Shown piece after piece: positions 1-44,524 of a stretch of 44,524 nt of DNA (its first letter is position 1; each line of letters opens with the position of its first letter). The notes beneath the pieces were generated by a model. It saw only the letters and a list, made by a program, of their open reading frames with translations. It was not told the DNA's origin and ran no database searches. Source of the DNA: Gammaproteobacteria bacterium (GTDB lineage: Bacteria; Pseudomonadota; Gammaproteobacteria; Chromatiales; Chromatiaceae). A program made the translations under genes and the position numbers. The stretch lies in the NCBI GenBank assembly GCA_024275295.1, contig JAJRZI010000115.1, positions 1 to 44,524 of the forward strand, read 5' to 3'.

Positions 1-21
1 AAGGCCAGAAAAGGCCTTTTT
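1..21 (+). terminator. Putative intrinsic terminator at the left edge
   Basis: AAGGCC at 1-6 and GGCCTT at 13-18 form a short stem with a six-base loop, followed by a T run at 17-21. Read on the plus strand this looks like the end of a gene lying left of the window. It could also end the minus-strand flgPT transcript, but the bases that would show a T tract in that direction are outside the window. Confidence 0.5.
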
Positions 22-174
22 AAATGAAAAAATGCCTAAAAACCGGACTTATACGGGCAAATTAAACTGTAATGATTATCAGTAACATCTATATCAATCG
101 ATTGGTGAATATTAAAGGTAATTATTCAGAGGTTCCCTAAATCTTAATTCGTATAGACTGTATTTAATACCAGT

Positions 175-432
175 TTAAGGGTAAGTAATTATACCTCTTT
201 TAGTTGCCGGTGCAGCTGTACTGTGGTTTGAAGATGCTCTGTTATTACTTATGGTCTGCTCTAATTTATCGAGACGTAGCTTGAGTAGCTTAATATCACC
301 TTTCTGTTTTTTCGACTGTTTCTTGAGTGCGGCAATATCTTTATAGATATCAGCATTTGCATCCTCAATAGGGATAACCAAGGTCGATAACAGGCAGATA
401 GAAAAGATGGGAATTAATTTTTTCATAGTCAT
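175..432 (-). CDS. Small secreted coiled-coil protein, unknown function
   Basis: An 85-residue protein with a Sec-type signal peptide (MKKLIPIFS..., hydrophobic to about residue 20, probable cleavage after ANA). The signal is followed by a Lys/Leu/Glu-rich heptad-like stretch at residues 32-62 that should form a short coiled coil, then a low-complexity Ser/Thr/Ala tail. The methionine two codons downstream (426) is an equally good start. The gene lies 63 bp after flgT on the same strand and is probably the last gene of the flgP-flgT transcript, which hints at a cell-envelope or flagellar accessory role. I do not recognise the family. Confidence 0.6.
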   Translation of the reverse strand: MTMKKLIPIFSICLLSTLVIPIEDANADIYKDIAALKKQSKKQKGDIKLLKLRLDKLEQTISNNRASSNHSTAAPATKRGIITYP

Positions 433-495
433 AATCTCTAGATTTTTATATGCACCTGTAGAAGCAGTATCTGTATAAATAGATAGTAAACATAT

Positions 496-1770
496 CTAAT
501 TAACACTGATATATTCACCCGGCTGAAAATAGATCGGACTGCGCTTCTTTTTTAATTGAATTGCTGAATAACCTGCATAAACATGAATTACATTTGCGCT
601 AACACTGGGTTCGGAAAACTGGTAACTCCCACCATCAACGCCAAATACTGGCCCCTGCCGTTCACTCTTATATAACGTAATGGTGTCACCCTTCTTTATA
701 AGCGTGTCTCTTCCCATATCGATGTATAGATAATTTTCATCTTCCCCTAATACCTTTACACTAAACTCTCGGCAAGATAGTAGTCGCTTAATAGCGGCCA
801 CCTCCTGGTTTAGAATTTCACTAAAGGCTTGCCCATACGGTTCATTATAAAATGCATAGGTTCCGAAACGCACCGGCTGATCTGGCTTCACATAACCTTT
901 TACAATCTTTGCATGTCGATGGCGCGCCAGAAGCTCACCGGTATAGGCATCATGAATAAAAAACTCAATCTCAATATTGCGTTCGTTGGGCTGCCACTTT
1001 AGTCCAAGTTCAGATTCAATGCCCCGCCAGCTTGGTTTAAAGCTTACTCCAAGGGGGTTCCATTCTGTGTTAAACAGCTCAAAGTTACGTGTCAATCTAA
1101 GCCCGGGTGGCAGCTCATGACCAAGATCACGTATAACACCTGAGATCACATATTGAACCCCAAGATTATCCAGTAGCGTATTAACAATGGGACGGATCTT
1201 GTTGCCGTTGCTGGCAATTGAGGTTGCATTCAATGGATCATGATGCAGTGATTGGTCACTGGCATCCCGCACCAAAAACCCACCACTGGCACTTAGCCTT
1301 TGCAGCAGTTCTGTTGGAATGCCACGCTGAAATCCATAGTAGTCGTTAGTCCCAACCTGCGCAGCATCAAGCAGCGGGAAGTAGACAGCGGCAATTTTTT
1401 TTCTAAAGCTGTTGTTATCAAAATTACCACAGCTACCGGCGTTCTCTTCAACTACCACACTGACAAGCAGCGTTATAATACCTCCTGTAATGTGTTCATC
1501 AATAATATCTGCCCTGGAAATATGGCTGGATGAACGAACCTGGATACTATCAACAATATTACTTCCCAACTGTGTGGCATAGGTGGAGTTAACCTTTGCA
1601 TTGCGCATCATAGATGCCTGGCGCAGGGCATTTTGATATGCAGCCAAACGTGCTGATCCGATATCACCATTGGCGATGACGGCGCTACCTCTTGCCTCAA
1701 TAGTCACTGCAAAAGCTGCTGCGCTACAGAGGCAGAGAATGCAGGTAATTAAAAAGATAAAATGACGCAT
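496..1770 (-). CDS. flgT: Flagellar assembly protein FlgT
   Basis: Secreted protein of 424 residues resembling FlgT, which in Vibrio forms the H-ring around the basal body and helps anchor the stator and the outer-membrane rings. A signal peptide ends near SAAAFA. The N-terminal domain carries the FlgT/LPP20-like pattern ARGSA...DIGSARLAAYQNALRQA. A middle domain (about 120-320) and a C-terminal beta-rich domain ending in QPGEYISVN follow, matching the three-domain plan of the family. The start is ATG at 1770; a GTG two codons upstream (1776) is possible, and neither has a strong ribosome site. It lies 21 bp after flgP, so the two are co-transcribed. No flgO is present here, although Vibrio has flgO, flgP and flgT together. 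Confidence 0.8.
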   Translation of the reverse strand: MRHFIFLITCILCLCSAAAFAVTIEARGSAVIANGDIGSARLAAYQNALRQASMMRNAKVNSTYATQLGSNIVDSIQVRSSSHISRADIIDEHITGGIITLLVSVVVEENAGSCGNFDNNSFRKKIAAVYFPLLDAAQVGTNDYYGFQRGIPTELLQRLSASGGFLVRDASDQSLHHDPLNATSIASNGNKIRPIVNTLLDNLGVQYVISGVIRDLGHELPPGLRLTRNFELFNTEWNPLGVSFKPSWRGIESELGLKWQPNERNIEIEFFIHDAYTGELLARHRHAKIVKGYVKPDQPVRFGTYAFYNEPYGQAFSEILNQEVAAIKRLLSCREFSVKVLGEDENYLYIDMGRDTLIKKGDTITLYKSERQGPVFGVDGGSYQFSEPSVSANVIHVYAGYSAIQLKKKRSPIYFQPGEYISVN

Positions 1771-1791
1771 GACCACACGCTATTCAACCCG

Positions 1792-2484
1792 TTAATTTTT
1801 GTAGTAGACCACTTCTGGAGAAGTGCCACTACTACAGCCATTTGCTGGGGTTATGGTAGTGTATGTATTGCAGTTATTGTTTGTGCCCGTTTCAATGGTA
1901 ATCTCAATACTTTCACTCCGTTGTTCTTCAGTGCTGGCCTGGTCTTCACCCTGTTGCTCAGAGTCAACCTGTCCAATACAGTCAGGTGTAAGGCGTGCAA
2001 AACAGTTGTAAAGGTTTTCGTTGATCTTCAATTCCAACTCAGCTTCATAGATACCCTCTCCTTTTGGTGTTAAAGCAAGCAGTTGGGCACCACGTACTAC
2101 AGCATCAATATATGCACGAAAATGATCACTCTCTATTGTGGCATCCTTTACCGTGGTAACGCCGGTGATTCTTGTGCCATAGAGTGTTTCCGCCAGGTTA
2201 CGATAGGCATCAAGCTTTGCTGCCCTGATGGCCAACAGACGCTTCCTTGGAGCCGGGTAATTCATATAATCAGATTCCACACCATACCCCACCGCCTTGA
2301 GTATCTTCTGTTGCACCTTGGGCGTCTTCTCTGTGGCTGTCCTCTTTTGCTGTGCAGATTGATGGCTGCGTACCACTGTAACCTTAGATACAGGTTCACC
2401 CTGTTTTAGCTTGACGGCTACTCGCTGCTCAAAACAAGCAGTCAATAAAAATATGCTTAATGCACATACACCTAATCTGATCAT
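1792..2484 (-). CDS. flgP: Flagellar assembly lipoprotein FlgP (LPP20 family)
   Basis: Lipoprotein of 230 residues. A short signal peptide ends in the lipobox LLTAC, so the mature protein is lipidated at that Cys and should sit in the outer membrane. The LPP20 domain covers about residues 60-170 (GYGVESDYMNYP, RAAKLDAYRNLAE, YGTRITG, then a VRGAQ segment). The C-terminal tail is acidic and low in complexity. FlgP forms part of the flagellar outer-membrane disc or H-ring in Vibrio and Campylobacter. ATG 2484 was chosen because an AGGAGAGG ribosome site lies 8 bases upstream; an ATG seven codons earlier lacks one. It is first in the flgP-flgT unit, behind a sigma-54 promoter. Confidence 0.85.
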   Translation of the reverse strand: MIRLGVCALSIFLLTACFEQRVAVKLKQGEPVSKVTVVRSHQSAQQKRTATEKTPKVQQKILKAVGYGVESDYMNYPAPRKRLLAIRAAKLDAYRNLAETLYGTRITGVTTVKDATIESDHFRAYIDAVVRGAQLLALTPKGEGIYEAELELKINENLYNCFARLTPDCIGQVDSEQQGEDQASTEEQRSESIEITIETGTNNNCNTYTTITPANGCSSGTSPEVVYYKN

Positions 2485-2545
2485 GGAACTATCCTCTCCT
2501 GACACCTATTCGCTTTGACTGTAAATGGTCATCATAAAAAAACGC

Positions 2546-2561
2546 TGCATTTAACATGCCA
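2546..2561 (-). promoter_or_regulatory. Sigma-54 promoter for flgP-flgT
   Basis: Read on the minus strand, TGGCATG-TTAA-ATGCA matches the RpoN consensus TGGCACG-N4-TTGCA with the invariant GG and GC separated by exactly 10 bases. Transcription would start near 2534, about 50 bases before the flgP start codon. Sigma-54 control of mid-class flagellar genes is established in polarly flagellated gammaproteobacteria, so site and genes fit together. Confidence 0.75.
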
Positions 2562-2795
2562 GTAAAAATTTGGCGCAACTTCCATTGAGCAATGAGATAA
2601 AAACACCTTCAAAACAATAAATTAGAGAACAGCATGGAGCACCTCTATTTAATGACTTCTATCCAGGCGGCAACAAATTGCCGACCCTGTGATGCAGCAG
2701 GCAATATGTTGTCTGTGTTCAATGATTTTTCTGGGATTATGCACGGCAACATGCAAGACTATCTGCAAAACACCCCAAGAGAGAAAGAGCCCCCC

Positions 2796-4184
2796 GTGAC
2801 CACAGACTTTTCAACCCTGCCGTTAACGCCACAAATGCTGGCCAACCTCAAATCACTGGATTACCGGAAGATGACCCCGATCCAGGCAGCCAGCCTGCCC
2901 TCACTGCTGCAGGGCAAGGATCTTATCGCCCAGGCAAAGACCGGCAGCGGTAAAACAGCCGCCTTCGGCATCGCTCTGCTCAGCAAACTGAATGTGGCCA
3001 AATATAGAATTCAGGCACTGGTACTCTGCCCCACCCGCGAGCTGGCCGATCAGGTGGGCAAAGAGATTCGACGACTGGCGCGCTGCACACCCAACATCAA
3101 ACTGGTCAGCCTCTGCGGTGGCAAACCCTTTGGGCCACAGGTGGGATCACTGGAGCATGGCGCCCACATCACCGTCGGCACGCCTGGACGGATACTGAAA
3201 CATCTACAGAAAGGCACGCTTGATCTGCATCACATCGAAACTGTAGTGCTGGATGAGGCGGATCGCATGCTCGACATGGGCTTCTATGATGAAATCTCAA
3301 CCATTATCGACCATACGCCAAACAATCGGCAGACCCTGCTCTTCTCCGCCACCTACCCTGAGTCAATCAAGGGAATGAGCAGCCGCTTTCAGCGCGATCC
3401 AGTGATGGTGACCGTCGATGCAACCCATAGCGAGAGCCAGATCAAGCAGCACTTCTATGAGGTGGAGAAGGGGCAGCGGATCAACACCCTGGCAACCCTG
3501 CTGGCACAGCACAAACCCGAATCGACAGCCATCTTCTGCAACACTCGCCAGCAGTGTCAGGAGGTGGCAGATGAGCTGCAACAACGTGGTTTTGAGGCAC
3601 TGGCCCTGCACGGCGATCTGGATCAGAAAGAGCGTGATCAGGTGCTGGTGATGTTTGCCAACAACAGCTGCCCCATCCTGGTGGCCACCGATGTCGCCGC
3701 CCGCGGGCTGGATATCAAAGCACTGCAGGCGGTGATCAACTTCGAACTCTCACGCGATCCAGAGGTGCATATCCACCGCATCGGCCGCACCGGTCGTGCC
3801 GGTAAAAAGGGTATCGCCATCAGCCTCTTTATCGCTTCCGAGGCCTACCGGGTCAATGCACTGGAGGAGTATCTGAAGAGTCCGATCAAAACAGAGACCC
3901 TGAAAACCAGCGAGATCAAAGAGGGCTTCAAACTATGCTCACCGATGGTCACCTTCTGTATCGACGGGGGTCGCAAAGACAAAGTCCGCCCCGCTGACAT
4001 CCTCGGCGCACTCACGGGTGAAGGCGGCATACCAGGTGACAAGGTTGGCAAGATCGACATCTTTGATCACATCGCCTACGTTGCCATTGATCGCAGTATT
4101 CGCAAAAAGGCACTGAAACAGCTGTCAGAAGGCAAGATCAAAGGCCGTAGATTCAAAGTACGGCGGCTGATCTCATTGTCGTAG
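2796..4184 (+). CDS. dbpA: ATP-dependent RNA helicase DbpA
   Basis: DEAD-box helicase that acts on 23S rRNA hairpin 92 during assembly of the large ribosomal subunit. Helicase motifs appear in order: the Q motif (MTPIQAASLP), AKTGSGKT, PTRELADQ, TPGR, DEADRMLDMGF, SAT, then in the second RecA domain VATDVAARGLD and HRIGRTGRAG. The last ~75 residues (LCIDGG-like FCIDGGRKDKVRPADILGALTGEGG and IKGRRFKVR) form the DbpA RNA-binding domain that distinguishes it from RhlE, RhlB and SrmB. The frame is open from an ATG at 2634, but the family begins at TTDFSTL, so GTG 2796 is preferred. It gives 462 residues, close to the usual 457. The extra 54 residues of the longer form have no counterpart I know of. 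Confidence 0.93.
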   Translation: MTTDFSTLPLTPQMLANLKSLDYRKMTPIQAASLPSLLQGKDLIAQAKTGSGKTAAFGIALLSKLNVAKYRIQALVLCPTRELADQVGKEIRRLARCTPNIKLVSLCGGKPFGPQVGSLEHGAHITVGTPGRILKHLQKGTLDLHHIETVVLDEADRMLDMGFYDEISTIIDHTPNNRQTLLFSATYPESIKGMSSRFQRDPVMVTVDATHSESQIKQHFYEVEKGQRINTLATLLAQHKPESTAIFCNTRQQCQEVADELQQRGFEALALHGDLDQKERDQVLVMFANNSCPILVATDVAARGLDIKALQAVINFELSRDPEVHIHRIGRTGRAGKKGIAISLFIASEAYRVNALEEYLKSPIKTETLKTSEIKEGFKLCSPMVTFCIDGGRKDKVRPADILGALTGEGGIPGDKVGKIDIFDHIAYVAIDRSIRKKALKQLSEGKIKGRRFKVRRLISLS

Positions 4185-4298
4185 AGATGCCTTACATTGC
4201 AGATACCAACCCCTTTTACTATTGAGACAACAGAAATATCAGATTAAACCTTAACCCTCTATCTAATGGATGCCCCATATTCTGCAATTAGGATAGAT

Positions 4299-5108
4299 AT
4301 GAGAAAAGTCCTGCCCCTAATATTTATAGCCACATTTGGAGTAGCAATGTATGGATGTAAGTTTATAGTTAACCAGCTGGCATTTTATCCAGATAGTGTG
4401 GATGTATTACCAAAAGATAGGCTGCCCCATGGTGTTGAAGAGCTTTTTATCGATACAGAAGATCAGGTAAGGATTCAAGCGCTCTATCTCCCCTTGGCTG
4501 ACTCAGATAAGGTGCTGATCTATTTTCACGGTAATGCTGGCAATATTTACCATAGAATCGCCGATCTGGTTCAACTCCGAAAGTTTGGAGTAAATGTCGT
4601 AGGTGTGAGCTATCGCGGCTATGGAAAGAGTGAAGGCACACCAAGTGAAGAAGGGATATACCAGGATGGTGATGCAGTATTTAAATATGTTACCGAGGAA
4701 TTAAGATTCTCTCAAAGCAATATTATTGTTTTTGGGCGCTCAATAGGCACTGCTGTGGCTATCAATAGTACAAAGAATAGAGAGATTGGAGGCTTAATTC
4801 TTGTAACACCGCTGACCAGTGGTAAAGCTCTTGCAAAGGCAGGAGGGCTCGGGATTTTCTCCTCACTGGTTGGCAATGCTTTTGACAACTTAACAAAGAT
4901 AAAGGATGTGAAAATGCCACTACTTGTTATTCATGGTACAAATGATCGCATCATTCCTTTTTCAATGGGTAAGGAGATATTTGATAGTGCTCAGACTAAA
5001 AAGAAATTTATAAAAATAGAGGGCGCAGGCCATAACAATTTGCAAGCGAGTTACAGGCAGGCATACTGGCCAGCTATATTTGATTTTATAAAACAAACAT
5101 TAAATTAA
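4299..5108 (+). CDS. Alpha/beta hydrolase of the BEM46/ABHD13 type, membrane-anchored
   Basis: Serine hydrolase of 269 residues, substrate unknown. The N terminus is a single hydrophobic segment ending in MYGC, an imperfect lipobox, so it is a membrane-anchored or lipidated periplasmic protein. The catalytic triad is visible: nucleophile Ser in GRSIG (motif GxSxG), Asp in HGTNDRI and His in GAGHNN. The oxyanion-hole segment YFHGNAGN and the SYRGYGKSEG motif place it in the BEM46-like group. ATG 4299 is preferred over ATG 4266 because an AGGA ribosome site precedes it and the signal segment follows directly. The A+T-rich base composition, shared with the next gene, differs from dbpA. Confidence 0.75.
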   Translation: MRKVLPLIFIATFGVAMYGCKFIVNQLAFYPDSVDVLPKDRLPHGVEELFIDTEDQVRIQALYLPLADSDKVLIYFHGNAGNIYHRIADLVQLRKFGVNVVGVSYRGYGKSEGTPSEEGIYQDGDAVFKYVTEELRFSQSNIIVFGRSIGTAVAINSTKNREIGGLILVTPLTSGKALAKAGGLGIFSSLVGNAFDNLTKIKDVKMPLLVIHGTNDRIIPFSMGKEIFDSAQTKKKFIKIEGAGHNNLQASYRQAYWPAIFDFIKQTLN

Positions 5109-5153
5109 TTAGGCATTTATTGTGCTAACAAATTACTGGTTTGGACACGCACA

Positions 5154-5834
5154 ATGAAAGGGATATTTTTAATTGCCATCTCTTTTTTGCTATCTGCATG
5201 CTTTTCAAAATCCTATGCCGTTAAACCATTGAATGAGACAGACGCGGTAAGAGGAGAAAAGATATATGTGGTAAACCATGGCTGGCATACGGGGTTTGTT
5301 GTGCCAGCCCGGCAAATCCAGGATCAACTTCCCGAGTTAAAGAAAAGGTTTGGTGATACCCCTTATATTGAGTTTGGGTGGGGTGACAGAGCATTCTATC
5401 AAGCAGAAGAAATCACAACAGGGTTAGTTCTAAAAGCCCTCTTATGGCCAACAGAATCAGTAATTCATGCGGTTGCTGTACCTGAAAAGGCTAATGAATA
5501 TTTTCTGAATAGTGCGGTTATAAAATTGTGCCTCAGCGCTGCTGAGTACTCATCACTTATCAGCTATATTTCAAACAGCTTTCTCAAAGATGAAAATGGT
5601 GAAATATTGCAGCTTCAGGATGGGATATATGGAGACAGCCAGTTTTATACAGCTGTAGGTCATTTCAATTTAATAAATACTTGCAACAAATGGACGGCTA
5701 AAGGGTTACAAAGTGCAGGAATGGATATATCGCCCTCTTTTAAATTAACGGCTGGTAGTGTCATGAATTTTGTGGCCGCATATAAACAATCACTCTCAAC
5801 CATAACACCTCGCCCTGCTGTAATCTGCCGCTAA
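5154..5834 (+). CDS. DUF2459 family lipoprotein
   Basis: Protein of 226 residues with a signal peptide ending in the lipobox LLSAC, so a probable lipoprotein. The body matches DUF2459 (TIGR02117): the family block VNHGWHTGFVVPA near residue 42, then EFGWGDRAFYQ and a C-terminal NLINTCNKWTAKGLQSAG region. The conserved His and Cys residues suggest a catalytic or metal-binding role, but I know of no demonstrated function. It follows the hydrolase by 45 bp on the same strand and has the same A+T-rich composition, so the two probably form a small envelope-linked operon. Confidence 0.7.
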   Translation: MKGIFLIAISFLLSACFSKSYAVKPLNETDAVRGEKIYVVNHGWHTGFVVPARQIQDQLPELKKRFGDTPYIEFGWGDRAFYQAEEITTGLVLKALLWPTESVIHAVAVPEKANEYFLNSAVIKLCLSAAEYSSLISYISNSFLKDENGEILQLQDGIYGDSQFYTAVGHFNLINTCNKWTAKGLQSAGMDISPSFKLTAGSVMNFVAAYKQSLSTITPRPAVICR

Positions 5835-5923
5835 TAAACAAACACCCCCGGGGCAAGCCCTCTCACTTCTGCTCGACTTTATCATTCCTCGAAAGCGTGG
5901 TATTTAAAGTGCGACGGCTGTTC

Positions 5924-6403
5924 TCATTTTCGCAGGGCTAAAAACCAGACTATAACAACGGTACATAGCGGCGTCAGAAATACTGAACCAAAAAAAGCAG
6001 TGGAGATTGTTGCCATGCCATATTGTAAATTATTTGGGTCTTGTCCTGACTCTACAAATATCCACCATCCCAGGCCGATAACCACGGCAAGAACCACAGC
6101 TATGATCACAGCATAAGCGACCAGCCGAATTACAATCCAGGCTAAAGATGCTGACTTAGGAACGATAAGAAACAGCGGAAACCGATAAAACAGATAGATA
6201 ACCCCAGCCAGAAAGATGGCACGCACAACAGGTTCAAAAGCAGCTTCAATAGCGTTATGCAACCACACCCCCTCCTCTCCCGGTATCAAGCTATAAAGTG
6301 CCTCTATCTCTTCGTATAGATACATCGCCGCTCCCCAAAGCAGTGATGGAACAAAAAGTATCTGCAATACTCTCTCTCTAAACTTTTCCATCCACTCTTT
6401 CAT
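5924..6403 (-). CDS. Integral membrane protein, unknown function
   Basis: Protein of 159 residues with about four hydrophobic segments (near 10-30, 60-82, 88-116 and 130-155) and short loops. The N terminus is amphipathic and charged. No enzyme motif is visible and I do not recognise a named family. The start at 6403 has AGG almost touching the ATG, so the Met four codons later is a real alternative. It lies 47 bp downstream of the big FAD oxidoreductase stop codon on the same strand, so co-transcription is possible. Confidence 0.55.
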   Translation of the reverse strand: MKEWMEKFRERVLQILFVPSLLWGAAMYLYEEIEALYSLIPGEEGVWLHNAIEAAFEPVVRAIFLAGVIYLFYRFPLFLIVPKSASLAWIVIRLVAYAVIIAVVLAVVIGLGWWIFVESGQDPNNLQYGMATISTAFFGSVFLTPLCTVVIVWFLALRK

Positions 6404-6450
6404 CCTGGATCAATCAGTTGGGCAGCCTGTAGGGTGGTTCTGACTGTATG

Positions 6451-9400
6451 TTATAACAGTACCTTCTCGATACCCCCTTTACGGGCTTTTTCGATAAACA
6501 CTTTTTGCCACTCATTACCCAGATAGGCCTTGGCCAGCTCTACAACCAGAAAGCCTGCTTCCATCCCCGTCTCATCTGCGTAGCGGGAGAGGCCCTGCTG
6601 GCAGGCAGGGCAGGAGGTGAGGAGTTTCATATCGCCACCACCCAGCTGTTCCATGCCTTTTTTCAGCTCTTCAGATTTACGGAAGCGCACCTGGCGTGAG
6701 ATGTCCGGACGTGTGGTGCCGAGGGTGCCGGCTTCACCACAGCAGCGGTCGCTGAGCGCCACTTCAGCACCCATCAGTTTGGTTGCTACCTCCAGTGGGT
6801 TTTTGCGCTTCATCGGGCTGTGGCAGGGGTCGTGGAAGAGGAAGCGCTGACCGCTGTTCTCGCCCAGAGTGGCGCCCTTTTCAAGCAGATATTCATGAAT
6901 ATCCAGCAGCCGGCAGCCAGGGAAGATCTTCTCAAACTCATAGGTCAGTAGCTGATCCATGCAGGTGCCGCAGGAGAGCACCACCGTTTTGATGTCCATA
7001 TAATTCAGGGTATTGGCAATGCGGTGGAACAGCACCCGGTTTTCGGTGGAGATACGATGGCCCACATCGTGCTGACCCGCTGAGATCTGCGGATAACCAC
7101 AGCAGAGATAGCCGGGAGGCAGTACCGTTTCAGCGCCAATCTCATACAGCATTGCCAGCGTGGCCATGGAGATATCGCTGAAGAGGCGCTCGGAGCCACA
7201 ACCGGGGAAGTAGAAGACCGCATCGGAATCATCATTGACCTTTTTGGGGTCGCGCAGGATAGGCACTTCGCCTTTGGCCTCCAGCCCCAGCAGGGCGCGG
7301 GCGGTAAATTTGGGCACATCCACCCGCAGTGGCCGCCGCACCAGATTGACGATCTGGCTTTTAGGCTTGCCGGTGGTGGCAGATGGGATCTGATCCTTGC
7401 CTCCCAGCAGCCCCACCGTTTTCGCCGCAGCATGCGCCAGGTTGACGCTCTTGAAGCCCCACTCCGCCAGCCCCTTGCGCATATAGCGAATGGCATGCGG
7501 GCTGGTGGCATTGAGGAAGGCAAGGGCAGCCTTGCCACCCAGACTGGAGCGTTTATGCCCTGAATCTGTCAGTATTTTACGCATACGCACGGTAACATCG
7601 CCGAAATCGATATTTACCGGGCACTTGGTTTCGCACTTGTGACAGGTGGTACAGTGGTCTGCAATATCATTCATTTCATCAAAGTGACGCAGTGAAAGGC
7701 CGCGCCGCGTCTGCTCTTCGTAGAGAAAGGCCTCAGTGATCAGGCCGGTACCGAGGATCTTGTTACGCGGGGAGTAGAGCAGATTGGCCCGTGGCACATG
7801 GGTCTGACAGACTGGCTTGCATTTACCACAGCGCAGGCAGTGGCGAATATCATCATTCAGCGCACCCAGCTCACTCTCTTCCAGGATGATCGCCTCCTCC
7901 TTCACCAGACTGAGAGAGGGGGTGTAGGCCTGTTGCAGGCCTGATCCAGGCTGTAGCTTGCCCCGGTTGAAGTGATCTTCGGGGTCAACACGTTTTTTGT
8001 ACTCAACAAAGGCCTGTAGTTTTTCAGGTGCCAGGTACTGCACCTTGGTGATGCCGATGCCGTGCTCACCTGATATAACGCCACCCAATGAGCAGGCCAG
8101 CTCCATAATCCGGTCAACCACACGCTCAGCCTCATGCAGCATCTCATAGTTTTGCGAATGCACCGGGATGTTGGTGTGTACATTGCCATCGCCGGCATGC
8201 ATGTGCAGAGCAACAAAGAGCCGGGCATTTCTGACCTCTGCATGGATGGCATCCAGCCGGTCCCGCACGCGAGCCATATCCCGACCGGGGAAGACCTCAT
8301 GCAGCTCCTCCATCACCTCACTGCGGTAGGAGATGACCAGATCCCGTCGCAGCAGCAGATCCAGCAGGGTATCACCCATTTGGATACGGCTCTGCTCCGC
8401 CTCCGTCAGCAACCCAGTCTGATCCTGCGCCTGCTCATCCAGCCGTTGCAGGATGCGCTGCCAGCGTGTCCGAGCCTGCTGCACAATCTCCTGCGCCGCC
8501 GTCCGTTTGGCCTCGACGATGGCGCTGTTTTCGTCGCTCTCCGCCCGGTTGCCTTCCGGGTGCGCCTCTTGCAGGTCATGCGTCAGGTACTCCTGCACCG
8601 CATCGGCAATCTTTATTTTGTTATGGGTGGATTGCTCGATATTGATACGCTCGATATCCCGGCTGTAATCAGCCAGTCGATCCAGCGGAATCACCACATC
8701 TTCGTTGATCTTGAAGGCATTGGTGTGGGCGGAGATAGCCGCTGTGCGGGTGCGGTCAGACCAGAACCGTTTTCTGGCCTCGGGACTGACGGCGATAAAG
8801 CCCTCGCCATCACGCGCATTGGTGAGCCGCACCATCTCCGAGGCGGCTGCACCTACCGCATCAGTATCATCACTGGCAATATCGGCGATCAATACCATCT
8901 TCGGCTGTTCACGACGTGGGGCCTTGCTCGAATACTTTACCGCCTTGATATAGCGGTCATCCAGATGTTCCAGGCCGGAGAGTACGACATCCTCCTGCCC
9001 CTTCAGGTAGTCGATGATCTCGACAATGGCCGGAACGGCACCGGCCAGATCGGCACCAAAGAACTCTAGACAGACGGTACGCATCTGCGTGGGCATGCGG
9101 TGCAGTACGAAGCGGGCCGAGGTGACGATGCCGTCACAACCCTCTTTCTGCACACCCGGCAGACCGCTGAGAAACTTGTCGGTCACATCTTTGCCCAGCC
9201 CCAGTTTACGGAAGGAGGCTCCGGGGATATCCAGCCATTCCGGCCCGCCAATGGGGGTCTTGCCATCGGTCTGATAGCGGTTGATCTGGAAGCTGACCAG
9301 CTCCTGATCATGAATCTTGCCCAGATTGTGGTTGAGACGTATCACCTCCAGCCATGTGGCATCCGGCATCACCATGCACCAGGAGGCGAGGTTATCCAGG

Positions 9401-10278
9401 GTGGTACCCCAGAGTACGGCCTTCTTGCCACCGGCATTCATCGCAATATTGCCACCAATGGTGCAGGAGTCCTGCGAGGTGGGGTCTACTGCGAAAGCGA
9501 GCCCCTGGGTCTCGGCCAAGTCAGATACCCGGCGGGTTACCACACCTGCCCCCACGGAGACGGTGGGGACTTTTTCCGCTACGCCAGGCAGCTCGATATA
9601 TTCGATCTCACCCAGGTGATCCAGCTTTTCGGTATTGATAACGGCACATTGGGCGTGCAGCGGCACAGCGCTGCCGGTGTAACCAGTGCCACCACCACGA
9701 GGGATAAGGTTGAGACCGGCATCAATGCAGGCGCGGACGATGGGGGCCACCTCCCGCTCGGTATCGGGCAGCACCACCACGAAGGGATGTTCAACGCGCC
9801 AGTCAGTGGCATCGGTGGCATGGGAGACACGGGCCAGGCCGCCAAAATCGATATTGTCTTTGCGTGTGACCTTAGCCAGACGCTTACTGACCTTTTTGCG
9901 CAGTTGCAGGCTGCTCTCCAGCCCATCAGCAACCCGGGTCACGGCAGCACGGGCAGCCTCTAACAGGCGAAGCGCCTGCTCATTACCATCCGCACGCGCT
10001 TCAAACTGATCCAGCCGGTGTGTCAGGGCATCGATCAATGCCTGCCTGCGTTGCCTATCCTGTTCCAGATCTTCCTGCAGGCAGGGGTTGCGGTCGACCA
10101 CCCACATATCTCCCAACACCTCATACAGCATGCGGGCTGAGCGGCCGGTGCGGCGAGAGCCGCGTAGTGCTTCGATCAATCCCCACATCTCCTCGCCCAG
10201 ATAGCGAATCACAATCTCGCGGTCAGAGAATGAGGTGTAGTTGTAGGGGATTTCGCGGATGCGTTGCTGTGTGGTCAT
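6451..10278 (-). CDS. FAD/Fe-S 2-hydroxyacid oxidoreductase, DUF3683-type GlcD-GlcF fusion
   Basis: Very large flavo-iron-sulfur protein (1275 residues) predicted to oxidise a D-2-hydroxyacid such as lactate or glycolate and pass electrons toward quinones. The N-terminal ~160 residues are the DUF3683-type region. Next comes the FAD-binding PCMH domain ([17 protein letters not shown], then [17 protein letters not shown]) and the FAD-oxidase C domain ([29 protein letters not shown]). Two ferredoxin-type clusters follow near 812 ([12 protein letters not shown]) and 874 ([12 protein letters not shown]). The C terminus has the cysteine-rich CCG repeats seen in GlcF/LldE/HdrB ([37 protein letters not shown]). 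The frame stays open to 10494, but family alignment begins at [14 protein letters not shown], and the longer version would run into the divergent dehydrogenase gene. Substrate is inferred only. Confidence 0.85.
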
Positions 10279-10364
10279 AAGTGGTGGGCAGAGGTTTTGG
10301 GTTAGGCTGGGGTTGATCAGATATAATACCATGCTCACGAAACACGATAGAAGCTGGGATCTCA

Positions 10365-11327
10365 ATGGGCACACTAAACGGGGTATTTCTGGATCTTGAG
10401 ACCGTCGACCGGACTGACCTGGATCTCTCCAATCTGAAACAGGCGCTACCCCGGTGGCAGTTTTATAACGCCACAGCCAGGGATGAAACAGCAAAGCATA
10501 TTCAGAATGCGGCCATTGTCATCTCCAACAAGGTGATTCTGGATCGTGACTGCCTGAGCCAGACCAAACAGCTGCGCCTGATCTGTATCGCCGCAACCGG
10601 CACCAATAATGTGGATCTGCAGGCCGCCCGTGACCTGGGCATCAGCGTTACCAATGTAGTGGGATATGGCACACCTTCAGTCGTGCAACATGTTTTTGGT
10701 CTGATGCTGGCACTCACCACTCGGCTGGTTGATTACCAGCAGGCTGTTGCAGCTGGAGCCTGGCAGCAGAGCAGCCAGTTCTGTCTGCTGAACTTTCCCA
10801 TCCGTGAATTGGCAGGAAAGCAGCTGGGCATCATCGGTTACGGTGAGCTGGGCCGCGCAGTGGCCCATGTTGCCCAGGCCTTTGGCATGGAGGTTTTGAT
10901 TGCCCAGCGCCCGGGGGGCACCACGCAGGCCGGTCGAATTCCATTGGAAGAGCTGTTGCCGCAGGTGGATGTGCTGAGCCTGCACTGCCCATTGGCGGAT
11001 AATACAAAAAATCTGATTGGGCAAAAGGAGCTGGCGCTGATGAAAGATGAGGCCCTGCTGATCAACACCGCTCGCGGTGGCATCGTCGATGAGGCGGCAT
11101 TGGCCACCGCACTGCGTTCAGGAAAGATTGGCGGCGCCGGGGTGGATGTGCTGGCCCAGGAACCGCCAGTGACAGGCAACCCGCTGTTGGAATCTTACAT
11201 TCCAAACCTGATCATCACCCCCCACATCGCCTGGGCCAGCCGTGAATCCCGTCAACGGCTGGTGGATGGGCTGGTTGCCAATATCGAGGCCTATCTCCAG
11301 GGTGAGATTAGAAATCGTATTATTTAG
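10365..11327 (+). CDS. D-2-hydroxyacid dehydrogenase (glycerate/hydroxypyruvate type)
   Basis: NAD(P)-dependent dehydrogenase of 320 residues. The Rossmann signature [13 protein letters not shown] is near 157-169. The catalytic Arg is in INTARGG, the Glu in the [11 protein letters not shown] segment and the His in TPHIAWAS; that last motif is typical of the hydroxypyruvate reductase/glycerate dehydrogenase branch. It probably interconverts hydroxypyruvate and D-glycerate or a similar 2-oxoacid pair in the cytoplasm. It is divergent from the FAD-linked 2-hydroxyacid oxidoreductase with an 86-bp shared promoter region, so the two may act on related metabolites. The stop overlaps the convergent PilZ gene by 4 bp. 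I am confident of the family but not of the exact substrate. Confidence 0.85.
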
Positions 11328-11662
11328 GGGAAATTCTTATCCAGCTTTTCCGCCTCCATCTTATCTTTGATGATGCAGGCAGCAGCAAAGTTACCCTCCT
11401 CTTCGGTCTCCAGCGAGTAACAGCGAAGCACCTCAACCACCACAGAGAGCGGCGGCGTAATGCTTTTACCCGGCACAATCACGATGGAGAGGCGCGTACC
11501 CGGCTCTACCTCATGATCGAGCCACAGCAGCAATCCATCACCACTCAGGTTCTTAACAATCGCGCCTGCAGTTTCATCTGATCCTTCAATCCGAAACCGT
11601 GCAGGACACTCAACATCCATACGAAAAAAATTCCTGTTATCGGAGTGTGGCAGCATCGTCAT
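11324..11662 (-). CDS. PilZ domain protein
   Basis: Protein of 112 residues that is essentially one PilZ domain, the receptor fold for cyclic di-GMP. The arginine-containing entry motif is RNFFRMDV near residue 10, and the second motif is NLSGDGLLL near residue 38 (consensus D/NxSxxG). The first motif is looser than the classical RxxxR, so binding is likely but not certain. The start at 11662 follows a GGGGAAG ribosome site. With the phosphodiesterase, cyclases and second PilZ protein in this window it points to substantial c-di-GMP signalling. Its output target is unknown. Confidence 0.8.
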   Translation of the reverse strand: MTMLPHSDNRNFFRMDVECPARFRIEGSDETAGAIVKNLSGDGLLLWLDHEVEPGTRLSIVIVPGKSITPPLSVVVEVLRCYSLETEEEGNFAAACIIKDKMEAEKLDKNFP

Positions 11663-11722
11663 ATCTTCCCCGGTTATGGTTGGTATTGGACATTTCTGCC
11701 CTTGCTAAAACACTTTAGACCC

Positions 11723-13234
11723 TCAGCGGGATTTGTCACCCCATTCGGCCAGAATATCCATGCTGACCCGATTCATTTCAGCAGCACGCTGGGCGCTGCC
11801 GGCCTCAGTGTAACAGCGCAACTCGGGCGCATTACCTGATGGCCGCAGATGCACCACCTCATCACTCTCAAAGGTGATACGCAGGCCATCTGTCATATCA
11901 AAGCCCTTTACTGTACCAAAGTACTCCCCGAAGAGAGACTCTGTGGCGGCCCTGTCCCGATCAAAATCACCACTGCTTAGCGCTGCAATCCGGCTGCAAC
12001 TCAACTCGGTAGGAAAGTTTTTCAGCCGGTCGCTGTGGGTAAATCTCTGTGGCAGTTGCGTTAGCAGCTGTGAGATGGTGCAGCCTGCGTCCCTGGCCAG
12101 CAGCAGTATCGCCAGCGGCACAATCACCGCATCCCGGGTCGGCAGAGCAGAGAGTTGAGTGCCTTCCCGTTCAATATCCGTGGCGGAGAGAAAGCCCCCA
12201 TTGGCCTCATAGCCCACCACAGATTGCGCACCCTCTTTCAGGGCTGACTGCATCGCCTCAATCACATAGGGCGAGCCAATCCGGGTGCGTTCCACCCGAT
12301 CAAACCAGCCGCATTTTTCCACTGCGCTGTTGCTGCTGACCTGCGTGACCACACAGTCAGCCCCCAGCTATCGGGCAGATAAAATACCTGCAACATCACC
12401 ACGCAACCAGTTGCCCTGCTCATCGCTGATCAGAGGACGATCACCATCACCATCCGCTGAAACAACTGCATCAAACCCATAAGTAAGCGCCCACTCATGC
12501 GCCAGCTCAATATCTTCGGGACGCACCGCCTCTGTATCAACGGGGATAAAGGCATTAGAGCGGCTGAGCCGGGTAACATCGGCTCCCAGACCCTCAAATA
12601 TCTCCCCCATTACCTGTCGCGCAACCGATGAGTGTTCATAGAGACCAATGCGGCACCCTTGCAGCGCACCATCAGGGAGAAAATCCAGATAGCGCCGGAG
12701 GTAATCCTGATACGCCTGCGGCTGCTCCTGCGGCAGGCCGGCTGCTATTTTCAGCATCCCGTCATGAGAAAAGAGATCAGCCGGAATCTCAACCTGCTGG
12801 GAGCGGATGGCCGCCTCATCCCGCTTAAGGATCTCACCATCGGGCCGGTTGAATTTGATGCCATTGCGGTCATCCGGGATATGGCTGCCTGTCACCATCA
12901 GACTGGGAATGGCATGGTGGATACCGTAAAGCGTCAGCGCCGGAGTGGGGATAAAGCCGCAGTTGACCGGCTCATAACCCATAGCCTCGATGGCCTGTGC
13001 GGCGGCACCCATGATGCATGGTGTGCTGGATCGGTAATCCCCGGCAATGGCAACCTGTGAGCCAGGCGCTACATCTCCCTGCGCTGCAAGGTATTGCAGG
13101 AAAGCCAGGGTGTAGGCGTAACAGACCCGGTCGGTCATATCGGCCACCAGCCCTCGCGCGCCGCTGGTGCCAAAGCCTACCCCACTCTGCTCCATCAGAT
13201 CTGCTATCACGAGTTGTTCTTGTTTTTTTGTCAC
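11723..13234 (-). pseudogene. Phosphomannomutase/phosphoglucomutase gene interrupted by an in-frame TAG
   Basis: One alpha-D-phosphohexomutase gene split by an amber codon at 12368-12370; both parts are in the same frame. The upstream part (12368-13234) has the phosphoserine loop VTGSHIPDDRNGIKFN and the Mg loop DGDGDRPLI. The downstream part (11723-12367) begins LGADCVVTQVSSNSAVE and has the sugar-binding motif GYEANGGFL and the phosphate-binding motif RPSGNAPELRCYTEA. Every catalytic motif survives on one side or the other, so the break is very recent, a sequencing or assembly error, or suppressed. The stop sits in an SAR-stop-LGAD context where I would expect Tyr (TAC/TAT), one base from TAG. 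The downstream part could restart at GTG 12352, but neither half would be active alone. The start is GTG 13234, 8 bases after AGGAG. The intact enzyme would make mannose-1-P or glucose-1-P for surface polysaccharide. Confidence 0.85.
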
Positions 13235-13316
13235 GGTTGCCACTCCTGTTTGGGATGATCAGCTTACGCCAAAGAGTGCTAAAATCACGCCTAAATTTAA
13301 CACCTCAGGGGTTGTA

Positions 13317-13451
13317 ATGGGAAATACCGTCAGAATTGTTATCGCCAGCTGCATTTTGGCCATTCTGCTCTTTTTGATTGCCGCCATCTTCTATCCTGCA
13401 TCATTGGATATGGATAGTTACAATCAACCCTCCAGCACTCATAAACGATGA
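13317..13451 (+). CDS. 44-residue single-span membrane protein coupled to endonuclease gene
   Basis: A very small ORF starting MGNTVRIVIASC, with one strongly hydrophobic segment at about residues 5-27 and a short polar tail. An AGGGG ribosome site precedes the ATG, and the stop codon overlaps the next start codon in an ATGA arrangement, the usual sign of translational coupling. It is too short for a family assignment. The position suggests it is translated with, and may assist membrane targeting of, the secreted endonuclease. Confidence 0.55.
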   Translation: MGNTVRIVIASCILAILLFLIAAIFYPASLDMDSYNQPSSTHKR

Positions 13452-14083
13452 GGCTCTTTTTAATCTGCTGCATGCTGCTCTCTGCCGAAGCAGCCGTAGC
13501 CAAGCCACCCGACACCGCATATTTTCAGAATATGCCCCTGTTTTGGTCACTGCTGTACGGTAATGGCGGCCAGACCCTCTACTGCAACCAGCCATTTAGC
13601 TCCCACAAAGGTCGCCAAATCAACATCGAACACATCTTTCCCATGGGTTGGATAACCAAGGCGCTCAACTGTGGCAGTCGCAGCCACTGCCGCAAGGTAA
13701 GCCCCAGATTTAATCAGATAGAGGCGGATATGCATAACCTCTATCCGGCACTGGCCAGGATCAACAAGGCACGCGGAAGTCGGGCCTTTGGCATCGTGCA
13801 GGGAGAACCACGCAGATTCGGTTCGTGTGATTTTGAGGTCGACCCACAAAAACGCCGGGTAGAACCCCGGCCAGCCGTGCGGGGCAATATCGCCCGGGCC
13901 ATATTTTATATGCAGGACACCTATGGTCTAAAGCTCTTCCCCCGACAGGCGGCCCTGTTGAAGCAGTGGCAGCGGGATGACCCACCAGATCAGGAAGAGC
14001 AACGGCGCAACCGGATCATCGAGCAGATTCAGGGGCAGCGGAACCCCTTTATCGACCACCCGGAACGGGCAGGTACTCAGTAG
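13448..14083 (+). CDS. Endonuclease I family periplasmic nuclease
   Basis: Secreted DNase of 211 residues in the EndA/NucM (endonuclease I) family, which cleaves double-stranded DNA in the periplasm or outside the cell. A signal peptide ends near AAVA. The beta-beta-alpha-metal active site is NIEHIFPMGW, corresponding to the family EHVxP motif with His as general base. The downstream segment MHNLYPALARINKARGSR carries the Asn metal ligand typical of the family. Several Cys residues (CNQP, NCGSRSHC, SCDF) are consistent with disulfide bonds in the periplasm. Its start overlaps the stop of the 44-residue membrane protein, and its 3' end overlaps the convergent ClC gene by 7 bp. Confidence 0.88.
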   Translation: MRLFLICCMLLSAEAAVAKPPDTAYFQNMPLFWSLLYGNGGQTLYCNQPFSSHKGRQINIEHIFPMGWITKALNCGSRSHCRKVSPRFNQIEADMHNLYPALARINKARGSRAFGIVQGEPRRFGSCDFEVDPQKRRVEPRPAVRGNIARAIFYMQDTYGLKLFPRQAALLKQWQRDDPPDQEEQRRNRIIEQIQGQRNPFIDHPERAGTQ

Positions 14084-15819
14084 TGATAGGCTGACTCAAT
14101 CTGCTCCCGCGTCAGGATGCCATAGATCTGATACCTGCCCGCAGTGCCGGCAGACTCTACATAGAGTGCTTCAACAGATATCCTGTCCAATAGCTCCAGC
14201 GCCTCCTGCAGATTGGCTTGAAGCGTAATGGGGGCAATCTGCTCCCGCCAGGCAGGGATGGCCATCAGATCAATCTCATCGATACCCCCCTCTTGCAGCT
14301 CCGCATTTTGAATATGGCGCGCCAGATCAAGCGCATGCATCAACGCCACGGGGCGGTCACTCTCTTCAACAAGCAGCCATTCAGGCTCATCTGAAAGCAG
14401 TTTTTCTGCCGTTTTCCGGCTGATAATCCGGTCGTGAGAGACAAATTCCTTTTTCAGCACGCTGCCAACGCCAATGCGTCGCAGCGCCTGCAACACCGGA
14501 CTGGTGCGGTAATCAAATCCTGTGGATCTCAGCAGGGAGATAAAGATGTACTCTTTACCAAACAGCTCACTGGCCGTCAGATTGGCCACCACGATGGCCA
14601 GCATGCCCGGCATCACCACCGCCGGATTATGCGTTAGCTCCAACATGGCGGTCAGTCCCGCCAGTGGCGCCTGCAGGCTGGCGCCCATCATGGCGCCCAT
14701 ACCTAGCAGTACATAAAAGGTGGTGCTGGAGCTCACCTCGGGAAACCAGAGATTCATCAGATTGCCCGCAATGCCGCCCATAATGGCACCCATAAACAGG
14801 GATGGCCCCACCATGCCTGCCGGCACCCCAAGGCCGCCACAGGCCGATGTCGCCAACACCTTGAAGCAGAGAATAAGCAGCAGCGCAGCCAGGCCATACT
14901 CACCGATGAGCGCATTGTTAACGGTGTCATAACCAATGCCCATCACCTCTGGTGCAAACAGCGCACAAAGACCCACCACCAGACCCGCCATCGTGGTCTG
15001 CCACCAGAAAGGGTAAGCCCGGCCAAAGCGGGAAAAGAGCTGACTCAGATGGATAAAGCAGGCTGCAACCGTACCCGTCACCAGCCCCAGAGCAACCACA
15101 GCAGGCATCTCATGCAATGCCCCCATCTCCAACGCAGGCACCACAAATGCAGGAGCTGAGCCTAAAAAGAGGATGGAGACCGCATTACCACTCACCGCTG
15201 CCAGCATGACCGGCAAAAAACTGACCAGGGTATACTCCATCATCACCACTTCCAGGGCAAAGATGACACCGGCCAGCGGGGTATTGAAAGAGGCGGCAAT
15301 GGCAGCCGCCACACCGCAGCCCACCAGGGTGCGAATGCTGTTATTCGGTAGTGAGAGCCGCTGCCCCAACAGGCTTCCAGCTGCAGCACCCAGGTAGACA
15401 TGCGGCCCCTCACGACCCACAGAGTGACCACTGATCAATGCAATAGCCGCACCGGCAAACTGCAGTAGAAACTCACGCAAGCCAATATAGCCCTGATGGT
15501 AGGTCAACCGCTCCAACACCCGCCCCACACCCATCAGCGTCTGCCCTTTGGCAGCATGCCGAAACAGCAGCCCAATGGCCATGCCACCCAGAACAGGCAG
15601 AAGCAGCCGCAACCAACCTGGCAGCCCCTCAAAATTCTCATCATGCGCACCTGGCAACACGCTGGCCAGGGTTCCCTCTACCACAAAACGAAAGAGCACG
15701 ATGACACCACCCGACAGAATCCCCGCCAGCAGGCCAATCATAACCAGCATCAGCAGCGCATCAGGCCGGGACAGCGTTAACCGGATATGCTCCAGGTGTT
15801 TATGCAGCCAGTCCTTCAT
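14077..15819 (-). CDS. ClC-type chloride channel with CBS domains
   Basis: Membrane protein of 580 residues: a ClC transport core with about ten hydrophobic helices (1-430), then two CBS-like segments (about 445-580) that may bind adenine nucleotides. The gating motif GREGPHVYLGAA holds the conserved gating Glu, and the second signature is GVPAGMVGPSLFMGA. The segment FNTPLAGVIFALEVV aligns with the E. coli ClcA stretch ending IIEEM. The residue matching the internal proton glutamate (E203) is then Val, as in true ClC channels, which argues for a channel rather than a proton-coupled exchanger. A clear GSGIP selectivity motif is not apparent in the N-terminal half. The start has a GGAG ribosome site. 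It is monocistronic and convergent with endonuclease I. Confidence 0.9.
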   Translation of the reverse strand: MKDWLHKHLEHIRLTLSRPDALLMLVMIGLLAGILSGGVIVLFRFVVEGTLASVLPGAHDENFEGLPGWLRLLLPVLGGMAIGLLFRHAAKGQTLMGVGRVLERLTYHQGYIGLREFLLQFAGAAIALISGHSVGREGPHVYLGAAAGSLLGQRLSLPNNSIRTLVGCGVAAAIAASFNTPLAGVIFALEVVMMEYTLVSFLPVMLAAVSGNAVSILFLGSAPAFVVPALEMGALHEMPAVVALGLVTGTVAACFIHLSQLFSRFGRAYPFWWQTTMAGLVVGLCALFAPEVMGIGYDTVNNALIGEYGLAALLLILCFKVLATSACGGLGVPAGMVGPSLFMGAIMGGIAGNLMNLWFPEVSSSTTFYVLLGMGAMMGASLQAPLAGLTAMLELTHNPAVVMPGMLAIVVANLTASELFGKEYIFISLLRSTGFDYRTSPVLQALRRIGVGSVLKKEFVSHDRIISRKTAEKLLSDEPEWLLVEESDRPVALMHALDLARHIQNAELQEGGIDEIDLMAIPAWREQIAPITLQANLQEALELLDRISVEALYVESAGTAGRYQIYGILTREQIESAYHY

Positions 15820-15863
15820 TCAGGTCTCTTTTCTCCAATAAACATTTTGCTATGCATTACATA

Positions 15864-15906
15864 CCACAAGCAGCAGCAATATCCCAAGAACCGTGGTTGC
15901 TTGTGG
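15864..15906. repeat. Inverted repeat upstream of the SlyD-like gene
   Basis: CCACAAGCA at 15864-15872 and its perfect complement TGCTTGTGG at 15898-15906 form a 9-bp stem with a 25-base loop. A second, weaker stem-loop (GTTTAG...CTAAAC) spans 15938-15977. Both lie in the 205-bp gap between the ClC start and the SlyD-like start, so they could be divergent-promoter operators or leader structures. No T tract follows, so this is not an obvious terminator. Confidence 0.4.
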
Positions 15907-16025
15907 ATGCAGAGTGCAACGGCTTAAATCCTGAGAAGTTTAGGTTTATAACCAAGCTCTTTAGTTGGATACTAAACAAAACAGACGTAGAATGTGCAGC
16001 GTATTTATTCTTCAGGGCTTAAATC

Positions 16026-16535
16026 ATGCAGATAATGAAAGATCGTGTTGTCACCATTGAGTACACCACCACAGATAAAGATGGTCAGATCATCGATACC
16101 ACGGACAACATTGATAACTACACCTTTATCTTTGGAAGAGGGGGGCTTTTCAAAACAGTGGAAGAGGCAATGGAAGGTCGTTACAAAGGTGCCCAACTGA
16201 AACTTACCCTGACCCCGGAGCAGGCCTACGGGGTGCGTGACGAGAGCCTTATTAGACAGGTGCCACGTCAACAGGTCAGAGTACCCGCCCATGATTTGGA
16301 GGTCGGTTTCAAGCTGAGGGGTAATAATCGGGACAACTCCACCCCCATTACCATCACTGCTATTGATGACGATGTTATAACCTTAGACGCCAACAACCCA
16401 CTTGCTGGCCTCACTATTTACATCAAGGTAGTCGTCATAGATGTGCGCGAGGCGTCAGAAGAGGAGCTGAAAACCGGAAAAGTACAGACCAATAAAGGGC
16501 AGCCCACCAGCGTGGATGTTCAGTTTGGTGCCTAA
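16026..16535 (+). CDS. FKBP-type peptidyl-prolyl isomerase, SlyD-like
   Basis: Cytoplasmic protein of 169 residues combining an FKBP prolyl-isomerase domain with the insert-in-flap chaperone domain of SlyD. The FKBP part is seen in IEYTTTDKDGQIIDTT and IFGRGGLFKTVEEAMEG at the N terminus. The flap region carries LTLTPEQAYGVRDESLI and RQVPRQQVRVPA, and the return strand has DANNPLAGLTI, matching the SlyD DxNHPLAG motif with Asn in place of His. The His/Cys-rich nickel-binding tail of E. coli SlyD is absent, so a role in nickel delivery is unlikely; folding assistance is the better guess. The Met at codon 4 (16035) is an alternative start. Confidence 0.87.
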   Translation: MQIMKDRVVTIEYTTTDKDGQIIDTTDNIDNYTFIFGRGGLFKTVEEAMEGRYKGAQLKLTLTPEQAYGVRDESLIRQVPRQQVRVPAHDLEVGFKLRGNNRDNSTPITITAIDDDVITLDANNPLAGLTIYIKVVVIDVREASEEELKTGKVQTNKGQPTSVDVQFGA

Positions 16536-16556
16536 ATTCTAAAAGCACACTTAATG

Positions 16557-16579
16557 CAGGGCGGCATTCACCCGCCCTG
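16557..16579. terminator. GC-rich hairpin between convergent genes
   Basis: CAGGGCGG at 16557-16564 and CCGCCCTG at 16572-16579 pair perfectly with a 7-base loop. The hairpin sits in the 57-bp gap between the stop codons of the SlyD-like gene (plus) and ubiB (minus), where a bidirectional terminator would be expected. The following T tracts are poor in both directions, so termination efficiency is uncertain. Confidence 0.5.
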
Positions 16580-16592
16580 TATTTGAGACTAT

Positions 16593-18251
16593 TCAGCCAC
16601 TCTTCAGCCAGGCACTGGCCAAAACCACGCCTCCACAAGCACCAAGCGTAGCGCTGATAGCGGGGATTGATGAAACAGCAATTGCAGCACCTGGGCCAAC
16701 CGTCAGCAGCAGCGCCGCCGTGATGATCATCGAACCGCCACAGATCGCAGCAATTGTGCAACGGCTGGACTGCTTGGCCTCCTTTCTAAACTGCTCCAGC
16801 TCAGCTGATTTCCACTTCACCTCCAGATTGCCTTCTGCTGCATCCTTGATAACACGATGCGCCAGCAGCGGCAGCTCTGGAAGATTTTCTGAGATCTGTG
16901 GCAGCGTCTCCTTCACCCGTTTTACAAAGGCCTTGGGGCCAATCTGCTCATTCAGCCAAGTCTCAAGAAATGGCTTGGCAGTCGCCCAGAGATCCAATTC
17001 CGGGTAGAGCTGTCGACCTACACCCTCAACATAGACCAGGGTCTTCTCCAGCAGTACCAGTTGGGGCTGCACCTCCATATCGAAGCGACGGGCGGTCTGA
17101 AACAGGTTGACCAGGAAATGGGCGAATGAAATCTCACCCAGGGGGCGATCATAGATAGGCTCGCTGACGGTGCGGATGGCCGCTTCAAACTCATCTACTC
17201 GAGTGGTTTTTGGCACCCAGCCGGAATCGACATGCAGTTGGGCAACCCGGTGGTAGTCACGGTTGAAGAAGGCCAGCAGATTTTCAGCAAGGTAGCGCTG
17301 GTCATCCGTGGTGAGGGTACCCATGATGCCGAAATCCACCGCAATATATTGCCCCTCCGGGCTGACAAAGATATTGCCGGGGTGCATATCTGCATGGAAG
17401 AAGTTGTCACGGAAGACCTGGGTAAAGAAGATCTCTACCCCCAGTGCGCCAAGCCGCTCCAGGCTAATGCCCTGTGCCTTGAGCGACTCCACATCACTCA
17501 CTTGAGTGCCGTAGATGCGCTCAATCACCATGACATTGAGCCTGGTCAGATCCCAGTAGATCTGCGGCACAAACAGGATGGGACTATTATCCCAGTTACG
17601 ACGCAGCTGGGAGGCATTGGCTGCTTCGCGGGTCAGGTTCAGCTCATCAGAGATGGTGCGATCATAATCCTCAACCAACTCCAGTGGCTTTAGGCGTTGA
17701 GCGCCTTTCCAAAACCGATTGGCCAATCTAGCCAGGGTGTAGAGAATACTGAGATCGCGACGGATGGTTTTTTCAACGCCAGGTCGCAGCACCTTCACCA
17801 CCACATCATCGCCATTTTTTAGCCGGGCGGCATGCACCTGGGCGATAGAGGCTGATGCCAGCGGGGTCTCATCAAACGACTCAAAAAGCGCTTCAATCTT
17901 TTCGCCAAAGGCCTGCTCAATAATGGTGCGCGCCTCCGTTCCGGGGAAAGGAGGAACCGCATCCTGCAACTTGGCCAGCTCTTCGGCAATATCCTCATCC
18001 AACAGGTAACGCCGGGTTGAGACAATCTGCCCAAATTTGATAAAGATGGGCCCCAGATCCTCCAGTGTCTGACGAATGCGCACCGGAAATGGCGGAAGTC
18101 TGTTCCGGCGAAACCAATAGAAGGGGGAGAGATAGAGCAAAAAACGCACGGGCCGGAACAGGTGCGTGGCCAGTATGACCTCATCCAGGCCGTGGCGAAC
18201 CAATATCCGATTGATATAGAGCAGGCGCAAGACCTGAGCGGGATGAATCAC
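16593..18251 (-). CDS. ubiB: Ubiquinone biosynthesis protein UbiB (ABC1/ADCK kinase-like)
   Basis: Atypical protein-kinase-like ATPase of 552 residues needed for aerobic ubiquinone synthesis. The family KxGQ motif appears as IFIKFGQIVSTRR, and the Ala-rich nucleotide loop as LASASIAQVHAA. The catalytic loop is HADMHPGNIFV and the metal-binding DFG equivalent is VDFGIMG. Two hydrophobic segments at the C terminus (about 500-545) anchor the protein to the inner membrane. It follows ubiJ with only 2 bp between the stop and the ATG, giving the gammaproteobacterial operon ubiE-ubiJ-ubiB. Confidence 0.95.
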   Translation of the reverse strand: MIHPAQVLRLLYINRILVRHGLDEVILATHLFRPVRFLLYLSPFYWFRRNRLPPFPVRIRQTLEDLGPIFIKFGQIVSTRRYLLDEDIAEELAKLQDAVPPFPGTEARTIIEQAFGEKIEALFESFDETPLASASIAQVHAARLKNGDDVVVKVLRPGVEKTIRRDLSILYTLARLANRFWKGAQRLKPLELVEDYDRTISDELNLTREAANASQLRRNWDNSPILFVPQIYWDLTRLNVMVIERIYGTQVSDVESLKAQGISLERLGALGVEIFFTQVFRDNFFHADMHPGNIFVSPEGQYIAVDFGIMGTLTTDDQRYLAENLLAFFNRDYHRVAQLHVDSGWVPKTTRVDEFEAAIRTVSEPIYDRPLGEISFAHFLVNLFQTARRFDMEVQPQLVLLEKTLVYVEGVGRQLYPELDLWATAKPFLETWLNEQIGPKAFVKRVKETLPQISENLPELPLLAHRVIKDAAEGNLEVKWKSAELEQFRKEAKQSSRCTIAAICGGSMIITAALLLTVGPGAAIAVSSIPAISATLGACGGVVLASAWLKSG

Positions 18252-18253
18252 GG

Positions 18254-18886
18254 TTAGCGCTCGCTGTTATTGGGTGTTGCCGGGGTACGCAGACGATCTA
18301 TTCTGGCCTGGAGACGATCAAAGTCATCACGCAGGGTATCAATCTTGGCAACAAAATCCTGGATCTCCTGGCGCTCTGGCAAAAGCCTGGTCTCAGTCTG
18401 GATGTAGCGGGCCAGGCTTTGACCCACATTCTCGACCGTGCGCCGACCCTGATCAGCAAAGAAACGGATGCCATCGACAATATCATGGGCGACAAAATCA
18501 CCCATGTGTGCAGCCAGCTGCTCTTCCCAGTCAATATTCAGGGCACCGAGAATCTTGCCAAAGCGACGGCCCAGCTCTATATCTCCGGTGATCGTGATCT
18601 GGCCGGAGAACAGCTCATCAACACCCTTCTCTTTGGCCATGCTCAGACGGGTCAGCGCCAGGGGTGAGCCGCGCAGTGTGCACTCCGGCTCACCCTCATA
18701 CAGTCGCAACACCTGCAGACGCCCAGGCCCTGGGATCAGGAATAGTTGGATCTCAGGCCCGGCAATATCCAATGCAATAGCACGGCCATGCAGTTTTGCC
18801 AACTCACTCCCCACCTTTGGGTCCATGGCGATATATTGGTTCAGGGCCCCTTCCAGCCCTGCGCATGCAAGCTCTGGAATACTCAT
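18254..18886 (-). CDS. ubiJ: Ubiquinone biosynthesis accessory factor UbiJ (SCP2 domain)
   Basis: Protein of 210 residues that acts with UbiK in the soluble ubiquinone-synthesis complex, where its sterol-carrier-protein-2 fold is thought to hold the hydrophobic intermediates. The SCP2 domain covers about residues 15-115 (VLRLYEGEPECTLRGSPLALTRL and ITITGDIELGRRFGKILGALNIDWEE). The C terminus is a predicted coiled coil (EIQDFVAKIDTLRDDFDRL) typical of UbiJ. Its ATG overlaps the ubiE stop codon in a TGATG junction, so translation is coupled. Confidence 0.92.
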   Translation of the reverse strand: MSIPELACAGLEGALNQYIAMDPKVGSELAKLHGRAIALDIAGPEIQLFLIPGPGRLQVLRLYEGEPECTLRGSPLALTRLSMAKEKGVDELFSGQITITGDIELGRRFGKILGALNIDWEEQLAAHMGDFVAHDIVDGIRFFADQGRRTVENVGQSLARYIQTETRLLPERQEIQDFVAKIDTLRDDFDRLQARIDRLRTPATPNNSER

Positions 18887-19635
18887 CAGTATTTAAACCC
18901 CCGGTGAACAGCAACGACACCCGCTGTCAGGTTGAAGAACTCGGTACGATCGAAGCCGGCCTTATCCATCATCCCCTTGAGGGTCTCCTGATCGGGATGC
19001 ATGCGGATGGATTCCGCCAGATAGCGGTAGCTCTCTTCATCATTGGCAACCAGCTTTCCAATCTTTGGCAGCAGCTTGAAGGAGTAGAAATCGTAGGTGC
19101 TCTTCAGTGGCTGCATCTCAACCTTAGAGAACTCCAGCACCAGCAGACGCCCACCCGGCTTCAGCACTCGGTACATAGAGTTCAGCGCCAGCTGTTTGTC
19201 AGTGACGTTACGCAGGCCAAAGGCGATGGTGACGCAATCAAAGTGGTTGTCCGGGAAGGGGAGGTACTGGGCATCCGCCTGCACATAACGCACATTGCCC
19301 ACCAGGCCCTCATTGGCCATGCGCTGACGACCCTGTTCCAACATCGCAGCATTGATGTCTGAGAAGACAACCTCACCCTTTGGGCCAACCAGACCGGCAA
19401 AACGGGCTGAGAGATCACCCGTGCCTGCGGCCAGATCCAGCACCCGTTGCCCTTTACGTACACCCGCCAGTTCGATGGCATAACGCTTCCAGAGGCGGTG
19501 AACACCGAATGACATAAGATCATTCATGATGTCATAACGGGAGGCGACCGAGTCAAACACCTGGCGCACACGCCCTGCCTTCTCTGCGGTGTTTACTGTC
19601 TCAAATCCAAAATGGGTGCTGTTGTTTTCCGTCAT
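18886..19635 (-). CDS. ubiE: Ubiquinone/menaquinone C-methyltransferase UbiE
   Basis: SAM-dependent methyltransferase of 249 residues that adds the C-2 methyl group of the ubiquinone ring (and methylates demethylmenaquinone where present). The SAM-binding motif I is [16 protein letters not shown]. The family signatures [18 protein letters not shown] and the [22 protein letters not shown] block are both intact, as is the C-terminal [15 protein letters not shown]. The length equals that of the usual protein. It is first in the ubiE-ubiJ-ubiB unit and lies 36 bp after the DUF971 gene. Confidence 0.96.
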
Positions 19636-19671
19636 GACATTTCTCTTCGGTGAATCAATATTGTGGTGAGT

Positions 19672-20034
19672 CTAGTGTGGCAAGCGGTTGATGCCTGCGG
19701 CTTTCAGGTCGGCCAAATAGTTGGCCCAGTTCTGTTCCTGATTAATACCCAGCTCATATAGGGTTTCCCATGCGTAGTAGCCGGTATTGTGGCCATCATC
19801 AAAATGCAGCAGCACCGCATAGTTGCCGACAGGCTCGATCTTGGTGATATTCACATGCTCCTTGCCAATCTGTAGCGTGGCCTCATCGGCACTGTGCCCC
19901 TGAACCTCGGCAGAGGGTGAAAATACCCGCAGGTATTCACAGGAGAGATCGTAGCTTGAGCCATCGGGGAAAGAGACGGTCAACATGCGGTTATCACGAT
20001 TCAGCTTGATTTCTGTGGGGGTGTATTGGGACAT
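19672..20034 (-). CDS. DUF971 (GBBH-like N-terminal domain) protein
   Basis: Protein of 120 residues that is one DUF971 domain, the same fold as the N-terminal domain of gamma-butyrobetaine hydroxylase. Features are PTEIKLNRDNRMLTVSFPDG, the CEYLRVFSPSAEV block (family CExLRxxSPSAEV) and HFDDGHNTGYYAWETLYELG. Family members are often linked with iron-sulfur or metal-dependent processes, but no function is established for this stand-alone form. It lies between hslU (15 bp upstream) and ubiE, a placement conserved in many gammaproteobacteria. Confidence 0.85.
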   Translation of the reverse strand: MSQYTPTEIKLNRDNRMLTVSFPDGSSYDLSCEYLRVFSPSAEVQGHSADEATLQIGKEHVNITKIEPVGNYAVLLHFDDGHNTGYYAWETLYELGINQEQNWANYLADLKAAGINRLPH

Positions 20035-20049
20035 AAAAAGTACCTGCTT

Positions 20050-21390
20050 TTATAGGATATAACGGCTCAAATCTTCATCCGATGCCAGTTCGGAGAGATG
20101 CGCATCAACATAGGCCGTATCGATCACGATGGTTTGACCCGTCAGATCGGTCGCTTCAAAGGAGATGTTTTCCAACAGACGCTCCAGCACGGTGTGCAAC
20201 CGGCGGGCACCGATATTCTCGGTACGCTCATTCACCTGCCAGGCAATCTCAGCCAGACTGGTGATGCCCTCTTCAGTAAAGGCCAGGGTGACATCTTCTG
20301 TGGCCATCAAGGCCTTGTATTGATCCGTGAGTGAGGCATCCGGTTCGGTGAGAATGCGGGTAAAGTCATGGGTAGTCAGTGCATCCAGCTCAACCCGGAT
20401 CGGCAGTCGCCCCTGGAGCTCCGGGATCAGGTCTGACGGCTTGGCCAGATGAAAGGCACCTGAGGCGATAAAGAGGATATGATCGGTCTTGATCATACCG
20501 TGCTTGGTGGAGACGGTGCAGCCTTCAACCAGCGGCAGCAGGTCACGCTGCACACCCTCACGGGAGACATCCGGGCCACCGTATTCCGAGCGGCTGGCGA
20601 CCTTGTCCAGCTCATCCAGAAAGACGATGCCGTGCTGCTCGACCATCTCTATGGCGCGCAGCTTAAGATCCTCTTCGTTGATACGCTCAGCGGCCTCTTC
20701 ATCTTCCAGCAGTTTGAGTGCATCTTTTATGCGCAGTTTGCGCTTCCGGGTTCGGTTGGAACCCATGTTCTGAAACATGCCCTGCAGCTGATTGGTCATC
20801 TCCTCCATACCGGGAGGCGCCATAATCTCCACCCCCAGCTGGGCAGCACTGACCTCAATCTCAATCTCTTTATCGTCCAGATCCCCGGCACGCAGCTTTT
20901 CCCGGAACTTCTCACGGGTGCTGGAGCTGGTGGTGGGTGCGGGTTGGCTATCGGTTTCAAAGCTGGTCGGGGTTGGCGATGGCAGCAGGGTATCCAGTAT
21001 CCGCTCTTCAGCAGCCTTTTTAGCGGGCTCTCTGACCTTTTCAATCTCCTCCTCACGCACCATCTTGACGGCAGAATCAGAAAGGTCGCGGATGATGGAT
21101 TCAACATCCCGGCCCACATAACCCACCTCGGTAAACTTGGTGGCCTCAACCTTCAAAAAGGGTGCATTGGCCAGTTTTGCCAGTCGACGGGCTATCTCGG
21201 TTTTGCCAACACCGGTCGGGCCGATCATGAGGATATTCTTGGGGGTAATCTCATTACGCAGCTCACCCGAAACCTGGGCACGACGCCAGCGGTTACGTAG
21301 CGCAATGGCGACAGCCCGCTTGGCAGCAGCCTGGCCTATGATATGTTTATCCAGTTCCTGGACAATCTCTTGTGGGGTAATTTCAGACAT
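20050..21390 (-). CDS. hslU: HslU, ATPase of the HslUV protease
   Basis: AAA+ unfoldase of 446 residues that feeds proteins to HslV in the cytoplasmic HslUV (ClpYQ) heat-shock protease. Walker A is [17 protein letters not shown], preceded by the family start [16 protein letters not shown]. The pore loop is [11 protein letters not shown], Walker B is [12 protein letters not shown], and sensor 2 lies in [17 protein letters not shown]. The charged I domain lies at about 110-230. The C terminus ends SRYIL, matching the conserved RxIL tail that inserts into HslV to activate it. It lies 11 bp after hslV. Confidence 0.97.
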
Positions 21391-21401
21391 ACATTCCGGC
21401 T

Positions 21402-21944
21402 CTATTCAGCTTCCAGCTCTTCGAGAACTAGGTTGTGGTTGGTGTAAACGCAGATGTCAGCAGCGATTCCGAGGCTTTTTTCCACGATCTCGCGGGCACT
21501 CAGATCGGTGTTATCCAGCAGAGCGCGTGCCGCAGAGAGGGCAAAGGAGCCACCAGAGCCGATGGCCATCAGGCTATCCTCTGGCTCAATCACATCCCCG
21601 GTTCCGGAGATGATGAGCGATGCCTTGGTATCCGCAACACAGAGCAGCGCCTCAAGACGACGCAGTGAACGATCCGTACGCCAGTCTTTCGCTAGCTCAA
21701 CGGCAGAGCGGGTCAGGTGGCCATGGTGTTTTTCCAGCTTGCCTTCAAATCGTTCGAACAGGGTGAAGGCATCGGCGGTTGCACCGGCAAAGCCTGCCAG
21801 CACGCGATCTTTGTATAAAAGACGAACCTTACGCGCATTGCCTTTCATGACAGTATTGCCCAGAGAGACCTGGCCGTCACCCCCGATAACCACCCGCCCA
21901 TTACGACGAACTGAGAGAATTGTTGTGCCCTTCAGTGGCTCCAC
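21402..21944 (-). CDS. hslV: HslV, peptidase of the HslUV protease
   Basis: Threonine peptidase of 180 residues forming the proteolytic core of HslUV. A six-residue propeptide (MEPLKG) precedes TTILSVRR, and the first Thr becomes the N-terminal nucleophile after cleavage. E. coli HslV has only an initiator Met before TTIVSV, so the propeptide form is the variant found in other gammaproteobacteria. [37 protein letters not shown] and [16 protein letters not shown] are all conserved. The start is GTG 21944, preceded by AGGG 7 bases upstream. Upstream lies the palindromic repeat. Confidence 0.97.
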
Positions 21945-21954
21945 ATTATGACCC

Positions 21955-22323
21955 TTTTAAAATTGGAAACCGTTGATTGTACCTGATTAATACCTGAATC
22001 CGTACCTTCAGGGCGGATGCAGAGTGTAAGATATTGGTTTCACAGTGGGATTAAAAAATCTTAGCTTTACCCTTAGGTTAAGCGGGCATTTTTTGAACCG
22101 CTGTGGAATCAATAGCTTGCGCTATGCGCCGTCATGAAGGTACGGGTTCAGGTAATGCAAAAGGGATAAAACCGGGTGAACCATTTGAACCTGATTTTAC
22201 GAATTACAGGTACACATTGCCTGGAATTAGCATCTTTTCTCACCTAATCTTAGACAGATAACCAGCTGATTTCCGGTTTGTTATAACCTTCTACCCATGC
22301 CCTATCCAACAGGACCTTAATAG
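21955..22323. other. Gene-free interval between hslV and the PilZ gene
   Basis: A 369-bp stretch between divergent genes. No ORF with a credible start is seen. It holds the long palindromic repeat (described separately) in its left half and presumably the promoters of hslVU, leftward, and of the PilZ gene, rightward. I could not assign a specific heat-shock promoter. Confidence 0.6.
21992..22153. repeat. 162-bp imperfect palindrome, MITE-like
   Basis: The outer arm ACCTGAATCCGTACCTTCA (21992-22010) matches the complement of TGAAGGTACGGGTTCAGGT (22135-22153) with one mismatch. Pairing continues inward: the segment around GTAAGATATTGGTTTCACAG (22026-22045) matches the complement of CTGTGGAATCAATAGCTTGC at 22101-22120. 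Then a TTAAAAAAT stretch at 22051-22059 pairs with the ATTTTTTGAA region near 22089, and finally GCTTTACCC matches the complement of AGGTTAAGC, closing at about 22071. No protein is encoded. The shape matches non-autonomous MITE or ERIC-type repeats; a 3-bp AAT occurs on both flanks and could be a target duplication. If transcribed it would fold into one long hairpin. Confidence 0.75.
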
Positions 22324-22707
22324 ATGAAAGAGAACAGTGCATTTTCACCCGCAGAGCAGCGTCAGGCAGAACGACAGTCGCCACTACAGAGCCGCAAAGG
22401 GAAGCTGCATCTATCTATTGAAGGGCAACCCAAGACGTATGGCATTTCGGCACTGCGGGATATTTCCCCATTTGGTGTGGGTGTGGAATCAAGCCTGTTA
22501 GTGGAGGAGGGAAAGCGCATCCAGCTCACTTATAAAGAGGCTGACCTGGCGCTGATCGTTGTTGGCACTGTTGCCTGGCATATCCAAACTGAAGCGACCA
22601 GGGCAGATACGGCCAAGCAGGAACAGTACCAATTAGGCATAGAACTCTCTCCGGCAGGCATAGCGGAGAATATTGATTTGTTCCGTTATATGTCAGGCAT
22701 ACGGTAG
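22324..22707 (+). CDS. PilZ-like domain protein
   Basis: Protein of 127 residues with a PilZ-type barrel: an N-terminal Arg-containing region (RQAERQSPLQSRKGKLHLS) and the core motif RDISPFGVGVES near residue 45 (consensus DxSxxG). The rest alternates beta strands (IQLTYKEADLALIVVGTVAW, QYQLGIELSPAG) as expected. It is likely a cyclic di-GMP receptor or a PilZ relative that has lost binding, since the first Arg motif is not canonical. It converges with the HD-GYP phosphodiesterase gene, only 7 bp apart. Target unknown. Confidence 0.7.
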   Translation: MKENSAFSPAEQRQAERQSPLQSRKGKLHLSIEGQPKTYGISALRDISPFGVGVESSLLVEEGKRIQLTYKEADLALIVVGTVAWHIQTEATRADTAKQEQYQLGIELSPAGIAENIDLFRYMSGIR

Positions 22708-22714
22708 CCCGGAA

Positions 22715-24127
22715 TTATTGGTAGCGGTGTTTGATTGCAAGAAATGCATCAATATTTTCTACCAGAAAATCCACCAGCTTGGGATCAAACTGGCTACCCC
22801 GCTGCTTTTCGATATAGGTGAGTATTTCAGGCAGTGCCCATTTTTCCTTATAGATACGTTTGGCCGCCAGGGCATCGAAGACATCCACCAGGGTCACGAT
22901 GCGGCCATAGATGTGGATCTCCTCCCCTGCAAGGCCCTGCGGGTAACCACTGCCATCCCATTTTTCATGATGTTGATAGGCAATAATTGCGGCTGACTGA
23001 AGGACATCCCGTTTTGAATGGCTGAGCATGTTGTAGCCCATCTGGCAGTGATTTTTCATCACCTCATACTCTGCCTCTGTCAACTTGCCCGGCTTCAGCA
23101 GGATGGCATCGGGTATCCCCAATTTCCCAATATCATGCAGCGGCGCAGCCATTGATAAAAGCTCGACCTCTCTTTCCGACAGACCAGACAGGTCGCCCAG
23201 CAATTGACTGTACTTGGTGACACGCAGGGTGTGGTTGTTGGTCTCTTTGGATCGCTGCTCCTCAATAACACCCATGGTAAAGATGGTCTCCTGAAGGGTG
23301 TGCTCTATCTCATCAGACATCACCTCCAGTTCCAGGTTTTTCTTCTCAATGACCTCATGCCGATGAATAACCTCTTGGGTAAACAGGTTGATCTCTTTGG
23401 CCACATGCTCGAATTCCAGGCACTCAAACTCATCCACATTGATCGGGGTGTGGGTGTGGTAGGCATCCTCGCTTTTTTTGATCAGCTTGTTCAGCGGATC
23501 CTGCACATAGCGCTGGATGGTTCTGAAATTATTGACCACAATCAGGAGGATGAAAGTAAAGGTTACAACGCCAATGGCGGCCAGCAGTTTGGCGGTTACA
23601 TTTCTGTATTCCGTAAGGTCAAGCCTCAGATCCACTGCGCCCAGTACCGTGCCCTCCTTTACCTCATGGCATTTCAGGCAGTTCAGCTGCTCTTCTGTGG
23701 AGGCGATAAAAGGTACTATGGCCCTTAAATAGGGCTTCATCTCAAGATCATTCAGGATAAAGACCGGGCGGCCACTTTTGAATGCCTGCTCGGTTACATG
23801 GTCGCGCTCCTTCTCCCGCCAATGGCCTGTACCAAACTGATCGCTCACCTCTTTTGATCTGATGATGGTCACATTATTCACCAGCGTAAGGGCATTGATC
23901 TCCGCAAGAAAGTAGTCCCGCTTGGCCATGATCTCCGCCCGCATGTGCGAGGTGAGACCCGCCTTGACGACCTCTGAAATGGCCAGCGCCTTATCCTCTA
24001 TGATTCTCACTGAGATGCTTCTGAAATTTACGGTAAGAATCACCAGCGTAGCCAGTGACAGCAACATCAGAAAAGTCATTAGATTTTTCAGGGTAATACG
24101 TTTAATAGTTGGCTTCTGCATAGACAT
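22715..24127 (-). CDS. Membrane HD-GYP c-di-GMP phosphodiesterase with periplasmic haem-c sensor
   Basis: Signalling protein of about 470 residues predicted to degrade cyclic di-GMP. Helix 1 (about 15-35) and helix 2 (about 183-202) bracket a periplasmic sensor with a c-type haem motif CLKCH (near residue 151), followed by EGTVLGAVDLRLDL. This layout matches DUF3365/Tll0287-like haem sensors. A linker and coiled coil (about 260-290) lead to the HD-GYP domain, which has HDIGKLGIPD, HCQMGYNML and HHEKWDGSGYPQGLAG, all catalytic motifs intact. The frame can begin at TTG 24130; ATG 24127 or 24121 is more likely. It follows xerC by 58 bp. A covalently bound haem suggests redox, oxygen or NO sensing; ligand unknown. 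Confidence 0.85.
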   Translation of the reverse strand: MSMQKPTIKRITLKNLMTFLMLLSLATLVILTVNFRSISVRIIEDKALAISEVVKAGLTSHMRAEIMAKRDYFLAEINALTLVNNVTIIRSKEVSDQFGTGHWREKERDHVTEQAFKSGRPVFILNDLEMKPYLRAIVPFIASTEEQLNCLKCHEVKEGTVLGAVDLRLDLTEYRNVTAKLLAAIGVVTFTFILLIVVNNFRTIQRYVQDPLNKLIKKSEDAYHTHTPINVDEFECLEFEHVAKEINLFTQEVIHRHEVIEKKNLELEVMSDEIEHTLQETIFTMGVIEEQRSKETNNHTLRVTKYSQLLGDLSGLSEREVELLSMAAPLHDIGKLGIPDAILLKPGKLTEAEYEVMKNHCQMGYNMLSHSKRDVLQSAAIIAYQHHEKWDGSGYPQGLAGEEIHIYGRIVTLVDVFDALAAKRIYKEKWALPEILTYIEKQRGSQFDPKLVDFLVENIDAFLAIKHRYQ

Positions 24128-24185
24128 CAACGCTTATGCGTTACTCATATAGAACCATAAAATTTAAGTAATATTTGATTGTAGA

Positions 24186-25100
24186 TCATTTTTTGCGGCG
24201 CGCCCTTGGGTGGGCTGCATCATAGACCTTGGCAAGATGTTGAAAATCCAGATGCGTGTAGATCTGGGTTGTACTGATATCGGCATGCCCCAGCAGCTCC
24301 TGCACCGCCCGTAGATCACCAGAGGATTCAAGCAGGTGGCTGGCAAAGGAATGGCGCAGCATGTGGGGGTGAATATCCGTTGGTATCCCGGCTTCTTTCG
24401 CTTTTTTGTGCACCCGTTGCTGTACCGTACGGGGTGATATGCGTTTTCCACGCTGGCTAACAAAGAGTGCTGACTCTTCAGAAGCGGCCATTCCAGCACG
24501 AATGGCCAGCCATTTCTCCAGGCTTTGCCGGGCCTTTTTACCAATGGGGAGACGCCGGGTCTTGGCACCCTTGCCGGTCACCTCGACCGTTGCATCGTCC
24601 AGATCTATACCTGCAAGATTCAACGAGACCAGCTCGCTCAGGCGCAGGCCCGAGGAGTAAAAAAGCTCCATCATGGCCAGATCCCTGATGCCAAGCGACC
24701 CCTCGTCAGGCTGATCCAGCAGATGCCCCAGCTGATCCGCATCCAGAACAGAGGGCAGTTTTCGTTGCGACTTTGGCGGGCGCACACCCTGGGCCGGATT
24801 ATGATCCAGCTGTTTTTCACGCTGCAGGTAACGGAACAGGGTGCGCAGGGAAGAGAGTTCCCGTTGCAGGCTGCTGCCCGAGATGCCCTGGCGGTGACGC
24901 GCTGCTATAAAGCTACGCACATGATGCTGATTGAGATCAGCCCACACGGCCATGCCCTGCTCCAGACACCAATCCCGGATACGTTCCAGGTCGCGTTGAT
25001 AGCTGCTCAGGGTGTGCGGCGAGAGGCGGCGTTCGTGGCGCAGGTGGTTAAAAAATCGCTCCAGCCAGATCTGAAACGGCTCTTCTGGCGGCCTTTTCAT
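24186..25100 (-). CDS. xerC: Tyrosine recombinase XerC
   Basis: Site-specific recombinase of 304 residues that works with XerD at dif to resolve chromosome dimers. The N-terminal SAM-like core-binding domain (IWLERFFNHLRHERRLSPHT) is followed by the catalytic domain. The catalytic residues are Arg in SSGLRLSELVSL, His-x-x-Arg in HMLRHSFASHLLE, His in LLGHADISTTQIYTH, and the Tyr in that same segment. The tail LAKVYDAAHPRARRKK is typical of XerC. It is downstream of DUF484 and dapF, the standard gammaproteobacterial order, so it is the housekeeping enzyme and not a mobile-element integrase. Confidence 0.96.
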   Translation of the reverse strand: MKRPPEEPFQIWLERFFNHLRHERRLSPHTLSSYQRDLERIRDWCLEQGMAVWADLNQHHVRSFIAARHRQGISGSSLQRELSSLRTLFRYLQREKQLDHNPAQGVRPPKSQRKLPSVLDADQLGHLLDQPDEGSLGIRDLAMMELFYSSGLRLSELVSLNLAGIDLDDATVEVTGKGAKTRRLPIGKKARQSLEKWLAIRAGMAASEESALFVSQRGKRISPRTVQQRVHKKAKEAGIPTDIHPHMLRHSFASHLLESSGDLRAVQELLGHADISTTQIYTHLDFQHLAKVYDAAHPRARRKK

Positions 25101-25115
25101 GATTATCAGTTGTGG

Positions 25116-25814
25116 CTAGGCGCCAGGCTCGGAGACCATCTCCAGCCTCTTGCTCACTATCTCACCCAGGCGGTTCAGGAAATCAGTCCCCATATCCTGC
25201 CGAAAACGCTGCTCATCGCTGCTGCCGATGGCCATGATGCCGGAGATGCTCTCACTCTTCAGTGGAATCAATACCGCAGAATTTATCTCTTCTGCTTCTA
25301 AGCCAAATAGAGTTTCGAGTTGCGCTTGGGACAAATCTCCACACCGTGGTCTGTTTTGCTGGAAAAAGGTTTTGAAATGGCTAACAGCCTTCTCTTCTGA
25401 CGATTCCAGTGCAGAAGGATCTTCCAGTTCAGCCGGGGTAAACAGCCTTAATTCTACGTAATCAGCCTTAAATTCAGCATGCAGCTGATCCTCAAGTACA
25501 TTGAGCACCTCATCAAGCTCAGTGGTATCCATCAGGGAGAGGGTCATCTGGTGCAGGCGGCTGATAAGAAGATCATTATTGCGGCCGACCTCCACCAGCT
25601 CATCAAATCGCTGTTGGTGACGGGCACACTCTTTACGCAGTGCGGCGAGCTGCCGCTCAAGCAGGGAGACACTGCCACCGTTTACATGGGGCAACCTGAG
25701 TTCCAGCAGCAGCGATTCATGACGCTCAAAAAATGCTGGATTCGCTGCCAAATATTCAGCAACCGCCAGCTCCATGTCCGATGCTTCATCTGCTTGTTCT
25801 GTCTGTAGGGTCAT
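25116..25814 (-). CDS. DUF484 family protein
   Basis: Protein of 232 residues in the DUF484 family, which has a GAF-like fold. The N-terminal block [26 protein letters not shown] is the family signature. A coiled coil follows at about 55-90 ([20 protein letters not shown]), and the GAF-like part ends with [25 protein letters not shown]-type strands. Function is unknown; its fixed place between dapF and xerC suggests a link to cell-wall or division processes. The start overlaps the dapF stop (ATGA-type, 4 bp), and xerC begins 15 bp downstream. Confidence 0.9.
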
Positions 25815-26641
25815 AGCTCAATTTTACCTTCAAAGACCTGAATGGCCGGGCCACTCATCCATACGGGCGCTTCATCCCCTGCCCAGCTTATCATAAGAGT
25901 ACCACCCGGCAGGCTGACCTCTACCTGCTCATCAAGCAATCCATTCATCCGCCCGGCAACCACTGCTGCGCAGGCACCTGAACCACAGGCCAATGTTTCA
26001 CCCGCACCACGTTCAAAGACCCGTAGATCAATATGCCCCCGATCCTTTATCGCCATAAACCCCACATTGACCCGTTGCGGAAACCGGGGGTGTCGCTCCA
26101 GCAATGAACCGATCTTTTTAACCGGCGCATCAGCAACAGACTTTACCTGCAGTACGGCATGCGGATTACCCATGGAGACAACTGCAATCTTCAAGCACTT
26201 ATCATCAATCTCAATCAGGTAATGATTTGACTGGGTCTCTGCTTCAAACGGTATCAGCGCCGGTTCCAGCCTGGGTGCCCCCATGTTGACCCTGACCAGG
26301 CCATCCTCTTCATGCCGCAGGTGGATGCTGCCTGAGCGTGTGCCCACATGCAGAATCTCTTTGCCACTCAGACCGGCAAGTTGCACAAAGTTGGCAAAAC
26401 AGCGGGCGCCATTACCGCACTGTTCCACTTCAGCACCATCCGCATTAAATATCCGATAATAGAAATCTGTATCCAGTGAGCGTGGCGATTCCACCAGCAA
26501 TACCTGATCACAACCGATACCAAAGTGGCGATCTGCAATAAACTGGATCTGCCGGGTGGTGAGATCAACCTTTTGATTGATGGCATCAAAAACAACGAAA
26601 TCATTGCCCAGGCCATGCATTTTTGTAAAAGAGAGCACCAT
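25811..26641 (-). CDS. dapF: Diaminopimelate epimerase DapF
   Basis: Enzyme of 276 residues that converts LL- to meso-diaminopimelate for lysine and peptidoglycan synthesis by a two-cysteine, cofactor-free mechanism. Both catalytic Cys are seen: one in [14 protein letters not shown] (about residue 73) and one in [13 protein letters not shown] (about residue 218). The N-terminal [15 protein letters not shown] motif is typical. The length matches the E. coli protein (274). It heads the dapF-DUF484-xerC operon and is divergent from the acyl-AMP ligase gene with a 154-bp spacer. Confidence 0.97.
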
Positions 26642-26795
26642 AGTATTTGCACTGCCGCTGAATTATAAATATTGAACCTAGGTTGAATGATTCTACCCTG
26701 TAAATGCACCAGATGGGTACATTTGCAATCTTTGTCCCACTAGTACCCCTTCAAGGTGATAATATCGCAACACCCACCGAGACAAGCAACAAGCC

Positions 26796-29489
26796 ATGAA
26801 CAGACCTGACATGACTGAAGCTGCACTACTGGAGATTGTACAGGTGCTGGTTCAAGAGCTGTATCCAGGGAAGTCCGTTACAACTATCACAATTGACAGC
26901 ACCCTGGATCGGGATCTTGGGTTTGACAGCCTGGGCAGGATGGAACTGCTCTCCCGCCTCGAACACAACTTTCAGGTACATCTATCAGAAGAGTTGTTTG
27001 TTGCCGCTGAAACCCTTTATGACCTCATCCAGTTATTAGAGGGCGCACCTGCCAGTATGGCTGCAGAACGAGAGACAAAGCCAGCCGCCCGTCAACATCA
27101 GGAAAGGATCTCCGCACCCCATCAGGCATGCACACTGCAAGAGGTGTTAGCCTGGCATCTGGATCATCAGGCTGACAGGATACATATTCATCTCTACGGC
27201 AAAGATGATGAGCTGCAGGAGATCAGCTATCAATCCCTCTACAAAGGCGCCTGCCGGATAGCCACCGGGCTGCAACAACGTGGGCTCCGGCCTGGAGAGA
27301 CCGTGGCTATCATGCTGCCCACCAGCCGCAGCTATTTTTTCAGCTTTTTGGGCATCCTGCTGGCCGGCGGCATCCCTGTACCCATCTATCCACCCGCACG
27401 CCCCTCTCAGATCGAAGACCATCTGCGACGACACGCCCGCATCCTTAACAATGCCCAGGCCAAGCTTCTGATAACAATCCCAGAAGCCAAGCTGGTGGCC
27501 CATCTGCTTAAGTCACATGTCGACAGCCTACAACAGATTATTACTGCAGAAGAATTATCTGAAATAGAGGGCAGAGAGCCGCATTTTACGGCGGCTAAAG
27601 CCCCAGATATTGCCTTACTACAGTACACTTACGGCAGCACTGGCAACCCCAAAGGGGTGACACTGACCCACAGCAACCTGCTCGCCAATCTCCGGGCCAT
27701 GGGCGAAGCCATTAAGGCAACCTCCGATGATGTGTTTGTCAGCTGGTTACCCCTCTACCATGATATGGGGCTGATTGGCGCCTGGCTGGGCAGCCTTTAC
27801 TTTGGTTTTCCACTGGTTGTGATGTCTCCACTGGCATTCCTGGCACGCCCCCAATGCTGGCTATGGGCCATTCACAATCATCGGGGCACACTCTCTGCCG
27901 CCCCCAACTTTGCCTATGAGCTGTGTCTGCACAAAATACGCGACAGTGATCTGGAGGGCCTGGACCTTAGCTCCTGGCGTATGGCCTTTAATGGCGCAGA
28001 GCCGGTAAGCCCCGGCACCATCCGACGCTTCAGTGATCGTTTTTATCCACTGGGTTTCCAACGGGAGACCTTGGCTCCAGTATTCGGGCTGGCTGAATCA
28101 TCAGTTGGGCTAGCGTTCCCACCACCCGGCCGAATCACACCTATTGACCGCATTCAGAGAGAGGCCATGACCACATCAGGCCGAGCCATTCCAGCGGCTG
28201 AAGCAGAGACTCAGGTATTGGAATTTGTTGCCTGCGGCCAACCCTTAACAGGTCACCCCATTCAAATCGTGGATGCTAACGGAGACGCACTTCCAGAGCG
28301 TCGGGAGGGCCAATTACAGTTTCGTGGCCCCTCTGCCACCAGTGGGTATTATCGAAATCCAGAAGAGACCCAGCGTCTATTTGATGGCCCATGGCTGAAC
28401 ACAGGTGATCTGGCCTATATCGCTGAGGGTGATCTCTATATCACCAGCCGGGTCAAAGATCTGATCATCCGTGCAGGGCGTAATATCTACCCCTATGAAC
28501 TGGAAGAGGCCATAGGCTACATTCCAGGCATTCGTAAAGGCTGTGTTGCCGTATTTGCAGCAACCCATCACAACACGGCAACTGAGCCTGTGATCGTTAT
28601 AGCCGAGACACGGGAAACCGCGCCTGACAGCCTGAAAAAACTCCAGGATCAGATCCATATTCTATCCTCTGATCTACTGGGGATGCGGCCCGACAGGGTA
28701 ATCCTGGCCCCACCCCATACCGTATTAAAAACCTCCAGTGGAAAAATCAGGCGTAGCGCCTGCCGAGCAATGTATGAAGAGGGCCGTATAAACCAAACCC
28801 AACGGGCTGCCTGGTTGCAAATACTGAGTGTTGCCTTATCAGGTGCGCTGCCACAGCTTAGAAGATGCCGTCATGCACTGCTAGGGTGGTTGTATGCTGC
28901 TTATACCTGGGTGCTATTTGGAAGCCTGGCTCCAGTCATCTGGATCTTGACTGTCACCCTGCCTGAACTTCCCTGGCGCTGGCGGGTTATTCATAGCGGC
29001 GCCCGACTACTGGCTTTTTTATCAGGTATAAAGATACAGGTCTCTGGATTGGAAAGCCTTCCACAAAAATCAGGCTGCATCATGGTAGCCAACCATGCCA
29101 GCTATGTGGACGCCATTATTCTTGCTGCCGCCCTACCCGTAGATTGCTGTTTTATTGTTAAGTCAGAATTACAATCTAACGTAATAGCACACCTGTTTTT
29201 AAAGCGAATCAAAGCAGTATTTGTAGAACGTTCCAATCAGCAACAAGGACTGACAGATGCAACACGGTTAGAGGCATTAGCCATCTCATCCGATCAACCG
29301 CTCTTTTTCTTTCCAGAAGGCACCTTCATTGATGCACCGGGCCTTCTTCCCTTCCGTATGGGAGCATTTACTATTGCATCCAAAACCGGGCTGCCCATAG
29401 TACCTATTGCAATCAAAGGCAGTCGATCCCTCCTTCAGGGTAGTAGATGGTTTCCCCGCCATGGTGCTATAGCAGTTAATGTAGGATAA
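26796..29489 (+). CDS. ACP / acyl-AMP ligase / PlsC-type acyltransferase fusion, truncated by a premature stop
   Basis: Protein of 897 residues with three domains. Residues 1-80 are an acyl carrier protein, with the phosphopantetheine Ser in GFDSLGRMEL (about 45). Residues ~105-660 are an adenylate-forming ligase of the fatty-acyl-AMP ligase type: core YTYGSTGNPKGVTLTH, WLPLYHDMGLIGAW, GLAESSVGLAF, then TGDLAYI and KDLIIRAGRNIYPYELE. After hydrophobic helices (about 695-745) comes a PlsC-like acyltransferase with NHASYVDAI (HX4D) and FFPEGTF. It could activate a fatty acid, load it on its own ACP and transfer it to a membrane lipid. The TAA at 29487-29489 cuts it short: the same frame continues for 41 codons that resemble the family C terminus. 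The catalytic motifs are upstream of the break, so activity may persist. Product unknown. Confidence 0.85.
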   Translation: MNRPDMTEAALLEIVQVLVQELYPGKSVTTITIDSTLDRDLGFDSLGRMELLSRLEHNFQVHLSEELFVAAETLYDLIQLLEGAPASMAAERETKPAARQHQERISAPHQACTLQEVLAWHLDHQADRIHIHLYGKDDELQEISYQSLYKGACRIATGLQQRGLRPGETVAIMLPTSRSYFFSFLGILLAGGIPVPIYPPARPSQIEDHLRRHARILNNAQAKLLITIPEAKLVAHLLKSHVDSLQQIITAEELSEIEGREPHFTAAKAPDIALLQYTYGSTGNPKGVTLTHSNLLANLRAMGEAIKATSDDVFVSWLPLYHDMGLIGAWLGSLYFGFPLVVMSPLAFLARPQCWLWAIHNHRGTLSAAPNFAYELCLHKIRDSDLEGLDLSSWRMAFNGAEPVSPGTIRRFSDRFYPLGFQRETLAPVFGLAESSVGLAFPPPGRITPIDRIQREAMTTSGRAIPAAEAETQVLEFVACGQPLTGHPIQIVDANGDALPERREGQLQFRGPSATSGYYRNPEETQRLFDGPWLNTGDLAYIAEGDLYITSRVKDLIIRAGRNIYPYELEEAIGYIPGIRKGCVAVFAATHHNTATEPVIVIAETRETAPDSLKKLQDQIHILSSDLLGMRPDRVILAPPHTVLKTSSGKIRRSACRAMYEEGRINQTQRAAWLQILSVALSGALPQLRRCRHALLGWLYAAYTWVLFGSLAPVIWILTVTLPELPWRWRVIHSGARLLAFLSGIKIQVSGLESLPQKSGCIMVANHASYVDAIILAAALPVDCCFIVKSELQSNVIAHLFLKRIKAVFVERSNQQQGLTDATRLEALAISSDQPLFFFPEGTFIDAPGLLPFRMGAFTIASKTGLPIVPIAIKGSRSLLQGSRWFPRHGAIAVNVG

Positions 29490-29615
29490 GAGATCTTTCC
29501 ATCTGACTCAGACTGGAAGGCAGCAATCACTCTGCGTAATAACGCAAGGCAGACAATTCTTAATTATTGCGGTGAACAGGATAGTGGATATGATTCGCCG
29601 CTTAAACCCACCTGA
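29490..29615 (+). pseudogene. Untranslated C-terminal remnant of the acyltransferase fusion
   Basis: In the frame of the preceding gene, 41 codons run from the TAA at 29487 to TGA at 29613-29615. They read EIFPSDSDWKAAITLRNNA then RQTILNYCGEQD, which resembles the usual end of PlsC-type acyltransferases of this fusion type (the pattern W.A...LR...R..IL..CGEPDL, from memory). Without the TAA the protein would have 939 residues. Confidence 0.7.
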
Positions 29616-29624
29616 TTGAGATAG

Positions 29625-30011
29625 CTATTTATAAATGGCAGCCTCTGGCGAAACAGGCTCAGCCAAATATAGACCCATAATCTCTTTCTGAATATAGGTA
29701 ATGACATCACTAACCTGCAGTGCAGTAAGATCAAAACGCCAGGCCGGCATAGCCGTTCCCGGTTTACCTAACAGAATCGCCCAGCGCATCCTCTCCACTG
29801 AAAATTGATCCGCCTGCGTCTTGTCTGTGAAATCCCGTGGCGGGGTCTTTATGACATTGCGTACAAAGCTTTGACCATCACCTTTATCACCGTGGCAGAC
29901 ACTGCAATATGCCCGGTAGATCGCCTTGCCGTTTTGCAGACTCTCCTGCAGGCCGCCACTGGCGACTACTGGCAATAAAAACAGTAATAAAAGAGATGCA
30001 ACCTTATTCAT
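29625..30011 (-). CDS. Monohaem class I cytochrome c, periplasmic
   Basis: Exported electron carrier of 128 residues. A signal peptide ends near VVASG. One haem motif CSVCHGDKGDG lies near residue 36, and a Met ligand is in GTAMPAWRFDL. The tail SDVITYIQKEIMGLYL is the usual C-terminal helix of small class I cytochromes. It overlaps the upstream beta-propeller gene by 8 bp, so the two are translated together and probably function together. Redox partners are not evident. It converges with the acyl-AMP ligase gene. Confidence 0.85.
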   Translation of the reverse strand: MNKVASLLLLFLLPVVASGGLQESLQNGKAIYRAYCSVCHGDKGDGQSFVRNVIKTPPRDFTDKTQADQFSVERMRWAILLGKPGTAMPAWRFDLTALQVSDVITYIQKEIMGLYLAEPVSPEAAIYK

Positions 30012-31134
30012 GGCTAACCACAGGTATGCGAGTTATACCCTCTCTTCCACCGATCCAGAAGCTTCCATCATCTGAAAATGTCATGCTGTATACAAAGCGA
30101 CTTAACAGGCCGCCATACTGATAGTGTTGTTTGATGCGCTTTCCATCAAAGCTGGCCAGACCTTTAATCGTACCAATCCACAGCAAGCCATCTTTATCAA
30201 ACTGAAGGGCAAGCACAAAATTGCTGGGCAGGCCATCGCGGGTTGTATAGTTGGTGAAAGTCTCGCTCTTTACATCAAAGAATGAGAGGCCACCGCCCCA
30301 GGTGCCAACCCAAAGATTCTCCTTTGGGCCAAGCTGCATGGCGACAACATAGTTTGGGTTGTAATTATAGTTTGCGCCCGGTGCCGTCTGTGCAGATATC
30401 TGTGTTTCATGATGCTCGCCACGCAGGGCAGTCTTTACCTCATGCACATCCTTTCTGACAATGTCGATCCCTGCCCCCAGGCCATCATTGTGATCCCACT
30501 TCTTCCACTTCTCTCCATCCAGCAGGGAGATGCCGACCTCTGTGCCAAGCCATATACGCTGTTTTGAATCTATCTCCACCGCATAGACCCAATCATCTGA
30601 CAGCCCTCCGCTGGTATTTTTTACAGTGTACTTTGTCCAGTTCTCCCTTTTGTCAATATCGCCACTGACCTTGTTGACGCCACTCCAGGTACCAATCCAC
30701 ATGTTCCCAGCTTTATCGAATTCAACGTCATAGACAAAGGAGTCGTTCAGCCCATGCCGCACATTGTAGATCTGAGTTTTTGGCTGGCCATCCTGCATCA
30801 CCAGTCTGGCCAGACCACCACCGTATGTACCCAACCAAAGGGTCTCCCCATCAGGGTCCTGGGTTACAGAGTGAATGGATTTGCTGATCAGACCATTATC
30901 GTAATCCAGCAGCAGCGCATCGTTGGTGAGGGTATCCAGAATATAAAAGCCATCAGAGGTGCCAAGGTAGAGCTTTGAGCCTGCACTCTCCAATACCTTG
31001 ACGTGATCCACACCAATATCGAATGACTCAGGTTCTGAAGGTTGTGCCTGTGGCTTGGCTTCGGTCGCCAGGAGATTGAAGCTCAGCCAACAGCAGATAA
31101 ACAGTACAAAAAGGGTAAACCGACTAACCCGCAT
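30004..31134 (-). CDS. Secreted seven-bladed beta-propeller protein (two-component regulator propeller repeats)
   Basis: Periplasmic protein of 376 residues. A signal peptide of about 24 residues is followed by seven repeats ending in a (L/I/M)W(I/L/V)GT.GGL-like blade motif: LYLGTSDGF, LWLGTYGGGL, MWIGTWSGV, IWLGTEVGI, LWVGTWGGGL, LWIGTIKGL and FWIGGREGI. Such repeats form the sensor propellers of hybrid two-component regulators, but here there is no kinase or transmembrane domain. Paired with an overlapping cytochrome c gene, it may be a binding or scaffold partner of that cytochrome, or a sensor. Substrate unknown. Confidence 0.75.
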   Translation of the reverse strand: MRVSRFTLFVLFICCWLSFNLLATEAKPQAQPSEPESFDIGVDHVKVLESAGSKLYLGTSDGFYILDTLTNDALLLDYDNGLISKSIHSVTQDPDGETLWLGTYGGGLARLVMQDGQPKTQIYNVRHGLNDSFVYDVEFDKAGNMWIGTWSGVNKVSGDIDKRENWTKYTVKNTSGGLSDDWVYAVEIDSKQRIWLGTEVGISLLDGEKWKKWDHNDGLGAGIDIVRKDVHEVKTALRGEHHETQISAQTAPGANYNYNPNYVVAMQLGPKENLWVGTWGGGLSFFDVKSETFTNYTTRDGLPSNFVLALQFDKDGLLWIGTIKGLASFDGKRIKQHYQYGGLLSRFVYSMTFSDDGSFWIGGREGITRIPVVSHE

Positions 31135-31206
31135 GAAAAGCCCCTACAATCTTTGAATAGAGAAGAGACTAGGCATGCAATGGATGAACGTCAAGTATTG
31201 GGGCCG

Positions 31207-32604
31207 TCAGGATAATTTAAGCTCTTTGATCTTCCGAGTCAGGGTATTGCGTCCCCAGCCCAACAGCTGGGCAGCCTCCTGGCGGCGTCCTCCTGTATGT
31301 TCTAGCGCCACCTTTATCATCACGGTTTCAAAGGCGGGCAGCGCTTCACCCAGAATATTCACTTCCCCCTGTTGCAGTTTCTGCTGCACCCAGGTGCGCA
31401 GCATGGACTGCCAGCCACTCGATGGTGATTCAATCTTCCCGTCAACCTTGAGTTCCGGCGGGAGATCTTCCACATGGATGTCCTGGCCTGATGACATGAC
31501 TGTGAGCCAGCGGGCGGTATTCTCCAGCTGCCGGACATTACCGGGCCATCTGATCTTCTGCAGCGCCTCGATGGTCTCCGGCCTCAGGGTTTTGAGCTCT
31601 GTGCCCAGCTCCTGCGCCGATGTGCTGAGAAAGTGCTGCATCAATAGCGGAATATCTTCCCGGCGCTCACGCAAGGCAGGAATATGGATTCGGATCACAT
31701 TCAGACGATGAAACAGGTCTTCACGAAACGCCCCCTTTTCAACCAGCTCTTCCAGATGCTGGTGGGTTGCGGCAATAATCCTCACATCGACCTTCACTGG
31801 CTCATGCCCACCCACCCGGTAGAATTCACCATCTGCCAGCACCCGCAGCAGACGGGTCTGCAGTTCGGCAGGCATATCACCGATCTCATCCAGAAACAGG
31901 GTGCCACCATCGGCCTGTTCAAAGCGACCCAGTCTGCGGGTCTGGGCACCGGTAAAGGCTCCACGTTCATGACCAAACAGCTCAGATTCCATCAAATCCC
32001 GCGGAATTGCCGCCATGTTCAGCGCGATAAAAGGGTTTGAGGCACGCGGGCTATGACGATGCAAAGCCTGGGCCACCAACTCCTTACCGGTTCCAGACTC
32101 ACCATTTATGAGCACCGTTACATTGGATCTGGCCAACCGCCCAATGGCTCTAAACACCTCCTGCATGGCAGGTGCTTCACCGATAATCTCCGGACTATCC
32201 AGCGCCTCTACCGCAACCGCTTTCCTGGCCTGCTGGCTATGCCGACAAGCACGCCGCACCTGCTCAATGGCTTCATCAATATCAAACGGCTTTGGCAGAT
32301 ATTCAAAGGCACCACCATGAAACGCCGAGACGGCGCTCTCCAGATCCGAATGGGCTGTCATGATAATGACCGGCAGATCTTTATGGCGCTCTTGAATGCG
32401 CTCCAGAAAGGCGAGGCCATCCATGCCCGGCATTCGAATATCCGAGATAATGACATCCGGACGCTCGTGCTGGAGCACATTCAGCGCCTCACTGGCATCA
32501 GAAAACCCCGTTACCTCCATCTGCGCCCGTTGCAGCGCCTTCTCCAGCACCCATCGAATAGAGTGATCATCGTCTATGACCCATACCTTGCTGCCTTCAG
32601 GCAT
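31207..32604 (-). CDS. ntrC: Nitrogen regulation response regulator NtrC (GlnG)
   Basis: Sigma-54-dependent activator of 465 residues. The receiver domain has [18 protein letters not shown] with the phospho-acceptor Asp in [14 protein letters not shown]. The AAA+ domain has Walker [13 protein letters not shown], the sigma-54 contact loop [10 protein letters not shown], and Walker [13 protein letters not shown]. The C-terminal Fis-type helix-turn-helix is [24 protein letters not shown]. It activates nitrogen-assimilation genes such as glnA when NtrB phosphorylates it. ATG 32604 was chosen because the family starts at this point; the frame runs 21 codons further into ntrB. It overlaps ntrB by 8 bp. 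Confidence 0.96.
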
Positions 32605-33679
32605 TTGAATTCTCCAGTGGTAGCAACACAGTAAATACTGTCTCACCCGGTTTGCTACGGCATTCAATCAACCCGCGATGCTGGTTGATAAGTGACTGGG
32701 CAATAGTCAGGCCAAGCCCCATACCCCCTTCGCTGTCACTCACCATAGGGTAGAAAATTTTATTGAGGATATCGGGATCGATACCTGGGCCATTGTCTTC
32801 AATCTCAATCTGAGCAACCAGTTTGTGGCGACTGTTGCCAATGGTGAATTGCCGCTGGATACGGGTTCGTAGCAGTATCTGCCCTTCATGACCTGCGGCA
32901 CGCACCGCATTACGCACGATATTCAGGATAGCCTGGATCAGCTGATCGGCGTCTCCCAGAAACTCAGGGATACTGGGGTCATAATCCAGCGCCAGCTTTA
33001 CCTGCCCGCCAGATTCCGCCTGCACCAGTGAGCGCACGCGATCCAATACCTGGTGGATATTGACCTGTGTATATTGCGGCAGTTTGTTTGGCCCCAGCAT
33101 GCGATTAACCAGGGTTTGCAGCCGGTCTGCCTCATTTATGATGACCTGGGTATACTCCTTCAGCGCCGGATCGGGCAGCTCGTGTTCCAGCAGCTGGGCC
33201 GCTCCACGCAACCCCCCCAGTGGATTTTTGATCTCATGAGCCAGGCCACGGATAAGGTCACGGGCGGCATGATGCTGGGAGATCAGGTGCTCTTCCCGAC
33301 TGATGCGCAGTTGGCGGTCAAGCTGCTGAAATTCAACCAGGATGCCGGATCTGTGCTCGGCATCCGCCAGAGGCATAACCGTGCAGTCTACCGTGATCTC
33401 CCTGCCATCCAGTTTGTAGAGCATCATCTCCCGCTCTGTGAATGGCGCCCCCTCTTCCACGGCCTGTTTGAAGATCTCACTCAGGTCGCGGTCGGGGCAG
33501 TGTATAAAATCGTCCGCCTGTTGGCCCTTCAGATTCCGGGCACTGGCGGCAAACATCATCTCACCGGCAGGGTTGATGTACTGCAGGCGCAACTGCTCAT
33601 CGAACAGGAGAACCGTAATATTCAGGTTCTCCAATATCCAGGGAGAGAGCATTTTGTGCATCAGCTTATCTGCATTCAT
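32597..33679 (-). CDS. ntrB: Nitrogen regulation sensor kinase NtrB (GlnL)
   Basis: Soluble histidine kinase of 360 residues that phosphorylates NtrC under nitrogen limitation and is inhibited by PII. A PAS domain covers about 15-125 (LLFDEQLRLQYINPAGEMMF). The phosphorylated His lies in LAHEIKNPLGGLRGAAQLLEHEL. The ATPase domain shows the N box (ILNIVRNAVRAAG), the G1 box (IEDNGPGID) and the G2 box (EGGMGLGLTIAQ). A Met six codons downstream is an alternative start, and may be preferable because the predicted sigma-54 start point lies right at the first ATG. Confidence 0.95.
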   Translation of the reverse strand: MNADKLMHKMLSPWILENLNITVLLFDEQLRLQYINPAGEMMFAASARNLKGQQADDFIHCPDRDLSEIFKQAVEEGAPFTEREMMLYKLDGREITVDCTVMPLADAEHRSGILVEFQQLDRQLRISREEHLISQHHAARDLIRGLAHEIKNPLGGLRGAAQLLEHELPDPALKEYTQVIINEADRLQTLVNRMLGPNKLPQYTQVNIHQVLDRVRSLVQAESGGQVKLALDYDPSIPEFLGDADQLIQAILNIVRNAVRAAGHEGQILLRTRIQRQFTIGNSRHKLVAQIEIEDNGPGIDPDILNKIFYPMVSDSEGGMGLGLTIAQSLINQHRGLIECRSKPGETVFTVLLPLENSNA

Positions 33680-33690
33680 ATTGCTGCTTA

Positions 33691-33706
33691 TGCAAATATC
33701 GAACCA
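33691..33706 (-). promoter_or_regulatory. Sigma-54 promoter for ntrBC
   Basis: Minus-strand TGGTTCG-ATAT-TTGCA matches the RpoN consensus with GG and GC separated by exactly 10 bases. The start point would be about 33680, adjacent to the annotated ATG, so either the message is almost leaderless or translation begins at the later Met. An NtrC-type site lies about 85 bp upstream. Confidence 0.7.
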
Positions 33707-33756
33707 GACGGATCTGCCCTGTCGTATTGGGGTTTGTGGAGTATGGCTTATGCATA

Positions 33757-33773
33757 CGCACCATTATAGTGCA
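33757..33773. promoter_or_regulatory. Candidate NtrC binding site upstream of ntrB
   Basis: GCACC-ATTAT-AGTGC (33758-33772), flanked by C and A, matches the NtrC consensus TGCACC-N5-GGTGCA at 10 of 12 half-site positions. It is centred about 85 bp upstream of the predicted sigma-54 start, a usual enhancer distance. This suggests NtrC controls its own operon, as is known in enteric bacteria. Confidence 0.65.
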
Positions 33774-33791
33774 TATAATAGGGGGGCTGTG

Positions 33792-33812
33792 CATTATTGC
33801 GTGGCAATAATG
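33792..33812. repeat. Short AT-rich hairpin
   Basis: CATTATTG (33792-33799) and CAATAATG (33805-33812) form a perfect 8-bp stem with a 5-base loop, followed by TTTT on the plus strand. It lies in the 273-bp gap between DUF4124 and ntrB. No plus-strand gene leads into it, so a terminator role is doubtful. It may be a protein-binding palindrome upstream of ntrB. The rest of the gap (33813-33952) shows nothing clear. Confidence 0.35.
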
Positions 33813-33952
33813 TTTTACCTAAATCCTGCAAGTGATTGTGCGCGCAGAGTGCAAGATATTAATTCGTAGAGCGAATGACAACTTTGAGCGCAATCCTCAT
33901 TGTGATTGCCGAAAAGTTTCATATCGCTTCGGGTGCGCTGAATCTACTACGG

Positions 33953-34489
33953 TTACTTAGGGTGCAGAATAGAGTACTGTCGCAGATGAAATGAGACCGT
34001 GCTGGTACTCTTCACAGTCTGCCCTTTGGCATCAACAATATCTGCCTTTAAGGTGTGAGTCCCTCGGGGGATATCTTTTAGCGAGAACTGGGTCGAACTC
34101 AGCTTATCCTTCAGTTTCTGGCCATCTAATGTGACCACAACCTTATCTTCGCCGCGCAATCCAGGCTCCAAAAAAAAGGAGACATTTACAATGCCTTCAT
34201 TACTGCGAATGGTCTCATTCTGCTCAGGTTTGGCAATAGCGAATTTACTGTAACCTGCCCCACTGTCTGCATCATCCTCTTCCTCATTGCCAACACCTCT
34301 ACGCTGAGATGAGTAGGGAGCACTGGGAGAGGCGGGTGGCAAATCAGGCAGGGTTAATACTTCCGCATCATGGCGTGGCTTCTTTTCATCGTAGTGAGTC
34401 ACCCCTTTTTTATCGACCCACTTATAAAAACTGCCCGCAGATGTCAGTAGCGGCAGACAGCTTAAAATAATTATCAGTAATCTAGACAT
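33953..34489 (-). CDS. Secreted DUF4124 domain protein
   Basis: Protein of 178 residues. A signal peptide (MSRLLIIILSCLPLLTSAGS) is followed at once by the DUF4124 motif FYKWVDKKGVTHYDEKKP. A low-complexity acidic linker (about 65-90) leads to an Ig-like beta domain (VSFFLEPGLRGEDKVVVTLDG, RGTHTLKADIVDAKGQ). The function is unknown. In pseudomonads and related bacteria a DUF4124 gene lies beside ntrB (glnL) near glnA, so the neighbourhood is conserved on this side. ATG 34489 was chosen because the signal peptide begins there; the frame extends 13 codons further upstream. Confidence 0.8.
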   Translation of the reverse strand: MSRLLIIILSCLPLLTSAGSFYKWVDKKGVTHYDEKKPRHDAEVLTLPDLPPASPSAPYSSQRRGVGNEEEDDADSGAGYSKFAIAKPEQNETIRSNEGIVNVSFFLEPGLRGEDKVVVTLDGQKLKDKLSSTQFSLKDIPRGTHTLKADIVDAKGQTVKSTSTVSFHLRQYSILHPK

Positions 34490-34550
34490 ATCAAGAGCAT
34501 AGCCGAGCAAATAAGAATCCTCAACCAATAATCCTGGGATAGTCCAAACA

Positions 34551-34576
34551 AAAAAAGGCGGAACCGGAGTTCCGCC
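34551..34576 (-). terminator. Intrinsic terminator of the idr operon
   Basis: Minus-strand GGCGGAAC (34576-34569), loop TCCG, GTTCCGCC (34564-34557), then an uninterrupted T run (34556-34551). The 8-bp GC-rich perfect stem with a T tract, 33 bp beyond the idrA stop codon, is a textbook rho-independent terminator. It marks the 3' end of the operon and separates it from the DUF4124 gene. Confidence 0.9.
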
Positions 34577-34609
34577 GCTAATCCCAAGGTTAAGAACTGT
34601 TTTCAGGGA

Positions 34610-37321
34610 TCAGACAATATTTCTTGGCGCAAAGGAGAAGGAGCGGAATTCACTCTTATACTTTGACTCACCAACCTTCTTGATCCTGGCAACACCCATT
34701 TTATAGTTGTAGTTGCCACTGATGTTATCCACCACTCGGCCCTGCAGTATATTGCTCGGCTGCCTCGGGTCGAGGAAGTAGGAGAACATCACCCCTTTCT
34801 TAACCGCCGGCGTGACAATGGCCACGGCGGTGGCTGCGCCCTCGGAGAGCTTGATGTGGCCTCTCTTCAGTAGTTCAGAGAACTGAAAGTCTTTGCCACC
34901 CACAGCCTTGATGGTGTCAACATGGTTAGGGATGCGGTTGGAGTACATCACCACTTGATCTCCCGACTCAATGCCGCGGGCTGCGGCATCATCCGGGTGG
35001 ATTTCCACCCAGTTCTCGGGCCAGCGCTGGGCAATATAGGCACGGCGCAGCAGATCATCAAAACCCGATTGCCAGACCTCATTGATGCGACCATTAGTGT
35101 GCCACAACTCATCATCCTTGGGTTTCATCCAGCTCCAATAGTCAGAAAAGAGACTCCAGGGATGTTTCTGAATATTGTTCTTTCCGGTCTGGGAGTTGAA
35201 GTGGGTGACCTTCTTGTTCACTACATTTGCCCGCTGAAAGCCATTGGATCCGTATTTCTTTTCTAGATCAACTTCAGTAAGCGTAGTGTCATGCAGACGT
35301 ACCGAACCGCTCAGCTCACCCGTCTCATAGTTGTAGTAGGTAGGCCCCTGAATACCTTCGGTGCCCAGCTCCCGCAGCTTCTCATGCAGGGTTTTGCCCT
35401 CGGCACGGGCCGCAATCATGATCATGTGGTAAGACTTGCGATTGCCACGACTGAAGCGTGCAGACTCTTCACAAACCTCATTGGAGTCCTTCCAGTCGAA
35501 ACCATCGAAGCCCATCTTTTTGCCCACCTCAGCAATGATCCACCAGTCAGGCTTGGCATCACCCGGGGCATCATAGAACTTCGAATAGAGCCGCAGACGA
35601 CGCTCACCATTTGCCCGAGTGAAATTCTCTTCACCCCAGGTGGCAGCTGGGAAGATAATATCCGCATATTTGGAGCCGATAGGATCACGCAGGTAGATAT
35701 CCTGATTGATCACCACCATGCCACCAGAGTCAGCACGCGCCTTCAGTGTCGCAATAATCTTCGCCTTGTCAAAGGAGCGAACCTGGTTTGGATTATTGGT
35801 TACCAGCTCCTCAAACTTGGCGTTGAGTCCCCCTGAGCCGCACATAGACTGAATCCAGGTGGTGCCGATCACATGGGCAAAACGGGTATGCCCCGAGACC
35901 AGCCAACGATCCGTATCCAGAGAGCGACGGCGACGACCTGCCACCTTCTCTGGCGACTTGTTGCGTGGATAGCTGCCACCACCAGTGCCTCCCCGTTGGT
36001 GTCCACCAAAACGACCCACCATCTGACCGGGACGGCCTCCCGCACCACAGATAATAGCCAGGGCGCTAACCGCATTGGTATTGCCCGTGTTATTGGACCA
36101 GTAGAAGCCTTTCTCAATACCCAGTGAGGTTTTGGGACGGCTGCCATCCGCTCTAGGCTTAGCCATCCACTCAGCTGCCTTGCGGATATCAGCGGCTGAG
36201 ACGCCGGCAATCCTGGCGGCCTCTTCAGGCTCATACTCTTTCTGGGAGGTCACCCATTTTTTGTAGCCCTTCTTGCCGTAGACGCCATCCGTCTGGAACT
36301 TGCCCCAGGTGGTGCGCCACTGCCAAGGCGTATTACGCGTACCCTGGCCGAAACCAGAGCTGGACTCCCCCATGCTGTTGACCCACTTATCGATCCAATC
36401 CTTATCCTCCCAGCCATTCTCCAGAATGACACGGGCAATAGCACCCAGTACTAAAGAGTCAGTACCGGGATAGATCTGAAAATGGATGGCATTACCACGA
36501 CTCTTGGCATAGGCAAGGCCCGCCGTTTCACGCGGGTTCAACCAGATAGTTTTCTGTCCAGCATCAATAGCAGGCTTGATGAACTGGGTAAAGACCATGG
36601 TCTTGGTCTCATATGGATCCGTTCCTGCAATCATCAGGGTCTCAGCGTCACGCCAATCACTGTAAGCTTGGCCAAAGTTATCAAAGCCCGCATCACGGAA
36701 GCCCGGTGTTGAGGTCACATCAGAGGGCGTATCATGAAAGGTGAATGACGCTGTCTTGATATGTCGCCGTGCAAACTTCTTGATGGCGTAGGTATTTTCC
36801 ATATACTGATAAGAGTAGGTCTTCACAGAGTAGGCATTGACCCCGTGATCCTTAATGACATGCTTACCCACCTCGGCTGCAACATCCAGTGCAAGATCCC
36901 AGCTCACGGGCTGCAAGAGACCATTGATGCGCATCAGGGGTGACATCAGGCGATCACGGGTTGGCGTGTTGGGATTGTATACCTTTTGAGCAATACAGCC
37001 ACCACGGATACTGGAGTCACCCCCCACATTGACCACTTTGGAGTCTTTATCAGGGATGATAACAACATTGTGGGGCTTGCCTTTGTGCATCACCGTATTG
37101 TGCTGCGTGGGGGCCACCCAGGCCTGCATCGCACCGGTTGGAAAGTTCATGCCAAAGGCGTTCTGATTGGCCTTGGGGCCACCATCAGGTGCATTAGACG
37201 GCCAGCGGTAGATCTTGTAACCGCAAGCGACAATACAGTAGTCACAGCAGGTCGTAAGGACCTCCGCACCCTTGGGTGGCAGCGGAGTTTTGTCCTCGGG
37301 GAGATAATATTTTGTAGACAT
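34610..37321 (-). CDS. idrA: Iodate reductase catalytic subunit IdrA (AioA-like molybdopterin protein)
   Basis: Molybdenum oxidoreductase of 903 residues in the DMSO-reductase superfamily, closest in style to arsenite oxidase AioA. The N-terminal cluster motif C-x2-C-x3-C (CDYCIVACGYKIYRWP, Cys 26, 29, 33) resembles the AioA [3Fe-4S] site. Molybdopterin-binding segments are seen as GGDSSIRGGCIAQKVYNP, WLNPRETAGLAYAKSRG and FGGHQRGGTGGG. There is no Tat signal; as with AioA, export would depend on the Tat signal of the Rieske partner. It is predicted to reduce iodate in the periplasm. The call rests on the two di-haem peroxidase genes in the operon, a feature of idr and not of aio clusters. 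ATG 37321 is preferred to 37363 because AGGAGG lies just upstream and the longer form would overlap idrB. Confidence 0.82.
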   Translation of the reverse strand: MSTKYYLPEDKTPLPPKGAEVLTTCCDYCIVACGYKIYRWPSNAPDGGPKANQNAFGMNFPTGAMQAWVAPTQHNTVMHKGKPHNVVIIPDKDSKVVNVGGDSSIRGGCIAQKVYNPNTPTRDRLMSPLMRINGLLQPVSWDLALDVAAEVGKHVIKDHGVNAYSVKTYSYQYMENTYAIKKFARRHIKTASFTFHDTPSDVTSTPGFRDAGFDNFGQAYSDWRDAETLMIAGTDPYETKTMVFTQFIKPAIDAGQKTIWLNPRETAGLAYAKSRGNAIHFQIYPGTDSLVLGAIARVILENGWEDKDWIDKWVNSMGESSSGFGQGTRNTPWQWRTTWGKFQTDGVYGKKGYKKWVTSQKEYEPEEAARIAGVSAADIRKAAEWMAKPRADGSRPKTSLGIEKGFYWSNNTGNTNAVSALAIICGAGGRPGQMVGRFGGHQRGGTGGGSYPRNKSPEKVAGRRRRSLDTDRWLVSGHTRFAHVIGTTWIQSMCGSGGLNAKFEELVTNNPNQVRSFDKAKIIATLKARADSGGMVVINQDIYLRDPIGSKYADIIFPAATWGEENFTRANGERRLRLYSKFYDAPGDAKPDWWIIAEVGKKMGFDGFDWKDSNEVCEESARFSRGNRKSYHMIMIAARAEGKTLHEKLRELGTEGIQGPTYYNYETGELSGSVRLHDTTLTEVDLEKKYGSNGFQRANVVNKKVTHFNSQTGKNNIQKHPWSLFSDYWSWMKPKDDELWHTNGRINEVWQSGFDDLLRRAYIAQRWPENWVEIHPDDAAARGIESGDQVVMYSNRIPNHVDTIKAVGGKDFQFSELLKRGHIKLSEGAATAVAIVTPAVKKGVMFSYFLDPRQPSNILQGRVVDNISGNYNYKMGVARIKKVGESKYKSEFRSFSFAPRNIV

Positions 37322-37334
37322 CTGGTGCCTCCTC

Positions 37335-37898
37335 CTAGGATTGCAGGTTGTCGTGACGGCCATACAGCAGGCCCATCACTCCAACGGCGTAAATGTCATC
37401 ACCATCCAGCTCCAGCATCACTTGCGGCAGGCTCTGGTAGGCCTGACCGGACACGATAATACCGTTACGGGTCAGATCGTAGGTGGAGAGATGCAGTGGG
37501 CATTGACCCATAACACGATGCGGGCCTATAGCCTTATAGGTACCCACCATGGGGCCACCCTGGTGCGTACAGACATAGCTGAATGCCACCACATCACGTT
37601 TTGGCCCCAGACCACCACCGGCCTTGGCGCCATCCATTTTCACCAGAAAGTTCTGCGCCTTGTCATCCGGGTAGGCAAAGCCCACCAGCTGATTCTCTTT
37701 TAGCTGGCTCAGCTTTCCAATCTTCTTACGTGGATAGCCGACCACCCGCGCCTTGGCTGTGCCTGGGAACAGGCTAAGGGAGACGGTACTCACTGCAACC
37801 GCAGCAGTTCCGCTGTACATCAGAAACTCACGGCGATTTAGCATGCATTTGCCATGCTCAGCCGCTGTCTGATCCTCTTTTTTCTTCAAATCAGTCAT
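37335..37898 (-). CDS. idrB: Iodate reductase Rieske subunit IdrB (AioB-like)
   Basis: Rieske [2Fe-2S] protein of 187 residues. The N terminus has a Tat signal (NRREFLMYSG followed by a hydrophobic stretch and PGTAKA), so the folded IdrAB complex would be exported through Tat. The cluster ligands are Cys110-x-His112 in CTHQGGP and Cys133-x2-His136 in CPLHLSTYD. The two extra Cys that form the disulfide in most Rieske proteins are replaced by Gly and Leu, as in some arsenite oxidase Rieske subunits. It passes electrons between a periplasmic cytochrome or the quinol pathway and IdrA. The start codon overlaps the upstream stop (TAATG) with GGAGG at good spacing; idrA starts 13 bp after its stop. 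Confidence 0.85.
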   Translation of the reverse strand: MTDLKKKEDQTAAEHGKCMLNRREFLMYSGTAAVAVSTVSLSLFPGTAKARVVGYPRKKIGKLSQLKENQLVGFAYPDDKAQNFLVKMDGAKAGGGLGPKRDVVAFSYVCTHQGGPMVGTYKAIGPHRVMGQCPLHLSTYDLTRNGIIVSGQAYQSLPQVMLELDGDDIYAVGVMGLLYGRHDNLQS

Positions 37899-39091
37899 TA
37901 CTTTGCCTCCTGTGCTGCCTGCAGCTGCGCCTTGGTGAAGCGGGCGGCATAGGGCGGCATCTCAGGTTTTTCAACCGTTATCTCATCACCGGAGAAGGCC
38001 TCGATGAAGGCCACCAGATCCTCTTTCTCCTGATCCGTCAGCCCCAGAGGTTTAATCAGCGGGCTTTTGGTTTCAGGAAAGGATGTGGTGCGGCCATCTG
38101 CTGCAACGCCACCCGCGTTATAGAAATCAACAACATCTTCCAGGGTGTCAAATTGTCCACTGTGCATATAGGGCGCGGTGTAAACGGCGTAACGTAGCGA
38201 CGGGGTACGGAATTTACCCATATCCCACTTGTTCTTGCCGCGAAAGTAGGCACCCGGATCATCCTTCAGGGTACGATACATCTCTTCAGGTGAACCCTTG
38301 GCATACAGTTCAAAGCGAAAGGTAATCTGCGCCAGCCCATCTTCTTCCCAACGTTTTACACCCGGCACACCGATGTTGTAGAAGTTCTCATCAGAGGCCA
38401 GGGCACCATTGTGGCACTGGATGCAACCCGCTTTTCCTTCAAATATCTTCTTGCCTCGAATCTGCTCCTCACTCAGTGCAGATTTATCACCCAGCAGGTA
38501 TCTGTCCAGAGGGGTATCCCGCTGTACCAGCGTCCGCTCAAAGGCAGAGATGGCACGGTAGGCATCAAACAGCAGAGGCCACTCAGTTCCGAAGGCTTTC
38601 CTGTTGAGCTCCACATACTTAGGAATCAACGCCATACGGGCTTCCATGATGTCAGTCTCACCGTTACCGGCAACACCACCCTTGGAAGCAGACTTGGCCT
38701 GTTTCTCTAACGACGTGACGGAACCCGCCCAGAACAGCTTGCCGTAGTAGGCAGAATTGATAATAGTTTGGTTACTGCGCCAGTGTACCGTGCCCGGATA
38801 GCCGCGTGAGATATCCTCAGCCCAGGACCAACCCTGATCAGGTTGATGGCAGGTAGAACAACCGGTAGAGGCATCACCACCCAGGCGTGGGTCAAAAAAC
38901 AGATACTTACCCCATCCAATCTTGGCCGGACTCTGTAGATTATCCATCGGAATTGGCGGTGGCCCTAAGGGTGCCAGAGGTGGCGGACCACTCATACCCT
39001 TTTTTGCGTCCTGTGCGACACAGCCTGTTGCAATCATCGCTCCCGCAACAGCCGCCATCAGGACAGGACGAAATTTTATTACTCTTTTCAT
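37898..39091 (-). CDS. idrP1: Di-haem cytochrome c peroxidase-like protein IdrP1
   Basis: Exported protein of 397 residues in the CcpA/MauG family. The signal peptide ends in ATGC, an acceptable lipobox, so it may be a lipoprotein. Two c-haem motifs are present: CSTCHQPDQGW (about residue 79) and CIQCHNGALASD (about residue 219). FRTPSLRYAVYTAPYMHSGQFDTLEDVVDFYNAGG, in pieces, is the C-terminal signature. In iodate-reducing bacteria such proteins are thought to remove hydrogen peroxide or another toxic intermediate formed near IdrAB. The P1/P2 numbering follows gene order from memory of published clusters and could be reversed. It lies 15 bp after the other peroxidase and overlaps idrB. Confidence 0.8.
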   Translation of the reverse strand: MKRVIKFRPVLMAAVAGAMIATGCVAQDAKKGMSGPPPLAPLGPPPIPMDNLQSPAKIGWGKYLFFDPRLGGDASTGCSTCHQPDQGWSWAEDISRGYPGTVHWRSNQTIINSAYYGKLFWAGSVTSLEKQAKSASKGGVAGNGETDIMEARMALIPKYVELNRKAFGTEWPLLFDAYRAISAFERTLVQRDTPLDRYLLGDKSALSEEQIRGKKIFEGKAGCIQCHNGALASDENFYNIGVPGVKRWEEDGLAQITFRFELYAKGSPEEMYRTLKDDPGAYFRGKNKWDMGKFRTPSLRYAVYTAPYMHSGQFDTLEDVVDFYNAGGVAADGRTTSFPETKSPLIKPLGLTDQEKEDLVAFIEAFSGDEITVEKPEMPPYAARFTKAQLQAAQEAK

Positions 39092-39106
39092 GACTGTCTC
39101 CTCGAC

Positions 39107-40213
39107 TTAGTTACGGACATTTTTCCAGTTTTTGATGGCTGCATATTCAGCGGGATACGGTTTCTGCCAGACATGCTTGGCCGTGGTCAGCTGATCACCG
39201 GAAAGTGAGAGCAGGAAGGCCACCAGATCTTTCTGTTCACTATTACTCAGACCCAGAGGCTTAAGCAGTGGACTCTTTTTGCTGTCCTTACCGCCACCCG
39301 CGTTATAGAAGGCCACAACATCATTCAGTGTCTTCAACATGCCATTGTGCATGTAAGGGGCGGTGTATTTCAGTTCCCGCAGGCTTGGGGTCATGAACTT
39401 GCCAACATCAGCTGGATCCAGTGTCACATTGTAGAAACCCGGATCACGCTTCAGGTTCATGTAGTTCTCAATACCCTGAAACATGGCAAAGGCGATAAAG
39501 GCCTGATGATTATTGGGATTGAGGAATACATCAAAGTTCTCAGGCACGCCTGTGTTATGCGCCTTGCCATCAGAGACCAGTGGGCCGTTATGGCACTGAA
39601 TACAGCCGGCTTTACCCTTAAACAGCTTCAACCCTTTTTTGGCAGCCCCTGACATCTTGCCCGTGTCAAAAGGCGCATTACGTGAAGTCAAGCTCTTCAG
39701 GTACTCAGGAATGGCCTTACGCACCTTGCCATTGGATGGCTCACCGTAACCCGCATCCTTGAACATCTTCAGATATACAGGATCCTGCTTTACACGCTCC
39801 TGCATGATGCGCATATCCATATTCATGATGTAATCTTCCGTGATCATTTCACGGGTCATATCATTCAGGCTGGTGCCGATGCGTCCATCGTGATTCCAAA
39901 CCTTCTTATGCGCCACATTGACCAATGTCGGTGCATTACGAAAATGACCGTTGCCAGGATAACCATCAGAGAGTGGTTTATTCTGTGTCCAGCCCTGCTT
40001 TGGATCATGACAGGTTCCACAAGCGATACCTGCATCGCCGGAGAGTCGCTTATCAAAGAACAGACGCTTGCCCAACTCGGCTTTCGCCTTATTGACCTTA
40101 ATCGGCGGCAAGGGTCCGAGATCCGGCACACTGGCCGCTTGGGCACCAAATGCCATCCCGACGCCAATCATGGCGGCGAGTAGGCTGCGCCCGCTCGTGA
40201 CTCGTACACCCAT
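39107..40213 (-). CDS. idrP2: Di-haem cytochrome c peroxidase-like protein IdrP2
   Basis: First gene of the operon, 368 residues. A cleavable Sec signal ends near FGAQA. Haem motifs are CGTCHDPKQGW (about residue 62) and CIQCHNGPLVSDG (about residue 200). The C-terminal block FMTPSLRELKYTAPYMHNG and the FYNAGGGKDSKKSPLLKPLGL segment follow the family. It is a clear paralogue of the downstream peroxidase (same motif spacing, same IQCHNG second site), so the pair arose by duplication. The start at 40213 follows GGAGG by 7 bases. The role is inferred as peroxide removal or electron handling alongside IdrAB; activity as a peroxidase is not shown by sequence alone. Confidence 0.8.
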   Translation of the reverse strand: MGVRVTSGRSLLAAMIGVGMAFGAQAASVPDLGPLPPIKVNKAKAELGKRLFFDKRLSGDAGIACGTCHDPKQGWTQNKPLSDGYPGNGHFRNAPTLVNVAHKKVWNHDGRIGTSLNDMTREMITEDYIMNMDMRIMQERVKQDPVYLKMFKDAGYGEPSNGKVRKAIPEYLKSLTSRNAPFDTGKMSGAAKKGLKLFKGKAGCIQCHNGPLVSDGKAHNTGVPENFDVFLNPNNHQAFIAFAMFQGIENYMNLKRDPGFYNVTLDPADVGKFMTPSLRELKYTAPYMHNGMLKTLNDVVAFYNAGGGKDSKKSPLLKPLGLSNSEQKDLVAFLLSLSGDQLTTAKHVWQKPYPAEYAAIKNWKNVRN

Positions 40214-40540
40214 AGGTATTCCTCCAGTCGGATTTTTAATGTTATATCGGTGATACCGATTGCTAGCTCATTCGCCAGGATTTTCTTGTTATGCCCTGGC
40301 AATAAGAGGCATCCGCAACATTTGCATTTTTCACGCCAAAAAACGAACAATAAAATAACTCCTTTTTAATCCGCTAGTTAGGAATATATTTCCCGTCTGA
40401 CCTAATTTATAGCATGTAATTTATTGAAAGATTTATTCTACACAAGCAGGGAATGTAACAAAGTTACCCATCAGCTAAGGAGGGGGAATTACAGATTAGG
40501 AAGGATTTCTGGATTAAAGAGGAAGTGCAGAATGCTCTGA
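40214..40540. other. Leader/promoter region of the idr operon
   Basis: A 327-bp gene-free stretch between the diguanylate cyclase stop and the first idr gene, both on the minus strand. It holds the perfect palindrome at 40246-40260, a looser inverted repeat GCCAGG-N15-CCTGGC (40274-40300) and a second small palindrome GTAAC-AAA-GTTAC (40455-40467). No ORF is evident. No confident -35/-10 pair or terminator for the cyclase gene could be picked by eye. Confidence 0.6.
40246..40260. promoter_or_regulatory. Candidate operator of the idr operon
   Basis: ATCGGT-GAT-ACCGAT is a perfect 6-bp inverted repeat with a 3-bp spacer, 33-47 bp upstream of the first start codon of the operon. That is where a repressor or a promoter-proximal activator would bind. 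The motif is not FNR-like (TTGAT-N4-ATCAA) or NarL-like as far as I can see, and the regulator is unknown. Confidence 0.5.
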
Positions 40541-42541
40541 TTAACTTAGAACAACTCTGTTTTTACCGCTTGTCTTGGCTGCATAAAGCGCCTGATCTGC
40601 AGTAATTATCAGCGCCTCAAAATCAGTGGCATCATGCGGATAGGTTGCCAACCCCATGCTCACTGACACACACCCAAGTGGCTGATTTTCTGCAAAGTCA
40701 AAAGGATATTCAGCAATCTTTTTAACCAATTTTTCCGCAATGCGTTTGGCTTCTGTTTTTTCAGTCTCAGGAAATATTACGACAAATTCCTCTCCACCAT
40801 AGCGGCATGCGATATCCGTTTTTCTAATTGATTTTTGTATTATTAATGCAAGCTCTTTAAGCAATCCATCCCCCGCTGGATGCCCATTGGTATCGTTATA
40901 GTGTTTAAAGTTATCGATATCCATAATGAGGAATGATAGATCATGCCCATATCTTGCTGCACGAACAACCTCACTCTCTAATGTATCCAGCATAAATCTT
41001 TTGTTATACAGATGTGTGAGGCCATCTGTAATTGCCATCTCTTTTGTCTCTTCAAAAAGGCGGGCATTTTCCATTGCCACAGCCAAATGCTCAGCCACAC
41101 TGTTAAACAGTTTCAAATCAGAAAACAGAAACTGCTTTGGACGATTTTTAAAGGCGCATATAAGCCCCAGTACTTTACCGCGCCGTAAGAATGGAACAGC
41201 AATCAGTGAACCAATATCCGGGCTAAATATATCTTGTTCTGTAATCGTGACATCAGTATCTACATTTTCAATAATTCGGCAAATACCTGCAGATGCCACT
41301 AACGAATAGATACCTTCATGCAAATTTGGTTTTGCACGGCTGATTTCATCTTTAGTAAAACCTGTATGTGAGGCCACCGTAAGCTCAGTAAAATGATGGT
41401 TTGGCAACAGAATCATCATTCGATCAATATCCATATTCCTGCTGATATTCTCTATCAATTGAATGAGCACCTGCTCAATTTCAAAACTTGTATTCAGTGT
41501 CTTGCTTACATTATACAGGGCATATATTTCAAGCAGTCGCTTATCCAGCTCCTCCCTCGTCTCCTCTAATGAGGCGGCCATTTTATTAAAGCCTCTACCT
41601 AATAATCCTATTTCATCTTTACTTTTCACATCTGCGCGCACAGAAAAATCGCCCTCAGATATCTTGTCAAACACGCTCAGCATTTTGTAAAGATTTTTAG
41701 TGATGATGAACGACAGCAAAAAGATAATAACAAGTAAAAACACAATGAAGCGTATAAACCATACCCCCGCCATCTCTACATTATTCTCTCTAATCTGCTG
41801 GTTAATCGCTTCTAATGAAAATTCAAGACTAATTGCACCTAATACATCTCCAGGTTTTGCATATACATGACAGCCATCTTTCTCAGAACAGCCTTCTTTC
41901 CTGGCTGTATAAGGTATTAATACTCTTGCATTATCACCATCAAAGTGATGGATCGCTCTGCCCGTTGCCAATACGGTTCTATCAAGATCATCTTTAGGTT
42001 GCTCTCGGGGGTCTATTGCAATAAAAGCGGATGCCTCTTTAATTTGCTCATCAATCTCTGCAACACTGTCTGTTAGATCCTCTATTTGCTCCTGAAATTC
42101 ATCTTTTTCATCTTCATCCGTGGTTGCTTCCAGTTTTACTGTCAACTCAGAAATTTCATTTTCATAGCCACTCTTTGTTTCTTTAAGTGGTGGTATTACT
42201 TTTCTTTTATTGACCTCCATAAATATATCGTTCGTCAGTTGACTTCTGATGACACTAACATCTTTCAGCCCACTCAACTCTTTGTGCATGGTATCAAAGA
42301 GTGAGAAGCGTATATCCATCTCACCATTACGCATAAGTGTATTCAAAGAGACTCTTACATTTTCAGCAAACAGGAATGTCCACTCTTTCACTGCATCATG
42401 TGTGATTTTTCTGCTTTTTTCTGCATTAAAGGCAATATCCATTACCGTCATCAGCAACAAAATGAGAGATATTGCCCCAATAAATTTCGTACTGAGTTTC
42501 ATATCTCTAAAAGATTGTAATAGACGCTCTATTAAGCTCAT
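40541..42541 (-). CDS. Membrane diguanylate cyclase with periplasmic sensor, HAMP and GAF domains
   Basis: Signalling enzyme of 666 residues. Helix 1 (about 19-38) and helix 2 (about 259-281) bracket a long periplasmic domain containing a charged coiled coil (125-175) and an unusual C-x5-C-H motif (Cys218, Cys224, His225). The following segment PGDVLGAISLEFSLEA parallels the haem-sensor region of the HD-GYP protein at 22715. HAMP (282-335), GAF (about 345-500) and GGDEF domains follow, the last with an intact GGEEFVVIFPE active site, so it should make cyclic di-GMP. It starts 14 bp after the c554-like gene, and the operon arrangement suggests the cyclase senses redox state or that cytochrome. 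The composition is A+T-rich. Confidence 0.85.
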   Translation of the reverse strand: MSLIERLLQSFRDMKLSTKFIGAISLILLLMTVMDIAFNAEKSRKITHDAVKEWTFLFAENVRVSLNTLMRNGEMDIRFSLFDTMHKELSGLKDVSVIRSQLTNDIFMEVNKRKVIPPLKETKSGYENEISELTVKLEATTDEDEKDEFQEQIEDLTDSVAEIDEQIKEASAFIAIDPREQPKDDLDRTVLATGRAIHHFDGDNARVLIPYTARKEGCSEKDGCHVYAKPGDVLGAISLEFSLEAINQQIRENNVEMAGVWFIRFIVFLLVIIFLLSFIITKNLYKMLSVFDKISEGDFSVRADVKSKDEIGLLGRGFNKMAASLEETREELDKRLLEIYALYNVSKTLNTSFEIEQVLIQLIENISRNMDIDRMMILLPNHHFTELTVASHTGFTKDEISRAKPNLHEGIYSLVASAGICRIIENVDTDVTITEQDIFSPDIGSLIAVPFLRRGKVLGLICAFKNRPKQFLFSDLKLFNSVAEHLAVAMENARLFEETKEMAITDGLTHLYNKRFMLDTLESEVVRAARYGHDLSFLIMDIDNFKHYNDTNGHPAGDGLLKELALIIQKSIRKTDIACRYGGEEFVVIFPETEKTEAKRIAEKLVKKIAEYPFDFAENQPLGCVSVSMGLATYPHDATDFEALIITADQALYAAKTSGKNRVVLS

Positions 42542-42555
42542 GCTCTATCTATTTC

Positions 42556-43152
42556 CTAAAAGGAGAAGCTGCTCTTTCCTCTGGGTTTTGGATGATATGC
42601 CTTACGCACCTTTAGCTTTTCCTTCCAGTCAAACTTGTATTTTTTATCCAGCTTTTCATGAAATGGTGACTCTTTATTGGCATGGCACTGCAGGCAGACT
42701 GTTTCATCATCCGCACCATAAAGCTGTCCAAGATCGGTAGCCTCTCGCTTTTCAAAACCATACATTTTTTCATCATGTAATACCGCATATTTACTACCCG
42801 GGCCATGGCATGACTCACAACTCACACCTGCCATCTGTGGGGTGGATTTAATATCCTTGAACCCACCTTTTTTGCGATAGCCCGTTACATGACACTTCAC
42901 ACATTTTTTATCTGCTGTGTAATCCTTATCAGGATCAAGCCCAGCAAGCCGCTTGGCCTTTTTCCTTTTACCCGGTTTCAACACCTTAAATGTTTTTGCA
43001 TGGCTGCTTGTCTTCCAGGCAAGATAATTCGACTTATGGCAGCTTGCACATTTTGCCGCTCCAATATACTTTGGCTTTGCTTCCACTGCCTGCACTATCA
43101 TCATAAGAAAAAACGCCATTGATAGTACCTGCATTGCTTTCCGCCTCTTCAT
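42556..43152 (-). CDS. Tetrahaem cytochrome c554-like protein
   Basis: Periplasmic multihaem protein of 198 residues. A signal peptide ends near VEA. Four c-haem motifs occur: CASCH, CVKCH, CESCH and CLQCH, with YIGAAKCASCHKSNYLAW typical of the cytochrome c554/c' family. Conserved His residues (SSHAKTF, ESPFHEK) may be distal ligands. It probably carries electrons in respiration, possibly nitrogen or sulfur compound metabolism; substrate unknown. The frame is open to 43290, but ATG 43152 has a GGAG ribosome site and directly begins the signal peptide. Co-transcribed with the diguanylate cyclase downstream. Confidence 0.85.
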   Translation of the reverse strand: MKRRKAMQVLSMAFFLMMIVQAVEAKPKYIGAAKCASCHKSNYLAWKTSSHAKTFKVLKPGKRKKAKRLAGLDPDKDYTADKKCVKCHVTGYRKKGGFKDIKSTPQMAGVSCESCHGPGSKYAVLHDEKMYGFEKREATDLGQLYGADDETVCLQCHANKESPFHEKLDKKYKFDWKEKLKVRKAYHPKPRGKSSFSF

Positions 43153-43400
43153 AGCTTCTTTCTCCTCACCAATAAAAAACAGCAAAACACAAACCGATAC
43201 ATCTGTTTGCGGCTCACAGCAACTGTTCTTGAATAAATCTTTACCGTGCTGTTCCACCAAAAAGAGCGATTGGAACCGTAGCAAGGGCAACTAAGGTACT
43301 AAAGATGTGGGTTCTTCTGGCTGAATTTATTCGAAGGCGTTGAGCGGATTTTAGAGCACGTAGGGCGCACTAAGGTTGCTTTGCAAAATGTATAATATGT
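43153..43400 (-). other. Long leader of the cytochrome c554-cyclase operon with alternative hairpins
   Basis: A 248-bp gap upstream of the cytochrome gene. On the minus strand ACAGCA (43252-43247) can pair with TGCTGT at 43221-43216 or with a second TGCTGT at 43184-43179. The second is followed directly by a run of six T. A third stem, GCAAAC/GTTTGT, lies between. Mutually exclusive pairing with a T tract suggests an attenuator, though the stems are short. The distal half (43262-43400) shows nothing I can assign. Confidence 0.35.
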
Positions 43401-44524
43401 TTAGGATGTGAGCTTTTCCTTGGCAGCTTCAAGTGCGGATGTTATACCCAAATCCAGCTTTTTATTGGCATAGCCCAGCAGTGGCAGAACAGCACGAACC
43501 AGGCTATGCAGCTGATCTGAACTGATGGCATCACCCACTCCCGCTTCAATCTGGGCAATGGCCTGGATGATTTCCATACCCAGGCTGTTTTCATCCGTAG
43601 CCCTTGCCATTCGCTCCTTGGGCGCTTCTTCGCGGGCAGGCACCACCTCACCACTGACAGCACTACCCAGCGGGTGAACGATGCTGTCTCTTGCGTTGAC
43701 CATACTGCCTCCACCACTGGCAATGGCTCTGTTTAGCGCAGCTTCCGCCTGCCCAACCAGCTGGCTAAAGCTGGAACAGCTCTGCTCTGGGTCAATACCG
43801 GACACCCCAGCACTAAGACGAATATCCAGCACGCCACTTTCCACTCTCAACCCCAATGCACTGATCTTTTCACAGACACGCTCAATAGAACGCAGGCTGC
43901 CAATGCGGTTGGTCAAAGGGAGGATAAGGGCGAATCTTGCCGTGCCAATACGGGCGCAAAGATCCTCTCTGCGCAGGCAGCTGGTAATGGTTTGACTGAT
44001 CTTGAGCAGTACGCGGGCTGCCTTCTGTTTGCCATGTGTGTTGATGAGATCCATGAAACGATCAATTTCAAGCAGCGCAACGGCCAATTCTGTCTCATGC
44101 CTTACGGCCAGTGAGAGATCTTTTTCGCCGTGGGTAAAAAAGAACTGTTTATTGGCCAGACCCGTCAGTTTATCCTGTTCCAGCTTCTCTTCCACTTCCG
44201 CCAGTTTCTGGCTGTAGCCAATATAGGCGGCCGCCCGGTTTTTAAGCGTTACGGTGTCAAACGGTTTGACGATAAAATCGGTGGCGCCCAGATTCAGCAC
44301 CTCGGCCTTGGTATCATCATCATCATCCTTGCCAGTGATGACAATGACGGGCAGATTCAGCAGGCGCGACTCATCTGAGTCACGGATAAGGCCCAACAGC
44401 TCATACCCATCTGAACCTTCCATCTGAAGATCGGTAAATACCGCTGAGATGTTTTCATTCTCCTGCAAAACAGCCCAGGCCTCCAAACCATTACAGGCTT
44501 CATGCACCGTATAGTCATTTCTCA
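43401..44524 (-). CDS. Response regulator with degenerate GGDEF domain (partial)
   Basis: The gene runs off the right edge, so the N terminus is missing; the frame is open to the last base and reads RNDYTVHEACNGLEAW at the edge. The receiver domain retains the phospho-acceptor Asp in AVFTDLQMEGSDGYELLG and the conserved Lys in DFIVKPFD. A GGDEF-family domain follows (DKLTGLANKQFFFTHGEKDL), but the active-site GGEEF is replaced by GTARF, so cyclase activity is unlikely. A 75-residue C-terminal helical region (about 290-368 of the visible part) has no family I know. It may act as a c-di-GMP or protein-interaction output. Its partner kinase is not in the window. Confidence 0.85.
   Translation of the reverse strand, partial: RNDYTVHEACNGLEAWAVLQENENISAVFTDLQMEGSDGYELLGLIRDSDESRLLNLPVIVITGKDDDDDTKAEVLNLGATDFIVKPFDTVTLKNRAAAYIGYSQKLAEVEEKLEQDKLTGLANKQFFFTHGEKDLSLAVRHETELAVALLEIDRFMDLINTHGKQKAARVLLKISQTITSCLRREDLCARIGTARFALILPLTNRIGSLRSIERVCEKISALGLRVESGVLDIRLSAGVSGIDPEQSCSSFSQLVGQAEAALNRAIASGGGSMVNARDSIVHPLGSAVSGEVVPAREEAPKERMARATDENSLGMEIIQAIAQIEAGVGDAISSDQLHSLVRAVLPLLGYANKKLDLGITSALEAAKEKLTS

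Follow-up and report, generated by a model that had tools for sequence, protein, structure and literature searches.

The four genes described here raise two questions: whether they encode an iodate reductase or an arsenite oxidase, and what is contributed by the pair of di-haem proteins encoded with the catalytic subunits. The stretch of DNA analyzed, hereafter the window, comprises 44,524 nucleotides. It probably carries a complete core iodate-reductase operon that belongs to a Ser-type, chiefly marine, subgroup, works by the mechanism proposed below and lies in the chromosome of an uncultured Sedimenticolaceae bacterium. A four-gene system converting iodate to iodide is already known; what is new is that IdrP1 and IdrP2 are missing a residue required by peroxidases of this kind, so that their unexplained role in iodine chemistry becomes testable. 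Iodate reduction is of wider interest as it helps set seawater iodide, and this iodide in turn feeds the loss of ozone at the sea surface (PMC11445184).

Operon layout and gene content

Direct inspection of gene content and order revealed four co-oriented, tightly packed genes, encoding two di-haem proteins, a Tat-exported Rieske protein and a molybdenum subunit, followed by a terminator:

39107..40213, minus strand: idrP2-type di-haem c protein, 368 aa (ORF, Pfam, motifs)
37898..39091, minus strand: idrP1-type di-haem c protein, 397 aa (ORF, Pfam, motifs)
37335..37898, minus strand: idrB, Rieske [2Fe-2S] small subunit with Tat signal, 187 aa (ORF, Pfam, NCBIfam, motifs)
34610..37321, minus strand: idrA, molybdopterin catalytic subunit with [3Fe-4S] motif, 903 aa (ORF, family models, structure matches, tree, motifs)
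34557..34576, minus strand: predicted intrinsic terminator closing the operon (hairpin GGCGGAACTCCGGTTCCGCC-T7)

The junctions measure 15 nt (P2/P1), a 1-nt overlap in TAATG (P1/B) and 13 nt (B/A). The longest idrA frame runs from 37363, while the ATG at 37321, preceded by GGAGGAGG, yields the 903-aa product. The terminal hairpin lies directly 3' of the last gene and its 8-pair stem is the longest among six terminator-like sites, the number of which is itself uninformative since 5.6 were expected in shuffled sequences. No RNA families were found in 33500-41000 and no tRNAs in the whole window. The first-pass annotation had described four linked minus-strand genes with coupled junctions and a terminal hairpin, and the ORFs, motifs and hairpin scan agree with that description.

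Both di-haem proteins contain two CxxCH motifs (CGTCH/CIQCH and CSTCH/CIQCH) and match the Pfam family CCP_MauG (E 9e-36 and 7e-35). A Sec-type signal was judged by eye in the 368-aa IdrP2, and a possible lipobox (IATGC) is present in the 397-aa IdrP1. IdrB carries the Rieske motif CxHX20CxxH, the Tat motif NRREFL and a Pfam Rieske match, and IdrA the [3Fe-4S] motif CX2CX3CX70S; Rieske_3 and Molybdopterin were also matched in the BA part of the operon.

Iodate reductase or arsenite oxidase

Family models do not separate Idr from Aio, since IdrA passes the cutoff of the NCBIfam arsenite oxidase model TIGR02693 (404.4 bits, cutoff 359.05); IdrB passes that of TIGR02694 (113.4 bits, cutoff 95.65). 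Aio in fact supplies the best-matching family models and solved structures, and the locus shares with AioBA of NT-26 and Thermus HB8 the fold family, the [3Fe-4S] and Rieske centres and the pocket residues His199, Arg447 and His451. These likenesses would suit an arsenite oxidase with two accidental di-haem neighbours, oxidizing arsenite and passing the electrons to cytochrome c. Clade, pocket and synteny nevertheless make this reading highly improbable, and it was rejected.

Placing the 903-residue protein in an AioA/IdrA tree, the check proposed with the first-pass annotation, positioned it in the Idr clade and outside AioA with support 100 (54 Idr and 14 Aio rows), among 44 Ser-type rows; the refuting outcome named at first pass, a place inside the AioA clade, did not occur. 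The tree was built by a quick method from a selection of rows, with long branches flagged, and rooted on Aio; only some of the Idr rows went into it. Identity is 63-93% to Ser-type and 49-51% to Asp-type proteins but 28-35% to the 14 Aio rows. The second-sphere residues of AioA include N200, R201 and E207 (PMC3758308). All three were directly observed to be constant in 14/14 Aio rows and replaced in 54/54 Idr rows, so that in the rows examined a residue rule separated Idr from Aio where the standard family models fail. Over the six positions compared (H199/N200/R201/E207/R447/H451; a seventh residue, K385, was left out as unmapped in the alignment) the window reads H/D/T/S/R/H. The 14 Aio rows of the tree and pocket count exclude L110 (Bosea), L119 and L124, which an earlier 15-row comparison includes; the Bosea row has Gly at the His199 position and Glu at that of E207.

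Once four duplicate loci had been set aside, 82 Idr loci offered 3.2 kb or more of upstream sequence, and 81 of these keep the order P368-P397-B-A, which excludes a chance arrangement, whereas the di-haem pair was absent from five Aio-type plasmid loci with flank. Furthermore, no aioXSR-like set occurs among the genes beside the window's operon. On sequence grounds, the tree, synteny and pocket residues thus identify the operon as idrP2-P1-B-A and not aioBA, the identification made at first pass. This gene order is the one stated for known idr systems (PMC10989891).

Comparison with known systems and genomic setting

The window's operon shares its four genes and their order (PMC10989891) with the idrABP1P2 loci of Denitromonas sp. 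IR-12, Pseudomonas sp. SCT, Azoarcus sp. DN11 and Aromatoleum TC-10, and is also like them in the types of cofactor motif and export signal (PMC10149662), although the Rieske spacing is X20 in the window's IdrB and X18 in DN11 (PMC10149662). IdrA is approximately 50% identical to the Asp-type group resembling these strains, which here stands in for them. It also differs from that group at two pocket positions (Thr/Ser versus Lys/Asp), as Ser-type proteins do from Asp-type ones generally, and no two-component system, cytochrome c551 or moaA lies directly beside the window's operon. Such accessory genes are frequent near idr but are often missing in accepted members as well (PMC8801600), and are thus not defining.

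Closer likeness is found in the Ser-type clade, where the loci of Endozoicomonas OPT23, Vibrio, Moritella, Ruegeria, Pseudovibrio, Sedimenticola and Ca. Thiodiazotropha encode IdrA proteins 67-78% identical to the window's and show the same gene order wherever the flank sufficed, but have different genomic neighbours. Six copies (L025, L027, L030, L032, L035, L208) have, upstream, genes for an SCO1-like protein and for a large c-type cytochrome, neither of which stands upstream of the window's operon.

The operon was present in all five same-genus relatives and in 5 of 28 others of the family, so that the trait, judged by its genes, now extends to a Sedimenticolaceae genus that is uncultured. 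Among the best 80 of 349 relatives there were close copies in clam and tubeworm symbionts and many marine carriers. As for the chromosomal placement made at first pass, it is plausible in view of the housekeeping genes nearby, ntrBC-type ones among them, although the draft host genome is split over 162 contigs.

Proposed mechanism and substrate

In the mechanism that we infer for the substrate, the export, the electron path and the role of IdrP, IdrB would take IdrA via the Tat system to the periplasm, and electrons would pass from the cytochrome c pool through the Rieske centre and the [3Fe-4S] cluster to the Mo cofactor. There, as work on Denitromonas and Pseudomonas suggests, iodate would be reduced to hypoiodous acid. 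The final step to iodide may be chemical disproportionation or, as we suggest, may be aided by IdrP1/P2, putative MauG-type di-haem subunits that would have lost the peroxide-cleaving residue. A route through chlorite dismutase was rejected: the host genome gave no match to the family PF06778, which counts against the model built on that enzyme.

Iodate respiration by the host, claimed at first pass, is inferred from sequence and not established, since no proven reducer could be placed in the Ser-type clade. Proven iodate-reducer strains were absent from the best 80 of 349 relatives, and the group that resembles them is the Asp-type one, to which IdrA is about 50% identical. Use of iodate as the host's electron acceptor is further limited by the report that three idr-carrying marine bacteria, although able to reduce iodate, could not grow on it anaerobically (PMC11445184). 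The residue survey thus marks out a Ser-type group in which iodate activity is putative.

It could be argued that the Ser-type enzyme is an Idr-fold reductase whose physiological substrate is another oxidant (bromate, chlorate or another oxyanion), with iodate at best a side substrate. The roughly 50% identity between the two types, their different pocket positions and the lack of a proven reducer assignable to Ser-type all speak for this, yet we regard it as unlikely given the common operon and gene order. Moreover, the two-component system that comes after the Sedimenticola Ser-type copy L034 shares 53% and 63% identity with the one beside the Azonexus Asp-type operon, which ties both types to one signal. 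Iodate is also a common form of iodine in seawater, where many of the carriers among the best 80 of 349 relatives live. Finally, marine alphaproteobacteria with idr, of one type or the other, reduce iodate (PMC11445184). In favour of the main reading, Endozoicomonas sp. OPT23, listed as a putative iodate reducer (PMC8692401), has an IdrA of the same clade as the window's and 72% identical to it.

The type behind the proven alphaproteobacterial activity was approached through R. azorensis, whose enzyme has a predicted mass of 99.4 kDa (PMC11445184). In one alphaproteobacterial family, three full-length Asp-type IdrA proteins have predicted masses of 99.2-99.4 kDa and seven Ser-type ones 99.7-100.1 kDa, a weak hint that the proof concerns Asp-type; elsewhere the two ranges meet, with L115 (Ser-type) at 99.6 and Azonexus (Asp-type) at 99.7. 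Comparison of IdrA, SecA and IF-2 masses in alphaproteobacterial genomes with those of R. azorensis gave no full three-way fit, SecA or IF-2 being unreadable in some. A search for more Asp-type genomes through the family and the order of genome G783 returned G783 alone, 1 of 20 genomes each time.

Role of IdrP1 and IdrP2

IdrP1 and IdrP2 resemble MauG/MbnH-type enzymes in domain family, the two CxxCH motifs and a Tyr at the C-terminal haem, the latter found by alignment in 172/172 IdrP rows. Unlike those enzymes, they lack the catalytic glutamate (Glu113 in MauG) and fall below the NCBIfam MauG/MbnH cutoffs (197.8 and 179.9 versus 362.85; 186.4 and 171.2 versus 443.85). The same acid-base (distal) glutamate of bacterial di-haem cytochrome c peroxidases was missing from every one of the 172 rows (88 clusters when grouped at 80% identity) and present in 15 of 17 controls. 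In the window's IdrP2 the distal Gln, Pro and Glu are all replaced, while in IdrP1 Glu and Pro are each changed to Ala, with Gln kept. The "peroxidases" of the first-pass annotation is therefore, as judged from residues, a doubtful label.

Published models nevertheless assume true H2O2 peroxidases, which would here have to use another acid-base residue. The CCP_MauG fold with its two CxxCH motifs, the IdrP1 distal Gln (82/88 rows, with Glu in the other 6), the inter-haem Trp of IdrP1 (88/88) and the H2O2 observed in strain SCT (as told in PMC8692401) speak for this reading, which we rate as less likely than not. Against it stand the family-wide absence of the distal Glu, the impairment of both BthA activities by a Glu-to-Gln change (PMC6405878), the inactivity of Glu and Gln variants of a bacterial peroxidase (as told in PMC10094543) and a separate peroxidase with canonical residues in the host genome.

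The residues instead suggest electron-relay or hypoiodite-reducing subunits. Across the family, IdrP1/P2 may be non-peroxidase, MauG-like subunits of the reductase complex with a rebuilt pocket, reducing hypoiodous acid to iodide or feeding IdrB, a proposal that we hold tentatively, at somewhat short of an even chance. If true, IdrP would supply an enzyme for the last step, which is left to chemistry in the abiotic model and to chlorite dismutase in the other. Hydrazine synthase gamma, whose structure 5c2v_C is a sequence match to both proteins, offers a precedent in which this fold works on a substrate other than peroxide. Structure models of IdrP1/P2 were set aside (mean pLDDT 38 and 37). 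The residue survey reduces the question of function to a simple assay.

By rule, the survey excluded 34 further matches, two of them short and 32 truncated at the locus end with one CxxCH. The latter, all IdrP1-type, read VAGN (29), LAGN (two) or ISGN (one) at the Glu site, with Glu in 0/32.

The idr operon and its separation from arsenite oxidase

A block of four genes arranged in tandem on the minus strand spans 40213 to 34610, with a hairpin after it.

First gene of the operon, minus strand: di-haem c protein, 368 aa (IdrP2-type)
Second gene, 37898-39091, minus strand: di-haem c protein, 397 aa (IdrP1-type)
Third gene, minus strand: Rieske protein with a Tat motif (IdrB)
Last gene, minus strand: molybdopterin subunit, 903 aa (IdrA)
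34576-34557, after the last operon gene: hairpin and T run

The junctions are, in order, a 15 nt gap, a 1-nt overlap and a 13 nt gap, and the upstream gene ends 327 nt away. The two di-haem proteins are 40% identical over 335 positions. The complete idr operon claimed in the first-pass annotation is real as a core operon, with its four genes in order. Its G+C content (52.9%) is close to that of the remainder of the window (51.1%), and thus gives no compositional sign of foreign origin.

Standard family models do not separate iodate reductase (Idr) from arsenite oxidase (Aio). TIGR02693 (arsenite oxidase) matches the molybdopterin subunit at 404.4 bits (cutoff 359.05), TIGR02694 the Rieske protein at 113.4 bits (cutoff 95.65), and AioA is the best solved-structure match of the molybdopterin subunit. 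However, the two are separated by tree, synteny and pocket residues. In a quick maximum-likelihood tree (LG+G4) of 68 chosen sequences, 14 Aio rows split from 54 Idr rows with a support of 100, the window's IdrA lying among 44 rows named Ser-type after a pocket residue. The split is well supported, while its root was assumed to lie on the Aio rows; the program flagged long branches that meet, both between the two halves and inside them.

Seven AioA residues surround the Mo (H199, N200, R201, E207, K385, R447 and H451; Warelow and others, PMC3758308), and six of these positions could be mapped in the alignment. The pocket reads H/N/R/E/R/H in 14/14 Aio rows. Ser-type rows carry H/D/T (44/44), then S (43) or A (1), then R/H; a second, Asp-type group reads H/D/K/D/R/H (7/7), and the three remaining Idr rows H/D/(H,H,Q)/(S,S,D)/R/H. 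In a larger set the pocket Glu was found in 15/15 Aio and 0/93 Idr rows (90 distinct).

Among Idr loci offering 3.2 kb or more of upstream sequence, 81 of 82 show the order idrP2-idrP1-idrB-idrA; these loci are not independent, some being copies of one genome, and 54 further loci, too short or cut, stand outside this count. The sole exception is the deep-branching locus L204 (G994:C78), which has IdrAB and beside which no di-haem genes were found. Its IdrA match is in two pieces, with Asp in the pocket, and it is possibly a key to the parting of Idr and Aio. The di-haem genes had no match in five Aio-type plasmid loci with at least 4 kb of flank; ten more Aio loci (L013, L116-L124) have only about 1.5 kb and hence carry little weight. 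The original assignment to idr rather than aio therefore holds, since the window's IdrA falls outside the Aio rows and pocket and synteny agree. This kind of operon is already known, the window providing a further member, and iodate respiration by its organism is predicted as likely.

Relation to the proven iodate reducers

The Asp-type operons on the plasmids of Azonexus and of Thiothrix (L104, L105/L141) have moaA and genes for a c-type cytochrome and a two-component system as neighbours. Azonexus belongs to the Rhodocyclales, an order that also includes three of the proven iodate reducers. Pairwise IdrA identities within an Asp-type subgroup (L104, L105, L111, L157) are 76-84%. Identities printed for proven strains are 76% and 84% (PMC8801600). 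Based on order, accessory genes and matching identities, we take the proven reducers to be Asp-type, a placement by likeness, as their sequences were not among the best 80 of 349 relatives. Between the window's Ser-type and the Asp-type group, identity is about 50%. The two are linked by a Ser-type locus of Sedimenticola hydrogenitrophicus SN1189 (L034), whose downstream two-component system is similar to that of Azonexus (53% and 63% identity).

The R. azorensis enzyme, identified from an active gel band, has a printed mass of 99.4 kDa (PMC11445184). Within one alphaproteobacterial family, predicted masses are 99.2, 99.2 and 99.4 for three full-length Asp-type enzymes and 99.7-100.1 for seven full-length Ser-type ones, a weak hint that it fits the Asp-type better; outside this family, values are 99.6 (L115, Ser-type) and 99.7 (Azonexus, Asp-type).

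IdrP1 and IdrP2

The peroxidase label of these proteins needs to be tested. MbnH and MauG models match the window's pair best, far below cutoff. Residues were counted from alignment columns, not structures, in 84 IdrP2-type (83 distinct) and 88 IdrP1-type rows (87 distinct), or 43 and 45 clusters at 80% identity, the window pair being counted twice via L211. The 17 controls outside idr were Paracoccus MauG, the host's own peroxidase (contig C31), two solved chains and 13 plasmid proteins.

Residues of IdrP1, IdrP2 and controls
Position; IdrP1; IdrP2; controls
Acid-base Glu (MauG Glu113); Ala 87/88, Gly 1/88; Ile, Leu, Ser, Thr, Phe, Met, Val or Trp, 84/84; Glu 15/17
Distal Pro; Ala 88/88; Pro 0/84; Pro 14/17
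Distal Gln; Gln 82/88, Glu 6; Gln 0/84; Gln 17/17
Inter-haem Trp; Trp 88/88; His 68/84, Trp 15/84; –
C-terminal haem ligand; Tyr in all 172 IdrP rows (both types); Tyr 10, Met 5, His 2

The two controls lacking the glutamate (L215, L221) are encoded between response-regulator and sensor-kinase genes. A Glu-to-Gln change in BthA impaired both activities (PMC6405878), and PMC10094543 recounts a bacterial peroxidase whose Glu and Gln variants showed no activity. Both published models assume that IdrP1/P2 remove H2O2 (PMC8692401). Given the missing glutamate and the inactive variants elsewhere, this is doubtful from the residues. Of the "peroxidases" annotated initially, the di-haem MauG-type pair stands, but a peroxidase function is questionable, the acid-base Glu being absent from 172/172 rows.

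Electron shuttling has been raised as a possibility (PMC8692401). In strains SCT and DN11, IdrA was found in active bands along with IdrP1 and IdrP2, as expected of subunits, though the bands of DN11 also contained many unrelated proteins; an unidentified protein acting on hypoiodous acid was left open (PMC10149662). IdrP1/P2 might relay electrons or reduce hypoiodous acid. Among the papers listed for iodate and MauG, none concerned Idr by title. The partly covered Idr literature, outside Yamazaki 2020, which reportedly described the idr genes, yielded no discussion of the missing glutamate.

The window's IdrP1 carries a lipobox-like IATGC at its N-terminus. The Cys was invariant in 11 rows, but not after adding two Asp-type rows, and a loose lipobox pattern matched 19/88 IdrP1 frames; in the window's lineage IdrP1 is perhaps membrane-anchored.

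Distribution and neighbourhood

Among 54 other genomes searched, IdrA was found in 5/5 of the same genus (three whole, one across two contigs, one as a 59-residue end) and in 5/28 others of the family (three whole, one cut short, one interrupted by stop codons). The interrupted copy (L012, G018:C40), from a draft rated 40% complete, reflects decay or assembly error. One carrier, G012, is Ca. Thiodiazotropha endolucinida, as judged from identical coordinates (Sedimenticolaceae per NCBI). Within the best 80 of 349 relatives, named copies at 76-78% belong to Sedimenticola, Ca. Thiodiazotropha and endosymbionts of Escarpia and Lamellibrachia. Sedimenticola thiotaurini was previously named as a putative reducer (PMC8692401). 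A literature search pairing iodate with Thiodiazotropha found nothing, and one pairing iodate reductase with symbiont found only the strain SCT genome, though such symbionts may be included in supplementary lists already in print.

Downstream of idrA, DUF4124 and an ntrBC-type pair (ntrB by NF008293) occur in the window, G001 and G002, and not in the 1.6 kb examined for G003; within the genus these neighbours persist, with some local rearrangement. Just upstream lies an AT-rich minus-strand pair (40541-43290; ~39-43% G+C vs 51%), a diguanylate cyclase with CxxxxxCH in its sensor part and a cytochrome c554-like multihaem protein. It also precedes idr in G002 (82-83%), and not in the upstream stretches examined for G001 or G003. 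At six loci (L025, L027, L030, L032, L035, L208; Pfam on L025, similarity for the others), idrP2 is preceded by genes for a SCO1/SenC protein and for an 800-aa cytochrome c that contains an ethylbenzene-dehydrogenase haem domain, both absent upstream of idr in the window and the same-genus stretches examined. Sedimenticola hydrogenitrophicus seems to have two idr operons: SN1189 carries two idrA loci (L031, L034), and in strain SB48 a second idrP2, 96% identical, begins 12.5 kb away from the other copy, where the examined stretch ends (L030, 5054-18679).
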